From Cellulosimicrobium sp. Marseille-Q4280 (lineage in GTDB: Bacteria; Actinomycetota; Actinomycetes; Actinomycetales; Cellulomonadaceae), in assembly GCF_943181405.1 (NCBI RefSeq), contig NZ_CALPBY010000002.1, positions 558,001 through 622,000 on the forward strand: DNA of 64,000 nt, written 5' to 3'. Shown here in pieces: positions 1-64,000 of this stretch; position 1 is the stretch's first letter, and each line of letters begins with the position of its first letter. Position numbers and translations under genes: made by a program. The notes under the pieces were generated by a model, which saw nothing but the letters and a program-made list of their open reading frames with translations, searched no databases and was not told the origin of the DNA.

Positions 1-389
1 TCGACGAGTACGTCTACGGCGCGCTGCGTGCCGGTGCGAAGGGGTTCCTGCTCAAGGGCGCGAGCCCTCACCTGATCGCCGAGGCGCTGCACGCCGCCGC
101 GAGCGGCGACGCGCTGATCTCCCCGCGCATCACGACACGGCTGCTGGCCGAGTTCGCGCGCCCGTCGCGGCGCCCCCGTCAGCCCGTGGCACCGCTGAGC
201 GAGCGCGAGGAGCAGGTGCTCGCGCTGCTCGCGGCCGGCCTGACCAACGACGAGATCGGCGCCCGCCTCTACCTCTCGCGCGGCACGATCAAGACCCACG
301 TCGGCGGCATCCTCACCAAGCTCGGGGTGCGCAACCGCGTCGAGGCGGCGATGTGGGCCTACGAGTCGGGCCGTCACCCGCGTGAGTAG
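1..389 (+). CDS. NarL/FixJ-family response regulator (5' end outside window)
   Basis: The reading frame is already open at base 3 and ends at TAG 387-389, so only the C-terminal part is present. The first residues contain GFLLKGA, the region with the conserved receiver-domain lysine that follows the last receiver strand. A linker leads to a LuxR-type helix-turn-helix with the family opening LSEREEQVLALLAAG and the recognition segment SRGTIKTHVGGILTKLG. Such proteins are phosphorylated by a partner histidine kinase, presumably encoded upstream of the window, and bind DNA as dimers. The next gene faces it and is separated by a hairpin, so no operon link to the mannosidase is implied. An ATG at 186 is internal and is not the start. 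Confidence 0.93.
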   Translation, partial: DEYVYGALRAGAKGFLLKGASPHLIAEALHAAASGDALISPRITTRLLAEFARPSRRPRQPVAPLSEREEQVLALLAAGLTNDEIGARLYLSRGTIKTHVGGILTKLGVRNRVEAAMWAYESGRHPRE

Positions 390-459
390 TCTGCTCGGAC
401 CCGAGCACGGTCCGACGACGACCGTGGACACCGAGGCAGCCGCGCTCTGACCCCTGCGC

Positions 460-502
460 CCGGTCGGGGTCGGCGGGTCCTGGACCCACCGACCCCGACC
501 GG
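460..502. terminator. Bidirectional hairpin terminator
   Basis: Two 21-base arms (460-480 and 482-502) pair completely except for one G-T wobble, around a single central base. The hairpin lies between the convergent response regulator and mannosidase genes. There is no T-tract, which is usual for high-GC actinobacteria. Confidence 0.75.
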
Positions 503-513
503 CGCGTGCGGCG

Positions 514-3500
514 TCAGCAGGTCCGCGCGGGGTAGCTCACCTCCTGCGTCGTGCGCTGGCCACCGCCGGACGGCACCGCCGTGACGGTGACGCTGCCCGC
601 CTCGACGGTCTTCGCGCGAGCGGAGAACGACTGGTAGCCGTTCTTGCCCGCGGCGACCCCGGAGAAGGTCTTCGTGCCGAACGGTGTCGTGACGCCGACG
701 TCGAGCGTTCCGGTGCCGACGTTCGTCGCCCGCACTGCGACGTAGGCCGTCCCGGCGACGCAACGGGTTTGCACGTCCACGCGGACCTCCGGAGCCTGCG
801 GCGTCGCGGCGATCAGCGCGCTCAACGCGCTGGCCTGGGCTCGCCAGTCGAAGACGTTCGGGTGCTCGGCGGACTCGCCGCCGGCCCAGCGCACACCGAG
901 CCGGTCGCCCGCGGCCCGGTCCTGCGACCAGATGGTCGCGGCCTGCCGGTCCACGAACTGCTGGTACTCCGCGGAGCCCGTCGTGTCGTTGAGGTCCATG
1001 AAGTACCGCATGAACACGCCCTTGAACTGCTTGCCGTTGTCGTCGCACGTGCGGTCGAGCGCGTCGCAGCTCTCGGTCAGCACGCCGTCGACGACGAGCG
1101 CGTCCGAGGCCAGGGCCGCGTCCGCGAGCCGCTGGGCGGTCTCGAGGGGCTCCGCGTCACCGGTCGCACGGTGGAGCTCCAGGCCTGCGCCGATGGCGAG
1201 GCCCTGGTTGTAGCTCCACACGGTGCCCCCGTTGTTGCGGCAGTCCGCCGTGAGGCCGTCGTTGACGAGGCCGTCGGCGTTGATCATGCCGCTCGCGGTG
1301 AGCCAGTCCCACGCGGTCTGCGAGCGCTCGAGCCACGTCGTGTCCCCGTCGATGCGGTTGTGGAGCTCGGCCGCGAGCCGGACGTAGAGGCCGTTCGTCA
1401 CGGCGTTCTTGTACGTCCGCTCCGCGTCCCACCACACCCCGCCGTCGCACGTGGACTCGTCCCAGTAGCCGTGGACGTAGTCGCCGATGACGACGGCCAT
1501 GTCGAGGTACTTCTCGTCGCCCGTGAGGTCGTAGGCCGCGATCCACGCCAGCCCCCACCACGCGGAGTCGTCGATCGCGCGGCTCGTGAAGTTCCCGAGC
1601 AGCTCGTCGCCCGACATCTCGCCCGCCGGGAACGGCGCCTTGTTGCGCTCGAACGTGCGGTCCATCTGCTCGAGGTAGCTCAGGTCGCCCGTGCGGCTCA
1701 TGTAGTCGACGACCGTGTGCGTCGCGACGGCGGAGTTCCACCAGCTCGACGGCCACCACGCCTTCTCGGGGTCGTAGTCGCTCATGAGCGTGCTCGCCGC
1801 GCTCGCGGCGCGCTGCGCCGCGGGCGGGTTCTCGACGAGCGCGGTCACGAGCGGCAGCAGCACCTCGCGCGCGTGGTCGCTCACCTCGGCCGGAGCGGCG
1901 TCGGCGACGGTGCTGCGCAGGGTGGCGAGCGTCGCGGCCAGCGCGTCGGCGTGTGCGCCGTCGAGCTGCTCCTGGGCGGTGCCGACCAGGTCGAGGAGCG
2001 CCTGCGCGGTCGCGTCGGCGACGTCACCGCTGCGCTGCAGAGCCCCGACCTGGGCACGGATCTCGTCCAGGCCCGTGCTCGCGGAGAGCCACTGCGACAG
2101 GAGCAGCGTGAGCTCGGCCCGCGTCTCGTCGTCGAGCTCCGAGGCGACCGTGGTGTCGACCGCCGCACGGAGCGCGCGAAGCTGCGCGACCACGCCCGCG
2201 GCGTCGTGCGCGTCCTCGGCCCCCTGCGCCGCGTCGACGATCGCCCCGAGCCGCTCCGCGGTGCCCGCCGGGATGCGACCGGCGTCGAGAGCGGCGTCGA
2301 TCGCGCCGGCGAGCTCGCCGACCTTCGGGGTGTGCGCGAGGAGCTCGACCTCCGAGAGCGTCGCCGCCCCGCCGGTCGACGCCGTGACGTGCAGCCGGTA
2401 GTAGCGGTGCACGCCCGGGTCGGCGATCGAGAACGCGCGCGTCTCGCGACGGTTCGCGAACGACTCGTCCGTGCGTTCGTCGAGCGTCGTCCAGGTCTCC
2501 CCGTCCGTCGAGCCCTCGAGCGTCCACGCCGTGGGGTCCGCGCCGTCGGCCGCGGCCGACGTGAGCGTGTACATCCGCGCCCGCGCCGTGGTGCCCGTGA
2601 GCTCGTACGTCACCGGCGACGAGCCGATCGCGAGCTCGGTCGAGGACGTGTCGTCGAACAGCGCCGCGCCGTCCGCGCCCTCGTCGCCCGTCGTGGCCCT
2701 GCCGGACCGCGCGACGTCGGCGAGCGGGTCGGGCAGGTCGTCGCCCTGCGTGATCGACGGCGGGGCGTCGTCCGCCCCGGTGCCCCACTCGGACGGCGTC
2801 GGGCCCATGTCGAAGACGATCGTGCCGCCGTCGGCGAGCTGCTCGTGCGTGAGGTAGGTCGCCGACTGCTCGACGCCGTTCACCGTCACGCCCTGCACGT
2901 AGATGTTCTCCGCGCTGTTCTCCGGCGCGTCGATCACCAGGTCCTTGCCGTTCTCGAGGTGGATCGTCGCCTGCGTGAACAGCGGCGAGCCGATGACGTA
3001 CGACGGGCTGCCCATCTGCAGCGGGTAGAAGCCCAGCGCGCTGAACAGCCACCACGCCGACATCTCGCCGTTGTCCTCGTCGCCCGGGTAGCCCTGGCCG
3101 ATGTCGTTGCCCGTGAACGAGCGGGCCATCGCGGTCCGCACGGTCTCGGCCGTCTTCGAGGGCTCGCCCGCGAACGCGTACATGTAGGGAATGTGGTGCG
3201 AGACCTGGTTGCTCAGGCCCCACTGGCCCTGGCGGATCGCCTTGGCCTCGCGCATCTCGTGGATCACGCCGCCGTACGAGCCGGGCTTGGACGCCGTCTC
3301 GGGCGTGGCGAAGAACTCGTCGAGCTTCGCGCCGAGCGCGTCCGTGCCGCCGAGCAGGTTCGCGAGGCCCCGGCCGTCCTGGACCGCGTGGAACGCGAAG
3401 TTCCAGCCGTCGGTCTCCGTGAACTCGTTGCCCCAGACCTCGGGATCGAAGTCCGCCGCGGACTGGCTCCACGAGCCGTCCTCCTCGCGGCCCCGCAGGA

Positions 3501-6500
3501 AGCCCGTGGCCGGGTCGAACAGCGTCGCGTAGTTCAGGGCCCGGTTCAGGTAGTACTCGTAGTTGTCCGCGTACTCCTGGTGGCGCGGGTCGTCGTCGCC
3601 GCTCGTGTCGAGCAGCTTCTTCGACATCGTCGCGATGCCGTAGTCGTTGAGGTAGTCCTCGAGCGACCACGACGCGCTCTCGTGCGTCGACGTCGGCGTG
3701 TAGCCGAGGAACGTGGCCGGGTCGAGGCCCTTGCGGCCCACGCTCGCGCTCGGCGGCGCGGTCGAGGCGTTCTTCAGCGCGGCGTCGTACGCGCCCTGCA
3801 CGTCGATGCCGGGGACGTCCTTGAGGTAGGCGTCGGCGAACGCGACGTCCGAGCTCGTGCCCGTCATGCTGTCCGCGTAGCCTGGGGCCGACCAGCGCGA
3901 GATCCAGCCGCCGTCCTCGTACTGCTGCACGAACCCGTTGACCATCTCCCCCGCCTCGCTCGGGTAGAGCAGCGAGTAGGCCGGCCAGGCGGTGCGGTAG
4001 GTGTCCCAGAAGCCGTTGTTGACGAAGACCTTCCCGTCCTCGATGCGCGCGCCGGTCGTCGTCGCCGTCGTGCCCTCGGGCGCGGGGTCCCCGGACGCGG
4101 AGGACTGCACGACGTGCCGGTAGACCGGGTCCGCCGCCGTGCCCGTGTTCTCGTAGCCCGAGTTCGGGTAGAGGTTCAGCCGGTACAGGTTCGAGTAGAG
4201 GGAGGTGAGCGTGTCGTGGTCCGCGCCCTCGACCTCGATGACGTCGAGCGCGTCGTCCCACAGGTCCTGCGCGCGGTCCTTCACCGTGTCGAACGTGTCG
4301 CCCGCGGCGATCTCGAGGTCGAGGTTGTGCTGCGCCTGCTCGACGCTCATGAGCGACGTCGCGAGGCGCAGGGTCACGACCTTGTCGTCGGACGTGTCGA
4401 ACGTCAGGTAGCCCGTGACGTCGCCGCCACCGCCGCCCGTGAGCTTCCCGCTGGCGGTGACGGGCCGGTCGACCTCGCCGTAGACGAACATGCGCGTCAT
4501 GCCGGCCGAGCTGCCCGGCGTGCTGACGTCGGTGTAGCCGGAGACCACGCCGTCCTCGGCGTCGAGGGTGAGCCCGCCGTCGTCGTTCACGTTGTCGAAG
4601 ATCAGGTTCGACTCATCCCCCGTGAACGTGAACCGGAGCATCGCCGCGTGGTCGGTGGGCGCGATCTCGGTGCGCATGCCGTTGTCGAACGTCACGCCGT
4701 AGTAGTGCGCGCGGGCCACCTCGGCGTCGTGGTCGAAGGTCAGCGCGCGCCGCGACCGGTTCGCGTCCGGCGTCCCGGTCGACGGCATCACCTGGAACGT
4801 CTGCCGGTCGCCCATCCACGGGCTCGGCTCGTGGCTGAGCGAGAACGCCTGGATCGACGGGCGGTTCTGCTCGTCGTTGCCCTTCTGGTACTGGTAGAGC
4901 CAGCGGTTCGTGCCCGCGTCCGTGGCGGGGGTCCAGAAGTTGAAGCCGTGCGGCACGGCGGTCGCGGGGATGTTGTTCCCCCGGGAGAAGTCGCCGCTGG
5001 AGTTGGTGCCGCGCGTGGTGACGACGTAGTCGGACGGGCGCTGCGCCGTCGGCTCCTCGGGGTCACCGGTGACCTCGACGTCGTCGATCCAGCCGCTGAA
5101 GTCCGCCGGCCCGGCCGGGTTGTCGTAGCCGACGAGGATCCGGTCGATCGTCCGGCCCGCCGCGACGTCGCCGATGTGCGACACCACGGAGTTCCACTCG
5201 TTGACGTAGAGCGCCTTGCCGTCGCCCTGGCCCTGCGGGCTCAGGCCGATGCCGTGGGAGTCGACGGCGGCGAGCTCGCTCAGGTACGTGCCGTCCGTGA
5301 ACGCGAGGTCGACGGCGGCGTACGTGCTCGCGTAGGCGAGGTCGTTCTCGGACGCCTCGGGGAAGATCATGTACGACAGCTCGGTGTCCTCGCCGACGGG
5401 GACGTCGACGTCCAGCACCTTGTCGTAGGCGAAGCCGCGGCCGTCGGCCGTCTGGCTCCCGGCGTAGTGCAGCGCGCCCGTGCCCGTCCAGCCGACCTCA
5501 GACCGCGAGTTGTACGCCGCGCTCGGGCCGGACCCGACCTCCGCGGTCATGTTCGTGGCCGCGAGCGCCTCGGTCGCGAGCTGCAGCTCCGCGAGCTGGG
5601 TGCCGTCGCTCCCGCTGTTGGACGTGATGTCGAGACGGTAGAAGCGGTACTCGCCCGGCGTCGCCACCGTGTACCCGCGCGTCTGGAACCGCTCCGAGAA
5701 CGTCTGGTTGCCGCGCGTGTCGAGCGCGGTCCAGGTCGTCCCGTCCGTGGAGCCCTCGAGCTTCCAGGCGCGGGGGTCGCGGCCCGGGGCGTCGTTCGCG
5801 GACGACAGCGCGTACGCCTTGACGGTCGTCGCCGCGTCGAGCTCGTAGGTGATCCGCGCGGTGCGCGCGCCCGCGAGCCACTTGGTCGCGACGTCGCCGT
5901 CGGCGAGCTTGTCCGCCGACTCGTTCGGCGGGTTCTCGTTGTTGGCCGTGACCTTCACGACCTGGTCGGTGACGTCGCCCGGGAAGTCGACCGTCCCGGG
6001 GGTCAGCCGGCGGACCGACGTGCCGGAGATGACCGCGTCCACGGCCGCGGCGTCGCGCGTGCGGATCTGGAACTGCGGCGTGCCGCCGCCCGAGGCGGGG
6101 CGCGCGAAGTCGACGGTGACGGTCCGCGGCTCGTCCGTCAGCGTCACGTACTCGCCGCCGACGTCGGAGCCGCCGCTGTAGACGTTGAGGAACACCTTGC
6201 CCGACCCCGTCAGGGTCGCCTGGGCGCGCATCGTGACGCCGCGCTCGAGCGTCGGCATGGGCACCTGCACCCACGTCTCGCCCGCCGCCTCCATCGCCCA
6301 GTGCTGGGCGGGGTCGCCGTCGGGGGTCGTCGCGTCCTCGAGCGTCCCGGGCACCGAGCCCACGCCGTTCTGGAACGGGCCCTCCCACGCGAGCTCGTCC
6401 GTGGCGCCGCCGAGCGCGTCGTCGCCGCTGGGTGTGCTCGGGCTGCGCTCGAGCACGGAGGTGCCCACGACGCCGTCGACCCGCGGGCCACCCGCGCCGT

Positions 6501-6726
6501 CCTCGGGCGTGCTGGTCCAGTCGAGCGGCTGGTCGCCGGACTCGAAGGACGTCGAGAAGTCGCCCGGGTCGGCGAGCGCGGCGGGGGCAGCGGGCGCCGC
6601 GTGCGCGGCGACCGACCCGGCGACGAGCGTCGTGCCGCTGAGCAACAGGCTCAGGGCGACGCTCGCAGCGGTCGCCCGGCCGACGTTCTGCCGGAGCAGG
6701 GGTGGGTGCGTTCTGTGAAGCGACAT
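514..6726 (-). CDS. Secreted GH92 alpha-mannosidase / GH76 alpha-1,6-mannanase fusion with F5/8C modules
   Basis: This is a 2070-residue modular enzyme. The ATG at 6726 follows GAAGGA and opens a signal peptide ending near AHAAPAAPA. A jelly-roll region is followed by an F5/8 type C domain (about 245-389) and a second beta-sandwich. The GH92 module (about 565-1310) carries the family hallmark DEDNGEMSAWWLFSALGFYP near residue 1213. A second F5/8C domain (about 1340-1465) and an alpha-helical linker lead to a GH76 module (about 1640-1915) with the catalytic DDSAWWGLAW motif. The last 90 residues form a domain also found in two other secreted glycosidases here (35003-37621 and 37677-41570). GH92 enzymes are calcium-dependent exo-alpha-mannosidases that mainly remove alpha-1,2 side chains; GH76 cuts the alpha-1,6 mannan backbone. 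Together they suit yeast-type mannan. Confidence 0.9.
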   Translation of the reverse strand: MSLHRTHPPLLRQNVGRATAASVALSLLLSGTTLVAGSVAAHAAPAAPAALADPGDFSTSFESGDQPLDWTSTPEDGAGGPRVDGVVGTSVLERSPSTPSGDDALGGATDELAWEGPFQNGVGSVPGTLEDATTPDGDPAQHWAMEAAGETWVQVPMPTLERGVTMRAQATLTGSGKVFLNVYSGGSDVGGEYVTLTDEPRTVTVDFARPASGGGTPQFQIRTRDAAAVDAVISGTSVRRLTPGTVDFPGDVTDQVVKVTANNENPPNESADKLADGDVATKWLAGARTARITYELDAATTVKAYALSSANDAPGRDPRAWKLEGSTDGTTWTALDTRGNQTFSERFQTRGYTVATPGEYRFYRLDITSNSGSDGTQLAELQLATEALAATNMTAEVGSGPSAAYNSRSEVGWTGTGALHYAGSQTADGRGFAYDKVLDVDVPVGEDTELSYMIFPEASENDLAYASTYAAVDLAFTDGTYLSELAAVDSHGIGLSPQGQGDGKALYVNEWNSVVSHIGDVAAGRTIDRILVGYDNPAGPADFSGWIDDVEVTGDPEEPTAQRPSDYVVTTRGTNSSGDFSRGNNIPATAVPHGFNFWTPATDAGTNRWLYQYQKGNDEQNRPSIQAFSLSHEPSPWMGDRQTFQVMPSTGTPDANRSRRALTFDHDAEVARAHYYGVTFDNGMRTEIAPTDHAAMLRFTFTGDESNLIFDNVNDDGGLTLDAEDGVVSGYTDVSTPGSSAGMTRMFVYGEVDRPVTASGKLTGGGGGDVTGYLTFDTSDDKVVTLRLATSLMSVEQAQHNLDLEIAAGDTFDTVKDRAQDLWDDALDVIEVEGADHDTLTSLYSNLYRLNLYPNSGYENTGTAADPVYRHVVQSSASGDPAPEGTTATTTGARIEDGKVFVNNGFWDTYRTAWPAYSLLYPSEAGEMVNGFVQQYEDGGWISRWSAPGYADSMTGTSSDVAFADAYLKDVPGIDVQGAYDAALKNASTAPPSASVGRKGLDPATFLGYTPTSTHESASWSLEDYLNDYGIATMSKKLLDTSGDDDPRHQEYADNYEYYLNRALNYATLFDPATGFLRGREEDGSWSQSAADFDPEVWGNEFTETDGWNFAFHAVQDGRGLANLLGGTDALGAKLDEFFATPETASKPGSYGGVIHEMREAKAIRQGQWGLSNQVSHHIPYMYAFAGEPSKTAETVRTAMARSFTGNDIGQGYPGDEDNGEMSAWWLFSALGFYPLQMGSPSYVIGSPLFTQATIHLENGKDLVIDAPENSAENIYVQGVTVNGVEQSATYLTHEQLADGGTIVFDMGPTPSEWGTGADDAPPSITQGDDLPDPLADVARSGRATTGDEGADGAALFDDTSSTELAIGSSPVTYELTGTTARARMYTLTSAAADGADPTAWTLEGSTDGETWTTLDERTDESFANRRETRAFSIADPGVHRYYRLHVTASTGGAATLSEVELLAHTPKVGELAGAIDAALDAGRIPAGTAERLGAIVDAAQGAEDAHDAAGVVAQLRALRAAVDTTVASELDDETRAELTLLLSQWLSASTGLDEIRAQVGALQRSGDVADATAQALLDLVGTAQEQLDGAHADALAATLATLRSTVADAAPAEVSDHAREVLLPLVTALVENPPAAQRAASAASTLMSDYDPEKAWWPSSWWNSAVATHTVVDYMSRTGDLSYLEQMDRTFERNKAPFPAGEMSGDELLGNFTSRAIDDSAWWGLAWIAAYDLTGDEKYLDMAVVIGDYVHGYWDESTCDGGVWWDAERTYKNAVTNGLYVRLAAELHNRIDGDTTWLERSQTAWDWLTASGMINADGLVNDGLTADCRNNGGTVWSYNQGLAIGAGLELHRATGDAEPLETAQRLADAALASDALVVDGVLTESCDALDRTCDDNGKQFKGVFMRYFMDLNDTTGSAEYQQFVDRQAATIWSQDRAAGDRLGVRWAGGESAEHPNVFDWRAQASALSALIAATPQAPEVRVDVQTRCVAGTAYVAVRATNVGTGTLDVGVTTPFGTKTFSGVAAGKNGYQSFSARAKTVEAGSVTVTAVPSGGGQRTTQEVSYPARTC

Positions 6727-6768
6727 CGATGTCCTTCGGTGGAGGGCGGGCGGCGGTGCTCGCAGGTA

Positions 6769-6782
6769 TGACAGCGCTGACA
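6769..6782. promoter_or_regulatory. LacI-family-like operator
   Basis: TGACAGCGCTGACA is a near-palindrome with the central AGCGCT typical of actinobacterial LacI-family boxes such as CebR sites. It lies just downstream of the predicted -10 of the mannosidase gene, where a bound repressor would block transcription. No LacI gene is adjacent, so the regulator is unknown. Confidence 0.45.
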
Positions 6783-6788
6783 CACGAG

Positions 6789-6817
6789 ACGGTGCCAGAC
6801 GATCGGGAGAGCGTCAA
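6789..6817 (-). promoter_or_regulatory. Predicted promoter of the GH92-GH76 gene
   Basis: On the minus strand TTGACG (6817-6812) is followed after 17 bases by CACCGT (6794-6789). It lies about 65 bases upstream of the ATG at 6726. Confidence 0.4.
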
Positions 6818-6866
6818 GAGGATGAGGGCTGCGCCGCGTCACCTCAGCGCGACGACGGGGACCGAC

Positions 6867-7652
6867 TCAGAACAGCGGCCACGGGACGGGCGGCATGCCC
6901 GCTTCCGGGTGCGGGAAGCGCGCCGTGCGCAGCAACTGGTAGCAGCGAGCGGCGAGGGCAGACACCTCGTCGTCGGACAGCAGCCCGCTCAGCCGACGGC
7001 CGAGGTCGCCGTCGAGGTCGGTGCCGAGGTCCGCCCGGAGCTGCGTGACGCCGTCCAGCTCGTCGGCGTCCAGGCTCGCCCCGACCCAGCCCCAGAGCAC
7101 CGTCCGCAGCTTCGGCTCGACGTGGAACGTCACGCCGTGGTCGACGCCGAGACGTCGCCCGTCCGCGAGCGGCAGGACGTGGCCGCCCTTGCGGTCGGCG
7201 TTGTTCACCACCGCGTCGAACACGGCCATGCGGCGCAGCGCCGCGGAGTCCTCGTGCACCAGGGCCACCGGCCGGTCGTCCTCGTCGACGCCCTCCAGCA
7301 CCGCCCGCACGCCGTCCTTCGGCACCTCGACGGTCGGCACGACGTCGACCGGTGACTGCGCGCCGTCGATCTCCTGCCAGAGCTGCACCATGCCCGGACC
7401 CATCGGCCCGTCGCGCAGCCACGTGCGCGGCACGATCCCCCAGCCGAGCGCCTCCGAGACGAGGTACGAGGCGACCTCCCGGCCGGCCAGGGTGCCGTCC
7501 GGGAAGTCCCACAGCGGGTTCTCCCCCGCGACCGGCTTGTAGACGACGTCGACGTCACCGATCCGGGCCCGGAACGTCGCGTTCGAGGCGGCGCGGATGC
7601 GTCCGACGATCTCGAGCGACGCCTCGTCGAGATCGACGTGCGGCGACGTCAC
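6867..7652 (-). CDS. SCO1664-family protein (lipid/protein-kinase-like fold)
   Basis: This 261-residue protein starts at GTG 7652, overlapping the DUF3090 stop by four bases (GTGA). It matches the SCO1664 family, distantly related to phosphatidylinositol 3/4-kinase-like folds. Visible support is the stretch VYKPVAGENPLWDFP, with a candidate ATP-binding lysine, followed by FDAVVNNADRKGGHVL, which resembles a kinase catalytic loop with conserved N, D and K, and then GVDHGVTFH. The substrate is unknown. In many actinobacteria this gene, DUF3090 and a histidine phosphatase form a block near mycothiol genes; the mycothiol ligase is not seen here, and the neighbour downstream is the mannosidase gene. 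Confidence 0.82.
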   Translation of the reverse strand: MTSPHVDLDEASLEIVGRIRAASNATFRARIGDVDVVYKPVAGENPLWDFPDGTLAGREVASYLVSEALGWGIVPRTWLRDGPMGPGMVQLWQEIDGAQSPVDVVPTVEVPKDGVRAVLEGVDEDDRPVALVHEDSAALRRMAVFDAVVNNADRKGGHVLPLADGRRLGVDHGVTFHVEPKLRTVLWGWVGASLDADELDGVTQLRADLGTDLDGDLGRRLSGLLSDDEVSALAARCYQLLRTARFPHPEAGMPPVPWPLF

Positions 7653-8194
7653 GCCTCGTCGGGCAGCGCGCACTCGTGCCCGTCGGCGTCCATCGGCTGG
7701 CCGCAGCGGGGGCAGAGCGGGCGGCCAGAGCGGACGACGACGCGGGTGCGCTGGGCGAACGCGCGCGCCGTGCCGACGGGCATCTTGACCAGCAGCACCT
7801 CGGCCGGCTCGGGCTCGTCGTCCTCCTGGTCGGGGTCGCCCTCGACGAGCGGGTACGCCTCGACGACGACCTGCGCCGTGCGGGGGTCCCAGCTGAGCCG
7901 CATGGACCCGGCGCGGAACTCCTCTTCGACAGGTTGGTCGAGGGGGTCGTTGTCGATGAGCTCCGCGGGCACGTCGGCGGGGATGGTGTACCGGTTGTCC
8001 GGATCCGCCATGAGCTCGTCGAGCAGGCGCTGGATGGTCTCGGCGAGGACGGCCGACTGCTCCTTCTCGAGAGCGACGCTGGCCGTCCGGGTGCCCGATC
8101 GGGCCTGGAGGTAGAAGGTGCGGGACCCGGGCATCCCGACGGTCCCGACGACGACGCGGTCGGGCCAGTCGAACTCGTGGACGAGAGTGGGCAT
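7649..8194 (-). CDS. DUF3090 family protein
   Basis: This 181-residue protein opens with VHEFDWPDRVVVGTVG and FYLQARSG, characteristic of DUF3090, and ends with a CPRCGQPMDADGHEC motif that could bind zinc. No function is established for the family. A minus-strand TAGAGT lies six bases before the ATG, so the transcript may be leaderless. It is translationally coupled to the downstream SCO1664-like gene by a GTGA overlap and sits 77 bases after the histidine phosphatase gene. Confidence 0.9.
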   Translation of the reverse strand: MPTLVHEFDWPDRVVVGTVGMPGSRTFYLQARSGTRTASVALEKEQSAVLAETIQRLLDELMADPDNRYTIPADVPAELIDNDPLDQPVEEEFRAGSMRLSWDPRTAQVVVEAYPLVEGDPDQEDDEPEPAEVLLVKMPVGTARAFAQRTRVVVRSGRPLCPRCGQPMDADGHECALPDEA

Positions 8195-8271
8195 GCATCC
8201 ACTCTACGAGCGCTCGCGCCCTCCGTCAGGACGGCTTCCGATCGCTGGTCACGACGGCTGGAGGTAGCTCG

Positions 8272-9009
8272 TCAGGATGCCGACGGGTCGCTCGGCTCAC
8301 TTGGGTCGCTCGGGTCGTCAGGCTGTCCCGGACCCGCGCCTCCCCCGACCGGTGCGTCGCCGACCGGTGCGACCGCTCGCAGCCACGAGAGGTCCCCGGC
8401 GTCGGTGTTGGTCGCCACCACCTCCGGCCGGTGCTTCCCGTACCGCACGATCGAGATCGACGCCGGGCCGACGACGATGCGCTGGAACAGGTCCAGGTGC
8501 ATCCCCAGCGCGTCCGCGAGCACGGACTTGATTACGTCACCGTGGGAGACCGCCGCCCAGACGGCGTCGGCACCGTACTTCGCCTCGACCTCGGCGTCGT
8601 GCCGGCGGATCGCGGCGACGCTCCGGGCCTGCATCTCCGGGAGCGACTCGCCGCCCGGGAACGCAGCCGCCGACGGCTGCGTCTGCACGACCGACCACAG
8701 CGGCTCCTTCGCCAGGTCCTTCAGGCCGCGCCCCTGCCACTGCCCGTAGTCGCACTCGGTGATGCCGCGCTCGGTCACTTGCTCCGGCGCACCCGCTTGG
8801 TTCTCGAGCAGGACGCGCGCCGTCTGCCGGCACCGTTCCAGGGGGCTGGTCACTACGCGAGCGAGTGGCACGCCCGCCAAGCGTTCGGCCGCCCGACCCG
8901 CCTGTTCACGCCCGACGGTGTCCAACCGCACCCCGCCCGCGCGACCGGCGAGAATCCCTTCGGCGTTCGCGGTGGTGCGGCCATGGCGGAGAAGGACGAC
9001 TGTGGGCAT
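8272..9009 (-). CDS. Histidine phosphatase family protein (MSMEG_4193 type)
   Basis: The start is placed at ATG 9009, because the protein then begins with MPTVVLLRHGRTTANAEG, holding the catalytic RHG motif right at the N-terminus as in the family; an upstream in-frame ATG would add 19 non-homologous residues. The second conserved histidine is in AAVSHGDVIKSV and a third motif is PLERCRQTA. The 245-residue protein ends in a low-complexity DPSDPSEPSDPS tail. It is the phosphoglycerate-mutase-like member of a conserved actinobacterial trio with DUF3090 and the SCO1664-like protein; its substrate is unknown. Confidence 0.9.
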   Translation of the reverse strand: MPTVVLLRHGRTTANAEGILAGRAGGVRLDTVGREQAGRAAERLAGVPLARVVTSPLERCRQTARVLLENQAGAPEQVTERGITECDYGQWQGRGLKDLAKEPLWSVVQTQPSAAAFPGGESLPEMQARSVAAIRRHDAEVEAKYGADAVWAAVSHGDVIKSVLADALGMHLDLFQRIVVGPASISIVRYGKHRPEVVATNTDAGDLSWLRAVAPVGDAPVGGGAGPGQPDDPSDPSEPSDPSAS

Positions 9010-9544
9010 GCGCACAGCGTAGGGCGCCACCGCGAGTGGACGGGATGCTTTCTCTAGTCCCACCAAGCCCCGTACCTCCCGAGCGACCTCGAGTCCTAGG
9101 CAGTTGGCAGACCGACTCGCAGTGCGTTGGCAACGGCGTGAGTGTGGACATTTCTTTCGAGACCCGATAGAAGTCCACCGGAACCTGACACCTCCGCGCT
9201 GACGTCAGCATTGCACCAGTCACGAAACAGTCAAGTGACGGCGGACAAGTGAGCCGACCCCATCAGTGCAGGTGAGCCCGAGGGCACGCCACCAACGGAC
9301 CCGCAATACTCCCTAGACACCACGGGCCTCAGGCAAAGGACGGTGCTCGAAGTCGCCTCGAAAATCGCGCACCGTCCGAAACTCAGCGCCTTCGCGAAAA
9401 CGATCACGTCGCCCCATCCAGTCGTTTCGACCGCTTCCGCGGTCCGCAACCCAGGCATCAACAGAGGTCCTTCCACCACCGAAACGACACGCGACCAGTG
9501 TGAGGAAGGGAGCCGCCGGCGGCAACGTCTGGCACCATTGGCCC
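9010..9544. other. Gene-free stretch at island edge
   Basis: No convincing coding sequence is seen in these 535 bases. Open frames on both strands are short and lack family signatures. G+C drops to the right, marking the left edge of the low-GC island that runs to the tRNA-Pro gene. No copy of the tRNA 3' end was found here by eye. Confidence 0.5.
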
Positions 9545-10336
9545 ATGAAGCTCTGGGGAAATCAAGACACGCTCGGGCCGATCGGGGGTGCGATCCGATG
9601 GCTCCCTCGTTGGATGAGAATTACGGCCCTACTCATGATCAGCGCCGGGGTCGCAGGTGCGATACTCACTATCGCCATAGACGGGACTCAGTGGTGGCTT
9701 AGCCGGCCGTTCGCGACCAACTATCTATCCTCCTTGGTAGCCGCCCTCATCGGTATACCGATCTCCGTTGTACTCATTGCAGTCGTCGTCGACTTGGCGG
9801 CCCAGTCTCGAGCTGTCGGATATGGCAGAGAGACGGTTGGCCTTTCGCTATTGAGGCTGAGACGCGCCTCTATCAAGATGATAGGCGAAGACCTTCGGGG
9901 ACAAGACCTAGGCATTCGCCTTCCCCGGCGCCGCGCGGCAATTCAACGTGTTGAAGCTGCATTAGACCAGCGATACTATTCGAACGGCGACGACACCCAT
10001 ACGGAAAGCCAAGAAGTAGTTGAAGCAGCCGGCAAGATTGCCCAACACGCTCCGAACCACGACAGTTGGAAAAGGAGTCTCCGTGAGGCGCGAAGCGCAT
10101 GGAGCGACATACTTGCGGCGAAGCAACACGCGGAGGCAACAAACACGCCTTTCATCAGTGATGACTTGACACACACGACAAACGTGGCGATATCTCAACT
10201 TGATAGCGACGACTATATACCCCCCGGCCTTACTTGGTCGCCAGCAGTGGATCGCGCCCGGTCTGGAAACCACCTGCTACAGCTCGTAGAACAGATAGAG
10301 CGAGCGGCCCAAATCGTCTGGCGTGATAGCGAGTGA
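9545..10336 (+). CDS. Hypothetical membrane protein with two TM helices
   Basis: This 263-residue protein is not recognised. The start is taken as ATG 9545 because CACCAT lies six bases upstream, a leaderless arrangement; an ATG at 9500 would add 15 residues. Two hydrophobic helices are visible near the N-terminus (about residues 22-45 and 55-78), followed by a soluble, charged, mostly helical domain of about 180 residues containing RLPRRRAAIQRVEAALDQR. The gene is less GC-rich than its surroundings and is part of the island containing the reverse transcriptase. It could be a membrane effector or an unrelated passenger. Confidence 0.6.
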   Translation: MKLWGNQDTLGPIGGAIRWLPRWMRITALLMISAGVAGAILTIAIDGTQWWLSRPFATNYLSSLVAALIGIPISVVLIAVVVDLAAQSRAVGYGRETVGLSLLRLRRASIKMIGEDLRGQDLGIRLPRRRAAIQRVEAALDQRYYSNGDDTHTESQEVVEAAGKIAQHAPNHDSWKRSLREARSAWSDILAAKQHAEATNTPFISDDLTHTTNVAISQLDSDDYIPPGLTWSPAVDRARSGNHLLQLVEQIERAAQIVWRDSE

Positions 10337-10466
10337 CAGACGTCTCCAAGCATGGGAGCAACTCAATCCAGGCCGCGCTCAATTCGAACTAACCCGTATG
10401 TGCGTTGCACAATCGCAGTTCAGGCGAATAGTAGAGCGAGCCCAACGTGGGCACTGATCCTCCGCC

Positions 10467-11162
10467 CTACCCGGATACCTGGAGCTCCGTCATACGACGG
10501 ATGATCTCGCGCGCGAGTTCCGCCCAAGACAGTCCGCTGACGCCCTGCGCTACGAACTCGAGTGATACATTGACACGCGTTCCGAGTCGTGGATTGATTA
10601 ACCCCATTTCCGCATATTGACGTCCGTTTGCCGAGAACATCGCACAGTACGTGAGAAGTTGCCGTACGTCACTTGCTCGAAACTTGCGGGACACCGACTT
10701 TACTTCATAGATGCAGCCGTCTGCGACGATGTCGGCATGTCCTGTATCCACGACCCCACAACCCGGAACTGAGGGCCAAAATTCGATGTGAACGAATTCT
10801 CGAGTCATCCTTGCTAGGGCGTCAGCAAGTTGGCGCACCTCTTCAAGCTCATCCCCGTCAAGCGAGTGATCACTCGGCGGATTGAGTGAAAATCCCAACA
10901 GATACCTGCGTGCCGATTCCACCGCCGCGCCCATCGCTACTGGTTCGCGCATCGAATCGCCGCGTGCCACCAAAGCGAAGGCTGCCTCGGCGATCAAAGA
11001 ACTATTCCTTACCTCTGAACCAAGGGTTGGGACCCGCGCATTTACCTGTTCGCTCATTTCGTTTAGCCATCGTACGATCTGTTCCAGAGTGGGCGACAGC
11101 TCTGTCCAAATCGAGTTAGATCGCGCAAAGACCCGTGTCGAGATCACAAGGGGATTTCCCAT
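10467..11162 (-). CDS. PD-(D/E)XK-like nuclease domain protein, partner of the reverse transcriptase
   Basis: This 231-residue protein belongs to no family I can name. It holds a credible PD-(D/E)XK core: Asp144 in GHADIVADG, then Glu153-Val-Lys155 in IYEVKSVSRKF, followed by a helix with RQLLTYCAMF, the spacing expected for restriction-endonuclease-like folds. The N-terminal half is helical. ATG 11162 overlaps the end of the reverse transcriptase gene by 19 bases; an in-frame GTG at 11192 would give a longer overlap. The overlap implies co-translation and a joint role. Nuclease activity is inferred from the motif only. Confidence 0.6.
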   Translation of the reverse strand: MGNPLVISTRVFARSNSIWTELSPTLEQIVRWLNEMSEQVNARVPTLGSEVRNSSLIAEAAFALVARGDSMREPVAMGAAVESARRYLLGFSLNPPSDHSLDGDELEEVRQLADALARMTREFVHIEFWPSVPGCGVVDTGHADIVADGCIYEVKSVSRKFRASDVRQLLTYCAMFSANGRQYAEMGLINPRLGTRVNVSLEFVAQGVSGLSWAELAREIIRRMTELQVSG

Positions 11163-12649
11163 CCGGGTTGGTTGATCCGCTCCGATGCCCACTCTAGGAC
11201 AATCTGATCGTATGCTGGCAGCGCCCTGCGCTGGCCTTGCCGCCAGTGCCGTCCCTCGTCCTCAAGCGTAAAGGACGCAACTTCGAACGCCCGCCGTACC
11301 CAAGGATGCGCATGTTGGAACTGCGACCGCTGGTTCGTAACCCAATAGCGCGCACCCCATCTGGCCAACAGGAGCATTATGTCCCGTTGGATTACGGGAG
11401 AGGGCGCAGATCGAAAGCCATGCGGTTGATTGAAAAGACGTATGAGAAGAAGTTCGCTCTCTTTTGCGTACACCGTGGACAAAACTCGGATCATGTAGGC
11501 TAGATTCAGCTCAATTCTTACAATGTAGTGATCCGCATCGATCCTGCGTCTAATCTCGGATGCTACATAAAGAGCGAAATCTCTCGAGAGCCCCTCGAGA
11601 CTGGAGTGAATTGACATGAGAACATGCGGCATTACGGGCGCCAGGCGCTCAAAATTGCCCTCGTCGAGCAGCGAACGAATCGCAAGTTCCCGTGATCCTT
11701 CGTCCAAGAACCGAAGCGCTTTGACCAACTTCTTGGTCACCGAGGCATGGACCTGCCCTTTGACGAGTTCGCGGCGCAGTAGATCCAGAATGTCAAACTG
11801 CTCGAGCTGGTTGCGCAGGCGATCATAGTCTTCGACAGGGGTCTCAGAGTACGGGTCAAAGTGCAGGTGAAGACTGAGGAACTTCGCAGCGCTTCCTTCC
11901 GCGGGCTCAGGCGGGTCGAGAATCGAGAGATACTCATCCGCGGGATAGATTGCAGTCTTGCTCTTCTGTAGCGAAAGCCCTTGGTTCGAGTGTAGTTTGT
12001 CGGAGAGCGAACCGATCATTCGATATGCAGTCGGGACGTCACGAACGAACATGCGATAGTCGTCAGCAAATCTACAGAATTCGCTTTCGCCCCGCTCGGC
12101 TTCCATCAGAAGGTCAATTTCATTAATTGTGAGCTCGGAAAGCATGCGGGCAGCTGGACCGCCAACGGGGAGCCCGTAGGACGCAGAGTTTGAGATCTTT
12201 CCAAGAATCTTCATGACGTTACGTCGGCGTGCACCCGACGTGTCCACCGCTTGTAGAGCGTTTTCGATCCTATGATGATAGAGCCGGGGATAGAAGTCGG
12301 CGATGTCGGCTGTTACGACGTAGGGGTATTGCTCGGCCAATTCCCGGGAGCGAGACTGGAAGCGAGTCCATCCATCAAGTTCGAACAGTCGATCCGAGTC
12401 TCCCTCGTAGCGATACGAGAAGATTTTTCGCTCACTTTTCGGAATCCGCGCGTCTTCGATTCTTTCGGCAAGGGACAGCACCAGCCCGAGCAGGTATGCG
12501 TTCCAGATGGGGTCGATCTGCGTGGCCCACCTGAAGCCGGTGTACCCTACCGGCGCAAGAGTTGCGTGGCTCGACATGGGGGTCGCTTCAAGACTGCTAC
12601 TGAAGTCTTCGCCCATCGACATCAGTAGATCGGCGATTGCTTCGGGCAT
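11144..12649 (-). CDS. Abi/UG-type reverse transcriptase (candidate defence RT)
   Basis: This 501-residue RNA-directed DNA polymerase has motif A in TADIADFYPRLYHH (Asp115), the GLPVGGPAARMLSELTINEID block of the fingers/palm, and the catalytic CRFADDYRMF (Asp196, Asp197), followed by GLSLQKSKTAIY. The FADD box in place of YADD, and a C-terminal half of about 250 helical residues instead of a maturase or thumb/X domain, resemble abortive-infection and unknown-group RTs, many of which are phage-defence enzymes. There is no group II intron or retron architecture. The only start before an upstream stop is ATG 12649. Its 3' end overlaps the nuclease-like gene. The exact RT clade needs a phylogeny. 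Confidence 0.85.
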   Translation of the reverse strand: MPEAIADLLMSMGEDFSSSLEATPMSSHATLAPVGYTGFRWATQIDPIWNAYLLGLVLSLAERIEDARIPKSERKIFSYRYEGDSDRLFELDGWTRFQSRSRELAEQYPYVVTADIADFYPRLYHHRIENALQAVDTSGARRRNVMKILGKISNSASYGLPVGGPAARMLSELTINEIDLLMEAERGESEFCRFADDYRMFVRDVPTAYRMIGSLSDKLHSNQGLSLQKSKTAIYPADEYLSILDPPEPAEGSAAKFLSLHLHFDPYSETPVEDYDRLRNQLEQFDILDLLRRELVKGQVHASVTKKLVKALRFLDEGSRELAIRSLLDEGNFERLAPVMPHVLMSIHSSLEGLSRDFALYVASEIRRRIDADHYIVRIELNLAYMIRVLSTVYAKESELLLIRLFNQPHGFRSAPSPVIQRDIMLLLARWGARYWVTNQRSQFQHAHPWVRRAFEVASFTLEDEGRHWRQGQRRALPAYDQIVLEWASERINQPGWEIPL

Positions 12650-12984
12650 GTCGTGTAGGACGTGATTGTCGAAGGGGAAAGGGAAGATATCCGTGTCGCC
12701 CCAGGAAGCAATGTTTCTTACGCCAGCAAAGGAATGTGGTTCGCTCTACTATTGGCATAAGGTATCCCTATCCAGTCCGGAATTGTCCATTACGTCGGCA
12801 TTGACAATGGTGTATGTCGATGCCTGCTCGATAGCCCCAGAGGAGCCTACGTCTTGCGAGTATTTGAGGTCATAGGGCGCGCCAGGAGGTTCTGCTCGGC
12901 TGCGTCTCTCCCTTTCGCCCCACTCACGCGCCGCAATTCCGCTCCGGTTGTAGTCGACAGCTTTTGCTGTGCTGCGCACCAGCA
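12650..12984. other. Noncoding region upstream of the reverse transcriptase
   Basis: No supported gene is seen in this roughly 335-base low-GC stretch. Several defence RTs use a noncoding RNA encoded next to them, so this is the natural place for a template RNA or promoter. No clear long hairpin was found by eye. Confidence 0.35.
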
Positions 12985-13626
12985 CGGCCACCCGGCCTCG
13001 GCCCTGACCGACAACTGCCTGAACTACACCGTGCGCCTGACCAGCCACCGATACCGCGGCGGACGCACCGCGCTCGAGCACGAACTGCGCGCCCGCGGCA
13101 TCGTCCAGAACGGTCGACCCGACCACCCCAACACCCAGTGCAAGGTCGAACGCTTCGAAGCCGCGATGAAGAAGTTGCTGCGCGCCCAAACCGCCCAGCC
13201 CCGCACCCTCAGCGACCTGCAGACCCTGCTCGACACCTTCGCCGACCACTGCAATCACCACCGCCCCCTCCGATCTCTGCCACACCAGGCCACTCCGGCG
13301 ACCGCCTACACCGCCAGACCCTAGACCGGCCCGGCACCGCCTGGACCGCCGACACCCGCGACCGCATCCGCGAAGACCGCGTCTCTGCCACAGGCACCGT
13401 CACCCTGCGCCACGCCAGCCGCCTGCACCACATCGGCATCGGCCGCACCTACGCCGGAACCTACGTCCTGCTCCTGGTCCACGACCTCGACATCCGCATC
13501 ATCGACCGCGCCACCGGCGAGATCCTGCGCGAGCTCACCCTCGACCCCGCACGCGACTACCAGCCCACCAGCCGACCACCCGGGCCTACCCCGAAACGAC
13601 GAATGGCCGGACCTACGAAAACGTAG
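12985..13626 (+). pseudogene. Broken IS481-family transposase (5'-truncated, frameshifted)
   Basis: Frame 2 from about 12985 to the stop at 13322-13324 encodes the second half of an integrase-type DDE core: ALTDN (second Asp), RGGRTALEHELRARGIVQ, then HPNTQCKVERFEAAM (the Glu) and NHHRPLRSLPHQATPATAY. The C-terminal part continues in frame 1 (GTVTLRHASRLHHIGIGRTYAG, LVHDLDIRIIDRATGEILRELTLDP), so a frameshift lies near 13290-13330. The N-terminal helix-turn-helix and first Asp are missing. It is therefore a dead IS481-type remnant on the right side of the island. Confidence 0.85.
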
Positions 13627-13637
13627 GTCCGGCCATT
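13602..13637. terminator. Perfect hairpin at the end of the IS remnant
   Basis: A perfect 16-base stem (13602-13617 with 13622-13637) closes an AAAA loop and overlaps the last codons of the transposase remnant. It can act as a terminator in both directions and separates the island from the tRNA gene. Confidence 0.75.
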
Positions 13638-13661
13638 CCGATGTCCTGAGACATCACACGG

Positions 13662-13735
<74 letters not shown>

Positions 13736-13792
13736 TGGCTGGATCACCGAGCCAGATCCGTGCGGACCGGACCCCGTGAAGCCTCGGATACT

Positions 13793-15160
13793 CTACCCCA
13801 TCCGCACCTCGTCGAGAGCACCGTTTGCCCCGGTCGCGGCTGTGCGGTCGGTCTCGCCGCTGGGGTCAAGCACGGCATCGCGCTCCCCCGTCGGCAGGTG
13901 CGCCCGCCACGCGAACGCGACGACCACCAGGCACAACGCCGCGATGACGAGTCCGCCGAGGAACATCTGCGCGTACGTCCACCGCACCGACAGCGCTGCG
14001 AGCGCCACCGGCACGCAGAACCCGACGTACGTCAGCGAGTAGTACACGGCGGTGAGCCCGGCGAGGTCGTCGGGCGTCGCGATGCGCTGCACCTCGCTGA
14101 GCCCGGCGACGAGCGCGAGCCCGTACCCCGCACCGAGCACCATGGCGGCGACGAGCGCCGTCGGCAGGTCGAGCCGCGCACTGGCGAGGGCGCCGAGCCC
14201 CATGCCGACCACGACGATCGACATCGCCACGACCGACGCCCGCGCGCTGTGCCGGGTGTCGATGAGTCGGCCGAGCACCTGGATCCCGACGCCGCACCCG
14301 AGCCCCAGCACCGTCATGAGCCCGGAGAACGCGATGGGTGCGCTGCCCGCGCTGGCGGAGACCAGACCGGGCAGCACCGCGTACGCGCTGCCCGCGCACC
14401 CGAACACCCAGGGCGCCACCGGCACGACGACGCGCAGGAACCGCCGGTGCGCGACGGCCGGGACGCGCAGGTCGTCGACCAGACGTCCCCGCTCCGCACT
14501 GTCGACACCTACCCCCGCGCCGGAGCGCGTCTCGGGGACGCGCAGCACCCACACCCCCGCCACGACCGCGAGCGTCGCGTGCAGGAGGTACGCGGCGTGC
14601 GTGGGCCAGGGCGCCCACTGCGCGAGCACCGCGGCGACGCCGGCCCCGACGAGGAACCCCAGCGTGAGGGCGAGGCCCGCGCGCCGGGCGCCGGACCCGC
14701 CGTCGGGCACGCCCGACTGCTGCGCCGCGGCGTCGCTGAGCTCCTTGACCCACGTGGTGCCGACGGCCATGACGAGCCCGAGCGCCACCCCGCACAGGAC
14801 GCGCCCGGTGGCCAGCAGCGCGGCCGACGACTCCCCCGCCGCGAGCACGAGCGAACCGACGAGCGCGACCGGCGCCGCAGGCACGAGCAGGGGTCGGCGC
14901 CCGTACCGGTCGGACAGCGGACCGCCGAGCAGCAGCGCCGGCACGATGCCGAGCACGTACGCGGCGAGCAGCGCGTCGACGGTCACCGCCGAGAAGTGCC
15001 CCACCTCCCGGTACATGACGAGCAGCGGCGTGAACTCGTTGCCGCCCCACGCGACGACGGCCATGACCAGGGCGACGGGGAGCCAAGCCCGGTGCCCGAC
15101 GCGCGGAGCCTCCCCGGTCTGCCGGCTCACCGCGGTCGGGGCGTCAGTTTCGCGGCTCAC
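13793..15160 (-). CDS. MFS transporter
   Basis: This 455-residue membrane protein has about 12 hydrophobic helices and the MFS signature GGPLSDRYGRRPLL between helices 2 and 3, with a charged central loop (VPETRSGAGVGVDSAERGRLVDD broken into acidic and basic parts). GTG 15160 overlaps the stop of the upstream GntR regulator by four bases (GTGA), so the pair forms one transcript and the regulator probably controls this transporter. The substrate cannot be read from sequence; a drug or metabolite exporter is most likely. Confidence 0.88.
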   Translation of the reverse strand: MSRETDAPTAVSRQTGEAPRVGHRAWLPVALVMAVVAWGGNEFTPLLVMYREVGHFSAVTVDALLAAYVLGIVPALLLGGPLSDRYGRRPLLVPAAPVALVGSLVLAAGESSAALLATGRVLCGVALGLVMAVGTTWVKELSDAAAQQSGVPDGGSGARRAGLALTLGFLVGAGVAAVLAQWAPWPTHAAYLLHATLAVVAGVWVLRVPETRSGAGVGVDSAERGRLVDDLRVPAVAHRRFLRVVVPVAPWVFGCAGSAYAVLPGLVSASAGSAPIAFSGLMTVLGLGCGVGIQVLGRLIDTRHSARASVVAMSIVVVGMGLGALASARLDLPTALVAAMVLGAGYGLALVAGLSEVQRIATPDDLAGLTAVYYSLTYVGFCVPVALAALSVRWTYAQMFLGGLVIAALCLVVVAFAWRAHLPTGERDAVLDPSGETDRTAATGANGALDEVRMG

Positions 15161-15801
15161 AGACCGGTCCGCGCGTCGTCGAGGTGGCGCTGGATCCGGC
15201 GCTTGTAGGTGCGGGTGTCGCGGGCCTCGAGCGCGTCGACGAGCGCGCGGTGCCCGGCGACGAACGTCGCGGCGCGGCTCTCGTTCCAGCGGACGCTGTG
15301 CGCGACCATGCGCTGCTGACGTTCGCGCAGGCTCGTGTGGAAGGCCGTGAGGAGGTCGTTCCCACCGGCGGCGACGATCTCGGCGTGGAACCGCGCGTCG
15401 AGGGTGGCGTACTCGGCGACGTCGCGGTCGGCGACGGCGGCCTCCTGAGCGACGACGAGGTCGCGCAGCAGGGCGACGAGAGCGGTGAGCTCGCTGTCCG
15501 GGAGACGCGCGACGCCGAGAGCCGCATGGGTCTCGACGAGCAGCCGCGCGTCGAGCACGTCGTCCACCTCCCCCGGCGCGATCGGCACGACGAGCGCCCC
15601 ACGCTTCGGGTACAGGCGCAGCAGACCCTCGGCCTCGAGCCGCAGGAACGCCTCCCGCACCGGCGTGCGGCTCACGCCGAGCTCCTCGGCGATCTCGCCC
15701 TCGCTCGTCATCGTCCCGCCGGGCAGGCTCCCGTCGAGGACGTGTCGCTTGACGTGACGGTAGGCCTGCTCGGTCGCAGAGCCGCTGGTGGTACGAGGCA
15801 T
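15157..15801 (-). CDS. GntR-family transcriptional regulator (FCD type)
   Basis: The 214-residue protein from ATG 15801 has an N-terminal winged helix (VLDGSLPGGTMTSEGEIAEELGVSRTPVREAF in two adjoining parts) typical of GntR, with the recognition segment GVSRTPVREAFLRLEAEGLL. A helical C-terminal FCD ligand domain follows, with a metal-type pattern from DARFH to HRALVDALEARD. It overlaps the MFS gene downstream. A near-palindrome (15806-15822) lies directly before its start codon and may be its own operator. Confidence 0.9.
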   Translation of the reverse strand: MPRTTSGSATEQAYRHVKRHVLDGSLPGGTMTSEGEIAEELGVSRTPVREAFLRLEAEGLLRLYPKRGALVVPIAPGEVDDVLDARLLVETHAALGVARLPDSELTALVALLRDLVVAQEAAVADRDVAEYATLDARFHAEIVAAGGNDLLTAFHTSLRERQQRMVAHSVRWNESRAATFVAGHRALVDALEARDTRTYKRRIQRHLDDARTGL

Positions 15802-15805
15802 AGAT

Positions 15806-15822
15806 ACATGATGCATCCATGT
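15806..15822. promoter_or_regulatory. Candidate GntR operator
   Basis: ACATG and CATGT flank ATGCATC immediately upstream of the GntR start codon. The arms are perfect inverted repeats. The position suits autoregulation. Confidence 0.35.
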
Positions 15823-15910
15823 CGTCCACGGCATGAGCCTTCCGGGCACTCCGAGCCCATGACTCTCGCCACAGCGCACGTCGAGACGAAGTGTGAGTAC
15901 GCTGGCGCTC

Positions 15911-15940
15911 TTACTAACAGTTTCTCTGAAAGTGTTAGTA
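15911..15940. promoter_or_regulatory. Palindromic operator before the Fic gene
   Basis: The outer arms TACTAAC (15912-15918) and GTTAGTA (15934-15940) are exact inverted repeats, and the inner GTTTC/GAAAG pair extends the symmetry with mismatches to about 30 bases. It ends ten bases before the Fic GTG start. The Fic protein has its own C-terminal winged helix, so autorepression is likely. Confidence 0.55.
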
Positions 15941-15950
15941 CAGTGAGGGG

Positions 15951-17177
15951 GTGGACACACTTCCCGGAGGGGTGCTCGCCGTTCCTCCTGTGGGACGGGA
16001 GACTCACCGCTGGCTCGCGGAGACGGACGGGATGTCGTCCCGCGCTCAGGTAGCCGCGGGCTCGGGCGACTACGAGTCCACCGTTCCTGCGCCTCTCGCG
16101 ACGTTCACTCCTGTGCTGTCGCCGGACCTTGCGGCCGACGCCGAGGACGCAGCTGCCGCGCTCGCGCGTTTCGACTCGTACGCGCGGGCGACGCTCGGTC
16201 CGGACAGCCCGGCGCTCGGACCGATGGCCTCGATCCTCCTCCGTACCGAGTCTGCGTCGTCGTCGCAGATCGAGAATCTGACGGTCGGTGCTCGGCAGCT
16301 CGCCCTCGCCGAGATCGACCAGTCCACGAGTCCCAACGCGCGCACCGTCGTCGCGAACGTGCGCGCGATGCACGCCGCGCTCGACCTGGCCGACCGTCTC
16401 GACGAGCACTCGATCCTCACGATGCACCGCGAGCTGCTCTCGGGCCAGGCCGGGTGGGAGGACCACGCTGGTCGGTTCCGCGACACGCTCGTGTGGGTCG
16501 GGTCGTCGAGCATCAGCCCTCGCGGCGCGACACACGTCGGGCCTCAGCCGGGTCTGGTGCCCTCCGCGGTGACGGATCTCGTCGCCTTCATGCGTCGCGA
16601 CGATCTGCCGGTGATCGTCCAGACTGCCCTGGCCCACGCACAGTTCGAGACGATCCACCCGTTCACCGACGGCAACGGCCGCACCGGACGCGCCCTGGTC
16701 CACGCGATGCTGCGCGCAAAGGGTCTTACCCGGCACACCACGGCGCCGGTCTCCGCCGGCCTGCTCGTCGACACGACGGCGTACTTCGACGCCCTGACCT
16801 CCTTCCGTGACGGTGACGCCGGGCCGATCGTCGAGCAGTTCACCCGCGCCAGCCGCTACGCGACCACGGAGGGCATGCGGCTCGTCGACGGCCTCGCGGG
16901 CCAGGTCGCCGAGGCGCGCGAGAAGCTGGCGGGACTGCGGTCCCAGGCCGCGGCGTGGAAGGTCGTCCCGCACCTCGTCGCCCACCCGGTCGTCAACGCG
17001 CGCTTCCTGTCGAACCACCTCGGCCTGAGCGACGTCACCGCCCAGCGTGCGCTGTCCCAGCTGACCGACAGCGGCGTCCTCCGCGAGCGCACAGGGCTCC
17101 GCCGCAACCGCGTATGGCAGCACGAGGGCGTCCTTGCGGTCCTCGACCTGTTCGCGCAGCGGATTCATCGCCGCTGA
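15951..17177 (+). CDS. Fic-family adenylyltransferase with C-terminal winged helix
   Basis: The 408-residue protein starts at GTG 15951 after GAGGGG. The catalytic Fic motif [12 protein letters not shown] begins at His236. An upstream inhibitory helix reads SSSQIEN with Glu108, the class II arrangement in which the glutamate blocks ATP until relieved. The C-terminal winged helix ([17 protein letters not shown], then RLRRNRVW-like sequence) is typical of Fic/DUF4172-type regulators. Such enzymes transfer AMP from ATP to a target hydroxyl. There is no adjacent antitoxin, so self-inhibition and autoregulation through the upstream palindrome are the probable controls. A decayed copy of its C-terminus lies at 20836-20976. 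Confidence 0.9.
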
Positions 17178-17240
17178 CGGGCGCGCCAGAGGTCACACAC
17201 TTGCGGCCAGACCCGCAGTACGCGCCCCGTATGGTGGCAC

Positions 17241-17259
17241 CACTAGGGCGTGTCTCGTA
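17241..17259 (+). repeat. Left terminal inverted repeat of a short element
   Basis: CTAGGGCGTGTCTCGTAAC pairs with the repeat at 17752-17770 (16 of 19 positions). Both ends carry CTAG outside a GGGCGTGTC-type end, reminiscent of IS5-type termini. The 530-base unit holds one small gene and no transposase. Confidence 0.5.
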
Positions 17260-17309
17260 ACTGTGCGGACACCGACACCACTGCGCGGACCGTCCCCTAC
17301 GCTGCACGC

Positions 17310-17684
17310 GTGAGCCAGGAGATCGACGTTGACTTGACCCACGACGAGCGCGCGATCCTGCGCTGGGGATTACGCGACTGGGGCGGGCCGGCAAGTGCCA
17401 GTGAGGACCTGGTTCGAGTGATGGGGTTCGAATCGATCGCTGACCTGTTCAGAGAGGGCCAGCGAATCGCTGAACTCATCTGGACGGGCCAGCCGTTGAC
17501 CGCAAGAGACTGGACACGTGCGCTCGTGGCCACAGAGTTCGTTTGGGCAAGCGAGGTCTACGGCGCCGGGCTCGACAGCATCTACACCTTCGGGTACTCG
17601 GACGCCGAGGCGGTCGCATTTCTCCGTTCGGCACAGCGGAAACTGCGCCACGCAGGTGCAATACGACGGTCCTCGATCATCTGA
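17310..17684 (+). CDS. Small hypothetical protein carried between inverted repeats
   Basis: This 124-residue acidic protein begins at GTG 17310, chosen because TACGCT lies six bases upstream (leaderless) and because the sequence VSQEIDVDLTHDERAILRWGL starts a compact domain. It contains GFESIADLFREGQRIAEL and WASEVYGAGLDSIYTFGY. No family is recognised. Size, composition and position at the head of an array of immunity-type genes suggest an immunity protein; this is inference. It is bounded by inverted repeats at 17241-17259 and 17752-17770. Confidence 0.6.
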   Translation: MSQEIDVDLTHDERAILRWGLRDWGGPASASEDLVRVMGFESIADLFREGQRIAELIWTGQPLTARDWTRALVATEFVWASEVYGAGLDSIYTFGYSDAEAVAFLRSAQRKLRHAGAIRRSSII

Positions 17685-17751
17685 GCAAGCCGCATTGCGG
17701 TCGGATCACCGTCCCAACGCCGTTGGTGCCTGACCTTGCGAGCTGGGTGTG

Positions 17752-17770
17752 GTTGGGAGACATGCCCTAG
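17752..17770 (-). repeat. Right terminal inverted repeat of a short element
   Basis: GTTGGGAGACATGCCCTAG is the partner of 17241-17259 in inverted orientation, with the same CTAG outer bases. Confidence 0.5.
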
Positions 17771-17859
17771 CAGCTGCGCGTGCGAGGACGGACTCGCCGC
17801 AGAGCCAGCACAGAGAAGGACGGACCTAGAGCGTCATGCGCCCTGGCATGATCACCGGC

Positions 17860-18417
17860 ATGACTCCGGTCGCTGATCGTGCCTTGCGGGTGCTGCGTCG
17901 TTCACGCCTCGATCTGGGGCCCGGTCTCAGCGAGAAGGAGATCAGGGACATTCAGGCGACCTACGGATTCACGTTCCACTGTGACCACGCCGCCGTCCTG
18001 CGTCAGGCGACACCCGAGGGATGGATCGACTGGCTCGGGGACTCCGGTCGAGTTCGTGAGGCCCTTGCCTGGCCTGTCGAGGGTGTGCTGTTCGATGTCG
18101 AGCGCGGATTCTGGATGCCAGCGTGGGGTGAACGGCCAGCGTCGAAGTCCGCTGCCGAGGAAGTCGCCCGGCACCATCTCGAGAAGGTTCCGACTCTCGT
18201 GCCGATCTACGGGCACCGCTACATACCAGCCGCTCCCGAGCGGCCAGGTGCGCCAGTGTTCTCGGTCTACCAGACCGACGTGATTCACTACGGCGTCGAT
18301 CTGACCGACTATTGCGCCAACGAGTTTCTTGGCGTGGCGACTGGTCGCACGCACTACCGCCCCGTCCCGTTCTGGACAGACATCGTCGAGGGGGTCGGCG
18401 GCACGCAGTTCTGGTAG
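17860..18417 (+). CDS. SMI1/KNR4-like immunity-type protein
   Basis: The 185-residue protein resembles SMI1/KNR4 (SUKH) proteins. The N-terminus reads LSEKEIRDIQATYGFTF, the SUKH opening, followed by GWIDWLGDS, and the C-terminal half has LVPIYGHRYIP and FSVYQTDVIHYG. ATG 17860 is chosen because CATGAT lies seven bases upstream, a leaderless pattern; ATGs at 17836 and 17848 are alternatives. SUKH proteins often neutralise polymorphic toxins, but no toxin gene is adjacent. It is one of several such genes between 17.3 and 24.4 kb. Confidence 0.78.
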   Translation: MTPVADRALRVLRRSRLDLGPGLSEKEIRDIQATYGFTFHCDHAAVLRQATPEGWIDWLGDSGRVREALAWPVEGVLFDVERGFWMPAWGERPASKSAAEEVARHHLEKVPTLVPIYGHRYIPAAPERPGAPVFSVYQTDVIHYGVDLTDYCANEFLGVATGRTHYRPVPFWTDIVEGVGGTQFW

Positions 18418-18806
18418 CGCCATGCCTCACTCGCGCTCGCCACTTGACCAGGAGCTCACCACAGCAGCCCGTCGACTCAGGAGACGTCCCCCAGGGTATG
18501 TCCCCCAATCAGGCTGACCTGGTCCGCCGCCGGATGTACTCTCCTTTCTGAGCCCGCCCAAGACGCGCCTACCCCCGGTAAGGGCGCGCCCAGCCTGCAG
18601 TTGGTGAGGGTGGCTGCCCGTTCGAGCCGGGCCGGGTCCGAGAGGGGCCCTCGCGCTGCAGGCGCGATGGGCCTCTCGCATGCCATCGGGGGCGAACGAG
18701 CTGATCTGCTCGCCCTCAACATCCGCATAGCCATGGGCGACCGAGTACCACGCCCGCAGTCAGGGCGCATCGTCTCACTGTCCCCCGCATGCGTAGTCTC
18801 TGCCGC
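18418..18806. repeat. Intergenic stretch with a solo inverted-repeat end
   Basis: These 389 bases hold no supported gene. At 18491-18510 the sequence CCAGGGTATGTCCCCCAATC matches the repeat ends at 20204 (15 of 18). It looks like a footprint of the same short element without its partner. TAGTCT at 18793-18798 precedes the next gene and is its likely -10. Confidence 0.45.
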
Positions 18807-19376
18807 ATGAACCCAGAGGCGACGGTGGTTGCCAGCTTCGCGGAAGTTCGCGCGGCGCTGGAGCGAGCCCTGCCAGCTCCAACGGCTTCCTTCAGACCAC
18901 CAGCCAGCCGGGACGAACTGCAGCGCCTTGGAAAGGCTCTCGGCCGTCCGGTCCCGCTCGAGCTGGCGGCCCTGCTCACGGTGGCGAACGGCCAGTACGA
19001 CGTCGCTGGGGCGAGCGGGTCTATCAACTATCACCGCTTCCTCGGCGTAGGCGAGATCATCGACATGCACCAGATGCTGGATGCAGTCGTCGGAGACCTG
19101 AGTATGTCTGCGCCCCAGCCGTCCTCGTATACGGACCTCGTCTGGAGTCCGGCATGGATCCCGTTTCTCGCCAGCGATGGCGACTGCTACGCGATCGACA
19201 TGGCGCCTGGCGAGGCCGGGCGCGTGGGCCAGGTCCTGTTTCGCCCGAACGTTCCAGACCTCGACGAGCCAAAGGCACCCTCCCTCGCAGCGCTCCTGCA
19301 GACCGTCGTCGAGATCATCGAAGCGGGTGACTACGAAGTCAGCTACAACTCGATCGTGTCTCCTCGCTTGTTGTAG
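18807..19376 (+). CDS. SMI1/KNR4 family protein
   Basis: The 189-residue protein has the SUKH layout: a helical N-terminus (FAEVRAALERAL), ELQRLGKALGRPVPLELAALLTVANGQ, then WSPAWIPFLASDGDCYAIDM and GRVGQVLFRPNVPDL. The start is ATG 18807, placed seven bases after a TAGTCT -10, which suggests a leaderless transcript; an ATG at 18789 is less likely. SUKH proteins act as immunity or regulatory proteins. It is an intact member of the immunity-type array. Confidence 0.88.
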   Translation: MNPEATVVASFAEVRAALERALPAPTASFRPPASRDELQRLGKALGRPVPLELAALLTVANGQYDVAGASGSINYHRFLGVGEIIDMHQMLDAVVGDLSMSAPQPSSYTDLVWSPAWIPFLASDGDCYAIDMAPGEAGRVGQVLFRPNVPDLDEPKAPSLAALLQTVVEIIEAGDYEVSYNSIVSPRLL

Positions 19377-19568
19377 CGCTGCGGGGGTGCAACTCGCGAA
19401 GCAGGCTGACGCCACTGAGAAGCACGAGATCAGACGTCGTCTGGAGCGAGGGCACCGCGTCCACGGAGTGAGCTGGTTCGATCCCCGCCGTGACAAGTGT
19501 CGCTAGCACCAGCAGTCACCCTCCGGGTCACCTTCCGTGTCCTGGTTGGAGTTGGATACTGTGCCGCG

Positions 19569-20207
19569 GTGACGACGGGGCGACAGCTTATCCAGCAGGC
19601 AGTGCGCGACCCGATGCACGCGATCGGGTGGACACCCCGGGCGGCTGGTTGGTTCACAAAACCGCTCGTCCCCGGCTCTACCGGAGTCCTCGCCACCGGC
19701 GTAGCGTCCAGGCGCACGGCGCCGGGCGAGGCCTTGGTAACCCTCTACGTACACCTGCGGCGTGAAGACGTCGAAACCGTGGTCCGTGAGCTCGTCGACA
19801 GCGCCGACAAGGACGGCGGCTATCGCTCAGCCACCACGACGACCAGCATCGGCTACTTGATGCCGAAGCCTGCTTGGCGGGAGTGGCTCGTATCTCGCGA
19901 GACGGCCGACTCTGTGGCGGCCGAGCTCGTTGCTGCGACCAGAGACTACGGCGAGCCCTACCTGCGAAGGCTGTCTACCGATCCTTCAGCACTCGTTGAT
20001 GCGATAAGGGCTTCACCTGCCATGATTGGGGCGGTTGGCCCGTGCAGGGTCGCAGTGACGCTGGCTCGCCTCGGCCGATCCGACGAGGCCTCGGAATACG
20101 TCCAGCACGTCGTCGCCTCCCTCGGGACACGAACGGACCCGGCGGCTCTTCACCTGCACCAGACTGCGGAACGCCTCCGGCGTTGGCTCGACCAGCTGTC
20201 CGGCTAG
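19569..20207 (+). CDS. Hypothetical protein in immunity-type array
   Basis: The 212-residue protein is not recognised. GTG 19569 is chosen because TACTGT sits six bases upstream, and the protein then begins VTTGRQLIQQAVRDPMHAIG. The N-terminal half (AAGWFTKPLVPGSTGVLATGVA, EALVTLYVHLRREDVETVV, in separate strands) looks like an alpha/beta domain similar in layout to DUF4304-type proteins; the C-terminal half is helical. Its stop codon lies inside the inverted repeat at 20204-20223. A role as an immunity protein is inferred from position only. Confidence 0.55.
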   Translation: MTTGRQLIQQAVRDPMHAIGWTPRAAGWFTKPLVPGSTGVLATGVASRRTAPGEALVTLYVHLRREDVETVVRELVDSADKDGGYRSATTTTSIGYLMPKPAWREWLVSRETADSVAAELVAATRDYGEPYLRRLSTDPSALVDAIRASPAMIGAVGPCRVAVTLARLGRSDEASEYVQHVVASLGTRTDPAALHLHQTAERLRRWLDQLSG

Positions 20208-20223
20208 GGAGTGTCCCCCAAAC
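20204..20223 (+). repeat. Left inverted repeat flanking the DUF2750 gene
   Basis: CTAGGGAGTGTCCCCCAAAC pairs with 20661-20679 (15 of 19). The TAG of the upstream gene is part of the repeat. The unit is about 476 bases and contains only the DUF2750 gene. Confidence 0.5.
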
Positions 20224-20255
20224 ACGCTCTCGGGTGGTGTGACGCTCGACGGAGC

Positions 20256-20624
20256 TCACACAATCGTCGGCCCTCGTCCTGCCGCGGCGAGGTTCCGCTC
20301 CGCATCGGCGGCTGCGATGTCGTAGCCCGTCGCACGCGTCCCGGACCAGTTCAGGCCGACTCGAATCCCGTCCCCTTCCAGACCGCTGAGCCACCGCTCC
20401 CGAAAGTCGTCCAGCGAAAACTGCTCGACGACGAAGCCTGCGTAGGCGGGGGCCTGCGTCACGATGCGCACCGCGCGGCTTCGAAGCGACCAGAAAGGCT
20501 GGGCTCGCTCGCCGTCGGCGTTGAGCGGGGCGGGGTATCCCGAACTGTCGCGGATCGTCCACACCGATTGCTCGCGAAGCGCCTCCTCATAGAAGGCCGC
20601 CGCGTGTGCTGCGCTCGTACTCAC
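20256..20624 (-). CDS. DUF2750 family protein
   Basis: The 122-residue protein fits DUF2750: AAFYEEALREQSVWTIRD, GYPAPLNADGERAQPFWSLR, AYAGFVVEQFSLDDFRERW and LEGDGIRVGLNWSG. The start is GTG 20624; an upstream ATG at 20672 lies within an inverted repeat and is rejected. DUF2750 proteins are small and are often found near SUKH immunity genes; their biochemical role is not established. The gene is the only cargo between inverted repeats at 20204 and 20679, on the strand opposite to its left-hand neighbours. Confidence 0.85.
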   Translation of the reverse strand: MSTSAAHAAAFYEEALREQSVWTIRDSSGYPAPLNADGERAQPFWSLRSRAVRIVTQAPAYAGFVVEQFSLDDFRERWLSGLEGDGIRVGLNWSGTRATGYDIAAADAERNLAAAGRGPTIV

Positions 20625-20660
20625 GGCGCCGATCGTTCCACGCGCTGACAGCCGTCCGAC

Positions 20661-20679
20661 ATTGGGAGACACGTCCTAG
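20661..20679 (-). repeat. Right inverted repeat flanking the DUF2750 gene
   Basis: ATTGGGAGACACGTCCTAG is the inverted partner of 20204-20223 with the same CTAG outer bases. Confidence 0.5.
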
Positions 20680-20682
20680 CCC

Positions 20683-20835
20683 AGCACCGCTCCAGCTGGC
20701 GAGCCGCGGCGCAGCAGTACGCGTCCGGTGCCAGTGCCCGGTAGGTCCAGTCGCAACGCGGCAACCACAGGACGAGGTTGGCCGCAGCGTCCACCACACC
20801 GACGGAGAGCACCCACCCCCACCGTGTCGGTGAGT
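20683..20835 (-). pseudogene. Decayed 3' fragment of a four-TM membrane protein gene
   Basis: On the minus strand the sequence encodes GWVLSVGVV, then LVLWLP and YRAL, which align with GWAIVVGVV, FVLWFL and YRAL near the C-terminus of the intact membrane protein at 22070-22792. DNA similarity is also visible around the shared CCACAG-ACGA and GTCGGT blocks. The rest of that gene is missing, so it is a duplicated and decayed piece. Confidence 0.65.
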
Positions 20836-20976
20836 GCCGCCCAGCGTGCGCTTGCCCCGCTCGCGGACGCCGGCGTCCTCCGCGAGCGCACAAGACTCCG
20901 CCGCAACCGCGTGTGGCAGCACGACGGCGTCCCCGCAGTCGTCGACCTGATCGCGCAGCGGATCCATCGCCGCTGA
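20836..20976 (+). pseudogene. Decayed 3' fragment of a Fic-protein gene
   Basis: The encoded segment AQRALAPLADAGVLRERTR followed by [11 protein letters not shown] and IAQRIHRR is nearly the same as the last 45 residues of the intact Fic protein ([38 protein letters not shown]). The catalytic domain is absent. It directly abuts the membrane-protein fragment, so two unrelated gene ends were joined here. Confidence 0.75.
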
Positions 20977-21026
20977 CAGGTGCGACTGGTGCAGACGCAC
21001 GCAGACCGCTCCGCTGGACCGCAGCC

Positions 21027-21560
21027 TCAGCGCCGCAAGGCGGCGTCGAGACTCCGGAGGAGCTCGCCGACGCGCCGACCACCGTCAGGAGCCGCCGGGT
21101 ACCGGCGCAGCACCTCGGCGACGAGGGCCGGCGCACTCTCCTGCGCCCGATCCACCCACTCGTCCCCGACCCGGCGGCCGTCGCCTGCGTCGAGCTCCGC
21201 CGCACGGGCCGCGTACGCCGCGGAGCCGAGGATGTGCTTCACCTGGGTCGCCTGGGCGAGAGGATGCAGGAAGGCAGCAGCCGCCGCGTGACCCGCCGCT
21301 CGTGCGGCCTCCGCGGAAGCGGGCGTCGACGCTTCCTTGGCCGCCGCGAACGCGGCGAAAGCAGCCCTTCGGAGCGCGTTCGTCCGTTTGCCACCGTCGG
21401 CGAACGCGAGCGCCGCATCGATCGCCTCCCGCGGTCGGGGGTCGTCGGGATACTCCCTCGCGAAGAGCGGCAGCGCGGTCATCGCGCACTGCGCCGCAAA
21501 GCCGGTGACCGCGCGGAGCTCGTCCACGCTCAAGGAGATCTCGTTCGCCGCGGTCGTCAC
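21027..21560 (-). CDS. Imm5-like putative immunity protein
   Basis: The 177-residue all-helical, alanine-rich protein has the pattern of Imm5-like putative immunity proteins: LSVDELRAVTGFAAQCA, RPREAIDAALAFADGGKRT, a repeat of AAFAAAKEA-type helices, then HPLAQATQVKHILGSAAYAA and GRRVGELLRSLDAALRR. The start is GTG 21560, because GGGAGG lies five bases upstream; longer frames to 21842 overlap the neighbouring gene without homology. The cognate toxin is not in the window. Confidence 0.8.
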   Translation of the reverse strand: MTTAANEISLSVDELRAVTGFAAQCAMTALPLFAREYPDDPRPREAIDAALAFADGGKRTNALRRAAFAAFAAAKEASTPASAEAARAAGHAAAAAFLHPLAQATQVKHILGSAAYAARAAELDAGDGRRVGDEWVDRAQESAPALVAEVLRRYPAAPDGGRRVGELLRSLDAALRR

Positions 21561-21627
21561 GCGCCCTCCCGTCGTCGGCATCGAGATGGGTTCGAGAACG
21601 CGCTCGCGGGCTCGCGCCTGAAACTCG

Positions 21628-22017
21628 TCACCTTCTCCGCCAATAGGTTGGTCTCCACCAGTACAGGACTGTGAGGTCTTCGGGCCAGCGACGTTTCCGT
21701 CGCCCGCGTCGTTCGAAGTCGTCCAACCCCGGATCGATCGGGCGCCAGCCAGTGTCGATCGACTCGGACGAAGTCGGTGGCCGGACGTGAGTGACGAGCC
21801 GAGCCTCCGCGGCGCCGAGCACGGCGTAGGCGCGTTGAGCATCGATCAACGACGGAGTGTTCGCGGCGCCGCCCCACTCAGGCCATCGGAGCTGCAGCGC
21901 GTCGTCCTCCCAATAGCAGACGTTGCAGATCTCGTAGCTGCCCGGCGATTCGCCGAAAGTGAGGTGCCCGCAGCAGGGGCAGGGGAACCGATCCGTGGAG
22001 TCGTCCACGGCGGACAC
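21628..22017 (-). CDS. CPCC family cysteine-rich protein
   Basis: The 129-residue protein starts with FPCPCCGHLTF and then EICNVCYWEDD, giving the paired CPCC and CxxC knuckles of this family, which probably bind zinc. It continues with AQRAYAVLGAAEAR. GTG 22017 or GTG 22008 can start it; AGGAGA lies right before the first and nine bases before the second. CPCC proteins are common next to SUKH and other immunity genes, in line with this neighbourhood. The specific function is unknown. Confidence 0.88.
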   Translation of the reverse strand: MSAVDDSTDRFPCPCCGHLTFGESPGSYEICNVCYWEDDALQLRWPEWGGAANTPSLIDAQRAYAVLGAAEARLVTHVRPPTSSESIDTGWRPIDPGLDDFERRGRRKRRWPEDLTVLYWWRPTYWRRR

Positions 22018-22069
22018 TCTCCTGTCTCATCACCGTAGCGGTCAACCGAGAGCCGAGCCGCCGAAAGCA

Positions 22070-22792
22070 CTATTCCCTGGCGTCCCGGACCGACCGCCCG
22101 TCTGCCGTGGTCCGGCGCAGCGGCACGTGCCGGCGCCACAGCGCCCGGTAGCTCCGGTAGCCGCGCAGAAACCACAGCACGAAGCTGGTCACCGCAGCCA
22201 CCACGCCGACGACGATCGCCCACCCCGCGGCGTCGGTCAGCGCCCACACGACGCTCCCCCACAGGAGCCCGACGAGCACCGACTCGACGACGAGGATGAG
22301 CATCATCGAGCTCGCGAGCATCTGCGTCCGGTCCCGCGACGCGAACGGGAAGTACGTACGGTTGGCACCGGCCAGGTCGTCGGCGGCCGACATGAGGAAG
22401 TACCGCTCGACGCCCGGGTCGAGGTCAACGTACGCGCCGCGCAGCCGGTTCATCGCGAGCACGTGCGCGAGGTCCTCCTCTGCCGTGGCGAACACGCGCA
22501 ACTGCGTCACGCCGCCGAGCAGCGACAGGAGCAGCAGCACGCCGATAGCGACGGCCGCGAACCCACCCCGGAAGCTCGTCGCGTTACCGAGCACTCCCAG
22601 CCCGAAGACCCCCGCCGAGACGAGCGTGAGGAAGATCGCGATACGCGTCAGCACCTCGCTCTGCGTCGTCGATCGCGACGCGAGAAGGCTCCAGTGCTCC
22701 GTCGCGAGGATCTGCGCGCGCAAGGCGCGTTGCGCGTCCGTCAGACGCGCGACGTCGTCGCCTCCGGCCGGCGCCGACCCTGCCGTCGCCAT
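22070..22792 (-). CDS. Four-TM membrane protein of unknown function
   Basis: The 240-residue protein has hydrophobic helices in two pairs, one near residues 50-95 (IAIFLTLVSAGVFGLGVLG; AVAIGVLLLLSLLGGV) and one near 165-210 (MMLILVVESVLVGLLWGS; GWAIVVGVVAAVTSFVLW), separated by a soluble segment with FATAEEDLAHVLAMNRLRGAY. ATG 22792 follows GGTGGAG at eight bases. The layout resembles SLATT-like or effector-type membrane proteins but no family can be claimed. A fragment of a paralogue survives at 20683-20835. Confidence 0.7.
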   Translation of the reverse strand: MATAGSAPAGGDDVARLTDAQRALRAQILATEHWSLLASRSTTQSEVLTRIAIFLTLVSAGVFGLGVLGNATSFRGGFAAVAIGVLLLLSLLGGVTQLRVFATAEEDLAHVLAMNRLRGAYVDLDPGVERYFLMSAADDLAGANRTYFPFASRDRTQMLASSMMLILVVESVLVGLLWGSVVWALTDAAGWAIVVGVVAAVTSFVLWFLRGYRSYRALWRRHVPLRRTTADGRSVRDARE

Positions 22793-22879
22793 ACGAGCAT
22801 TCTCCACCCGGACACACGTGCGGCCCGGGAGTGAGCCGGCGCCGCTCCACGATGCCGGACTGGCCTCCGGTGTGCGGGG

Positions 22880-23887
22880 CTAGGACCACCTCGTGGCGCG
22901 CACGACGGAGTCGATGAACTCCTGTCCCATGCCCAGCTCGGCAAGCGCCTCGCCGACTTCCTCGGACGTCACCGGGTCTTCCTCTTCGAAGCACGACAGG
23001 TCGTCTGGAACCGGTGGCAGCTCCGGCCACGGCGGAGTCGGCGGGAGCTGCAGGCGTTCCCGGACTGCCTCGATCTGGACCCGCAGGTGGACCGCGGCGA
23101 GGTCGGCGAGCTGCTGCGGATCTTCCCCGTGCATCCCAGCACTGTCGAGCGTCATCTCGAGCTCGTAGGAGCAGCGACGGCGTCGAAGCCGGACGACGTC
23201 GGACGGCTCGGGGCTGATGAAGGGGAAGAGGTCGAGCCGGTCACGCCCCGAGGCCGACCACCATGCGCGCCATGCGTCGCTCGCGGCGAGCGCCTCCCCG
23301 AGCTCGACCTCGGCCCAGCGGTACGCCGCCGGGAGTGGTACGCCGACGTCGTAACCGCCACCACCGCCGAGCCACGAGTCGTCCGACTGGGCCTGCGAAC
23401 CCGCGAGCTCGTCCAGCGCGTCCTCTCCGGCGTCCATCGCGATGTCGTGGACGACCGCGAAGAACAGCTCGCCGTCGGCGACGTGCCAGCGGCCGGAGAG
23501 AGCCGCCGGGTCAGCAACTACCCTCTCCCACTCCTCTCGACCCGCGGCAATGACCGCGCAGCGCGCGGAGAGGAAGACGTCGTCGGACATGGGAAGGAGC
23601 GGACTGTCGAGCGGTTCCGAGTGGTCGCGCACGTGCTGTGCCGCGTGGGCGGGAGTATTCAGAGCCTCCAGTGCCAACGCGAAGTCGCGGGCGAACGTGC
23701 GCGCCGGGCGCTCGGACGGCTGGTCGAAGGCGAGCTGCAGAGGCACGAGGGCGTCTGCGTCGCACCGTCCGTGTCCGAGTGCGACGAGGCGCCAGAACTC
23801 GGAGGAAGGCGCGGTGTCGCCCCGTGCGGCCCGTCCTCGCGCCACGATGGCCTCCCGGGTGTTCGTCACCGGTCGACCCGGTCTCAT
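22880..23887 (-). CDS. DUF4240-like domain protein
   Basis: The 335-residue protein has an N-terminal segment SSEFWRLVALG and later VFLSARCAVIAAGREEWERVVADP, reminiscent of DUF4240 proteins that accompany immunity genes. The C-terminal half (GGYDVGVPLPAAYRWAEVEL and FPFISPEPSDVVRLRRRR) matches nothing I recognise. ATG 23887 lies five bases after TACGGT, so a leaderless transcript is possible; GTG 23869 is the alternative start. It ends the leftward-oriented half of the immunity array. Confidence 0.6.
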   Translation of the reverse strand: MRPGRPVTNTREAIVARGRAARGDTAPSSEFWRLVALGHGRCDADALVPLQLAFDQPSERPARTFARDFALALEALNTPAHAAQHVRDHSEPLDSPLLPMSDDVFLSARCAVIAAGREEWERVVADPAALSGRWHVADGELFFAVVHDIAMDAGEDALDELAGSQAQSDDSWLGGGGGYDVGVPLPAAYRWAEVELGEALAASDAWRAWWSASGRDRLDLFPFISPEPSDVVRLRRRRCSYELEMTLDSAGMHGEDPQQLADLAAVHLRVQIEAVRERLQLPPTPPWPELPPVPDDLSCFEEEDPVTSEEVGEALAELGMGQEFIDSVVRATRWS

Positions 23888-23939
23888 GCCGGACCGTACA
23901 GGACCGTGCCCGCGCCGTCATCGACGCTGCGTCCTGCCC

Positions 23940-24383
23940 TCAGTTCTCAAACACGACCAGCACGTCTGGGCCCACGCCGAGCTCTGCGAGACGGGCGAGG
24001 ACCGCCGCATGCTCCGTGGGCGTGAGCTCGACGACGAACGAGCTGCCGGTGTCGTCCGCCGACACGACGACGCCTCCGTTCGTGGCGATTCCCGTCATCG
24101 CGATCGTGTACGGCGCGATCGCCGCGCCCAGGTCGAGGTCACGGTCGACGCTCGGGTCGAGTCGGACCGTGACGCCCGGAGCCCAGCCGAACCGCTTGGC
24201 GAGCCGGCCACGCTGCTCGACGGCGCGGTCGGAGAGCGCCGCCACCGCCCACTCGACGTCAGGTGGCCACGGCTCGTCCGAGTACACGTCGACATCGATG
24301 GAGGTCAGCCGGTCTTGGAGCGCGTGCAGCACCGCACGGCAGAGTGCTTGTCTCTCGTCCGCACCGGCGCCGTCGCGCGCCAT
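23940..24383 (-). CDS. Hypothetical protein in immunity-type array
   Basis: The 147-residue protein from ATG 24383 is acidic and predicted alpha/beta: LCRAVLHALQDRLTSIDVDV, WAVAALSDRAVEQRGRL, VRLDPSVDRDLDLGAAI, then VVELTPTEHAAVLARLAELG. No family is recognised. No strong ribosome site is seen before this ATG and the frame stays open to 24458, so the start is uncertain. It sits next to the DUF4240-like gene in the same orientation, which suggests a joint transcript. Confidence 0.55.
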   Translation of the reverse strand: MARDGAGADERQALCRAVLHALQDRLTSIDVDVYSDEPWPPDVEWAVAALSDRAVEQRGRLAKRFGWAPGVTVRLDPSVDRDLDLGAAIAPYTIAMTGIATNGGVVVSADDTGSSFVVELTPTEHAAVLARLAELGVGPDVLVVFEN

Positions 24384-24652
24384 GAAGCTGCCAGTCGTCG
24401 CTCGTGATCTCACGGAGGAAGGGTGACAGATCGAGAGAGCGAGCAGGGCGGCGAACACCGCGCCCCGAGGCTAGGGGCCGCCGTGGGAGACTCTGCCTCC
24501 CTGAAGGCTCCGCAGGCGCCGTCGCTCGATGAGCGCTACCGCTGTACGGAACAACAGTGCCGTGCTCGCCGTCGACGGCGCTCGGTCTGCGCTCGGCGCG
24601 GACCCGGAGCCGGCCCCGTCTCGGCGACGATCCGAAGTTCGGAAGCGCGGCC

Positions 24653-24972
24653 GTGACGGAATCGATGCCGACGGCTGAGGAGCCGCCCGACGGCTCGCTC
24701 CGCATCGCTGCCGTCGTCTACCGCCGGACACCACAGCGGGGCACGCGTCGTGTCGGGAGAGATCTCGTCGCTCAGGGTGCCGTCGTCGTCGCAGGCATCT
24801 ACCCCAAGAGTCTGAGGGTCTTCACGGGGCCCGCGGCGCGCGCGCGTGGGACGAGATCGAGCCAGCGCTCGTCACGCGTCGCCGGCCGGAGGTCCGCGAC
24901 GTCCAGTGGGTCGGTCACGACTGGGCATCCGACGACGGGGACTCGCTCCTCCGGTTCGACGGAGAGCACTGA
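24653..24972 (+). pseudogene. Possible frameshifted small gene
   Basis: Two consecutive segments show strong G/C preference at third codon positions but in different frames. From GTG 24653, frame 2 gives LRIAAVVYRRTPQRG and AGIYPKSLRVFTGPAARA; from about 24840, frame 1 gives RAWDEIEPALVTRRRPEVRD, VQWVGHDWASDDG, ending at TGA 24972. The switch falls in a CG-repeat run near 24835-24846. It could be a decayed gene of about 105 residues or a sequencing slip. The product is not recognised. Confidence 0.4.
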
Positions 24973-24988
24973 CGCGCCGGAGCGCGGC

Positions 24989-26095
24989 TCAGGGAGTCGG
25001 GATCGAGCGCAGCGGCCGGTCGAGAATCCTGCCGAGTCGCTCGACCTCGTCCGCGAGCGCCCCGGGTGCCAGCGCCTCGGGCGCCGACCCCGCGCCGTCG
25101 AACCACGTCACCGTGACGTCGTCGCCGGACACCGCCCACGTGCCCGCGACGACGCCACCAACAACGACGAGGTTCGCTCCGCGGCTCACGGCCTGGCGCT
25201 GCTCCGGTGACACGACGTGCGCGTCGGCCGTGCCCGGCCCGAGCACCCACTGGTCGTGCCCCGGGAGGAGGCGCACGCTGGTCGACGGCCGTGTCTCGGC
25301 GAGGGCGTCGGCGTGCTCGCGCAGCACCGTCGCGGGCTCGCCCTCGACGTCGACCTCGGCGAACCGCTCGGCGAGGTCCGCCCACCACCGGCGCACGCGA
25401 GCACGACCGGCGCCCAGGCCCTCGCCGAGCCAGTACTGGACGTGCGCCTCGGTGGCGGGACCGTAGGTACCGACATAGGCGAGGACGGCGTGGCGACCCG
25501 CCTCGTCGAGGTCCGGCCACGGCGTCCAGCGGGGATTGGTGTCGAGACGCCGGAACGTGGGCTCCTGGCCGCGCGAGGAGCCGAAGCTCATGTCGCCCTG
25601 CCACACGAACGGCTTGAGGAACGTGTGCGCCGGGTCGGCGAACGCCTGCCGCAGGTGGGAGTACGCGGCGTCGCGCGTGACGGCGTCGCCGAGCTCGGCG
25701 CGGGTCAGCGGTCCGTCGCTCAGGGCTTCGCGGACGAGCTCGCGCAGCCGCGGCCAGTCCTCCGGCTTGAGGCGGTAGTACTTGCGCCAGCTCGCGCGCT
25801 CCCACATCCGGCCGGCGGCGCGCAGCGCAAGGTAGGCACCGCCGTCCTCGGGCGTCACGAGGTGCGTCGCGCCGCGGAACGCGTAGACGGCGAGCAGCTC
25901 GCCGTCCGCGAGCGCCCGCACCACCTCCCCCGGTCGCGACGACGACTGCCGCAGCCGGATCGCGAGCTCGGAGTCGGCCGCGGCGGGCACCGCGCCGAGC
26001 CGACGGACGACGCCGGCGAGCGGCTCGCCACCGACCGGGTCGAGAAGGTGCCGCGCGAGCCGCCAGGTGAGGGCCTGCGGCCATGTGACGTTCAC
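24989..26095 (-). CDS. Winged-helix DNA-binding domain protein (HTH_42 / AlkZ-like)
   Basis: The 368-residue protein matches the winged helix DNA-binding domain family (HTH_42) related to YcaQ/AlkZ DNA glycosylases: LTWRLARHLLDPV at the start, YAFRGATHLVTPED, WERASWRKYYRLKPEDW, a central wHTH with GPLTRAELGDAV, and a C-terminal LLPGHDQWVLGPG then VVGGVVAGTW. Members flip or excise damaged bases or bind DNA; the Gln-x-Gln motif of true AlkZ is not apparent, so glycosylase activity is unproven. GTG 26095 overlaps the upstream membrane protein gene by four bases. Confidence 0.85.
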   Translation of the reverse strand: MNVTWPQALTWRLARHLLDPVGGEPLAGVVRRLGAVPAAADSELAIRLRQSSSRPGEVVRALADGELLAVYAFRGATHLVTPEDGGAYLALRAAGRMWERASWRKYYRLKPEDWPRLRELVREALSDGPLTRAELGDAVTRDAAYSHLRQAFADPAHTFLKPFVWQGDMSFGSSRGQEPTFRRLDTNPRWTPWPDLDEAGRHAVLAYVGTYGPATEAHVQYWLGEGLGAGRARVRRWWADLAERFAEVDVEGEPATVLREHADALAETRPSTSVRLLPGHDQWVLGPGTADAHVVSPEQRQAVSRGANLVVVGGVVAGTWAVSGDDVTVTWFDGAGSAPEALAPGALADEVERLGRILDRPLRSIPTP

Positions 26096-26748
26096 GTCGC
26101 CGGTGCGAGGAGGTACCCCGCGGCGAGGACCAGTGCGAGAGCGGACAGCGCGCCGCAGACCAGACCGATGCGCAGCCTCGCCAGCGAGCGCGCCGCGTGC
26201 GAGGTGGTCTCGACGAACGCCGTCTCGGCGTCGACGTCGACCATCATCTTCGGAAGACCAGCGGCAGCCCAGCCCGTGTACGCGACCGCCTGCGCGCCGA
26301 GGACGAGCGCGCCCATGACGAGGTAGTAGGCCGCCGCGTCCAGCGTCTGCCCTTCCGGCAGCTGCGGGTCGACGAGCAGGACGGCTCCGAACACGGCCAG
26401 CAGGCCGGCGAAGATCGTGCGCCACTTCTCCGCGGTGGACTGCGTCCGCAGGAGGAAGGTGCTGCGGATCCGCTCGGCTTCCTTCCCCCACTCCGTCTGG
26501 GCCTCCGCCCAGGCGAAGGCCGTGAGGTCCCCGGACTTCCGCCCGAAGGTCCCCGCCCACCGGAGCGACCCCGGGTCGCCAGCGGCAGGCGGCGCGGCGT
26601 CGCGTGAGAAGCCGGACGGCAGAGGTCGTCTGCGGCCGAGCTTGTCCCAGACGGTGCCCACCGTCATCGGCGCGAGCACGCACTGCACCGCGAACGTCAC
26701 GGCCAGGACTCCCGCCGTCCCGACCACCGACCACCCGAAGACCGTCAT
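26092..26748 (-). CDS. Membrane protein of unknown function
   Basis: The 218-residue protein from ATG 26748 (GGGGGAG five bases upstream) has about four hydrophobic helices: VFGWSVVGTAGVLAVTFAVQ, IFAGLLAVFGAVLLV, YYLVMGALVLGAQAVAY and IGLVCGALSALALVLAAG. The loop between the first two is soluble and rich in charged residues (DLTAFAWAEAQTEWGKEAER). No family is recognised. It is the first gene of a two-gene unit with the winged-helix protein through a GTGA overlap, and is divergent from the cohesin gene. Confidence 0.75.
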   Translation of the reverse strand: MTVFGWSVVGTAGVLAVTFAVQCVLAPMTVGTVWDKLGRRRPLPSGFSRDAAPPAAGDPGSLRWAGTFGRKSGDLTAFAWAEAQTEWGKEAERIRSTFLLRTQSTAEKWRTIFAGLLAVFGAVLLVDPQLPEGQTLDAAAYYLVMGALVLGAQAVAYTGWAAAGLPKMMVDVDAETAFVETTSHAARSLARLRIGLVCGALSALALVLAAGYLLAPAT

Positions 26749-26873
26749 GCCGACTCCCCCGTCCGCCTCGTCCGATGGTGGCAGCACGAGCGCAGCTCCG
26801 CCCTCCCACGGCGGCCGGTCTCGCTCGGTGCGCGAGACGAAACCGAGACCCGCGTGCGTGTTTGCGCTAACAC

Positions 26874-26887
26874 CGTCGAAACGGTCG
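26874..26887. promoter_or_regulatory. Short palindrome in cohesin promoter region
   Basis: ACCGT and ACGGT are inverted around CGAA in the divergent intergenic region 92 bases before the cohesin gene. It may be an operator; no regulator is adjacent. Confidence 0.25.
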
Positions 26888-26978
26888 GGAAACACGGTGC
26901 TGTGAGCATCGGTCGCGGCAGGGCACCCCTTCGACCCGGGGACGCGCCCGCGCCGCCCGAGGAAGGAACCGCTCCCCC

Positions 26979-27758
26979 ATGACCCACACCCCCACGCGCC
27001 GTCGGGCACGACGACGCGCCACGTTCGTCGGCGGCCTGACGCTCGCCGCGAGCCTGCTCACGGCCCAGGCGGCCCAGGCCGCCCCGTCCGTCGCCGACGT
27101 CACCGTCGACGCGCCCGCCACCGTCGAGGCCGGTGAGCCCGTCGAGGTGACCGTCGCCGTCACGGGCGCCGCCGACGTCTACGCCTACGACCTCGCGGTC
27201 GCGTACGACCCCGAGCTCGTCGAGTACGTCGAGGACAGCGCCGTCACGCCCGACGGCGGGTTTTCCGACGCGACGGACGACGGCGCCGGGACGGTCGCCG
27301 TCGCGCACACGCGTCTCGGCACCTCGCCGGGACTGGATGGCGACGTCACGCTCGCGACGCTGACGTTCACGGCCCTGGCCGCGGGCGACGCGATCTTCGA
27401 CGTCCCCGTCGTCACGTTCGTCGGCACGGACGAGGAGACCGTCACGCTCGAGGACGCCGGGACCGCGACCACGACCGTCACGGCCGTGCCCGTCCCCACG
27501 GACGAGCCAGGAGAGACGACGCCGCCCACCGACCCGGGCACGACCGACCCCGGCACCACCCCCACGGACGACGACGCGACCTCCGACCCGACGTCGCCCG
27601 CGACGTCCGGCACGGGCGGCACGGGCGGCGGCGGCCCGGGCGGCCCGCTCGCCTCGACCGGCGCGAGCGTCGCGGCCATCGTCGCCGGCGCCGTGCTGGC
27701 CATCGCGACCGGCGTCGGGATCCTCGTGGCACGCCGTCGGGCGGTGGCGTCCCGATGA
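26979..27758 (+). CDS. Cell-wall-anchored cohesin-domain protein
   Basis: The 259-residue precursor has a signal peptide cut near AQAAPS, then one cohesin-like domain (about 37-155) with the family pattern VYAYDLAVAYDPELVEYV, GTVAVAHTRLGTSPG and LATLTFTALAAGDAIF. A Pro/Thr/Asp-rich spacer (about 168-220) leads to LASTG (224-228), a hydrophobic helix and RRR, the layout of a sortase signal; LAxTG is used by actinobacterial class E sortases. Cohesins bind dockerins. The next gene, four bases overlapping or 53 bases on depending on start, encodes a dockerin enzyme, so this protein probably holds that amidase on the cell wall. Confidence 0.85.
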   Translation: MTHTPTRRRARRRATFVGGLTLAASLLTAQAAQAAPSVADVTVDAPATVEAGEPVEVTVAVTGAADVYAYDLAVAYDPELVEYVEDSAVTPDGGFSDATDDGAGTVAVAHTRLGTSPGLDGDVTLATLTFTALAAGDAIFDVPVVTFVGTDEETVTLEDAGTATTTVTAVPVPTDEPGETTPPTDPGTTDPGTTPTDDDATSDPTSPATSGTGGTGGGGPGGPLASTGASVAAIVAGAVLAIATGVGILVARRRAVASR

Positions 27759-27811
27759 GCACGCACACCGCCACGACCGTCTCCGCGCACCACCCCCGGA
27801 AGGACCGACCC

Positions 27812-29668
27812 GTGACCCTCACGCACCGCCGCGCGGCAGGGGGCGTCGCCGCGCTGACGCTCACCGGCCTCGTCGTCGGCCTCGCCGCCGCGCCGACCGC
27901 GACGAGCGCACCCGCAGCGCCCGGCGCGTCCGGGACGCTCCTCGCGCCCTACTACACCGAGCTCGACCTCACGGGCGACCTCCAGGTGACGGCGGACGAC
28001 CTCGCGGTCGTCGCCGCGAACCTCGGCCTGACCGCCGACGACGAGGGCTGGAAGGACGTCGCGCTCGCCGACACCGACGCGGACGGCGCCCTCACGGTCG
28101 CCGACCTCGCCGCCGTCTCGCAGCGCATCGTCTACGACGACGGGCCGTTCGAGCTCGTCGAGGCGTCCGTCGTGGACATGCAGGCCGCGATGAACGCGGG
28201 CGTGACGACGTCCGTCGAGATCACCCAGGAGTACCTCGACCGCATCGCGGCGTACGACCGCACGCTCGTCGACACGTCCGAGGGCGGCCGCCCGCTCGCG
28301 TCGATCGTCACGACGAGCACGGTCGCGCTCGACGCCGCGAAGCAGGCCGACGCGGTGCGCGCGTCGCAGGGCATGACGAGCATGCTGCTCGGCGTGCCGG
28401 TCGCGGTGAAGGACAACTACGACACGAAGGACATGCCGACGACCGGCGGCTGCGGGTGCTGGGACGCCAACCAGACTGCGACCGACGCCGCGATGGTCGA
28501 CGGCCTGCGCGCCGACGGCGCCGTGCTCCTCGCCAAGGCCAGCCTCGACGAGTTCGCGTTCGGCTTCGAGTCGCAGTTCTCGTCCTTCCAGGCGGCCGGC
28601 TCCGCGACGTACGTCGCGAGCCCCTACTCGACGAGCCGCACCGCCGGCGGGTCGAGCGGCGGTACCGGGGCAGCCATCTCGGCCAACCTCGCCGGCATCG
28701 GGTTCGGCACCGACACGGGCGGCTCGATCCGCGTGCCGTCGTCGTACAACCAGCTCGTCGGCGTGCGCCCGACGATCGGCCTCGCGTCCCGCGACGGCAT
28801 CATCCCGCTCGCGCTGAGCCAGGACACGGGTGGCCCGATGACGCGCAGCGTCACCGACGCGGCCGTCGCGCTCGACGCGGTCGTGGGCGTCGACCCGGCC
28901 GACCCGGTGACGTCGCGCCAGCAGGGCGAGGTCCCGGCGTCGTACACGCAGTACCTCGACGCCGACGCGCTCGACGGCGCCCGCATCGGGTACGTCCCGT
29001 CGATGATCGGCACCAACGCGACCACGGTGCGCCTGTGGGCCGAGACCCGGGCGACGCTCGAGTCGCTCGGCGCGACCGTCGTCGAGGTCACCCCGCCGAC
29101 GTCGTACTCCGACGGCCTGCCGCGCGGCTTCGCGAGCGTCGTCGGCGAGGGCTCCGGCTCGACGAACGAGTTCAAGCACGACCTCGACGCGTACGTCGCG
29201 AACCACCTCTCCCCCGCGGTCGAGGCCCGCACGCTGTCGCAGATCGTCGACTCGGGGCGCTACGTCCCGTCGCGCCGCAGCACCTACGTGTCCCGCGGGG
29301 CGATCACCGAGGAGACGTACCAGGCGTGGGCCGGCCCCGAGGGTACGCACACCAAGGTGCTGGCCGAGGGCAAGACGCTCGTCACCGGGATGCTCGACGA
29401 GCTCGAGCTCGACGCCCTCGTCTACCCGAGCGGCAACCCCTACGGCACGATCGGCACGAACCTGCGGCTCAGCCCCAACACGGGGATGCCCGCCGTGACC
29501 GTGCCGATGGGTCAGGCGTCCGCGACCGAGGCCATCCCCGGCGCCGGCGTGAACCTCGAGCTGCTCGGTCGGGACTTCGACGAGGGTCCGCTGCTCGGTC
29601 TGGCGTACGCGCTCGAGCAGGCGACGCAGGCCCGCACGGCTCCGCCGCTGTACGGCCCGCTGGGCTGA
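27812..29668 (+). CDS. Secreted amidase with N-terminal type I dockerin
   Basis: The 618-residue precursor starts at GTG 27812 after GGAAGGA; ATG 27755, overlapping the cohesin stop, is the alternative. A signal peptide (LTLTGLVVGLAAAPTATSAP) is followed by a dockerin at about 52-108: a first imperfect calcium loop beginning DLTGDLQVTADDL and a canonical second loop DTDADGALTVADL. The amidase-signature domain follows with the catalytic triad Lys200 (VAVKDN), Ser281 (GGSSGG) and Ser305 (DTGGSIR). The family hydrolyses amides; the substrate here is unknown. The dockerin should bind the cohesin encoded just upstream. Confidence 0.88.
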   Translation: MTLTHRRAAGGVAALTLTGLVVGLAAAPTATSAPAAPGASGTLLAPYYTELDLTGDLQVTADDLAVVAANLGLTADDEGWKDVALADTDADGALTVADLAAVSQRIVYDDGPFELVEASVVDMQAAMNAGVTTSVEITQEYLDRIAAYDRTLVDTSEGGRPLASIVTTSTVALDAAKQADAVRASQGMTSMLLGVPVAVKDNYDTKDMPTTGGCGCWDANQTATDAAMVDGLRADGAVLLAKASLDEFAFGFESQFSSFQAAGSATYVASPYSTSRTAGGSSGGTGAAISANLAGIGFGTDTGGSIRVPSSYNQLVGVRPTIGLASRDGIIPLALSQDTGGPMTRSVTDAAVALDAVVGVDPADPVTSRQQGEVPASYTQYLDADALDGARIGYVPSMIGTNATTVRLWAETRATLESLGATVVEVTPPTSYSDGLPRGFASVVGEGSGSTNEFKHDLDAYVANHLSPAVEARTLSQIVDSGRYVPSRRSTYVSRGAITEETYQAWAGPEGTHTKVLAEGKTLVTGMLDELELDALVYPSGNPYGTIGTNLRLSPNTGMPAVTVPMGQASATEAIPGAGVNLELLGRDFDEGPLLGLAYALEQATQARTAPPLYGPLG

Positions 29669-29704
29669 GCTTCCGCACAACGCAGCACGGCGACGGCCGG
29701 TCCC

Positions 29705-30721
29705 TCAGGGCCGATCGTCGCCGTACTGCGCGTGGATGTCACCGCCGACCAGACGCCAGCAGAAGTCGTTCATCCGCGCCGCGGCGGGAGCGTGCCGCGC
29801 GAGGACGCCCGCCACCGGCGCCGGCACGTCGGCCGGGACGTCTCCGCTCGCACACCGACGGACGTAGGCGTTGCGGGCCACCGGACCGCCACTCGCCGGC
29901 ATCGGCACGCCGCACGCCGTCGTGACCAGCCAGTTCACGAGCCGCATCGCGGCGTAGTCGGCGTCGTGGTCGACGTTGCGCGCGACGAAGGCTTGCTCGG
30001 CGTCGGACAGGTCGAACCGCGTCGACGTGGCGAGCCCGAAGTCCACGAGGTAGACCCGCTCGTCGTCGGCCCGCATGTTGCCGAAGTGACCGTCCAGGTG
30101 CAGCAGCTCCCGGCGACGCAGGAACGCGACGGCCTCGAACAGCTGCTCCTCGAGCCGCTCGGCTCGGGCCGCCGGGTCGTCCAGCCAGTCGGGCAGCCGA
30201 TCCGGGAGGTGCTCGAGGAAGAGCACGAGGCTGGAGGTCGCGTGGCCCAGCTCCTCGAACCGGGTCCGCACGGCAGGATCCCCGCCGAACTGGGCGACGA
30301 CCGCCTCGAGGTCCTGGTGCTCGGTCGCAACGGGCGGGCGACCCGGGAGCACGCGCCAGTGATGCAGCAGGGCGAAGGACCCCGACTCACCGGCGAGCAC
30401 GCCCTCGGTGACGATCTCGTTCGCCGCCAGCTCGCGCCACGCGCCGAAGCCCGGTCCGGCGAGGCGGTGCATGCCGTACTGGCAGGAGGTCGGCAGGTCG
30501 AACAGGTTGGCCGTGCTCCGCGGGTGGGCCAGCTCGCGGTCGGTGATCGGGACGCGCTTGGCGAACACCGGGACGCCGTCGACGTCGAGCACCGAGGAGC
30601 CACCGCCCACGCCCACGGCGTCGGCGGGTGCGGCATGGAGGAGCGCCGCCAGCCCGTCGTCGTCGCGAGTGGCGAGCGACGCGGACACGCGCTCATGACG
30701 GGCGCGGCGGGTGCTGAGCAT
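29705..30721 (-). CDS. Protein-kinase-fold protein
   Basis: The 338-residue protein has a kinase-like core: VDGVPVFAKRVP with a candidate ATP lysine, ALLHHWRVLPG, LVLFLEHLPDRLPDWL, then the catalytic loop ELLHLDGHFGNMRADD and the metal motif VYLVDFGLATS. The HxDxxxxN pattern and DFG are intact, so phosphotransfer is plausible. No extra sensor or membrane domain is seen. CAGAAT six bases before ATG 30721 suggests a leaderless start. The target is unknown, and it could phosphorylate protein or a small molecule. Confidence 0.75.
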   Translation of the reverse strand: MLSTRRARHERVSASLATRDDDGLAALLHAAPADAVGVGGGSSVLDVDGVPVFAKRVPITDRELAHPRSTANLFDLPTSCQYGMHRLAGPGFGAWRELAANEIVTEGVLAGESGSFALLHHWRVLPGRPPVATEHQDLEAVVAQFGGDPAVRTRFEELGHATSSLVLFLEHLPDRLPDWLDDPAARAERLEEQLFEAVAFLRRRELLHLDGHFGNMRADDERVYLVDFGLATSTRFDLSDAEQAFVARNVDHDADYAAMRLVNWLVTTACGVPMPASGGPVARNAYVRRCASGDVPADVPAPVAGVLARHAPAAARMNDFCWRLVGGDIHAQYGDDRP

Positions 30722-30870
30722 CCCGCCATTCTGGTGCTGCTAGCGGTCGATCGAGGCCATGTCGGCCTCGTCGTGTCGGGTGCCCGCCGCTGGTTCGAGC
30801 GCGTGCAGGCGCTGTGCCTGGTCGTCGGTGAGCTCGACGGCGTCGGCGGCGGTGACATCGTGGGGAGTAA

Positions 30871-30890
30871 CCTTGACAGGGGTGTCAACG
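30871..30890. promoter_or_regulatory. MerR-type operator/promoter palindrome
   Basis: TTGACA (30873-30878) and TGTCAA (30883-30888) form an inverted repeat with GGGG between, 20-40 bases before the MerR gene. MerR-family regulators bind such sites between unusually spaced promoter elements. Confidence 0.5.
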
Positions 30891-30909
30891 TACGGATCGG
30901 AGCTGGGGT

Positions 30910-31293
30910 ATGCGCATCGGCGAGCTGGCGAAGCGGACGGGAGTCCCGCCGCGGATGCTGCGGTACTACGAGGAGCAGGGCCTGATCGCGCCGCGACGGC
31001 TCGACAACGGGTACCGCGAGTATGACGAGTACCTCGTCGACCGGGTCGTGAAGGTGCGCGGGCTGCTCGACTCCGGCATCCCGACGCGCATCATCGGCGA
31101 CATGCTGCCGTGCCTCGATCAGCCGCAGGGTGTCGTCGTCGCGAACCCCGATCCCGAGCTGCGCGCGCTCCTGGTGCGCGAGAGTGAGCGGATGTCCGAG
31201 CGCATCGCCCTCCTCGAGCACAACCGTGATGCGCTCGTGCGGTACATCAGTGCGATGGACCGCACGGCGGGAGGAGAGCAGGCCGCGTCGTAG
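30910..31293 (+). CDS. MerR-family transcriptional regulator
   Basis: The 127-residue protein has the MerR winged helix MRIGELAKRTGVPPRMLRYY, then EEQGLIAPRRLDNGYREYDE, followed by the dimerisation coiled coil (RALLVRESERMSERIALLEH). There is no C-terminal effector domain and only one cysteine (MLPCLD), so a small ligand is more likely than a metal. A TTGACA/TGTCAA palindrome upstream points to autoregulation. The oxidoreductase operon begins 110 bases downstream in the same direction and may be a target. Confidence 0.92.
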   Translation: MRIGELAKRTGVPPRMLRYYEEQGLIAPRRLDNGYREYDEYLVDRVVKVRGLLDSGIPTRIIGDMLPCLDQPQGVVVANPDPELRALLVRESERMSERIALLEHNRDALVRYISAMDRTAGGEQAAS

Positions 31294-31342
31294 CGGGGAC
31301 AGGACGGAGGCGCACGTCACAGCGGGGCGTAGACGTCCCGGC

Positions 31343-31375
31343 TTGACATTCACATCGTGTGAATGTTGGACGATG
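31343..31375 (+). promoter_or_regulatory. Promoter with perfect palindrome before the oxidoreductase operon
   Basis: TTGACA at 31343-31348 is a consensus -35. Overlapping it, ACATTCACA (31346-31354) and TGTGAATGT (31358-31366) form a perfect inverted repeat around TCG. The palindrome fills the promoter spacer, so a bound repressor would occlude polymerase. It does not resemble the MerR palindrome, so another regulator is implied. Confidence 0.6.
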
Positions 31376-31403
31376 GGCGGACCCGACACCGAGAGGACGC
31401 CCT

Positions 31404-32087
31404 GTGCCGAGCTTCACCGACGTCATGCGGACCCGACGTTCCGCCCGCGAGTTCCTGCCCGACCCCATGCCGGGCGACGCCATCCGCGAGGTCCTCGAGG
31501 ACGCCCGGTGGGCACCGTCGCACAGCAACACCCAGCCGTGGATCGCGCACGTCGTCTCCGGCGCTGCGCGAGACCGGCTGAGCGCCGCGCTCGTCGCCGC
31601 GCACGACGCGGGCCGGAGGACGCCGGACTTCAGCGACACCTACGGCGACGGCGTCCACGTGGAGCGGTCGCGGCAGCAGGCCGCCCGGCTCTACGGGGTC
31701 CGGGGCATCGCCCGTGAGGACCACGAGGGCCGCACCGAGGTGGTGCGGGAGAACCTGCGGTTCTACGGCGCTCCGCACGTAGTGATGCTGTTCATCCCGC
31801 GCCTCGGCGACGGTGTCCGGGCCGCGAGCGACCTGGGCATGTACGCGCAGAACTTCCTGCTGTCGCTGCACGCGCGCGGGTATCAGGGCATCGCGCAGGC
31901 GGTCCACGCGCAGTACGCGCAGACCGTGCGCACGGTGCTGGACGTCCCGGCGGACCTCAAGTTGCTCTTCGGGATCGCCTTCGGGTCGGCAGTCGCCGAC
32001 TCCCCGCTGCGCGACATCCGCGTCGGTCGCGTCCCGCTCTCGGAGAACGTCGCCGTCCACGACACCGCCGGGCTCTGCGTCCGGTGA
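31404..32087 (+). CDS. Nitroreductase family protein
   Basis: The 227-residue protein from GTG 31404 (GAGAGGA seven bases upstream) has the nitroreductase opening FTDVMRTRRSAREFLPDP and WAPSHSNTQPW, which contact FMN, and the C-terminal LFGIAFGSAVADSPL block. Members reduce nitro groups, quinones or flavins with NAD(P)H. It is the first of four same-strand redox genes: an NADP-binding oxidoreductase, a flavin reductase and a DszA-type monooxygenase follow. In this context it may supply reduced flavin or modify the same xenobiotic or sulfur substrate. Confidence 0.9.
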   Translation: MPSFTDVMRTRRSAREFLPDPMPGDAIREVLEDARWAPSHSNTQPWIAHVVSGAARDRLSAALVAAHDAGRRTPDFSDTYGDGVHVERSRQQAARLYGVRGIAREDHEGRTEVVRENLRFYGAPHVVMLFIPRLGDGVRAASDLGMYAQNFLLSLHARGYQGIAQAVHAQYAQTVRTVLDVPADLKLLFGIAFGSAVADSPLRDIRVGRVPLSENVAVHDTAGLCVR

Positions 32088-32107
32088 CCATCGAAAGGAA
32101 CAACGAC

Positions 32108-32824
32108 ATGACGAACGTCGGAATCATCGGCAGCGGCGCGATCGGCGCCGGCATCGCGCGACTCGCGGTCGCCGCGGGCCACGAGGTGACCATCGCGAAC
32201 TCCCGCGGTCCGGAGTCCCTGACCGACCTCGTCGACGAGCTCGGCGAGCGGGCTCGGGCGGGGGAGGTCGCCGAGGCGGCGAGCAAGGGCGACATCGTCG
32301 TCCTCGCCGTCCCGCTGTCGGCCTACGACGCCCTCCCGGTCGACGCGCTCGACGGGAAGATCGTGCTCTCGACGGGCAACTACTACCCGTCGCGCGACGG
32401 GCGGATCGAGGTTCTCGACTCGGGCGCCGCGACCACGGCCGAGTACGAGCGGTCGCTCCTGCCGGGCGCCGTGATCGTCAAGGCGTTCAACAACATCGTC
32501 GCCCACCACATCCCCTCGCTCGCGCGGCCCGCAGGTGCGCCCGACCGGTCCGGGCTCGCGGTCGCGGGTGACGACACCGGTGCCAAGCGCGCCGTCTGGG
32601 AGCTGGTCGGCACGCTGGGCTTCGAGCCGGTCGATGCCGGGCGCCTCGCCGAGTCCTGGCGGTTCGAGCCCGAGTCCGGCGCGTACACCGCGATCTACGC
32701 CGCCGACCTCGAGACCTTCGGCAAGGACTATCTCGAGGACGAGGGCGCGCCCCTTCCCCCCGAGCGTCTGCGAGAGCTCCTGGCGGCGTCGTACCGCCCG
32801 GACGTGGCCGGACGCACCGTCTAG
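32108..32824 (+). CDS. NAD(P)-binding oxidoreductase (F420-dependent NADP reductase-like)
   Basis: The 238-residue protein begins at ATG 32108 after GAAAGGA. It opens with a Rossmann dinucleotide motif MTNVGIIGSGAIGAGIARLA and HEVTIANSRGPESL, the family marker of NADPH-dependent F420 reductase-like proteins (COG2085). VLAVPLSAYDALP and IVKAFNNIVAHHI are further family blocks. It probably moves electrons between NADP and a cofactor or acts on a small alcohol. The preceding gene ends 20 bases upstream and the next starts 31 bases downstream, in line with one operon. Confidence 0.87.
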   Translation: MTNVGIIGSGAIGAGIARLAVAAGHEVTIANSRGPESLTDLVDELGERARAGEVAEAASKGDIVVLAVPLSAYDALPVDALDGKIVLSTGNYYPSRDGRIEVLDSGAATTAEYERSLLPGAVIVKAFNNIVAHHIPSLARPAGAPDRSGLAVAGDDTGAKRAVWELVGTLGFEPVDAGRLAESWRFEPESGAYTAIYAADLETFGKDYLEDEGAPLPPERLRELLAASYRPDVAGRTV

Positions 32825-32855
32825 GACTCCCCCTTCATCACCGCGAAAGGTCGCC

Positions 32856-33380
32856 ATGCAGCTGAGCCCTCGTGACGAGCAGGCGCACGACCCGGACGGG
32901 CCGCGCACTCCGACCCCTCACCAGATGCGAGATGCCCTCGCCGCCTTCCCCACCGGGGTCGTGCTCGTCACCGCCGAGGTCGACGGCCAGGTCGCCGGCC
33001 TGCTCGCGAGCTCCTTCACCTCGGTGTCCCTCGACCCACCACTGGTGTCCCTGAGCTTCGCACGCACGTCGACGACCTGGCCCCTGCTGCAGCACGCCGA
33101 GCGATGGGGGATCAGCGTCCTGGGCGAGCACCACGCCGACACCGTCCCGCTCCTGTCGCGGCCCGCCACCGTCCGGTTCGAGGGCATCGCCCCCCGGCCG
33201 ACCCCGCACGGGGGACTCGTCCTGCCCGGCGCCCCGGTGACCCTCACGGTCACCCGGTTCGCCGAGGTCGACGCCGGCGACCACGTCCTGACCCTGCTGC
33301 GCGTGCTCGCCCTCGACCGCGACGTGGCGCAGTCCCCGCTCGTCATCTACGACCGCGCCGCCCGCCGCATCGCGGCGTGA
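32856..33380 (+). CDS. Flavin reductase family protein
   Basis: The 174-residue protein shows the flavin-reductase-like fold: MRDALAAFPTGVVLVTA, LLASSFTSVSLDPPLVSLSF, WGISVLGEHHADTVPLLS and a final VIYDRAARRI. These enzymes reduce free FMN with NAD(P)H for a two-component monooxygenase. Such a partner lies 36 bases downstream (33417-34739). An AAAGG is present eight bases before ATG 32856. The cofactor partner pairing is inferred from adjacency and is the norm for DszD/DszA and NtaB/NtaA systems. Confidence 0.92.
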   Translation: MQLSPRDEQAHDPDGPRTPTPHQMRDALAAFPTGVVLVTAEVDGQVAGLLASSFTSVSLDPPLVSLSFARTSTTWPLLQHAERWGISVLGEHHADTVPLLSRPATVRFEGIAPRPTPHGGLVLPGAPVTLTVTRFAEVDAGDHVLTLLRVLALDRDVAQSPLVIYDRAARRIAA

Positions 33381-33416
33381 CCGCTCCCTCGATCTCCGCC
33401 TCCGACAAGGACCTCC

Positions 33417-34739
33417 ATGACAGACCGCACGATGATCCTCGGCATGCACCTGGGAACCGGCTACGGATCCCAGGGCATGTCCTGGCGCGCCCCCGGCGTC
33501 GACCCGGCCAACTACACCGACATCGACGCCCAGGTGCGCTACGCCCGAGCGGCCGAACGCGGCAAGTTCGCCTTCCTCTTCCTGCCGGACAACCTTGCGA
33601 TGACCCGAGGGATCGATCGCGAGGTGCCCCAAGCCACTCTCGACCCGATGCTCTCGCTCGCCGTGATCGCCCACGCCACCGAGCGGATCGGCTTCGTCGC
33701 CACCGGCTCCACGACCTTCAACGAGCCCTACAACATCGCCCGCCAGTTCAAGGCCCTGGACGTCATGAGCCACGGCCGGGCCGGGTGGAACGCCGTCACG
33801 ACGAGCGACCCCTCGGCCGCCGCCAACTTCGGCCGGACCATCGCCGAGCGCCCCGAGCGCTACGGGCGCGCCCACGAGACCCTGCAGATCGTCCAGGCCC
33901 TCTGGGGCAGCTGGCAGGAGGACGCCTGGGTCAAGGACCCCGACACCGGAGTCTTCGTCGACACGGACAAGGTCCGTCCCGTCAACCTGCAGGGCACGCA
34001 CGTCGCCTCGCGCGGACCGCTGCCCATCCCGCCCTCCGAGCAGGGGCAGCCCGTCATCTTCTCCGCCGGCGGCGGCGAGTACGGCCTCACCATCGCCGGT
34101 CGCTACGCCAGCGGAGTCATCGGAGCCGCCTTCACCGTCGACGACGCCCGGGCCCAACGAGACGCAGCGCGCGAGGCCGCCCGCCAGGCCGGCCGCAACC
34201 CCGACGAGATCAAGTACTTCGCCGGCGTCATGCCCGCTCTCGGCACCTCCGTCCGGGACGCGCTGAACCGCCGCATCGCCCTGAACGAGGACTCCTTCCC
34301 GAGCCGGGTCCCCTACCTGGGCGCCATGCTCGGTCTCTCCCTCGACGCCGGTCGGCTCGACGAGCCGCTGACCCGCGCGCAGCTGGCCGCGGCACAGGCC
34401 AGCCCGTTCGACCCGCGGGCGGCGCACGCCCTGAAGGTCGCGCACCAGGGCTGGACGGTCCGCGAGATCCTCGCCCACGGGGTCATCGACTACCACCCCA
34501 CCCCCGTGGGGTCGGCCGCCGACGTCGCGGACCACCTGCAGGAGTGGTTCGAGGCCGGTGCCGTGGACGGCTTCTGGGTATCCCCCGACGTCAACGAGAC
34601 GGACATCGACACGTTCGTCGACGAGGTCATCCCGCTCCTGCAGGACCGCGGCCTGTACCCCAGGGACTACGACGGCACGACCCTCCGCGAACACCTCGGC
34701 GTCCCCTACCAGTACGGCATCGACCCGCGTACCGCCTGA
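33417..34739 (+). CDS. NtaA/SnaA/DszA-family FMN-dependent monooxygenase
   Basis: The 440-residue luciferase-like monooxygenase has the family marks GYGSQGMSWRAPGVDP, YARAAERGKFAFLFLPDN, FVATGSTTFNEPYNIARQF, GRAGWNAVTTSDP and FSAGGGEYGLTIAGRYA. The long insertion between strands 3 and 4 fits the NtaA/DszA branch, which oxidises aminopolycarboxylates, sulfones or similar substrates with FMNH2 and O2. Reduced flavin would come from the adjacent flavin reductase. The substrate is unknown; an organosulfur or chelator compound is plausible. Confidence 0.92.
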   Translation: MTDRTMILGMHLGTGYGSQGMSWRAPGVDPANYTDIDAQVRYARAAERGKFAFLFLPDNLAMTRGIDREVPQATLDPMLSLAVIAHATERIGFVATGSTTFNEPYNIARQFKALDVMSHGRAGWNAVTTSDPSAAANFGRTIAERPERYGRAHETLQIVQALWGSWQEDAWVKDPDTGVFVDTDKVRPVNLQGTHVASRGPLPIPPSEQGQPVIFSAGGGEYGLTIAGRYASGVIGAAFTVDDARAQRDAAREAARQAGRNPDEIKYFAGVMPALGTSVRDALNRRIALNEDSFPSRVPYLGAMLGLSLDAGRLDEPLTRAQLAAAQASPFDPRAAHALKVAHQGWTVREILAHGVIDYHPTPVGSAADVADHLQEWFEAGAVDGFWVSPDVNETDIDTFVDEVIPLLQDRGLYPRDYDGTTLREHLGVPYQYGIDPRTA

Positions 34740-35002
34740 TGCACGACGGTTGCGCGCAGCCGACAGGTGCTCCTGGTTCGACGGCCTGCTCGCACGGCAG
34801 CTCGTGGCACCGACCTGCGGCGCGAGCCTGACGTCCGCGGATCGCCGGCGCGTGTTCGTTTCGGTTCAGGTCGCGCCACTCGGTTGACGGTCGGTGAGGC
34901 AGAACATACTTTCGGACACGAACGAACGCTGCTGCTCGTGAACAAACATAAACGATCATGGGAGATCGTCGCGGGCAGAGCGGATGATCGAAGGAGATCC
35001 TC
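34740..35002 (+). promoter_or_regulatory. Promoter region of the GH43-GH59 operon
   Basis: TTGACG (34884-34889) and TACTTT (34907-34912) are spaced by 17 bases and form a good promoter. Just downstream are GAACGAACG and GAACAAACATAAACG, A-rich repeats of the type bound by DeoR-like proteins, and CGATCA (34953-34958), which recurs three times in the divergent region at 46.5 kb. AAGGAG lies six bases before GTG 35003. No gene is seen in this stretch. Confidence 0.55.
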
Positions 35003-37621
35003 GTGCCCGACGCTGCCGCCGGACCCGCCCACCGCTCGCACCACCCGACCTCCGCACCCCCGCGTCGTCGTCGACGCCTCGCACCGACCCTCGCCGCCGC
35101 GACCGCCCTCGTCCTCGGCGGCTCGCTCGCCGCCGTCGCCGTACCGGCGACCTCGTCCACCGCCGCGACGGCGACCACGGTGACCCCGACCGCACTGTCC
35201 GCCGCTGCGCCGTCGGGCACGGTCCCCGCGCCGGACGGCTCAGCCTGGCTCGATGCCGACGGCAACGCCATCAAGGCCCACGGCGGCTCGGTCGTCACCG
35301 TCCACGAGGAGGAGGTCGGCCTCGACATCACGGGTGACGGGACGACCGACCAGGAGGTCCACCTCTGGTACGGGGAGGACAAGACCCACGCGACGCGCCC
35401 CGTGGACGGCGTGCGCGGCTACTGGTCGACCGACCTCACCACGTGGCACGACATGGGCCGCGTGCTGCCGAGCCACCAGCACTTCACGCTGCGCGTCAAC
35501 GCCGCGGGCACGGCCGTCGAGGTCGACCCCGCGAAGGTCGACGCCCTGCAGGCCGTGGCGAACAAGACCGCGCCCGAGGCCGGCTCGACGCAGGCGCAGA
35601 TCGACGCGGCCAAGGCCTTCGTCGAGCCCTACGTCGAGACGTGGGCCGACGAGGACGCCGGCGTCGCCGCGACGTACGACGAGGCCGCGCTCGCGAACGC
35701 GTCGTACCGCCTCAACGGCAACATCAACATCATGGAGCGTCCCAAGATGCTCTGGAACGCGAAGACGAAGAAGTTCGTCGTCATCTACCACGCGGACGGG
35801 CCGCTGGCCGACAACGCCGACCTCGTGAGCTGGGTGCGCGGCGGCGGCGACCCGGCGAACCAGAACGTCGGGTCCCGGTACTCGCGGGCCGAGATCGGCT
35901 TCGCGACGTCGGACACCCCGTGGGGCCCGTTCAAGCTCGTCAACACGACCAAGATGAACTGGGCGCCGGGCGTGCCGAACGCGGGCCGCGAGGGCGACTC
36001 GCGCGACATGACGATCTTCCAGGACTCGGACGAGCACACGGTCGACCCGGTCGCCGACGACGCCTACGCCGTCTACTCGTCCGAGATGAACAAGTGGATG
36101 TACGTGTCGCGGCTCAACGCCGAGTACACCGGGCCGCTCGAGACGGGCAGCGACGCCACGCTCGGCGAGGACTTCTCGAACCGCGTGCTGCCGGACTTCT
36201 CGCGCGAGGCGTCGAGCGTGTTCAAGCACGACGGCTGGTACTACATGCTCACGTCGGGCACCGACGGCTGGGCCTCCACGCCGGTCGTCGCGTACCGGTC
36301 ACGCTCGATGATCACGCCCACGGAGGCCGTCGTCGGCAACAACGACCGCCACCCCTCCACGGGCCAGTGGGAACGGCTCGGCAACCCGTGCGTCGGCGAC
36401 GCCGCGCGCACGGGCGTCGGGACCGCCGACCCGGTCGAGTGCTTCGACTCCCAGCCGACGTTCGTCATCGCGATCGACCAGGAGGCCGGCCGCTTCGCGT
36501 ATATGGGCGACCGCTGGATCACCGAGGCCAACGGCTCGGCGGGCGAGCGCTCGCGGTACGTGTGGGCACCCATCCAGGTGAAGGACGGTCGCGTGACCGT
36601 CGAGAACGTCGGCGCCTGGGACCCCACGAACACGACGCTGTTCCACCCGCTCGAGCCGGTGACCCCGCTCGAGTTCTCCGCCCACGTCGACGACCGCGAC
36701 GCCTTCGACCCGACGTTCGACGTCACCGTCGACGGCGAGCGGTACGACGACCTCACCGCCGACTGGAGCACCGCGAGCCTCGACGCCGCGTTCGCCACCC
36801 GGGGCACGCACACGCTCGTCGGGCACGTGGCCGGGGACGGCCCGCTCGCCGGACGGTACGTCAGCGCGACCGTCCAGGTCGACGGACCGGTCGACGTGTG
36901 CCGCGAGCCCGGCACGACGGTGAGCGCGTCCTTCCACCAGACCGAGTACGGCACCATGCCCGCGTCCTTCGCGTGCGACGGCAACCCCTCGACCGCGTGG
37001 TCCACGTGGGCGGGCGGCACGGGCAAGAAGGACCGCGTGACGTTCACGGTCGACGCGGCCGAGCAGTGGCGCCTGGACGCCGTGCGGCTCACCAACACCG
37101 AGGGCACGATCACGGGCGTCGGCGTGGAGTACCGCGACGCCGACGGCGCGTGGCGCCCGACGACCGCGAACGCCGTCGCGCCCTCCGCCAACGGCACCCT
37201 CACGACGGTCGGCTTCGACGCGGTCACGTCCGACGCGCTGCGCCTGACGTTCGACACCCCGGGCTCCTACCTGAAGATCAGCGAGCTCTCCGTGGCCGGC
37301 ACGGTCCCCGGCGAGGAGCCGGTCGACCCGGAGCTCGCTGTCGCCGTCCAGGCCGAGGTCCGCTGCCTCGCCGGCAAGGCCTACGTCGCGGTCCGTGCGA
37401 CGAACGACGACGACGTCCCCGTCGACGTCACCCTCACGACGCCGTTCGGCACGCGCTCCGTCGCCGACGTCGCGCCGGGGAAGAACGCCTACCAGTCGTT
37501 CCCGACCCGGCAGGCGAGCACCGACGAGGTGACCGTCACCGTGACGGCGAGCGCCGACGTCGACGGCCGCACGGTCACGACCGAGCACGACCTCACGACC
37601 TCCGCCGCGCGCTGCGGCTGA
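35003..37621 (+). CDS. Secreted GH43 exo-beta-1,3-galactanase-like enzyme
   Basis: The 872-residue precursor starts at GTG 35003 after AAGGAG and has a signal peptide (LAAATALVLGGSLAAVAVPA). The GH43 five-bladed propeller (about 80-545) fits subfamily 24-type galactosidases: KAHGGSVVTV, LWYGEDKT, MERPKMLWNAKTKKFVVIYH, SRDMTIFQD, VFKHDGWYYMLTSGTDGW and CFDSQPTFV. An Ig-like segment, an F5/8 type C domain (about 630-770) and the shared Cys-bearing C-terminal module follow. Subfamily 24 enzymes release galactose from beta-1,3-galactan backbones of arabinogalactans. It is followed by a GH59 gene, in line with galactan as the target. Confidence 0.83.
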   Translation: MPDAAAGPAHRSHHPTSAPPRRRRRLAPTLAAATALVLGGSLAAVAVPATSSTAATATTVTPTALSAAAPSGTVPAPDGSAWLDADGNAIKAHGGSVVTVHEEEVGLDITGDGTTDQEVHLWYGEDKTHATRPVDGVRGYWSTDLTTWHDMGRVLPSHQHFTLRVNAAGTAVEVDPAKVDALQAVANKTAPEAGSTQAQIDAAKAFVEPYVETWADEDAGVAATYDEAALANASYRLNGNINIMERPKMLWNAKTKKFVVIYHADGPLADNADLVSWVRGGGDPANQNVGSRYSRAEIGFATSDTPWGPFKLVNTTKMNWAPGVPNAGREGDSRDMTIFQDSDEHTVDPVADDAYAVYSSEMNKWMYVSRLNAEYTGPLETGSDATLGEDFSNRVLPDFSREASSVFKHDGWYYMLTSGTDGWASTPVVAYRSRSMITPTEAVVGNNDRHPSTGQWERLGNPCVGDAARTGVGTADPVECFDSQPTFVIAIDQEAGRFAYMGDRWITEANGSAGERSRYVWAPIQVKDGRVTVENVGAWDPTNTTLFHPLEPVTPLEFSAHVDDRDAFDPTFDVTVDGERYDDLTADWSTASLDAAFATRGTHTLVGHVAGDGPLAGRYVSATVQVDGPVDVCREPGTTVSASFHQTEYGTMPASFACDGNPSTAWSTWAGGTGKKDRVTFTVDAAEQWRLDAVRLTNTEGTITGVGVEYRDADGAWRPTTANAVAPSANGTLTTVGFDAVTSDALRLTFDTPGSYLKISELSVAGTVPGEEPVDPELAVAVQAEVRCLAGKAYVAVRATNDDDVPVDVTLTTPFGTRSVADVAPGKNAYQSFPTRQASTDEVTVTVTASADVDGRTVTTEHDLTTSAARCG

Positions 37622-37645
37622 GCCTCCCCCACCACCCCGCACCAT

Positions 37646-37663
37646 GTCGCCGGTGCCGGCGAC
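37646..37663 (+). promoter_or_regulatory. Intercistronic hairpin
   Basis: GTCGCCGG (37646-37653) and CCGGCGAC (37656-37663) pair perfectly between the GH43 and GH59 genes, 14 bases before the GH59 start. It may shift relative expression through processing or partial termination. Confidence 0.4.
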
Positions 37664-37676
37664 AGGAAGGCACACC

Positions 37677-40600
37677 ATGAGACTCCACGCCCCACCCGGC
37701 GCGCCGAACGGGCGCGCCCGCGCGGCGACCGCCGTGACGACGGCGCTCGCGCTGTCGGTCACCGGCCTCGTCGCCGCGACGCCCGCGGCGTCGGCCCCGC
37801 CCACCCCGGCCGCGCCGTCGACCACCAGCGCGCTCCCGGCCGACCTGCCCGAGCTGCGCTTCGACGACCCGTCGATCGACTGGGCGCAGATCCTCGTCGA
37901 CGGCGAGGACGTCGAGCGCCGCGAGGACGGCACGCCGTTCAACGTGTTCGGCGGCTTCGGCTCCGTCTCGTGCAACAACACGGGCAACCTCCTGCTGGAC
38001 TACAAGGAGGAGAACCCCGAGGCGTACTGGCGCATCATGCACCTGATCTTCGACCCGGAGACGGGTGCGGGGCTCAAGCACATCAAGGTCGAGCTCGGCG
38101 CGGACAACAACACGTCGTCGGGCACCGAGCCCGCGACGAAGCGCAGCGCCGACGAGCCCGCGAACGTGCTGCGCGGCTCCGGCTTCCACTTCATCGCCGA
38201 CGCGCTGTCCATCAACCCGGACATCGAGACCGAGGCGCTGCGCTGGGGCGAGCCGTCGTGGACCAAGACGGACCCCGATCTGCGCTACCAGTGGTACAAG
38301 GAGACGATCGACGCCGCGTACGACACGTACGGCGTCGAGTTCGACTACATGTCCCCCTCGCAGAACGAGGTGGGCGGCAGCTTCCACCTGCCGTCGATCG
38401 CGCCGGAGCTCGCGTGGGTGGTGGACTTCGCAGAGCGCCTCGAGGAGGACGCCGAGGCCGAGGACGCGCGCTACGACTACGGCGACATCAAGATCGTCGC
38501 GCTCGACACGTACCGCAACGTCGAGCCGGTCGCCGCGGCGATCCTCGCGAGCCCGGCGGCGCTCGAGCAGGTCGACGCGATCGGCTACCACTACGACATC
38601 GCCGGCGGTCCGAACCTCACGCGCCTCAACAAGGAGTTCGGCATGGAGGTGCTGTACTCCGAGGGCGTCGCCCCGATGATCGACCCGGAGTACCGCATCA
38701 ACGCCGAGCCGGCGCGCGGCGGTATCGGTGGCACCGTCGGCGCCGTCGACATCGCGGACCGGTTCATCAACGCCTACCGTTGGAGCGGCGCGGGCGACAA
38801 CCCGGCGCACATGACGTCGTTCCTCTTCCAGCCCGCGGTGAGCGCGATGTACGAGGGCACGCAGTACTCGCCCAAGCACCTCATCCGCGCGTCGGACCCG
38901 TGGTCCGGCTACTACGAGGGCGGCGTCGGCGTCGCGCTCGTGCGCCACTTCCACCAGTTCGCCGAGTCGGGCTGGGAGTACGTCGAGGGCGCCACGTACG
39001 GCGACGGGACCAAGGGTGACGGCGGCACGAACGTCGACACCTCGACCCGCACGTACATGACGCTGCGCACGCCCGCCGCGGACGGCGGCGAGCCCGACTT
39101 CACGCAGGTGCACGCGAACAACACGAAGACCGCGCGCCACTTCGAGGTGAAGGTCGCCAACCTCGGCGAGCCGCGCCCGCTCACCGTGTGGGAGACGCGC
39201 GGCCCGGACGCCGGCGAGGAGTACGACGCCAACTGGCTGCGGCCGACCGGCTACGTCGAGCCCGTGCGCACCGAGACCACGGACGGTGTCGAGTACGCCG
39301 TCTACCAGGTCGAGATCGCCCCGTACTCGATCCAGACGCTGTCGACGCTGCCCCAGGGCGTGCACGGCACGACCGCGGCCTACGACCGCGCCGACTACGC
39401 CTCGCCCGCGCAGGACACCGCGCTCGAGCTCCCCTACACCGACGACTACGAGTACGAGGGCTACCCGACGGCCGACGTCCACGGCGTCGAGATGGGCTAC
39501 GTCGAGCGCCGCGGCGGCTCGCCGCGGTACACGGCCGACCAGAACGGCGCGTTCGAGGTCGTCGAGGGTGACGGCGAGCGCGGCAACGTCATGGTGCAGA
39601 AGATCCACGCCGAGAACCGCGGCTACACGTGGGACGTGTGGGGCAGCCACGCGCAGAACCGGCCGTCCACGGCTCCCCCGGCCACCGTGCTGGGCGACCA
39701 CTCGTGGGCGAACTACACGTCCTCGGTCGACTTCAAGCTGGACACGCAGGTGCGCGACGCGAGCCTGCCGAACTACGCCGGGCTCGGCGTGCGCCAGCAC
39801 GTCCCGACGGGCGAGGACCTCGCGACCTACACCGCCCGCGTCTACGCCGACGGCACGTGGCAGCTCCGCAAGCTCGGCGCCGCGGTCTCGTCCGGCACGA
39901 TCGCCGGGTTCGACGCCGACGCGTGGCACTCGCTCTCCGTCGAGGCGCGCGACAACGTCATCACCGTCACGCTCGACGACGCCCCGCTCGCGCGGTACGT
40001 CGACGCGAGCACCAACCCGGTGCTCACCGGACGCATCTCGATCGTCAGCGGGTACTACAACACGCAGTACGACGACCTCGCCGTCACCCCGATCGAGGGC
40101 CAGGCCTGGGAGTCCGTCAAGATCGACGACGCCGACTCGCGCATCTCCTACCCCGGCGGGTTCGCCTACACGCAGGCCGGCTATGCGCACCTCAACCGCA
40201 CGCAGCACGTGCTCGCCACGGGCCGCTCGGCGGTGTTCGAGGTGGACGGCACCGGGTTCAACCTGTTCGGCGCCAGCGGCGCCGCGACGCTCGACGTCGC
40301 GGTCGACGACCAGCCCGTGCGGACGGTGAACGTCGGCTCGACCGGCGACCGCCAGACGTCGTACTGGCAGCGCGGGCTCGACGGCTCGACGCCGCACACC
40401 GTGACGGTCACCGTGCGCAGCGGCACGTTCACGCTCGACGGCGTCGACGTGCTCGTCGGCGGCGCGCCGCCGGTCGTCACCGACCCGGAGACCACCCCGG
40501 TCACCGTGGCCGAGCCTGTCGCGCGCCTCGCCACCTCGGTGGGCGACGTCCCCGATCTCCCGGAGACGGTCCGCGCGACGTCGCAGGCCGGCACGACGAT

Positions 40601-41570
40601 CGACGCCCCCGTCGAGTGGTTCGTGCCCGCGGGCGCGTTCGACACCCCGTACGCCCTCGTGAGCCTCACGGGGACGTTCACGGGCAACGAGGCGCTCGCC
40701 GTCACGGCGCAGGTCGAGGTCGTCCCCGACGGCCTGCAGTACCTCGTCGACGCGAACGCGCCCGCCGTCCCGGCGGCCACCGCGTTCCCCGCCGTCAAGG
40801 GCTTCGTCGAGGCGCAGGGCGGCACGCTGCGCAACGCCGAGCCGGACGCGCTCTGGTCCGACGCCGCCGGCTGGGGCCGGGCCGCGAACTACTCCGCGAA
40901 GGGCCTCCTGGGCCAGACGCCGTACGACAAGATGCGCGAGACCGGCTGGTACACGGCCGGGGCCTCGACGCCGCTCGTCTACCGGTTCACGCTCCCGGCG
41001 GGCACGTACACCGTCTCCTCGGGCCACACCGAGTGGTGGAACGTCGGCAGCGGCAAGGCGCGCAACATGCAGACCTCGGTCTCCTGGACGGGCTCGGACG
41101 GCCAGGCCGTCACCGTTCCCGTGGGCAAGGTCGCGTTCCCCAACGGCAGCTCGGGCCGCTCCGAGGTGCTCTCCGGTGAGTTCACGCTCACCGAGGAGAC
41201 CGTCGTGTCGTACACCGTGGCGAACGACGGCGGCACCGAGGCCCCGGTCCTGTCCTGGGTCGGGATCGCGGGCGACGAGGCCGAGCAGGGCGTCGCGACG
41301 ACCGCCGTCGTCGAGACGCGCTGCCTCGCCGGCAAGCCGTACCTCGCGGTCCGCGTGACCAACGACGACGAGGCCCCCCTCGACGTCGAGGTCGCCACGG
41401 CCTACGGGGCGAAGACCTTCGCGGCCGTCGCGCCCGGCAAGAACGCCTACCAGACGTTCGCCGTCCGCACGGCGCCCGCCGAGGGCACCGTGACCGTCAC
41501 CGCCCGCACCACGGACGGCGACGACCGCGAGAGCGTCGAGGAGGTCGCCCACGCGGCGCCCACCTGCTGA
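37677..41570 (+). CDS. Secreted GH59 beta-galactosidase
   Basis: The 1297-residue precursor starts at ATG 37677 (AGGAAGG six bases upstream) with a signal peptide ending near ASAPP. The GH59 barrel resembles galactocerebrosidase: GFGSVSCNNTGNLLLDYKEE, GLKHIKVELGADNNTSSGTE, the acid/base Glu229 in SPSQNEVGG and the nucleophile Glu329 in VLYSEGV. C-terminal to it are a GH59 beta-sandwich, a lectin-like region, a bacterial Ig-like domain (VEWFVPAGAFDTPYA), a further beta-domain with SSGHTEWWN, and the shared C-terminal module. Characterised GH59 enzymes hydrolyse beta-galactosides. The adjacent galactanase and uronate genes point to a plant galactan. Confidence 0.87.
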   Translation: MRLHAPPGAPNGRARAATAVTTALALSVTGLVAATPAASAPPTPAAPSTTSALPADLPELRFDDPSIDWAQILVDGEDVERREDGTPFNVFGGFGSVSCNNTGNLLLDYKEENPEAYWRIMHLIFDPETGAGLKHIKVELGADNNTSSGTEPATKRSADEPANVLRGSGFHFIADALSINPDIETEALRWGEPSWTKTDPDLRYQWYKETIDAAYDTYGVEFDYMSPSQNEVGGSFHLPSIAPELAWVVDFAERLEEDAEAEDARYDYGDIKIVALDTYRNVEPVAAAILASPAALEQVDAIGYHYDIAGGPNLTRLNKEFGMEVLYSEGVAPMIDPEYRINAEPARGGIGGTVGAVDIADRFINAYRWSGAGDNPAHMTSFLFQPAVSAMYEGTQYSPKHLIRASDPWSGYYEGGVGVALVRHFHQFAESGWEYVEGATYGDGTKGDGGTNVDTSTRTYMTLRTPAADGGEPDFTQVHANNTKTARHFEVKVANLGEPRPLTVWETRGPDAGEEYDANWLRPTGYVEPVRTETTDGVEYAVYQVEIAPYSIQTLSTLPQGVHGTTAAYDRADYASPAQDTALELPYTDDYEYEGYPTADVHGVEMGYVERRGGSPRYTADQNGAFEVVEGDGERGNVMVQKIHAENRGYTWDVWGSHAQNRPSTAPPATVLGDHSWANYTSSVDFKLDTQVRDASLPNYAGLGVRQHVPTGEDLATYTARVYADGTWQLRKLGAAVSSGTIAGFDADAWHSLSVEARDNVITVTLDDAPLARYVDASTNPVLTGRISIVSGYYNTQYDDLAVTPIEGQAWESVKIDDADSRISYPGGFAYTQAGYAHLNRTQHVLATGRSAVFEVDGTGFNLFGASGAATLDVAVDDQPVRTVNVGSTGDRQTSYWQRGLDGSTPHTVTVTVRSGTFTLDGVDVLVGGAPPVVTDPETTPVTVAEPVARLATSVGDVPDLPETVRATSQAGTTIDAPVEWFVPAGAFDTPYALVSLTGTFTGNEALAVTAQVEVVPDGLQYLVDANAPAVPAATAFPAVKGFVEAQGGTLRNAEPDALWSDAAGWGRAANYSAKGLLGQTPYDKMRETGWYTAGASTPLVYRFTLPAGTYTVSSGHTEWWNVGSGKARNMQTSVSWTGSDGQAVTVPVGKVAFPNGSSGRSEVLSGEFTLTEETVVSYTVANDGGTEAPVLSWVGIAGDEAEQGVATTAVVETRCLAGKPYLAVRVTNDDEAPLDVEVATAYGAKTFAAVAPGKNAYQTFAVRTAPAEGTVTVTARTTDGDDRESVEEVAHAAPTC

Positions 41571-41592
41571 TCGTCACCACACTGCACCACTC

Positions 41593-41625
41593 CCGCGCGG
41601 GGCCGGGGTCCCCGGCCCCGCGCGG
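41593..41625. terminator. Strong GC-rich hairpin
   Basis: Two 16-base arms (41593-41608 and 41610-41625) are perfectly complementary. The hairpin follows the GH59 stop by about 20 bases. Confidence 0.8.
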
Positions 41626-41638
41626 ACCACGTCCGATG

Positions 41639-41679
41639 CGGCTCACCCCCCGTACCGATCCGGTACGGGGGGTGAGCCG
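41639..41679. terminator. Second bidirectional hairpin
   Basis: A perfect 19-base stem (41639-41657 with 41661-41679) encloses ATC. Together with the previous hairpin it isolates the convergent GH59 and GH43 genes. Confidence 0.8.
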
Positions 41680-41694
41680 TCTCCGCAGGACGTG

Positions 41695-41767
41695 CAGTCG
41701 ACGAGCACAGTTGACGAGCGCAGTTGACGAGCGCAGTTGACGAGCGCAGTCGACGAGCGCAGTCGTC
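41695..41767. repeat. 13-base tandem repeat
   Basis: Five full units and one partial unit of CAGTTGACGAGCG (with C for T in units 1, 5 and 6, and A for the final G in unit 1) lie between the terminators and the stop codon of the cytoplasmic GH43 gene. No coding role is seen. Confidence 0.85.
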
Positions 41768-41774
41768 GGCCGTC

Positions 41775-43265
41775 TCAGGGCCGCGGCGGCGCCTCCGCGC
41801 TGCCGGTGTACGCGAACGCCTCGACCGTGACCCGACCGCTCGCGCACACGAGCCCGACCATCCGCCCGGTGAAGCCACCCGCGACCTCGGTCGACAGGTA
41901 CCGCCCGTCCACGCGCGCGAGCTCGCGCGGTCCCTCCGGGCCGTGCAGCACCGCGACGACCTCGTCCGGCCCGCGCCGGTGGCTGTACTCGTGCTCGGTC
42001 GAGGCCTGCGTGCGCAGCTCGAGCTCCGCGCCCGCGGGCACGACCGCCTCGGCGAGGACGGACACCGCCGGCCCGATCCGCACGACGACGCGCACGACGT
42101 CGCCCGTGACCTCGAGCGTCACGGCGTGGTCCGGGTCGACGCGCAGCTCGAGCCCGCCGACACCCTCGGAGGCGTCCACGCGCGCGCGGGCGCCCGACAC
42201 CCGGTGCTCCTGGCGGCGGCCCACGAACGACCGGTCCTCGGGCGTGCGCGGCACGAGCCGCCACGCGCCGTCGGACCACGTGAGCACGTCGCCGGGGAAC
42301 ACGCTCGCAGCGACCCAGTCCCGCGGGAGGCGCACGTCCCCCAGGGTGCTCTCGACTGCCGGCGTGGCGTCCGGCTGCAGCGCACGGTCCACGCGGGGCC
42401 AGCCGTCGGCCCAGGAGACCTCGGCCGCGAACGTCTCGCGGCCGAGCACGTGCCACCCGGGGAACCTCCCGTCGGGACGCACGCCGAGGAAGACCGCGGC
42501 CCACGACCCGTCGGGGCGCTGCACGAGGTCGGCGTGCCCCGTGTTCTGCACCGGGCTGCGCGTCCCGCGGGCGGTGAGCACCGGGTTGTCCGGGCACGGC
42601 TCGAACGGCCCGCTCGGCGAGGAGCCGCGCGCGACCGTGACGGCGTGGCCGTGCCCCGTGCCGCCCTCGGCGATGAGCAGGTACCACCACGACCCGACCC
42701 GGTACAGGTGCGGTCCCTCCGGGTGCTGGCCGCCGGTCCCCTGCCACACGGTGCGCGGCGCGGAGAGCAGCTCGCCGGTCGTCGGGTCGAGCTCCGCCTG
42801 GACGATCCCGCCGTCGGACCACGTGAGGTAGCACGTGCCGTCGTCGTCCCACGCGAGGTCCGGGTCGATCCCGCCCGCGTCGATGCGCACCGGGTCGGAC
42901 CACGGGCCGGCGGGTTCTGTCGCCGAGACGAGCAGGTGCCCGGGGCCGTCGTTCACGTTGGTCGTGACGAGCCAGAAGCGCCCGTCGTGGTGGCGCAGCG
43001 TCGGGGCGTAGATCCCGCCCGACGGCCCGGCCTGCGCGAGCGCGAGCTGGGAGGGCCGGTCGAACGCGTGGCCGACGAGCTCCCACGCGACGAGGTCGGG
43101 CGAGCGGAAGATCGGCACCCCCGGCGCGTACTCGAAGCTCGAGCACGCGAGGTAGTACAGGTCTCCGACCCGCACGACGGACGGGTCGGGGTGGAAACCG
43201 GCGAGGACCGGGAGGGTCGGCAGTGACGGGCGGTCGGGCTCGGCGAGGAGTTCAGGCACGGGCAC
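41775..43265 (-). CDS. Cytoplasmic GH43 glycosidase (xylosidase/arabinofuranosidase type)
   Basis: The 496-residue protein has no signal peptide. The GH43 propeller shows VLAGFHPDPSVVRVGDLYYL with the catalytic-base Asp, SPDLVAWELVGHA, IDPDLAWDDDGTCYLTW, the acid Glu in GGQHPEGPHLYRVG, and RSPVQNTGHADLVQ. A C-terminal beta-sandwich (DVRLPRDWVAASVFPGDV onward) is the usual GH43 companion domain. It most likely removes arabinose or xylose from imported oligosaccharides. GTG 43265 or GTG 43259 can start it. It is the last gene of the minus unit with the regulator and the heparinase-like gene. Confidence 0.87.
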   Translation of the reverse strand: MPVPELLAEPDRPSLPTLPVLAGFHPDPSVVRVGDLYYLACSSFEYAPGVPIFRSPDLVAWELVGHAFDRPSQLALAQAGPSGGIYAPTLRHHDGRFWLVTTNVNDGPGHLLVSATEPAGPWSDPVRIDAGGIDPDLAWDDDGTCYLTWSDGGIVQAELDPTTGELLSAPRTVWQGTGGQHPEGPHLYRVGSWWYLLIAEGGTGHGHAVTVARGSSPSGPFEPCPDNPVLTARGTRSPVQNTGHADLVQRPDGSWAAVFLGVRPDGRFPGWHVLGRETFAAEVSWADGWPRVDRALQPDATPAVESTLGDVRLPRDWVAASVFPGDVLTWSDGAWRLVPRTPEDRSFVGRRQEHRVSGARARVDASEGVGGLELRVDPDHAVTLEVTGDVVRVVVRIGPAVSVLAEAVVPAGAELELRTQASTEHEYSHRRGPDEVVAVLHGPEGPRELARVDGRYLSTEVAGGFTGRMVGLVCASGRVTVEAFAYTGSAEAPPRP

Positions 43266-43313
43266 GACCCTGGCACACGCCGACCGGTCGACGCGAGGAC
43301 CGCGCCCGGACGA

Positions 43314-44414
43314 TCAGGCGCGCGCCGCGGTCACCCGCCCCGTCGACTCCCGCACCACGAGCTTCGGGCTGATCGCGACGCGGTGCACGGGTCGCGTCGG
43401 GTCGGCCAGACGCTTCGCGAGCAGGTCCACCGCCGCGTGCCCCACCGCGGCCCGCGGCGGGCGTACGGCCGTGAGCGCGGGGCTGAACAGCCCGGCGACC
43501 TCGTCGTCGTACGCGACGACGGACAGGTCGCCCGGGACGGACATCCCGCGGTCCTGAGCACTCTGCACGATGGCGAACGCCTCGGGGTCGGAGTGGGCGA
43601 GCAGTGCCGTCGTGCCCGACGCCACCGCGGTGTCCACGACCTCCGCGATCGCCTTCGTGAACTCGGGCTTGTGCCGGTCCGGCGCGAGCCGCTCGAAGTG
43701 CTCCTCCGACGACAGCCCCAGGTCGCCGCACGCCGCACGCCAGCCGGCCGCGATCTTGCGCGACGTCGGCGACTGGCGCGAGAGCACGAGGCCCACCCGG
43801 CGGTGGCCGAGGTCGGCGAGGTGGTGCACGGCCATGAGCGCGCCGAGCGCGTGGTCGGACACGACCGACTCGAGCGCCTCGCGGTGCGGCGCGAGCGCCG
43901 CCTCGCGCTCGACCAGCACCGACGGGACGTCCGTGCGCGCGAGCCACTGGACGAGCTCCTGCGCGTGCGGGCTGTCCGTGCGCGGCGCGAGGATCAGCCC
44001 TCGCAGGTCCTCACCCTCGACGAGCCGCTCGATCGTCGGGCGCTCGTCCGCCACCTCGTACGACGACCCGCGGAGCACGACGCGCAGACCGTGCTTGCGG
44101 GCCTCGGCCTCCATGCCGCGCACGACGCCCGGCCAGTAGTAGTCGAGCGACGGCACGAGCACGCCGATCGTGGCGGTCGGCGTGCGCTCGGTGCCGCTCT
44201 CGCGGCCGTCGACGGGCACGGCACCGCCGTGCACGCGCGCGAGCAGACCCTCCCGCTCGAGCTGGGCGATGTCGCGGCGCACGGTCACGGCCGTCACGCC
44301 GAGCTCGTCCGTCAGGTCCGCGACGCGCACGACGCCGTCGCGCTCGAGCGACGCGAGCAGGTGCGCGCGCCGCTCGGCAGCGAGCGGCGCCCGCTGCATC
44401 TCCTCCGTGGTCAC
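43314..44414 (-). CDS. DeoR-HTH / LacI-type sensor chimeric regulator
   Basis: The 366-residue protein starts at GTG 44414, overlapping the heparinase-like stop (GTGA). The N-terminus is a DeoR winged helix (RAHLLASLERDGVVRVADL, DELGVTAVTVRRDIAQLEREG, LLARVHGGA). Instead of the DeoR sugar-phosphate domain it carries a periplasmic-binding-protein-like sensor, as in LacI proteins: TIGVLVPSLDYYWPGVVRG, VPSVLVERE, HLADLGHRRVGLVLS, GDLSVVAYDDE and SPALTAVRPP. It should sense a free sugar and control this utilisation locus. CGATCA repeats near 46.5 kb and 34.95 kb are candidate sites. Confidence 0.88.
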   Translation of the reverse strand: MTTEEMQRAPLAAERRAHLLASLERDGVVRVADLTDELGVTAVTVRRDIAQLEREGLLARVHGGAVPVDGRESGTERTPTATIGVLVPSLDYYWPGVVRGMEAEARKHGLRVVLRGSSYEVADERPTIERLVEGEDLRGLILAPRTDSPHAQELVQWLARTDVPSVLVEREAALAPHREALESVVSDHALGALMAVHHLADLGHRRVGLVLSRQSPTSRKIAAGWRAACGDLGLSSEEHFERLAPDRHKPEFTKAIAEVVDTAVASGTTALLAHSDPEAFAIVQSAQDRGMSVPGDLSVVAYDDEVAGLFSPALTAVRPPRAAVGHAAVDLLAKRLADPTRPVHRVAISPKLVVRESTGRVTAARA

Positions 44415-46429
44415 AGGGCCCCCTCCTGGGTGATGGCATCGTCGTCGATGGTGTCGTCCTGCTCGACGACGAGAGTCAGGTCGGTCCGGTCCGTCACGTC
44501 GAGCGTCAGGCGCGTCAGGGTCTCGCCCCACACCTCCGACAGCATCGGGTCGTCCAGCGTCCGGACGGTCACGTCGACCGGGACGTCCTCGGGCCAGCGC
44601 ACGACGACGGGCGTCGCACCCCCGAGCGGGACCACGCGCAGCAGGCCCGGCGACGTCGTGACGTCACCGGCGACCACGAGGTGCACGACCGCCGCGGCAG
44701 GAGCGGCCGCGCCGAGGTCCCACGCGTCGTGGACCGTCACGCTGGCCCGGCCGCGGGCTCGCCGATCGCGCTCCTCGTCGTGGCCCGCAGCACGCTCGAG
44801 GCGTGCGGTGCGGCGCCACGCGGCCAGCCCGTCCACGGGATAGGCGCCCGCGAGGTCGAGCGTCAGCTCGCCGTCCCCGGGGACGACCTCGCGCGCCGCG
44901 AACGCGGCGCCGACGCCCTGCGGGGTGCCCGCGATCTCGGGCACGTTGTGCCACGAGCTCTGCATGGTCCAGATCGCGTACCGGTCGGGGCCGAACGTCT
45001 GTGCGGTGTACGTCGGGCGACCGGCGTCGACGAGCACCGGCACGCCGTCGGACGCCACGACGAACGAGCCGACGTCGTTGTGGTTGTGGTGCTCGCCGTT
45101 GTGCCCGCCCTTGATCGCGAGCGTCAGGCCGCGCGGGCTGCCCGCGTGCTCGCGCGCGAGCAGGACCTGCGTCGAGGGCAGCCGGACGTCGCGCGGCAGC
45201 GGGGCCTCGCCGGGCCCGGCCGCGAGCCAGTCGGCGTCCGTCACCGCGCGCAGCAGCCGGCCGAGACCGTAGTCCTCGTCCGCGACGGGCTCGCCCGGCA
45301 CACGGTACGACGCCGCGTGCCGGCGCGCGTCCTCGTCCCCGGCGCGGCGCGCGGCGCGGTGCAGCGCGTGCCACGGCTGGTCCGCGGGGGGCAGCGCGCG
45401 GCCGTCGGCGAGGTCGAGGTACCAGTCGCCGCCCAGGTGCATGCGGTGCGGGAAGGCGACCGTCGCGCGCAGCGCCGCTACCGGCGTCGCCGGGTCGAGC
45501 GCGTCGAGCGCCCCGTCCGTCGCGTGGGCGAGGACGTCGAGCGCCTCGATCGCGCGGCACGCGCCGTTCCACCAGTACTCGTAGCCCTCGTCGATCGCGC
45601 CGTCGGCGGGCAGCACCGCGACGTAGCGGTCGAGCCCCTCGACCACGAGGTCCACGACGTGCGCGCGCAGGTCCGCGTCAGCGGGGTCGTCGAGCAGGCG
45701 CAGCGCGGCGAGGAGCACGTTGCCGTGGATCCAGGGGTTCCAGTTGTGCACGTCGCCGTCGAGGCCGATCCAGTGCCAGTCGCGCCGGGCGAGGAACGGG
45801 TCGATCACGCGCTCGCGCACCTCCCCCCGGACGCGCGCCCGCAGCCCGGGGTACCGCGCGTCGAGCGCGTCGCCGAGGAGGTGGTCGGCCCACGCGAGCT
45901 GGCCCGCGACCTCGCCGGCCCCGAGGTCGAGGAACGGACGTGCGCGGTCGGGCAGCACCCAGCCGCGGGTCGCGAACGCGTCGTCGTGCGCGGGCCAGCA
46001 CCACGTGCTCTGCTCGCACACCGCCCAGATCCCGTCGGCGACCTCGTCGACCCACGCGTCCTCGAGCGTGACGGCCGCCGCGACCACGGCGCGCGACAGG
46101 CGGCGCTGGCGGCCGAGGACGAGCTCCTCGTGCGCGGTGCGGTTGCCGTCGCGGTGCAGGCGCGCGGCCGTGCTCGCGAGAGGCAGCGGCCACGCCGTCC
46201 CGCGCTCCTTCTCGGCGCGCAGCAGGACCGCGGCGACGGTCTCGGCGTCGACCCCTCCGGGCGCCGTGCCCCAGCCGGGTGTCCAGACCGCACGGTCCGA
46301 CGCGGGCGCGACGGGCAGTGCTCGTGCGGGGTCGACGAGGAGCTGGGCGAGGGTGGCTCGCCGCTCCGGCGGGGCCGCGGCCGACAGGCCGAAGGCGGCG
46401 CCGAGCGGGCCGATGAAGTGGGTGGGCAT
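44411..46429 (-). CDS. Heparinase II/III family protein (polysaccharide lyase-like)
   Basis: The 672-residue protein has the two-part architecture of this family: an N-terminal alpha/alpha toroid (SRAVVAAAVTLEDAWVDEVA, WAVCEQSTWCWPAHDD, HNWNPWIHGNVLLAAL, DEGYEYWWNGACRAIEAL) and a C-terminal beta-sandwich with the hallmark IKGGHNGEHHNHNDVGSFV. The tyrosines and histidines of those motifs match lyase active-site regions. No signal peptide is seen, so it acts on imported oligosaccharides, by beta-elimination at a uronic acid if it is a true lyase. The unsaturated product fits the GH88, KduI and KduD genes downstream of its divergent partner. Confidence 0.83.
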   Translation of the reverse strand: MPTHFIGPLGAAFGLSAAAPPERRATLAQLLVDPARALPVAPASDRAVWTPGWGTAPGGVDAETVAAVLLRAEKERGTAWPLPLASTAARLHRDGNRTAHEELVLGRQRRLSRAVVAAAVTLEDAWVDEVADGIWAVCEQSTWCWPAHDDAFATRGWVLPDRARPFLDLGAGEVAGQLAWADHLLGDALDARYPGLRARVRGEVRERVIDPFLARRDWHWIGLDGDVHNWNPWIHGNVLLAALRLLDDPADADLRAHVVDLVVEGLDRYVAVLPADGAIDEGYEYWWNGACRAIEALDVLAHATDGALDALDPATPVAALRATVAFPHRMHLGGDWYLDLADGRALPPADQPWHALHRAARRAGDEDARRHAASYRVPGEPVADEDYGLGRLLRAVTDADWLAAGPGEAPLPRDVRLPSTQVLLAREHAGSPRGLTLAIKGGHNGEHHNHNDVGSFVVASDGVPVLVDAGRPTYTAQTFGPDRYAIWTMQSSWHNVPEIAGTPQGVGAAFAAREVVPGDGELTLDLAGAYPVDGLAAWRRTARLERAAGHDEERDRRARGRASVTVHDAWDLGAAAPAAAVVHLVVAGDVTTSPGLLRVVPLGGATPVVVRWPEDVPVDVTVRTLDDPMLSEVWGETLTRLTLDVTDRTDLTLVVEQDDTIDDDAITQEGAL

Positions 46430-46626
46430 CTCTCTCCGTCGAGGTGGTGACCGTTCTGTCCCTATCGATCAGAAGCGATCATAACAGAAGGGCTACGCGC
46501 TTGACAGCGTCCGTTCTTGAACGTTTGACTGCGGAAGTGTTCGGTGAGCGATCACCTCACGTGATGGGGATCACCGGACATGCACCGCAGGCCGCACGAA
46601 GGCGCGCCGCCACGACGGAGGACACG
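46430..46626. promoter_or_regulatory. Divergent control region of the uronate genes
   Basis: The region separates the leftward lyase unit from the rightward transport/catabolic unit. TTGACA (46501-46506), 17 bases and TTTGAC (46524-46529) form a possible rightward promoter whose spacer ends in the perfect palindrome CGTTCTTGAACG (46512-46523). CGATCA occurs at 46466, 46476 and 46549; the first two are ten bases apart, about one helical turn. These are candidate sites for the DeoR/LacI chimera. Confidence 0.5.
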
Positions 46627-48576
46627 ATGACGTACGAGAGCACCCGGTCGCAGCCGACCGCGTCCCTCGCCACGAGCCCCCTCACCGGGTGGGACCGTGC
46701 GCGGTGGGCGGCCTTCGGCGACCACCTGCTCGCGTCCGCCCTCCCCTTCGCGTCTCCCGGCCACGCCCGCATCACGCTGCCCGGGCCGGAGGGTGGCTAC
46801 GGCCGCGCGGTCGACGGGCTCGAGGGGTTCGCCCGGACGTTCCTGCTCGCCGGCTTCCGCCTCGCGGGCGAGCGCGGCGCCGACCCGCACGGCTACGCCG
46901 AGTGGTACGCGCAGGGCCTCGCCGCCGGCTCGGACCCGCACGCCGAGGACCGCTGGCTGCGCCTGTCGGAGCACGCCCAGGCCAAGGTCGAGGCGGCGTC
47001 GCTGGCCCTCGTCCTCGACCTCACGCGAGAGTGGATCTGGGACGGGCTGTCTCCGCTCGTCCAGGAGCAGCTCGTCGACTACCTCGCGGAGGCCGTCGGC
47101 GACGACACCTACCCGCGCATCAACTGGGTGTGGTTCCGCCTCGTCGTGCAGACGTTCCTGCGCTCGGTCGGCGGGCCGCACTCGCTCGACGAGATGGCCG
47201 CGGACCTCGCGACGCACGACTCCTTCGAGCGCCCCGACGGCTGGCTCGCGGACGGCGCCGAGCGCTCCTACGACCACTACGCCGGCTGGGCGCTGCACCT
47301 GTACCCCACGCTGTGGGCGCGCATGCGGGGTGCGCAGGACCTCGCGGCCCCGCGCCGCGAGCGCGACGTGCAGCTGCTCGACCGCTACCTCGACGACGCG
47401 CTCGCCCTCGTCGGGGCCGACGGCTCGCCGCTCCTGCAGGGGCGCTCGCTCACGTACCGCTTCGCGGCCGCGGCCCCGTTCTGGGTCGGCGCGATCGCCG
47501 AGGTCCCGTCCCACTCCCCCGGTCTGCTGCGCCGCGCCGCGTCCGGCGTCGTGTCCCACTTCGTCGAGCACGGCGCGCCCGACGAGCGCGGCCTGCTCAC
47601 GCAGGGCTGGCACCACGAGTGGCTGCCGATCTCGCAGTCGTACACCGGCCCGGGCTCCCCGTACTGGGCGAGCAAGGGCCTGATCGGGCTCGCGCTGCCT
47701 GCCGACCACCCCGCGTGGACGGCGACCGAGGAGCCGCTGCCCGTCGAGCGCGGGGACGTGCTGCGGGCCGTCGCCGCCCCCGGCTGGGTCGTCAGCGGCA
47801 CGCGCGCCGACGGCCTCGTGCGGATCGTCAACCACGGCACGGACCACGCCCTCGAGGGCGACCGCATCGGCGACTCCCCGCTCTACGCGCGCCTCGGGTA
47901 CTCGACCGCGACCGCGCCCTGGTCCGACCTCGCGAGCCGCACGTCCCCCGTCGACCAGAGCGTCACGCTCGTCGACGCCGACGGCCGGGCCACGCACCGC
48001 ACGGGCTGGCACGCCCTCGAGACGATCGTCGACGAGAAGCCCGGCCAGGTTCCCGTCGGCGTCTCCGGCTCCGTCGTGCGCGCGCACTGGCTCGACGCCG
48101 AGACCGGGGGCCGCGACCACGGCCACGGCCTGCCCGGCGTCGCGACCGACGCCGGCACCCTCACGGTCGTCTCGCTCGTGCGCGGCCCGTGGGAGGTGCG
48201 GCTCGTGCGCGTCGACGAGCTCGCGGAGGACGTGGACGCCTCGACCGTCCGCCTGCGCGTGGGCGGCTGGCCGGTCGTCGACGGCGACGGGCTCACCGCC
48301 TCGCTCGTCCCGCTCACCGCGCCCGGTGCGCCCGTCACGCGCGAGCACCGCACCGACGCCTCACCGCTCGGGCACGCGTCCGCGGCCGACGTGGCCGACC
48401 TCCCGGTCGAGCCCGGCCGCTGGCACGCGGTGCTCCTCACCCTCGCGGGCCCTGCCCGCGACACCTACCCCTCGGCGCCGCGCCGCACGGTCCAGGCGCC
48501 CGAGATCACGTCGGCAGGACGCACTGCCCACGTGCACTGGCCGGACGGGGAACGCACGCTCACCGACCTGCCCTGA
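46627..48576 (+). CDS. DUF2264 (GH154-type) protein
   Basis: The 649-residue protein starts at ATG 46627 after ACGGAGG. It matches DUF2264: GFARTFLLAGFRLAGE, YPRINWVWFRLVVQTFLRS, DGWLADGAERSYDHYAGWA, LLQGRSLTYRFAAAAPFWV, GWHHEWLPISQSYTGPGSPY and WASKGLIGLALP, an alpha/alpha barrel plus a C-terminal beta-domain. DUF2264 proteins have been placed with GH154, where beta-glucuronidase activity on plant arabinogalactan is known; I hold that assignment moderately. No signal peptide is seen, so a cytoplasmic glucuronidase on imported oligosaccharides is likely. Confidence 0.8.
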   Translation: MTYESTRSQPTASLATSPLTGWDRARWAAFGDHLLASALPFASPGHARITLPGPEGGYGRAVDGLEGFARTFLLAGFRLAGERGADPHGYAEWYAQGLAAGSDPHAEDRWLRLSEHAQAKVEAASLALVLDLTREWIWDGLSPLVQEQLVDYLAEAVGDDTYPRINWVWFRLVVQTFLRSVGGPHSLDEMAADLATHDSFERPDGWLADGAERSYDHYAGWALHLYPTLWARMRGAQDLAAPRRERDVQLLDRYLDDALALVGADGSPLLQGRSLTYRFAAAAPFWVGAIAEVPSHSPGLLRRAASGVVSHFVEHGAPDERGLLTQGWHHEWLPISQSYTGPGSPYWASKGLIGLALPADHPAWTATEEPLPVERGDVLRAVAAPGWVVSGTRADGLVRIVNHGTDHALEGDRIGDSPLYARLGYSTATAPWSDLASRTSPVDQSVTLVDADGRATHRTGWHALETIVDEKPGQVPVGVSGSVVRAHWLDAETGGRDHGHGLPGVATDAGTLTVVSLVRGPWEVRLVRVDELAEDVDASTVRLRVGGWPVVDGDGLTASLVPLTAPGAPVTREHRTDASPLGHASAADVADLPVEPGRWHAVLLTLAGPARDTYPSAPRRTVQAPEITSAGRTAHVHWPDGERTLTDLP

Positions 48577-48654
48577 CCCATCCCGACCGCCGACCCCCAC
48601 CGGCGCGAGGACCAGGCCCGACGTCGGGCCGCCGAACTCGAAGGAGAGCAAGGA

Positions 48655-49974
48655 ATGAAGCGCACGACACCGATCGCGATCGGCACGGCCGCCGTGGTCG
48701 CCCTCACCCTCACGGCATGCGGCGGAGGTTCCGGCGAGTCCGGTGGCGACGCCACGGCCGACGGCCCCGTGACCCTGAGCCTCGCGGGCTGGAGCCTGGC
48801 GTCCACGCCGGAGTTCCAGACCATCGCGGACGCGTTCCACGAGGAGAACCCCGACATCACGGTCGACGTCAAGGAGTACGCGGCCGGCAACGACTACGAC
48901 ACGCAGATGACGGCGGACCTCGCCGCGGGCACCGCTCCCGACATCTACGTGCTGAAGAACCTCAAGAACTTCTACACGTACCAGTCGGGTCAGCAGCTGC
49001 TCGACGTGTCCGACGTCGCGGGCGAGCTCGACGGCGACACCAGCGGCGTGGACGCCTACGAGGCCGACGGCGCGACCTACGCGGTGCCCTACCGCCAGGA
49101 CTCGTGGATCCTCTACTACAACCAGGAGCTCTTCGACCAGGCGGGCGTCGAGCAGCCCGACGGCTCGTGGACGTGGGACGACTACACGCAGGCCGCGACG
49201 GACCTGACGACGGCGTTCCAGGGCTCCGGCTCGACGGCGACGGGCACGTACCAGCACTCGTGGCAGTCGACCGTGCAGGGCTTCGCCCTCGCGCAGAGCG
49301 ACGGCGCGTCCCTCGACAGCGCCGACTACTCGTTCCTCGAGCCGTACTACGAGCGCGCGATCGAGCTGCAGGACGCCGGCGCCCAGCCGACGTTCGGCAC
49401 CGTCACGACGAACTCGCTCACCTACCAGGCGCAGTTCGGCACGCAGCAGGCCGCGATGATGCCGATGGGCACGTGGTACGCCGCGACCCTCATCGCGCAG
49501 CAGGAGAACGGCGAGGCGGACGAGTTCGCCTGGGGCATGGCCCCGATCCCGCAGGTCGACGAGTCCACGACCGGCACCGACGCGACGCCCGTGACGTTCG
49601 GTGACCCGACCGGCCTCGGCATCAACCCGGCGATCGACGAGAACAAGGTCCAGGCCGCGAAGGACTTCCTCGCGTTCGCCGCGGGCGAGGGCGGCGCCGC
49701 CGCGCTGGCCGAGATCGGCATCACGCCGGCGCTCTTCTCCGACACCGTGGTCGACACCTTCTTCGGCCTCGAGGGCGTCCCGACGGACGACCTGTCGAAG
49801 TTCGCGTTCTCGACGCACGAGACCAAGCCGGAGAACCCGGTCGCGCCGAGCACCGCCGCCGTGCAGAACATCCTCAACGACCTGCACACCGCCGTGATGT
49901 CCGGGTCCACCCCGATCGCCGACGCGATCCCCGAGGCCGAGAGCCGCGCCTCCTCCGAGGCCGGCATCGGCTGA
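48655..49974 (+). CDS. ABC transporter sugar-binding lipoprotein
   Basis: The 439-residue protein has a lipoprotein signal with LTLTACGGGSG, the cysteine being lipidated, then an extracellular solute-binding domain of family 1 type: FQTIADAFHEENPDITV, LAAGTAPDIYVLKN, GATYAVPYRQDSWILYYN, ELFDQAGVEQPDGSWTW and GDPTGLGINP. It captures oligosaccharides and passes them to the two permeases that follow. No ATPase gene is present, as is common when a shared MsiK/MalK-type ATPase serves several importers. A large hairpin follows the gene. Confidence 0.93.
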   Translation: MKRTTPIAIGTAAVVALTLTACGGGSGESGGDATADGPVTLSLAGWSLASTPEFQTIADAFHEENPDITVDVKEYAAGNDYDTQMTADLAAGTAPDIYVLKNLKNFYTYQSGQQLLDVSDVAGELDGDTSGVDAYEADGATYAVPYRQDSWILYYNQELFDQAGVEQPDGSWTWDDYTQAATDLTTAFQGSGSTATGTYQHSWQSTVQGFALAQSDGASLDSADYSFLEPYYERAIELQDAGAQPTFGTVTTNSLTYQAQFGTQQAAMMPMGTWYAATLIAQQENGEADEFAWGMAPIPQVDESTTGTDATPVTFGDPTGLGINPAIDENKVQAAKDFLAFAAGEGGAAALAEIGITPALFSDTVVDTFFGLEGVPTDDLSKFAFSTHETKPENPVAPSTAAVQNILNDLHTAVMSGSTPIADAIPEAESRASSEAGIG

Positions 49975-49997
49975 CGCCTCCCGGTTCCTCCGCCGCA

Positions 49998-50042
49998 CCC
50001 GCCCGGGGCGCCGCGACCGCTGACCGCGGCGCCCCGGGCGGG
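49998..50042 (+). terminator. Hairpin between binding-protein and permease genes
   Basis: Two perfect 18-base arms (49998-50015 and 50025-50042) surround a nine-base loop. Such structures stabilise upstream binding-protein mRNA and attenuate downstream permease expression. Confidence 0.75.
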
Positions 50043-50081
50043 CCGGCACACCACGATCTTCCAGACACAGGAGTCCCCACG

Positions 50082-51047
50082 ATGTCGACCATCGCCGCCG
50101 ACGAGCGGTCGCAGCCCGGGACGGACGGGCCGGCCACGCCGTCCCGACCGCCGACGAGCCGCCGCCGCGCCGGAAGCCGCCTGAAGCTGCGCAACACCCT
50201 CGTCGGGTGGAGCTTCATCCTGCCGAACTTCATCGGCTTCGCCCTGCTCACGCTCATCCCCGTGATCGTGCTGTTCTACATCTCGTTCACGAGCTGGAAC
50301 GTGTTCGGCGCGGCGCAGTGGATCGGCCTCGACAACTTCGAGCGCCTCGTCGGTGACGCGAGCTTCCACACGGCGCTGCTCAACACGCTCTACTACGCGG
50401 CGATCCACATCCCGCTCACGCTCGTGGCGTCCCTGAGCCTGGCGCTCCTGCTCAACCGCAAGCTGCGCGGTGTCGCGTTCTTCCGCACCGTCGCGTTCTT
50501 CCCGTACATCACGTCGATCGTCGCGATCGCCGTCGTGTGGAACATGCTCTTCAGCCCCGAGTTCGGGCCGATCAACCAGCTCCTGCGCGCGGTCGGCGTC
50601 GACAACCCGCCCGGGTGGACGACGTCGAGCACGTGGGCCATGCCTGCCGTGATCCTCGTGAGCGTGTGGCGCGAGATGGGCTACTACATGCTGCTGCTCC
50701 TCGCGGGCCTGCAGACGGTGCCCGCCCAGCTCTACGAGGCGGCCCGCATGGACGGCGCCAACGCGTGGCAGCGGTTCTGGAACGTCACGCTCCCCGGCCT
50801 GCGCCCGACGATGTTCTTCGTCACCGTGATGCTCACGATCGGCAGCTTCAAGATCTTCGACCTGATCCTCGTCATGACCAACGGTGGCCCCGGGCAGTCG
50901 ACCCTCGTGCTGAGCCAGTACATCTACCAGAAGGGCTTCGTGGAGAACCAGTTCGGCTACGCGTCGTCCGTCGCGGTCGTGCTGTTCTTCATCTGCATCT
51001 CGGTCACCATCGTCCAGTTCCTCGTCAACAAGAGGAGGGAGGCGTGA
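50082..51047 (+). CDS. Sugar ABC transporter permease 1
   Basis: The 321-residue membrane protein has six predicted helices, beginning with LVGWSFILPNFIGFALLTLI, and the ABC permease EAA loop YEAARMDGANAWQRFWNVTL that contacts the ATPase. NGGPGQSTLVLSQYIYQKGF near the C-terminus is typical of MalF/UgpA-type partners. The stop overlaps the ATG of permease 2 (TGATG). It works with the lipoprotein at 48655 and permease 2. Confidence 0.95.
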   Translation: MSTIAADERSQPGTDGPATPSRPPTSRRRAGSRLKLRNTLVGWSFILPNFIGFALLTLIPVIVLFYISFTSWNVFGAAQWIGLDNFERLVGDASFHTALLNTLYYAAIHIPLTLVASLSLALLLNRKLRGVAFFRTVAFFPYITSIVAIAVVWNMLFSPEFGPINQLLRAVGVDNPPGWTTSSTWAMPAVILVSVWREMGYYMLLLLAGLQTVPAQLYEAARMDGANAWQRFWNVTLPGLRPTMFFVTVMLTIGSFKIFDLILVMTNGGPGQSTLVLSQYIYQKGFVENQFGYASSVAVVLFFICISVTIVQFLVNKRREA

Positions 51048-51946
51048 TGGCCACGCTCGACACCCCCACCCCCGCCGCCGCCCCGGTCGCGCTCACCCCG
51101 GAGCCCCGGGCACGCCGCGGCCGCGCGACCTCCGTCGCGGGCCGGACCGCCGGGTACGTCGCGATGGCCGTCGCCGCCGCCGCGATCCTCCTGCCGTTCT
51201 TCTGGATGGTCATCTCGTCCCTGAAGAACAACAACCAGGTGTTCACGATCCCGATCCAGTGGGTCCCCGACCCGGTCGTCTGGCAGAACTACCTCGACAT
51301 CTGGTCGCGGTCGAACATGACGTCGTGGCTCAAGAACACGCTCATCCTGTCCGTCACCGTGACCGTGCTCCAGGTGCTCACCGGCAGCTTCGCGGCCTAC
51401 GGGTTCTCCAAGATGCGCTTCCGCGGGCGCGACGTGCTCTTCCTGCTCTACATCGGCACCATCGCCGTGCCGTGGCAGTCCTACATGATCCCGCAGTTCA
51501 TCATGCTGTCCGACGCCGGGCTGTCGAACACGCTCTGGGCGATCATCGCGCTGCAGGCCTTCGGCGCGTTCGGCGTGTTCCTCATGAAGCAGTACTTCGA
51601 GACGATCCCCGAGGAGCTCAGCGAGGCCGCGCGCATCGACGGCCTCAGCGAGTACGGCATCTGGCGGCGCATCATGATGCCGCTGTCCGTCCCCGCGATC
51701 GCGAGCCTCACGCTGCTGACGTTCGTCAACACGTGGAACGACTACCTCGGGCCGCTCATCTACCTGCGCAGCCCCGACCTGTGGACCGTCCAGCTCGGGC
51801 TCAAGTCCTTCATCGGCCAGTACAACGCCGAGCACGCGCTGATCATGACCGGCTCGGTCCTGTCCGTCCTGCCGATCGCGATCATCTTCCTCCTCGGCCA
51901 GCGCTACTTCGTCGAGGGCGTCGCGTCGACCGGTCTGAAGGGCTGA
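51047..51946 (+). CDS. Sugar ABC transporter permease 2
   Basis: The 299-residue MalG-type permease has helices starting at VAMAVAAAAILLPFFWMVIS, the EAA motif SEAARIDGLSEYGIWRRIMM, PWQSYMIPQFIMLSDAGL and TWNDYLGPLIYL. ATG 51047 overlaps the stop of permease 1 by one base and AGGAGG precedes it. It completes the membrane pore of the oligosaccharide importer; the ATPase must come from elsewhere in the genome. Confidence 0.95.
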   Translation: MATLDTPTPAAAPVALTPEPRARRGRATSVAGRTAGYVAMAVAAAAILLPFFWMVISSLKNNNQVFTIPIQWVPDPVVWQNYLDIWSRSNMTSWLKNTLILSVTVTVLQVLTGSFAAYGFSKMRFRGRDVLFLLYIGTIAVPWQSYMIPQFIMLSDAGLSNTLWAIIALQAFGAFGVFLMKQYFETIPEELSEAARIDGLSEYGIWRRIMMPLSVPAIASLTLLTFVNTWNDYLGPLIYLRSPDLWTVQLGLKSFIGQYNAEHALIMTGSVLSVLPIAIIFLLGQRYFVEGVASTGLKG

Positions 51947-51951
51947 TCCCG

Positions 51952-52662
51952 ATGGCCACCTCTGCGCACGCGCCGCGGCGCCGCCTCGTCTCGCACGAGA
52001 CGTACGAGCTCGTCTTCAGCACCGTGTACGCGGGGCTCGCGACGAACCTCCTCGTCGTCGTCGCGTGCCTGCCCCTCGTCGTGCTCGCCATGACGACGGA
52101 CCCGACGGCGTCGTGGCCCGCCCTCGCCCTCCTGGCGCCGTTCTGCACGCCCGCTCTCGTCGCCGCGTTCGGCGTGTTCCGCGCGATCACGGCGGACGGC
52201 TCCGCGCAGGTCGTGCGGACGTTCTGGCGCGGCTACCGGCAGCACTGGCGCCGGTCCGTCGCGCTCGGGGCGCTGAGCACCGCGCTGGTCGTCGTGCTCG
52301 CCGTGGACGTGCGCGCCGTGTGGGGCCACGCCGTCGGCGCGGTCGCCATCCCGGTGTTCGTCACGCTGATCGTCCTGACGCTCGTGGCGTCGCTCGTCGC
52401 CACCGCGTCGCTCGCCGACCACCCGACGGCGCGGCTGGGCGACCTGCTGCGGGCGTCGCTGTTCGCGGGCGTCCGGCGCTGGTACCTCACGCTGCCCGCG
52501 CTGCTCGTCCTCGCGATGCTCGGGTCCGTCGTCGCGGCGCGGCCCGCCGTGGGGCTCGGCCTGGCGCTCGCGCCGCTGCTCTTCGTCGCGTGGGGCGGCG
52601 CCCGCTACGCGCTGCACTCCACCCTCGGCACGGTGCCCGCACAGGCCGCCGTCTCCCGCTGA
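51952..52662 (+). CDS. DUF624/YesL-like membrane protein
   Basis: The 236-residue membrane protein starts five bases after permease 2. It has about five or six helices, with the conserved-type N-terminus YELVFSTVYAGLATNLLVVV, a cytoplasmic loop QVVRTFWRGYRQHWRRSVAL, and SLFAGVRRWYLTLPALLVLAM. DUF624 (YesL) proteins accompany sugar ABC importers in uronate and rhamnogalacturonan gene clusters; their function is not known. Tight spacing places it in the transporter operon. Confidence 0.8.
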   Translation: MATSAHAPRRRLVSHETYELVFSTVYAGLATNLLVVVACLPLVVLAMTTDPTASWPALALLAPFCTPALVAAFGVFRAITADGSAQVVRTFWRGYRQHWRRSVALGALSTALVVVLAVDVRAVWGHAVGAVAIPVFVTLIVLTLVASLVATASLADHPTARLGDLLRASLFAGVRRWYLTLPALLVLAMLGSVVAARPAVGLGLALAPLLFVAWGGARYALHSTLGTVPAQAAVSR

Positions 52663-52762
52663 CCACTCACCCAGTCCCCGTGGGGCGGCCTCGCCGCCGC
52701 CGCACGTGCTGACCACGTCACCGACCGTCGGGCGACCCCGCCCGACCAGAAGGATGTTCCTG

Positions 52763-53938
52763 ATGACGCTCGCCACCGGGCTCGCCACCGAGCTCGCACC
52801 CGCCGTCGACGCCGCCCTCGCGACCGTCCGGCGCAACATCGCCACGTTCGGCGACCTCTACCCCGACGACACGACCGCCGGCAACGGGTACCCGCCGCGT
52901 CCCGCGACGCCCGAGTTCGCCGAGGGCGCGAACCGCGGCTGGACGACGAGCTTCTGGCCGGGCATGCAGTGGCTCGCCTACGAGCTCACGGGCGACGACG
53001 CGTTCCGCGCGGCCGGCGAGCGGCACGTCGCGGACTTCGCGCGCCGCGTCGACCAGGGCGAGGACCTGCAGACCCACGACCTCGGGTTCCTCTACACGCT
53101 GTCGTGCGTCGCGCCCTGGCGCCTGCTCGGCGACGAGACGGCACGCGCCGCGGCCCTCTCCGCCGCGGACCACCTCATGGTCCGGTTCCTCGAGCCGGCC
53201 GGCATCCTCCAGGCGTGGGGCGACCTGTCGGACCCGGCCCAGCGCGGCCGCACGATCGTCGACAGCCTCATGAACATGCCCCTGCTCACCTGGGCCGGCG
53301 AGCAGACCGGCCAGGAGCGCTACCCCGACGCCGTGCGCCGACACACCGCGCAGCTCGCGCGGCACATCGTGCGCGAGGACGACACGACGTTCCACACGTT
53401 CTACTGGGACCCGGTCACGGGCGAGCCGCTGCGCGGCGGGACCGAGCAGGGCGCCGGCGACGACTCGTGCTGGGCCCGCGGCCAGGCGTGGGGCATCTAC
53501 GGCTTCGCGATGAACCACCGGGTGACGGGCGACCCGGAGCTGCTGCACGCGTCCCGGCGCTGCGCGGACTACTTCCTCGCCCATCTGCCGTCCGACGGCG
53601 TGCCCTACTGGGACCTCGTCTACACCGACGGCAGCGACGCGCCGCGCGACAGCTCCTCCGCCGCGATCGCCGCGTGCGGCCTGCACGAGCTCGCGGCGGT
53701 CGAGACCGACCCGGAGCGCCGCGAGCGCTACGCGACCGCCTCGCTCGACATGCTGCGCGCGCTCGTCACCGGGTACACGCCGGCGGCCGAGGGCGTCGAG
53801 TCCGACGCGCTCCTGCTCCACTCGGTCTACGACGCGCCGAAGAGCATCGGCGTCGACGAGGGCAGCCTCTGGGGCGACTACTTCTACCTTGAGGCGCTCG
53901 TGCGCCACACGCTCCCTGGCTGGGTGAAGTACTGGTGA
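52763..53938 (+). CDS. GH88 unsaturated glucuronyl hydrolase
   Basis: The 391-residue enzyme starts at ATG 52763, eight bases after AGAAGGA; upstream ATGs at 52706 and 52754 lack spacing. GH88 marks are NRGWTTSFWPGMQWLAYEL, LQTHDLGFLYTLSCV, MNMPLLTWAGEQTG, DDSCWARGQAWGIYGFA, then YWDLVYTDGSDAPRDSSSAA. The Asp in THDLGF is the usual catalytic acid/base. It hydrates and releases the 4,5-unsaturated uronic acid left by a polysaccharide lyase, giving 5-dehydro-4-deoxy-glucuronate for KduI. GTG 53935 of the next gene overlaps its stop. Confidence 0.93.
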   Translation: MTLATGLATELAPAVDAALATVRRNIATFGDLYPDDTTAGNGYPPRPATPEFAEGANRGWTTSFWPGMQWLAYELTGDDAFRAAGERHVADFARRVDQGEDLQTHDLGFLYTLSCVAPWRLLGDETARAAALSAADHLMVRFLEPAGILQAWGDLSDPAQRGRTIVDSLMNMPLLTWAGEQTGQERYPDAVRRHTAQLARHIVREDDTTFHTFYWDPVTGEPLRGGTEQGAGDDSCWARGQAWGIYGFAMNHRVTGDPELLHASRRCADYFLAHLPSDGVPYWDLVYTDGSDAPRDSSSAAIAACGLHELAAVETDPERRERYATASLDMLRALVTGYTPAAEGVESDALLLHSVYDAPKSIGVDEGSLWGDYFYLEALVRHTLPGWVKYW

Positions 53939-54888
53939 GGCTCGTCACGCACGTCACCGCCGGCGCCGAGCGTCCCGGCGCCCTCGTCCCCGACGGCGAC
54001 CGCGAGCGCCTGCTCGACCTCTCGCCCGCCCTCGGCGACGGCGTCACGGTCACCGACGTGCTCGCCGACCCGGCGCTGACCGCCCGGGCGCGCGACGCCG
54101 TCGGGCAGGCCGAGGCCGACACCACCGCGCTCGCGGCGCTCCCCTGGGCCGACGACGCGCGGCTCGCTCCCCCGGTCCGCCCCGGCAAGATCCTGTGCCT
54201 GGGCTACAACTACCGCGGCCACGTGCCGGACGGGCAGGACCCGACGACGGACGACCCGGAGTTCCCGGACGTCTTCGTCAAGACGCCGAACACGCTGAGC
54301 GGCCCGCACGACGTCATCACCGTGCCCCCGGTCGCGGACGACGTCGACTACGAGGGCGAGATCGCCGTCGTGATCGGACGCCGCGCGCACCGCGTGGGCG
54401 TCGAGGACGCGATGGACCACGTCGCCGGGTACGCGCTGTTCGACGACGTGTCGGACCGCTCGTGGCAGCGCCGCTCCAGCCAGTGGACGATGGGCAAGTG
54501 CCTCGACGGCTTCGGCCAGCTCGGACCTGCCGTCGTCACGGCCGACGAGGTCGCCGACTTCCACGACCTGACGGTCGAGGTGGAGCGCGACGGCGTCGTC
54601 ACCGTGTCGCAGAGCACGTCGACGATGGTCTTCCGGCTGCCGTTCCTCGTGCACTACCTCAGCCAGGTGATGACCCTGGAGCCGGGCGACGTCATCTCGA
54701 CCGGCACGCCGCAGAAGCTGCCCGAGGCGCTCGCCGCGCACCGTCCCCTGGTCCACGGCGACGCCGTGACGATCCGTGTGGCGGGCCTCGGCGCGCTGAC
54801 GACGCGCTTCGCCGGCGCCTACCCGGAGACGTCGGGCCCCGCGCGGGCCGGCGCCGCGACCCCCTCGACCGAAGGAGTGCACGCATGA
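53935..54888 (+). CDS. Fumarylacetoacetate hydrolase family protein
   Basis: The 317-residue protein has the FAH fold: RPGKILCLGYNYRGHV, FVKTPNTLSGPHD, DDVDYEGEIAVVIGR with the metal-binding acidic residues, GYALFDDVSDRSWQ, GKCLDGFGQLGPAVV and LEPGDVISTGTP. FAH-family enzymes cleave or hydrate diketo or keto-deoxy acids. Between GH88 and a KduD-like SDR it could hydrolyse a diketo-deoxy sugar acid, as in the nonphosphorylated L-rhamnose route, or act on a uronate-derived keto acid. Its coding region overlaps both neighbours by four bases. Confidence 0.88.
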   Translation: MRLVTHVTAGAERPGALVPDGDRERLLDLSPALGDGVTVTDVLADPALTARARDAVGQAEADTTALAALPWADDARLAPPVRPGKILCLGYNYRGHVPDGQDPTTDDPEFPDVFVKTPNTLSGPHDVITVPPVADDVDYEGEIAVVIGRRAHRVGVEDAMDHVAGYALFDDVSDRSWQRRSSQWTMGKCLDGFGQLGPAVVTADEVADFHDLTVEVERDGVVTVSQSTSTMVFRLPFLVHYLSQVMTLEPGDVISTGTPQKLPEALAAHRPLVHGDAVTIRVAGLGALTTRFAGAYPETSGPARAGAATPSTEGVHA

Positions 54889-55649
54889 TCCTCGACCAGT
54901 TCCGTCTCGACGGGAAGGTCGCCCTCGTCACGGGCACGAGCCGCGGCCTCGGCCAGGGCGCCGCGGTCGCGCTCGCCGAGGCGGGCGCCGACGTCGCGCT
55001 GCTCGACCGCAGCGTGCCCACGGAGACGATCGCCAAGGTCGAGGCGCTCGGCCGCCGCGTCCACTCCGTGCAGCGCGACCTCACGACGGCCACGCCCGCC
55101 GAGCTCGGCTCCGCCGTCGCGGAGGTCGAGGAGGCGCTCGGCGGCGTCGACGTCCTGGTCAACAACGCGGGCACGATCCGCCGCGCCCCCGCCGCGGAGC
55201 ACCCCGTCGAGGACTGGGACACCGTGCTGACCGTCAACCTCGACGCCGTGTTCCACCTCTCGCAGGCCGCCGGCCGGCGCATGCTCGAGCGCGGCGGCGG
55301 CAAGATCGTCAACGTCGCCTCGATGCTGTCGTTCCAGGGCGGCATCCTCGTGCCCGGCTACGCGGCGTCGAAGCACGCCGTCGCCGGTCTGACCAAGGCG
55401 CTCGCCAACGAGTGGGCCGCGCGCGGAATCAACGTCAACGCGATCGCCCCCGGCTACATGGCCACTGACAACACCGCGCCGATCCGCGCCGACGAGGCGC
55501 GCGAGCGCTCGATCGCCGAGCGCATCCCGGCCGCGCGGTGGGGCACGCCCGCCGACCTCGCGGGCGCGCTCGTCTTCCTCGCGTCCGACGCCGCCGCGTA
55601 CGTGCACGGGGTGATCCTCCCCGTGGACGGCGGCTGGCTCGTGCGCTGA
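54885..55649 (+). CDS. kduD: KduD-like SDR (2-keto-3-deoxy-gluconate dehydrogenase)
   Basis: The 254-residue short-chain dehydrogenase has TGTSRGLGQGAAVALAEAGA for NAD binding, LVNNAGTIRRAPAAEHPVED, which is the KduD signature, the Ser in NVASMLSFQGG, YAASK with the catalytic Tyr and Lys, and NVNAIAPGYMATDNTAP. The last block and IRRAPAAEH strongly resemble 2-deoxy-D-gluconate/2-keto-3-deoxy-gluconate dehydrogenases. With KduI 65 bases downstream it converts 2,5-diketo-3-deoxygluconate to KDG. ATG 54885 overlaps the FAH stop. An L-rhamnonate-pathway SDR is the alternative. Confidence 0.87.
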   Translation: MILDQFRLDGKVALVTGTSRGLGQGAAVALAEAGADVALLDRSVPTETIAKVEALGRRVHSVQRDLTTATPAELGSAVAEVEEALGGVDVLVNNAGTIRRAPAAEHPVEDWDTVLTVNLDAVFHLSQAAGRRMLERGGGKIVNVASMLSFQGGILVPGYAASKHAVAGLTKALANEWAARGINVNAIAPGYMATDNTAPIRADEARERSIAERIPAARWGTPADLAGALVFLASDAAAYVHGVILPVDGGWLVR

Positions 55650-55713
55650 GCCGCCCGACCGACCCTTCCGAAGCCCGACCGAGCACCACCCGCACCACCA
55701 GGAGAGCAGACCC

Positions 55714-56574
55714 GTGGAACAGCGTTACGCCACCAGCCCCGAGCAGATCACCGGAGCGACGACGCAGGAGCTGCGCGACCGCTTCCTCGTCCAGGACCTG
55801 TTCGTCCCGGGCGAGGTGAACGTCACCTACACCCACCACGACCGCGTCGTGCTCGGCGGGGCCGTGCCCGGCGACGCGCCGCTGCCGCTGCCGACGTACG
55901 ACGAGATCCGCAGCGAGTACTTCCTCGAGCACCGTGAGGTCGGCATCGTCAACGTCGGCGGCGCCGGCACCGTGACGACCGACGGCGAGGTCCACGAGCT
56001 CCCCCAGGGCGCGTGCCTGTACGTGGGCCGCGGCGTGCGCGAGGTCGTCTTCGCGAACGCCGAGGGCGCTGCCGACGGCTCGGGCGAGGAGGGCGGTGCG
56101 GAGCGCGCGGCGTTCTACCTGTTCTCGGCGCCCGCGCACACCGCGTACCCGACCGTGCTCACGCTGCCGGGCCAGGGCACGGTGCGCGAGCTCGGCGACC
56201 AGGTGACGTCGAACCGCCGCTCGCTCAACCAGTACATCCACGAGAACGGCGTGAAGTCCTGCCAGATCGTCATGGGCGTCACGTCGCTGCACCCGGGCAG
56301 CATGTGGAACACGATGCCGGCGCACACGCACGACCGCCGGACCGAGTGCTACCTGTACTTCGACGTGCCGGCCGACGCGCGCGTCATCCACCTGTGCGGG
56401 CAGCCGACCGAGACCCGCCACCTCGTCGTGGGCGACCGCGAGGCGATCATCTCCCCGAGCTGGTCCGTGCACTCCGGCGTCGGGACGGCCGCCTACTCGT
56501 TCGTCTGGGCGATGGCGGGCGAGAACCAGTCGTTCGACGACATGGACGGCTTCCCCGTCACGTCGATGCGCTGA
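55714..56574 (+). CDS. kduI: 5-dehydro-4-deoxy-D-glucuronate isomerase KduI
   Basis: The 286-residue enzyme has the KduI core: RYATSPEQITGATTQELRDR, YFLEHREVGIVNVGG, LNQYIHENGVKSCQIVMGVT, SMWNTMPAHTHDRRTECYLY, with zinc ligands His204, His206 and Glu211, then SPSWSVHSGVGT, the site of the last histidine. It isomerises the linear product of GH88-type release to 3-deoxy-D-glycero-2,5-hexodiulosonate, the KduD substrate. GTG 55714 follows GGAGAG. A short Gly/Glu-rich insertion is present (about residues 111-129). No KDG kinase or aldolase lies in the window. Confidence 0.95.
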   Translation: MEQRYATSPEQITGATTQELRDRFLVQDLFVPGEVNVTYTHHDRVVLGGAVPGDAPLPLPTYDEIRSEYFLEHREVGIVNVGGAGTVTTDGEVHELPQGACLYVGRGVREVVFANAEGAADGSGEEGGAERAAFYLFSAPAHTAYPTVLTLPGQGTVRELGDQVTSNRRSLNQYIHENGVKSCQIVMGVTSLHPGSMWNTMPAHTHDRRTECYLYFDVPADARVIHLCGQPTETRHLVVGDREAIISPSWSVHSGVGTAAYSFVWAMAGENQSFDDMDGFPVTSMR

Positions 56575-56605
56575 CGCTCGTCCCGCGGCAGCACGCGTGG
56601 AGGTG

Positions 56606-56663
56606 CCGAACCCCGGGTCACCGGTCGATCCAGCCCTGGATCGGGCCGTGACCCGGGGTTCGG
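56606..56663. terminator. Bidirectional terminator between kduI and the alcohol dehydrogenase
   Basis: Outer arms 56606-56621 and 56648-56663 are perfect inverted repeats, and GATCCAG/CTGGATC inside forms a nested hairpin. It separates convergent genes. Confidence 0.8.
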
Positions 56664-56685
56664 GTGTTGGCGGTGGACCGTCCGC

Positions 56686-57864
56686 TCAGCCGTTCGGGAG
56701 GAACACCGCGCGCACGCACCCGTCCTCCTTCGTCTTGAACATCTCGTAGCCGCGCGGCCCCTCGTCGAGGGGCATGACGTGCGTCGCGAGGTGCTCCGTC
56801 ACCAGCTCCCCGCGCTGCATGCGCTCGAGCAGCATGGGGATGTACCGCTGCCCGTGCATCTGGGCCCCGCGGACCGTGAGCCCCTTGTTCATCACCGCGC
56901 CGAGCGGGAACTTGTCCGCGAGCGCCGCGAAGACGCCGAGCACGAAGACGCTCCCGCCCTTGCGGCAGTGGTAGATCGCGTGCCGCAGCGCGGTGGGCCG
57001 GTCGGTCTGCAGCCGCAGGTACTGCTTCGTGCGGTCGTACGCGTCCTCGAGCGGCGACCCGCCGCCCGCCTCCATGCCGACGGCCTCGATGCAGACGTCG
57101 GGCCCTCGCCCGGCCGTCGCCTCGAGCAGCGCGGCACCGACGTCGTCCGTCCCCTCCCGCAGCGTGTCGCAGCCGACGTACCGGCGCGTCATCGCGAGGC
57201 GCTCCTCGAGCGGGTCGATCACGAAGACACGCTCGGCGCCGAGGAGCATCGCGGCGCGCGCAGCCATCTGGCCGACGCCGCCCGCGCCCCACACGGCGAC
57301 GACGTCGCCCGGCGACACGCCGCCGAGGTCGGCGCCCGTCCAGCCGGTGGCCGCGGCGTCGGACGCGAACAGCGCCCGCTCGTCGGTGACGTCCCCCGGG
57401 ACGGTGAAGGCCCCGACGTCGGCGAAGGGGACGCGCACGTACTGGGCGTGCGAGCCAATGTAGCCGCCCATGGCGTGGGAGTAGCCGTAGCAGCCTCCGG
57501 GCGCGAAGCCCCACAGGCCCTCGGTGATCGCGGGGTTGCGGTTGCCGTTGTCGCACAGCGAGTACAGCTCCTGGCGGCAGTACCAGCACTGCCCGCACGC
57601 GACGAACGACGACACGACCACGCGGTCGCCGACCCTGTGGTTCCGCACCGCCGAGCCCACCTCGACGACGTCGCCCAGGAACTCGTGGCCCAGCACGTCG
57701 CCGGACCGCATGAACGGGATGTACCCGCCGAGCAGGTGCAGGTCCGACCCGCACGTCACCGTCCGGCGCACCTTGACGATCACGTCGCGGTCGTCGAGGA
57801 GCTCGGGGTCCGGGACCTCGCCGACGGAGAGCTCGTTCACGCCCGTCCACTGCAGCGCCCTCAC
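56686..57864 (-). CDS. Zinc-dependent alcohol dehydrogenase (FdhA-like)
   Basis: The 392-residue medium-chain dehydrogenase has the catalytic zinc site TCGSDLHLLGG and GHEFLGDVVEVG, the structural zinc loop CGQCWYCRQELYSLC, and the nucleotide site VWGAGGVGQMAARAAMLLGA with FVIDPLEERL. The insertion after the zinc loop (NPAITEGLWGFAPGGCYGYS) is typical of the formaldehyde-dehydrogenase-like branch. The substrate is unknown. GTG 57864 overlaps the stop of the small upstream gene (GTGA) and AAGGAGG precedes it. Confidence 0.92.
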   Translation of the reverse strand: MRALQWTGVNELSVGEVPDPELLDDRDVIVKVRRTVTCGSDLHLLGGYIPFMRSGDVLGHEFLGDVVEVGSAVRNHRVGDRVVVSSFVACGQCWYCRQELYSLCDNGNRNPAITEGLWGFAPGGCYGYSHAMGGYIGSHAQYVRVPFADVGAFTVPGDVTDERALFASDAAATGWTGADLGGVSPGDVVAVWGAGGVGQMAARAAMLLGAERVFVIDPLEERLAMTRRYVGCDTLREGTDDVGAALLEATAGRGPDVCIEAVGMEAGGGSPLEDAYDRTKQYLRLQTDRPTALRHAIYHCRKGGSVFVLGVFAALADKFPLGAVMNKGLTVRGAQMHGQRYIPMLLERMQRGELVTEHLATHVMPLDEGPRGYEMFKTKEDGCVRAVFLPNG

Positions 57865-58292
57865 AGCCGTCCCTCCTTCCCGGCCCGGCGGATCGCTGCC
57901 TCGAGCGGCAACGCGGTGAGCGTCCGACGGCGCACGATCGGCTCGTCGGGCGGCATGACCGTCCCGGTCTCGAGCAGCTGCTTGGTGAGCCGCAGCGCCT
58001 GTCGGGCGTCGGCGACGTCGACGTCGTCCGGTCGCTCGACGGTCAGGCGCAGCTCGGTGCCGAAGTCCTTCGGCGCGGGCTTCGTCTCGAGCCGGACGGC
58101 GTCGCCGAGCTCCGCGAGCGGTGCGGGTCGCGACCGCTCGAGCTCGGCGCTCAGCGCGTCGTGGGGGCGGTGCACGGTGACGGCGAGCACCCGGGGGCCG
58201 TCGGTCCGTGCGTCGTCGGCACGGCGGCGTGCCCACCAGGTCGCGGCGCCGGCGGCGGCGGAGAGGGCGAGAACTTTCGCGGCAGGTCTCAT
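57861..58292 (-). CDS. Small hypothetical protein with N-terminal hydrophobic segment
   Basis: The 143-residue protein from ATG 58292 begins with a short hydrophobic stretch (AAKVLALSAAAGAATWWARR) that may anchor it, then has a soluble part with VLAVTVHRPHDALSAEL, LGDAVRLETKPAPKDFGTEL and DARQALRLTKQLLETGTVMP. It resembles the cyclase/dehydrase-like proteins often paired with such alcohol dehydrogenases, but the match is weak. The coupled overlap with the dehydrogenase suggests a joint function. Confidence 0.6.
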   Translation of the reverse strand: MRPAAKVLALSAAAGAATWWARRRADDARTDGPRVLAVTVHRPHDALSAELERSRPAPLAELGDAVRLETKPAPKDFGTELRLTVERPDDVDVADARQALRLTKQLLETGTVMPPDEPIVRRRTLTALPLEAAIRRAGKEGRL

Positions 58293-58386
58293 GGGCGTGC
58301 TCCCGGGGGACGACCGGCCGGCGGCCGGTACGGCGGGCTCGCGCGCGCTGCTGCACGTGGGGAGGCGGAGCGCCTCGTCCAGCAGG

Positions 58387-59502
58387 CTAACCCCGTCGGC
58401 GCACGCTCGCCGGGTCGGCGGTCGAGCGCGACCGCGTGCGCGAGCCGCCGTGCCGCTGCTCGTCGTCCCGCCCGAGCGCGGCCCCGAGCGCGGCGAGGAC
58501 GAGCAGGTCCACCACGAGCCCGGCGACGCCGACCCACTGCAGGGCGCGGAACACGAGGAGCTGCGTGAGCAGCAGGGAGACGAGGACGCCCCGGCGCACC
58601 CACACGGCCGCCGCCCGCCGGTCCCCCGCGCCATGACCTCGGGAACGCACCACGCCGACGACGACGCACGCGACCGTCGCCGCGACCCCGGCGACGATCC
58701 CGAGACCCACCCAGGTCGGCACGTCGATCCCGCCCCTCAGCACGCGGATCCCCGCCGCGAGCGACCCTCCCGCCACGCCGAGGACCGCGACGACGACCAC
58801 GACCGCCGCCCAGCGCCGCTCGAGCGCCGCGGTGAACCACGACGACGCGCGGTCCACGAGGGCGCGCACCGGGTCCGGCATGTCGACGGGGTCGCGCGGG
58901 ACCGCGTCGACGAGCGCCGCGACCTCGTCGGACCCCGGCTCGCCTCGTCCCAGCGCGACGAGCGCCCGGGCCTCCTCGCGCGCGGAGTCCGTGAGACCGC
59001 CCGCGACACCGGCGACGGCGCGGTCGGTAGCCACGGCGAGGTACTCGGCCGGGTGGTGCCGTCGTCGCCCGTGCAGCGCCTCGGCCACGAGGACGAGCAC
59101 GACGACGGTCGCGTAGATGAGGGCCGCCGTCGGCTCGTAGAAGTAGTCGTTGTCCGCGGTGACGAACTTGCCGATCTCGTCGACGAACAGCCCGAACCCG
59201 ATGCCGCTGAGCACGGCGCCGAGGGACCGGAGCGTCGGGCCGACGAACGACAGGAGCACCACGATCCCGAGCGCCATCCCGAGGCCGCCCCACAGCACGT
59301 GCGCGACGTGCAGGTCGCCGCCGCCCACCTGCGGGTACCCGGAGGCCGCCAGGAGGAACCGCGTGACGAGGACGGTCGCGACCGCCACCACGAGGAACGT
59401 CACGACGTGGCGCACCGCCGCGGTGTCGCGCACGACGCCGAGCCGCAGCACGCGGCCGCGGCTCGCGACCCCGCTGCGCGGCCCGGTCGACGGCTCGGTC
59501 AC
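58387..59502 (-). CDS. Polytopic membrane protein of unknown function
   Basis: The 371-residue protein from GTG 59502 overlaps the der stop by four bases. At least seven hydrophobic helices are visible, for example [58 protein letters not shown], and [35 protein letters not shown] between helices is the most conserved-looking block. The C-terminus is Arg-rich and likely cytoplasmic. No family function is known. Confidence 0.75.
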
Positions 59503-61058
59503 CGCTTGCGCTTCTCCCGCACGCGCACGCTGATCTCGATGGGCGTGCCCTCGAACCCGAACGTCTCGCGCAGGCGGCGCTCGATGAACCGGCGGTACCC
59601 GGCCTCGAGGAAGCCCGTCGCGAACACGACGAAGCGCGGCGGTCGCGTGGACGCCTGCGTCGCGAAGAGGATGCGCGGCTGCTTGCCGCCGCGCAACGGG
59701 TGCGGGTGCGCCGCGACGAGCTCGCCGAGGAACGCGTTGAGTCGTCCCGTCGGGATGCGCATGTCCCACGAGTCGAGCGCGCGCTCCATCGCCGGGACGA
59801 GCCGGTCGGTGTGCCAGCCCGTGCGGGCCGAGACGTTGACGCGCGGCGCCCAGGTGACCTGGACGAGGTCCTTCTCGATCTCGCGCTCGAGGAACGGGCG
59901 GCGGTCCTCGTCCATGAGGTCCCACTTGTTGTACGCGATGACGAGCGCGCGCCCGGCGTCGACGACCTGCGAGATGACGCGTGTGTCCTGCTCGGTGAGC
60001 GACACCGACGCGTCGACGAGCACGACCGCGAGCTCAGCCTTCTCGATGGCCGCCTGCGTGCGCAGCGACGCGTAGAAGTCCGCACCCTTCGTCTGGTGCA
60101 CGCGCCGGCGGATGCCCGCGGTGTCGACGAGCACGTACGGCACGCCCTTGATCTCGACGAGCTCGTCGACCGGGTCGCGCGTCGTTCCCGCCGTCTCGTC
60201 GACGACCACGCGCTCCGCGCCCGCGATCTTGTTGAGCAGCGACGACTTGCCGACGTTGGGGCGCCCGATCAGGGCGACGCGGCGCGGGCCGGTGGGGCGC
60301 AGCTCGCCGTGCTCCGACTCCGTCGGCAGGGCCTTCATCGCGGCGTCGAGCAGGTCGCCCGTGCCGCGTCCGTGCAGCGCCGAGACGGGGTGCGGCTCGC
60401 CGAGCCCGAGGCTCCACAGCGACGCCGCGTCGGCCTCGCCGGACTGGCCGTCGACCTTGTTGGCGCACAGCACGACCGGCTTGCCGGACTCGCGCAGGAG
60501 ACGCACGACGCGCTCGTCCGTGGCGGTCGCCCCGACGGTAGCGTCGACGACGAAGAGCACCGCGTCGGCGAGCGAGATCGCGACCTCGGCCTGCTCGGCG
60601 ACCTTCCACTCCAGGCCCGCGACGTCGACCTCCCAGCCGCCCGTGTCCACGAGCGTGAACCGGCGGCCGGCCCAGTCCGCCGGGTAGCTCACGCGGTCGC
60701 GCGTGACGCCCGGCTTGTCCTCGACGACCGCCTCGCGACGACCCAGGATGCGGTTGACCAGCGTCGACTTGCCGACGTTCGGGCGTCCGACCACGGCGAG
60801 CACGGGCAGCGGTGCCTCCGGCTCGTGGTCCTCGAGGTCGAGGTCGTCGGCGTCGATCAGGGCGAGGTCGGTGTCCTCGAGCTCGTAGTCCTCGAGACCG
60901 GCGCGCAGCGCGCGCTCGCGCGCCTCGTCGTCGACGGTGTCCGGGGACCCGTCGGTCGGGCTGCCGGCCTCGGCGGTGGTGGTCGTCCCGTCCACGGGCT
61001 GCCCGACGGCGTCGGTCTCGTCGGGCGTGCCGGGCTGGGCCTGGTCGGGTGTGGTCAT
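59499..61058 (-). CDS. der: Ribosome-assembly GTPase Der (EngA)
   Basis: The 519-residue protein has two tandem GTPase domains. The first carries [19 protein letters not shown] and CANKVD; the second carries [19 protein letters not shown] and YNKWDL. A C-terminal KH-like domain ends RVREKRKR. Der acts in 50S ribosome maturation and is essential in most bacteria. The first 85 residues are an acidic extension rich in Asp, Glu and Thr, common in actinobacterial Der. ATG 61058 is chosen; ATG 61067 would add three residues. Confidence 0.97.
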
Positions 61059-61143
61059 GGGGACCATTCTCCCAGGAGTGCGCGCACTCTCCGAACGCGG
61101 CACGGACGCCCCACCGCGCGCCTCGTCGGAACGTGCCCGCGCG

Positions 61144-61509
61144 TCAGCCGACCGCTCCGTGATGACGATCTGCCAACCGGGCGACGACGTCGCGCACGAC
61201 GTCGTCCGGGACCGGCTCGGCGAGCGGGAACCGGAGCGTGCCCTTGCCGTCGCGGTACCGCGCGATCCGTCGCGCGAGGTCGTCGTCCTCGTCGTCGGGC
61301 ACGGGGTAGAGCGAGACGTGGTGCGCCCAGCCGGCGAGGTAGACGACGTACCGGTCGTCGAGCGTGAACGTCGGGATGCCGTAGCTGATCCGCTCGCCGA
61401 GCCCGTCGACCGTCGCGTGGATCACACCGCGCAGGTGCTCGACGACCTCGCGCGTCTGCGGCGAGAGGGACGCGACGTACTCGTCGACGGTCGTGACCTT
61501 GTCCGCCAT
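61144..61509 (-). CDS. DUF1801 family protein (YdhG-like)
   Basis: The 121-residue protein starts at ATG 61509 after GGGGGAGGA. It matches DUF1801: [53 protein letters not shown] and [20 protein letters not shown]. The fold is SufE/YdhG-like, and some members were proposed as intracellular iron chaperones; this is not proven. It lies between the EamA transporter and der on the same strand. Confidence 0.93.
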
Positions 61510-61561
61510 CGCTGCTCCTCCCCCGTGCGACCCGCGCCGACCGCACGGGATACGCGCGAAC

Positions 61562-62605
61562 CTACTCCGCGTCGGCCGTGGTGGCGCGTCGGGTCGTCCC
61601 GGGGTCACGGTCGACCGCTGCGCGTTCCGTCCCCGCGAGGCGGACGAGGACGATGCCGACGACCACGAGCGCCCCGCCCAGGCCCTGTACGACGCTCGGC
61701 ACCTCGTCGAGGAGCAGCCACGCGATGAGCACGGCGAACAGCACCTCCGAGAGCCCGACGAACGACGCCAGCCGCTCCCCCGCGCGCACGGTCGCGGCGA
61801 CGCCCGAGACGTACGCGAACGCCGTCGCGACGAGCACGACGACAGCCAGCGGCACGAACCAGGGCACGGTGGACCCGAGGAGCGGCACGTCCACGAGCGG
61901 CGCGCGCAGCGGGAGCAGACCGGTCACGCCCGCCCCCGCGAGCGCGGCGGCACCGACGCCGAGGCCCGACGCGGCGAGGGCGACGGGCGGGACCGTCGTC
62001 GGACGGGCGGAGAGCACGAAGTAGGCGCCCAGACCGACCGCGGCTCCGAGCGCCAGGAGCACGCCGAGCACGTCGAGGCTCGCGCCGCCCGGGTCCACGA
62101 CGAGGACCAGACCGGCGACCGCGACGGCGCACCCGGCGAGGGTGAGCCCCGGCGGGACGCGTCGCGTCCGTGCCCACGCGAGGCCCACGAGGAGCACGGG
62201 AGCCAGGTACTCGATCAGCAGGGCGACCCCGACCGGCAGGCGCTCGACGGCCGCGAAGTAGCACAGCTGGGTCGCGGCGACCGCCACGAGCCCGAACCCG
62301 AGCACGAGTCGCCACTCGCGACGCAGCGCGCGACGGCTCCCTCGCAGGGCGACGGCCGCGAACGGCGCCAGGACGAGCGCCGAGCAGAGGGCGCGGGCGA
62401 GCACGGCCGCCCCGGGCGTCCACCCGGCCTCGAGCAGCGGCTTGACGAACGGTCCGCTCGCGCCGAACGCGAGGGCGGACGCGAGCCCGAGGACGATGCC
62501 CGTCGCGGGCCGGTCGCCGACGCCGCCGCTCGGCAGGGCGTCCGGCGCACCGGGGACGGGGGTGCCCGGGAGAGGTGCGCCGGACGGCGGGCCGTCGGGG
62601 GTCAC
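61562..62605 (-). CDS. EamA/DMT-family transporter
   Basis: The 347-residue protein has ten hydrophobic helices in two EamA repeats; the first repeat has ALAFGASGPFVKPLLEAGW and LPVGVALLIEYLAPVLLV, the second LGAYFVLSARP and GLSEVLFAVLIAWLLLDEVP. DMT exporters of this type move amino acids or small metabolites outward; the substrate is unknown. GTG 62605 overlaps the acyltransferase stop by four bases, so it is part of the cmk unit. Confidence 0.92.
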   Translation of the reverse strand: MTPDGPPSGAPLPGTPVPGAPDALPSGGVGDRPATGIVLGLASALAFGASGPFVKPLLEAGWTPGAAVLARALCSALVLAPFAAVALRGSRRALRREWRLVLGFGLVAVAATQLCYFAAVERLPVGVALLIEYLAPVLLVGLAWARTRRVPPGLTLAGCAVAVAGLVLVVDPGGASLDVLGVLLALGAAVGLGAYFVLSARPTTVPPVALAASGLGVGAAALAGAGVTGLLPLRAPLVDVPLLGSTVPWFVPLAVVVLVATAFAYVSGVAATVRAGERLASFVGLSEVLFAVLIAWLLLDEVPSVVQGLGGALVVVGIVLVRLAGTERAAVDRDPGTTRRATTADAE

Positions 62606-63306
62606 GGCGCCGGTCGCCCCTCGCGGTTCGGGTCGTCCAGCGGCAGCGCGATCCCCGAGCCCGCCACGGTGTCGGCGACGAGGACGGCGAGCGCGTGCCG
62701 GATCCGCTCGTTGGCGTCCTCGAGCGCCTGCTTGCCGCTCACGCCGGGGACGCGCGCCACGACGACCGGCTCCCCGAAGCGCACGACGAGGCGGCGGCGC
62801 AGGCCGGGGACGTGGTTGACGCCCTCCCCGGTGCGCCGCGTGCCGAGGACGGCGACGGGCACGACCCGGGCGTGGCCGTTGAGCGCGAGCCATGCGACCC
62901 CCGCGCGCGCCGCGGTCGCGTCGCCACGACCCCGGTTGCCCTCGGGGAAGACCCCGACCGCGCCCTCCCGGCGCAGCACCGCGAGCGCCGCCGCCAGGGC
63001 GGGGCGCCCGCCCTGCCGGTCGACCGGGATCTGCCCGGCGGCGCGCAGCACGGCGCCGACCGGCCCGACGAACATCTCCTCCTTGACGAGGACGTGCAGC
63101 GGCCGCGGCGAGACGCCGAGCACGACGGGACCGTCGACGACGCCGGTGTGGTTCGCGGCGAGCACGACCGGGCCGTCGGCCGGGACGTTCTCGAGACCCT
63201 CGACGCGCGTCGCCCACACCACGCGGGCGAGGAAGCGCCCGACCCACCGCGACCACGCCGGCCCCGCGGGCGACGGGACGCGAGGCGCGGGTGCCGCGCC
63301 GCTCAC
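62602..63306 (-). CDS. Lysophospholipid acyltransferase family protein (PlsC-like)
   Basis: The 234-residue protein has the acyltransferase motif ANHTGVVDG (HxxxxD type), the IPVDRQGG block, GVFPEGNRGRG and a VPVAVLGTRRTG segment, in the order found in 1-acylglycerol-3-phosphate acyltransferases. It adds the second acyl chain to lysophosphatidate at the membrane. GTG 63306 overlaps the cmk stop by four bases, an arrangement common in actinobacteria where cmk, plsC and der lie together. Confidence 0.93.
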   Translation of the reverse strand: MSGAAPAPRVPSPAGPAWSRWVGRFLARVVWATRVEGLENVPADGPVVLAANHTGVVDGPVVLGVSPRPLHVLVKEEMFVGPVGAVLRAAGQIPVDRQGGRPALAAALAVLRREGAVGVFPEGNRGRGDATAARAGVAWLALNGHARVVPVAVLGTRRTGEGVNHVPGLRRRLVVRFGEPVVVARVPGVSGKQALEDANERIRHALAVLVADTVAGSGIALPLDDPNREGRPAP

Positions 63307-64000
63307 GGCGCGGGGCGGGGGCCCACCGCTCGCCCTGTGGTCCGCTCGACGACGGCCAGCACCGCGTCGACCGTCTGCTGGAGGTCGAGGTCCGACGAGT
63401 CGACCGTCGCGACGCCGTCCGCGGCGACCTGGAACTGGGAGACCGTCGAGTCGTCGCGGTCGCGGCGCAGCACCTGGTCCCTGGTCGCCTCGACAGCCGC
63501 CGCGTCCGCGGTGCCGTGCACGTCGAGCGAGCGGCGGGCGAGGCGAGCCTCCTCGCTCGCGGTGAGCAGGACCCGCACGTCGGCGTCCGGCGCGACGACG
63601 GTCGTGATGTCACGGCCCTCGGCCACGACGCCGCGCCCGGCGGAGAAGCCGGCCGGGCCGTGCTCCGTCTCGATGACCGCGCGCTGCACGCGGCGCAGCT
63701 CGGCACGCACGTCGAGGTTCGTCGCGACGGCGCTCACGGCCGTGGAGATCTCCGTGCTGCGGATCGCCTCGCCGACGTCGGTGCCGTCGACGTGGACGGT
63801 GGGGTCGTCGGGGTCGAGGCCCACCGCGAGCGGCATGACGCGCACGGCGCGCGCGACGGCGACCCTGTCGTCCAGGTCCTCACCGCGGTGCAGGCACCAC
63901 CAGGTCGCCGCGCGGTACATGGCGCCCGTGTCGAGATAGGCGAGGCCGAGCCGTCGTGCGACGCCCTTCGCGACGCTCGACTTGCCCGAGCCGGACGGCC
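63303..64000 (-). CDS. cmk: Cytidylate kinase (5' end outside window)
   Basis: The frame runs to the window end without a start. The first visible residues are the P-loop GPSGSGKSSVAKGVARRLG, then YLDTGAMYRAATWW, GRDITTVVAPDADVRVLLTAS, the lid with EARLARRSLDV and RDRDDSTV. Only the first few residues are missing. It phosphorylates CMP and dCMP. It heads a coupled unit with the acyltransferase and EamA genes. Confidence 0.97.
   Translation of the reverse strand, partial: PSGSGKSSVAKGVARRLGLAYLDTGAMYRAATWWCLHRGEDLDDRVAVARAVRVMPLAVGLDPDDPTVHVDGTDVGEAIRSTEISTAVSAVATNLDVRAELRRVQRAVIETEHGPAGFSAGRGVVAEGRDITTVVAPDADVRVLLTASEEARLARRSLDVHGTADAAAVEATRDQVLRRDRDDSTVSQFQVAADGVATVDSSDLDLQQTVDAVLAVVERTTGRAVGPRPAP

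Follow-up and report, generated by a model that had tools for sequence, protein, structure and literature searches.

What are a cohesin protein with a sortase anchor and a dockerin-bearing amidase, encoded side by side, doing in a soil actinobacterium? Cohesin–dockerin pairing is familiar chiefly for holding together large carbohydrate-degrading (cellulose-degrading) complexes in other bacteria. The initial annotation of the window (the whole stretch of 64,000 nucleotides that was analysed) had proposed a minimal two-part system for display of an amidase on an actinobacterial wall, and the actinobacterial origin agrees with the host genus, Cellulosimicrobium. The host appears to carry a two-gene kit made up of a wall-fixed protein and a secreted amide-cutting enzyme.

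Domains of the two gene products

The first gene of the pair and its upstream signal comprise the following features.

26960..26969, + strand: sequence resembling a ribosome-binding site, AGGAAGGAAC, upstream of gene 1
26979..27758, + strand: gene 1, cohesin protein with sortase anchor, 259 aa
26979..27083, + strand: signal-peptide-like N-terminus of gene 1 (Arg-rich, hydrophobic, AQA-A), identified by eye
27084..27494, + strand: cohesin domain of gene 1; the Pfam match spans 27099-27392
27495..27647, + strand: Pro/Thr/Asp/Gly-rich spacer of gene 1, identified by eye
27648..27755, + strand: sorting signal of gene 1, with LASTG at 27648-27662 followed by a hydrophobic stretch and an RRR tail

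The cohesin identity proposed for gene 1 was confirmed by its match to Pfam Cohesin (PF00963, E 6.4e-13), which at 49.5 bits lies well above the curated cut-off of 24.1, and the cohesin family profile matched the NagJ cohesin structures 2w1n, 2jh2, 2o4e and 2ozn. The signal peptide, Pro/Thr spacer and LASTG anchor described previously were likewise recognized, as a signal-like start, a spacer and an anchor seen by eye. Class E sortases prefer LAxTG, and two of them were found above cut-off in the host genome; gene 1 thereby combines LASTG, a hydrophobic stretch and a positive tail with a genomic sortase, as expected of a sortase-anchored surface protein, in line with the anchor originally proposed. 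Its match to the LAVTG sortase-dependent model NF058582 was weak (19.5 bits, below the cut-off of 27).

Gene 2 lies directly 3' of gene 1 and contains the following features.

27798..27804, + strand: GGAAGGA, resembling a ribosome-binding site, upstream of GTG 27812
27812..29668, + strand: gene 2, dockerin-amidase with a signal-like start, GTG probable start codon
27938..28144, + strand: N-terminal dockerin of gene 2 (PF00404; 27-sequence alignment A2)
27965..28000, + strand: dockerin calcium loop 1, DLTGDLQVTADD, with D at positions 1/5/12 in 39/39/40 of 40 sequences
28070..28105, + strand: dockerin calcium loop 2, DTDADGALTVAD, with D at positions 1/5/12 in 39/36/39 of 40 sequences
28145..29665, + strand: amidase-signature catalytic domain of gene 2 (PF01425; Pfam match 28217-29317)
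28409-28411, 28652-28654 and 28724-28726, + strand: Lys219, Ser300 and Ser324 (counted from ATG 27755)

Translation of gene 2 probably begins at GTG 27812 behind GGAAGGA rather than at ATG 27755, a start that would share 4 bases with the end of gene 1. A similar GGAAGGA/GTG arrangement was seen by eye in 26 of 27 homologue rows, the remaining row being cut by a contig end. Searches for promoter and terminator patterns returned none within 26700-29850.

The enzyme encoded by gene 2 is an amidase and not a glycoside hydrolase, as had been noted, with a match to Amidase (PF01425) at E 4e-75. The Lys motif was present in all 40 sequences and the Ser motifs in 39, the remaining one (G015) being cut by a contig end; we take Lys219/Ser300/Ser324 to be the catalytic Lys/Ser-Ser/Ser residues of the amidase signature. 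The solved structures closest to the catalytic domain are the peptide amidases 5ac3 and 1m21, presumably from Stenotrophomonas maltophilia, which gave the best solved match across this whole domain with the amidase-signature motifs aligned. These chains align to the amidase part of gene 2 only: the similarity starts at residue 130, with little linker between dockerin and amidase, and the junction motif R..Y.DG keeps its R, Y, D and G in every one of the 27 aligned dockerins. No NCBIfam model matched gene 2 at cut-off among 25 of the 26 models listed.

The dockerin assignment also stood, whereas the single canonical calcium loop attributed to it did not: the host protein has two calcium loops in tandem, each acidic at positions 1, 5 and 12 as in type I dockerins, and both are conserved in nearly all of the 40 sequences. 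The match of gene 2 to Dockerin_1 (PF00404) covered profile positions 3-56 of 57, although the host score falls below the cut-off of 22.9, both for the whole protein (15.6 bits) and for the isolated domain (22.3 bits). At E 0.01, 28 genomes of the host family had a Dockerin_1 match, which exceeded the curated cut-off in 26 and fell below it in the host genome and G016; outside the host family, two of seven paired genomes had no Pfam dockerin match.

Such scores could also be expected if gene 2 carried an ordinary EF-hand module and gene 1 an ordinary beta-sandwich, the two genes being neighbours through one pathway and the domains not touching. Each of five EF-hand models hits between 6 and 22 of the 27 aligned dockerins, and the best 60 of 225 matches of the A2 dockerin profile in the PDB were calmodulins and calmodulin fusions. 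However, Dockerin_1 was found in all 27 aligned family members at E 0.01 and was the sole family listed for the isolated host domain at that threshold. Together with the clear cohesin match, the strict three-way co-occurrence, the gene fusions and the correlated distances described below, this makes the EF-hand interpretation improbable, and we regard the cohesin and dockerin domains as very probably partners.

Distribution of the pair

In the host genome, one cohesin was retrieved at thresholds up to E 0.1 and one dockerin at thresholds up to E 1. Because the only cohesin and the only dockerin detected there are adjacent, the pair is not a chance match. Further dockerin proteins, which the initial annotation had suggested looking for, were not detected beyond gene 2, nor was a second cohesin. 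These counts bear on whether the locus could be what remains of a true cellulosome, or an offshoot of one, with further dockerin enzymes sharing the same cohesin. The available text of PMC4562250 reports cellulosome-like structures on the surface of Cellulosimicrobium and its relatives, but each protein here has a single cohesin at most and no carbohydrate-binding module was listed in either protein. A cellulosome has a scaffoldin with several cohesins, several dockerin enzymes and glycoside hydrolases; we rejected that identity here on the grounds that the genome yielded a single cohesin and a single dockerin and that the enzyme is no glycoside hydrolase, and we consider a cellulosomal origin of the pair highly improbable.

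The cohesin was present in 17 of 17 Cellulosimicrobium genomes, host included, and the family search found the dockerin in the same 17. Among 221 genomes of the family, cohesin (E 0.001), amidase (E 1e-90, best six candidates per genome scored) and Dockerin_1 (E 0.01) occurred together in the same 26, representing 6 of 25 genera, so that the conserved co-occurrence proposed as a check proved strict. Dockerin_1 was found in those 26 and in two other family genomes, there in other proteins, and the amidase was never found without the cohesin at the thresholds used. Fisher tests of co-occurrence gave p values of 8e-32 and 2e-34, which are not corrected for kinship, the 26 genomes not being independent. 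The pair was adjacent and on one strand in all 23 genomes with both genes on one contig; in the other three, cohesin and dockerin each lie at a contig end. The bin G015 (75% complete) contains a second dockerin-amidase ending another contig, and was counted once.

Cohesin and dockerin distances among relatives remained correlated after removal of the amidase distance, with partial r of 0.38 (38 pairs) and 0.40 (23 pairs; 0/2000 permutations for each set). Two of the 40 units were dropped from this test, namely G015, with its amidase cut off, and a degenerate Microbacterium.

A scan of the collection with the single cohesin protein yielded 588 stretches, among which no relative was confirmed; the alignment-based scan comprised 29 loci. 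Pair counts exclude G784, G943 and G951, the three genomes of the phylum sample that bear a cohesin, which there has a different architecture, as well as dockerin matches in G135 and G162 and a second one in G138, in regions matching none of the three profiles. In three actinobacterial genomes from a single genus, a different cohesin lies in a frame of 2131-2209 aa, and two of these genomes have no detected dockerin; a cohesin therefore need not imply a dockerin partner.

Locus architecture and the proposed display of the amidase

We consider it likely that the two genes form a self-contained module, retaining one secreted amidase on the cell surface through cohesin–dockerin docking. The gene 1 product would be exported and fixed to peptidoglycan through LASTG by a class E sortase, with its single cohesin facing outward. 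The gene 2 product would likewise be exported, and its calcium-loaded N-terminal dockerin would clip onto the wall-anchored cohesin, so that one Lys-Ser-Ser amidase would be displayed there noncovalently. In this scheme, export, domain binding, calcium control and wall location are predicted from sequence. The displayed amidase probably acts on the amide groups of peptides outside the cell, or of related small amides, a substrate that we infer solely from similarity to the solved peptide amidase. No conserved neighbourhood hinting at the substrate was seen across 19 loci: once frames overlapping the pair are set aside, the widest other gene cluster reached 5 loci.

The architecture of the locus varies among relatives. 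G138, G167, G169 and a Nocardioides have the two genes in the opposite order, and in two genomes, G401 and Nocardioides sp. zg-DK7169, dockerin, amidase and cohesin are encoded in one frame; both domains are kept there even though the dockerin is not needed for attachment. The single-frame protein carries a sortase signal in G401, a draft genome judged to be 69% complete, and lacks one in zg-DK7169. The dockerin calls in both fusions rest on the family profile of this study, Pfam giving a match below cut-off in G401 and none at E 0.01 in zg-DK7169. An L-x-x-T-G motif, with a hydrophobic stretch and an Arg tail by eye, was present in 34 of 38 readable cohesin C-termini. Since the sorting signal is missing from the other four and two genomes have a single-frame fusion, wall display is not the conserved core of the system, though it is the likeliest role in the host organism. 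Among the relatives there is also one possible case of joint decay.

This variation raises the alternative that the contact is mainly an assembly or regulatory lock, which would stabilize, mature, shield or oligomerize the amidase via calcium, with wall attachment optional. Single-frame proteins with and without a sortase signal are consistent with it, as are the cohesin partners of Isoptericola sp. AK164 and Nocardioides sp. Root1257, from which the anchor motif is absent, the short linker and invariant junction between dockerin and amidase, and an amidase that never occurs without the cohesin in the 221 genomes at the thresholds used. Yet most homologues have kept a sorting signal and spacer that would be superfluous for a pure regulator, and the fusions may have arisen recently and carry a vestigial dockerin, one of them coming from the incomplete G401 draft. 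We regard a lock as unlikely. It is equally doubtful, on balance, that the pair is a dedicated one-cohesin, one-dockerin actinobacterial module whose genes come and go together, and that the contact serves as a calcium-dependent lock in the enzyme itself, activating, stabilizing or oligomerizing the amidase, while wall display is a frequent addition; if the lock were real, cohesin–dockerin pairing would be used outside carbohydrate breakdown and multi-enzyme scaffolding.

Comparison with known systems

Docking of a secreted amidase to a wall-anchored cohesin, the interpretation that we favour, has partial counterparts elsewhere. ScaE of Ruminococcus flavefaciens, as described in the available text of PMC4081043, combines, like gene 1, a cohesin with a sortase signal at the C-terminus, and it fixes its partners ScaB and CttA to the cell wall. 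However, ScaE serves a large cellulosome in which scaffoldins and dockerins are numerous, whereas in the host one cohesin was detected, and one dockerin, directly on the amidase. The solved cohesins closest in sequence to that of gene 1 are the NagJ-type (X82) cohesins of Clostridium perfringens, which are also single cohesins outside cellulosomes (PMC12997984, available text). All five C. perfringens cohesin proteins described there have a glycoside hydrolase domain, in contrast to gene 1, which has an anchor, no catalytic domain and an amidase partner. According to the same text, the mucinolysome and amylosome resemble the present pair in using cohesin–dockerin assembly for a non-cellulose purpose, and the mucinolysome protein cSca5 resembles gene 1 as a cohesin protein with a sortase anchor (LPxTG); these are, however, multi-enzyme systems of gut bacteria acting on complex carbohydrates, whereas the present pair is actinobacterial and involves one amidase only. 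The word 'amidase' is absent from the main text of that paper.

We found no report of such a cohesin and dockerin-amidase pair among the open-access papers searched. In their available text, a paper on C. cellulans F16 (PMC4562250) reports neither cohesin nor dockerin in the translated genome, and a Cellulomonas paper reports neither domain in its three genomes. The locus would represent cohesin–dockerin pairing in a minimal one-to-one form and for a non-carbohydrate enzyme, within a group whose published genome surveys reported neither domain. As the pair is small and easily tested, it could be a clean model for the function and evolution of such pairs, with the co-occurrence, order swaps, fusions and possible joint decay as natural experiments, and it is a candidate tool for wall display in actinobacteria.

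A further parallel was found in Paenibacillus (loci L112-L117), and is weak because Pfam Dockerin_1 was detected in one of the six loci, below cut-off. As in the present pair, a cohesin protein there carries a surface anchor, consisting of three SLH stretches in 6/6 loci instead of a sortase signal. Its neighbour is a large multidomain protein with a C-terminal stretch matching the dockerin profile of this study, and the cargo differs from that of the host in comprising GH53, CBM9, polysaccharide-lyase or unnamed domains.

The two genes and their domains

The pair lies on one strand and comprises the following two genes:

26979–27758, + strand: gene 1, cohesin protein of 259 residues (from the window sequence)
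27812–29668, + strand: gene 2, dockerin-amidase; likelier start GTG 27812, alternative start ATG 27755 (from the sequence and relatives)

Inspected by eye, gene 1 opens with a signal-like segment that is hydrophobic and rich in Arg. A cohesin domain (Pfam Cohesin, E 6.4e-13, over the cut-off) and a Pro/Thr spacer follow, and the C-terminal part consists of the motif LASTG, then a hydrophobic stretch and finally an Arg tail. LAxTG is the motif used by class E sortases, and the genome encodes three sortases, two of which match the class E model (cut-off 160 bits) with scores of 243.7 and 237.2 bits, while the remaining one is class F-like and scores below the class F cut-off.

The ATG at 27755 is in frame with gene 2 and overlaps the stop of gene 1; GTG 27812 was taken as the likelier start because GGAAGGA precedes it and because, by eye, 26 of the 27 relatives compared show a similar site upstream of a GTG at about this position, the last row being cut by a contig end. 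The protein consists of a dockerin of ~69 residues, little linker and an amidase-signature domain (Pfam Amidase, E 4e-75), across which the peptide amidases 5ac3 and 1m21 are the closest solved structures. The dockerin scored 15.6 bits against Dockerin_1 within the window protein and 22.3 bits as an isolated domain (cut-off 22.9). This model was matched by 27/27 aligned members and EF-hand models by fewer of them (four families by 15–22 each, a fifth by 6). The initial annotation had described a single canonical calcium loop; two are in fact present, with Asp conserved at positions 1, 5 and 12 in 39, 39 and 40 (loop 1) and in 39, 36 and 39 (loop 2) of 40 sequences, our own included. Comparison of the dockerin-domain profile with the PDB leaves the domain indistinguishable from EF hands, because the best 60 of 225 matches were calmodulins and calmodulin fusions. 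Judged by its sequence, the N-terminal domain of gene 2 is a real though divergent dockerin.

Occurrence and linkage of the pair

In the genome (4.86 Mb, 12 contigs, listed completeness 99.99%), one cohesin and one dockerin were detected, those of genes 1 and 2. Cohesin is found in all 17 Cellulosimicrobium genomes including this one, one per genome. Among the 221 genomes of the family, cohesin occurs in 26 (E 0.001), dockerin in 28 (E 0.01) and a gene 2-type amidase in 26 (E 1e-90; six candidates were scored per genome, so that weaker relatives go uncounted). The cohesin and amidase genomes are the same 26, all within the 28 with a dockerin; in the two extra ones (G135 and G162), the matches sit in other proteins. 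Co-occurrence gave Fisher values of 8e-32 and 2e-34, with kinship ignored. In 23 of the 26, cohesin and dockerin-amidase are neighbours on one contig and one strand, bearing out the conserved co-occurrence to be looked for under the initial annotation; in the other three (G003, G063 and G204), each gene sits at the end of a contig of its own. Since the 26 genomes fall in 6 of 25 genera, cohesin, dockerin and amidase seem to have been gained or lost together.

Beyond the family, an order-wide sample contained cohesin in 13/396 genomes (E 1e-5), seven of them newly counted; all seven carry a dockerin-amidase beside or fused to the cohesin according to profiles built here from aligned homologues, and the Pfam dockerin model matches five. 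A named collection, in which several loci come from the genomes already searched, gave 29 loci, 6 from Paenibacillus and 23 actinobacterial (Cellulosimicrobium, Isoptericola, Cellulomonas, Sanguibacter, Microbacterium, Herbiconiux, Nocardioides and one filed as Sphaerisporangium). The dockerin-amidase is present in 20 of the 23, once in degenerate form, and in L089, L108 and L111 the contig runs out next to the cohesin. The record of locus L098, titled Sphaerisporangium cinnabarinum ATCC 31213, is probably a misnamed Cellulosimicrobium, the same as genus genome G009. Phylum-wide, cohesin was restricted to 4/396 genomes, ours and three small genomes of one distant genus (loci L132–L134, genomes G951, G784 and G943), where it lies in frames of 2131–2209 aa. 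No dockerin was detected in two of these three; in G943 a dockerin match lies just ahead of the cohesin in the same frame.

In all six Paenibacillus loci (L112–L117), a large protein is encoded directly upstream of the cohesin protein, and its C-terminal stretch matches our dockerin profile (E 1e-5 to 8e-13). Unlike in the window pair, the cohesin protein has an SLH anchor (three SLH stretches in 6/6, Pfam Cohesin in 5/6) and the cargo is different: among the five large proteins scanned whole, FIVAR was listed in all (over the cut-off in three) and GH53, CBM9 and polysaccharide-lyase domains in one each. Because Pfam Dockerin_1 appears in one of the six C-terminal stretches, below the cut-off, we regard these loci as a possible parallel and nothing further.

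The part of PMC4562250 consulted reports neither cohesin nor dockerin in the translated genome of C. cellulans F16, whose multienzyme complex required calcium to retain activity; we do not attribute that complex to the pair. Neither domain is reported from three Cellulomonas genomes in the portion consulted of PMC3544764, which fits the patchy presence of the pair. In the open literature, as far as its texts were available, no account was found of a sortase-anchored cohesin that has a dockerin-amidase as its partner; Peer et al. (2009), whose survey of non-cellulosomal cohesins falls outside that scope, may list single actinobacterial cases. The pair is real and conserved, and is a variant of cohesin-dockerin systems not reported before in the open literature searched.

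Gene order, possible coevolution and the proposed role of docking

Across 40 actinobacterial units (ARRANGEMENTS), the cohesin comes first in 30 and the dockerin-amidase in four, three are in one frame and three are split between contigs. When 19 loci from a range of genera were compared, the gene cluster that contains the pair and the frames overlapping it reached 16–19 loci and the next cluster five; a split Sanguibacter locus enters the pair cluster by its amidase alone. Cohesin and dockerin distances were correlated (r 0.75, 38 pairs after two of the 40 units were dropped; 0.38 with amidase distance removed), as they were when a single Cellulosimicrobium was kept (r 0.66 and 0.40, 23 pairs), and 0/2000 permutations reached the observed value in either set. 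As pairwise distances are not independent, this is no more than suggestive of coevolution.

The sequences establish the domains, the motifs and the genetic linkage of the pair, and we think it likely that the pair displays the amidase on the wall by cohesin-dockerin docking. We infer the substrate, and also that the two proteins are exported, bind each other in a calcium-dependent way and reside at the wall: after export, a class E sortase would attach the gene 1 protein to the wall, and the gene 2 protein, exported as well, would dock through its calcium-loaded dockerin, so placing the amidase to act at the cell surface. A sorting motif is present on 34 of 38 readable cohesin C-termini, those without it being from Isoptericola AK164, Nocardioides Root1257, Nocardioides zg-DK7169 and Microbacterium sp. 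Marseille-Q6648.

Dockerin, amidase and cohesin share a single open frame in Nocardioides sp. zg-DK7169 (L107) and in genome G401 (L128). Pfam places amidase and cohesin over the cut-off in both fusions and lists a dockerin for G401 only (21.0 bits, below the cut-off); that of Nocardioides sp. zg-DK7169 matches our family profile (E 5.7e-25). At its C-terminus the G401 fusion carries LAVTG and a hydrophobic stretch; no sorting signal was found in the other. As the pair persists in some lineages that lack the anchor, and as cohesin and dockerin are both retained in fused chains, docking may also be of use to the amidase as such, in the form of a regulatory lock. The short dockerin-amidase junction, with four invariant residues, fits this idea, which we nevertheless hold to be rather unlikely.

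The third one-frame unit, in Microbacterium sp. Marseille-Q6648 (L106, 5578–8439), reflects joint decay or an assembly error: its cohesin gene shifts frame ahead of the anchor (by eye), and its dockerin lacks the linker and the first part of loop 2, our profile matching loop 1 only.

Other genes in the window

At 10467–12649 (− strand), a reverse transcriptase matches Drt8 (438.5 bits) and an overlapping gene downstream of it matches a DRT-associated PDDEXK model (175.6 bits); by these matches, this is a DRT type 8-like defence system. It lies in a low-GC stretch (0.553 at 10001–12000) near tRNA-Pro (13660–13735). At the edge of the low-GC stretch, a frame at 12854–13324 (+ strand) with an rve_3 integrase-core match is probably a transposase remnant.
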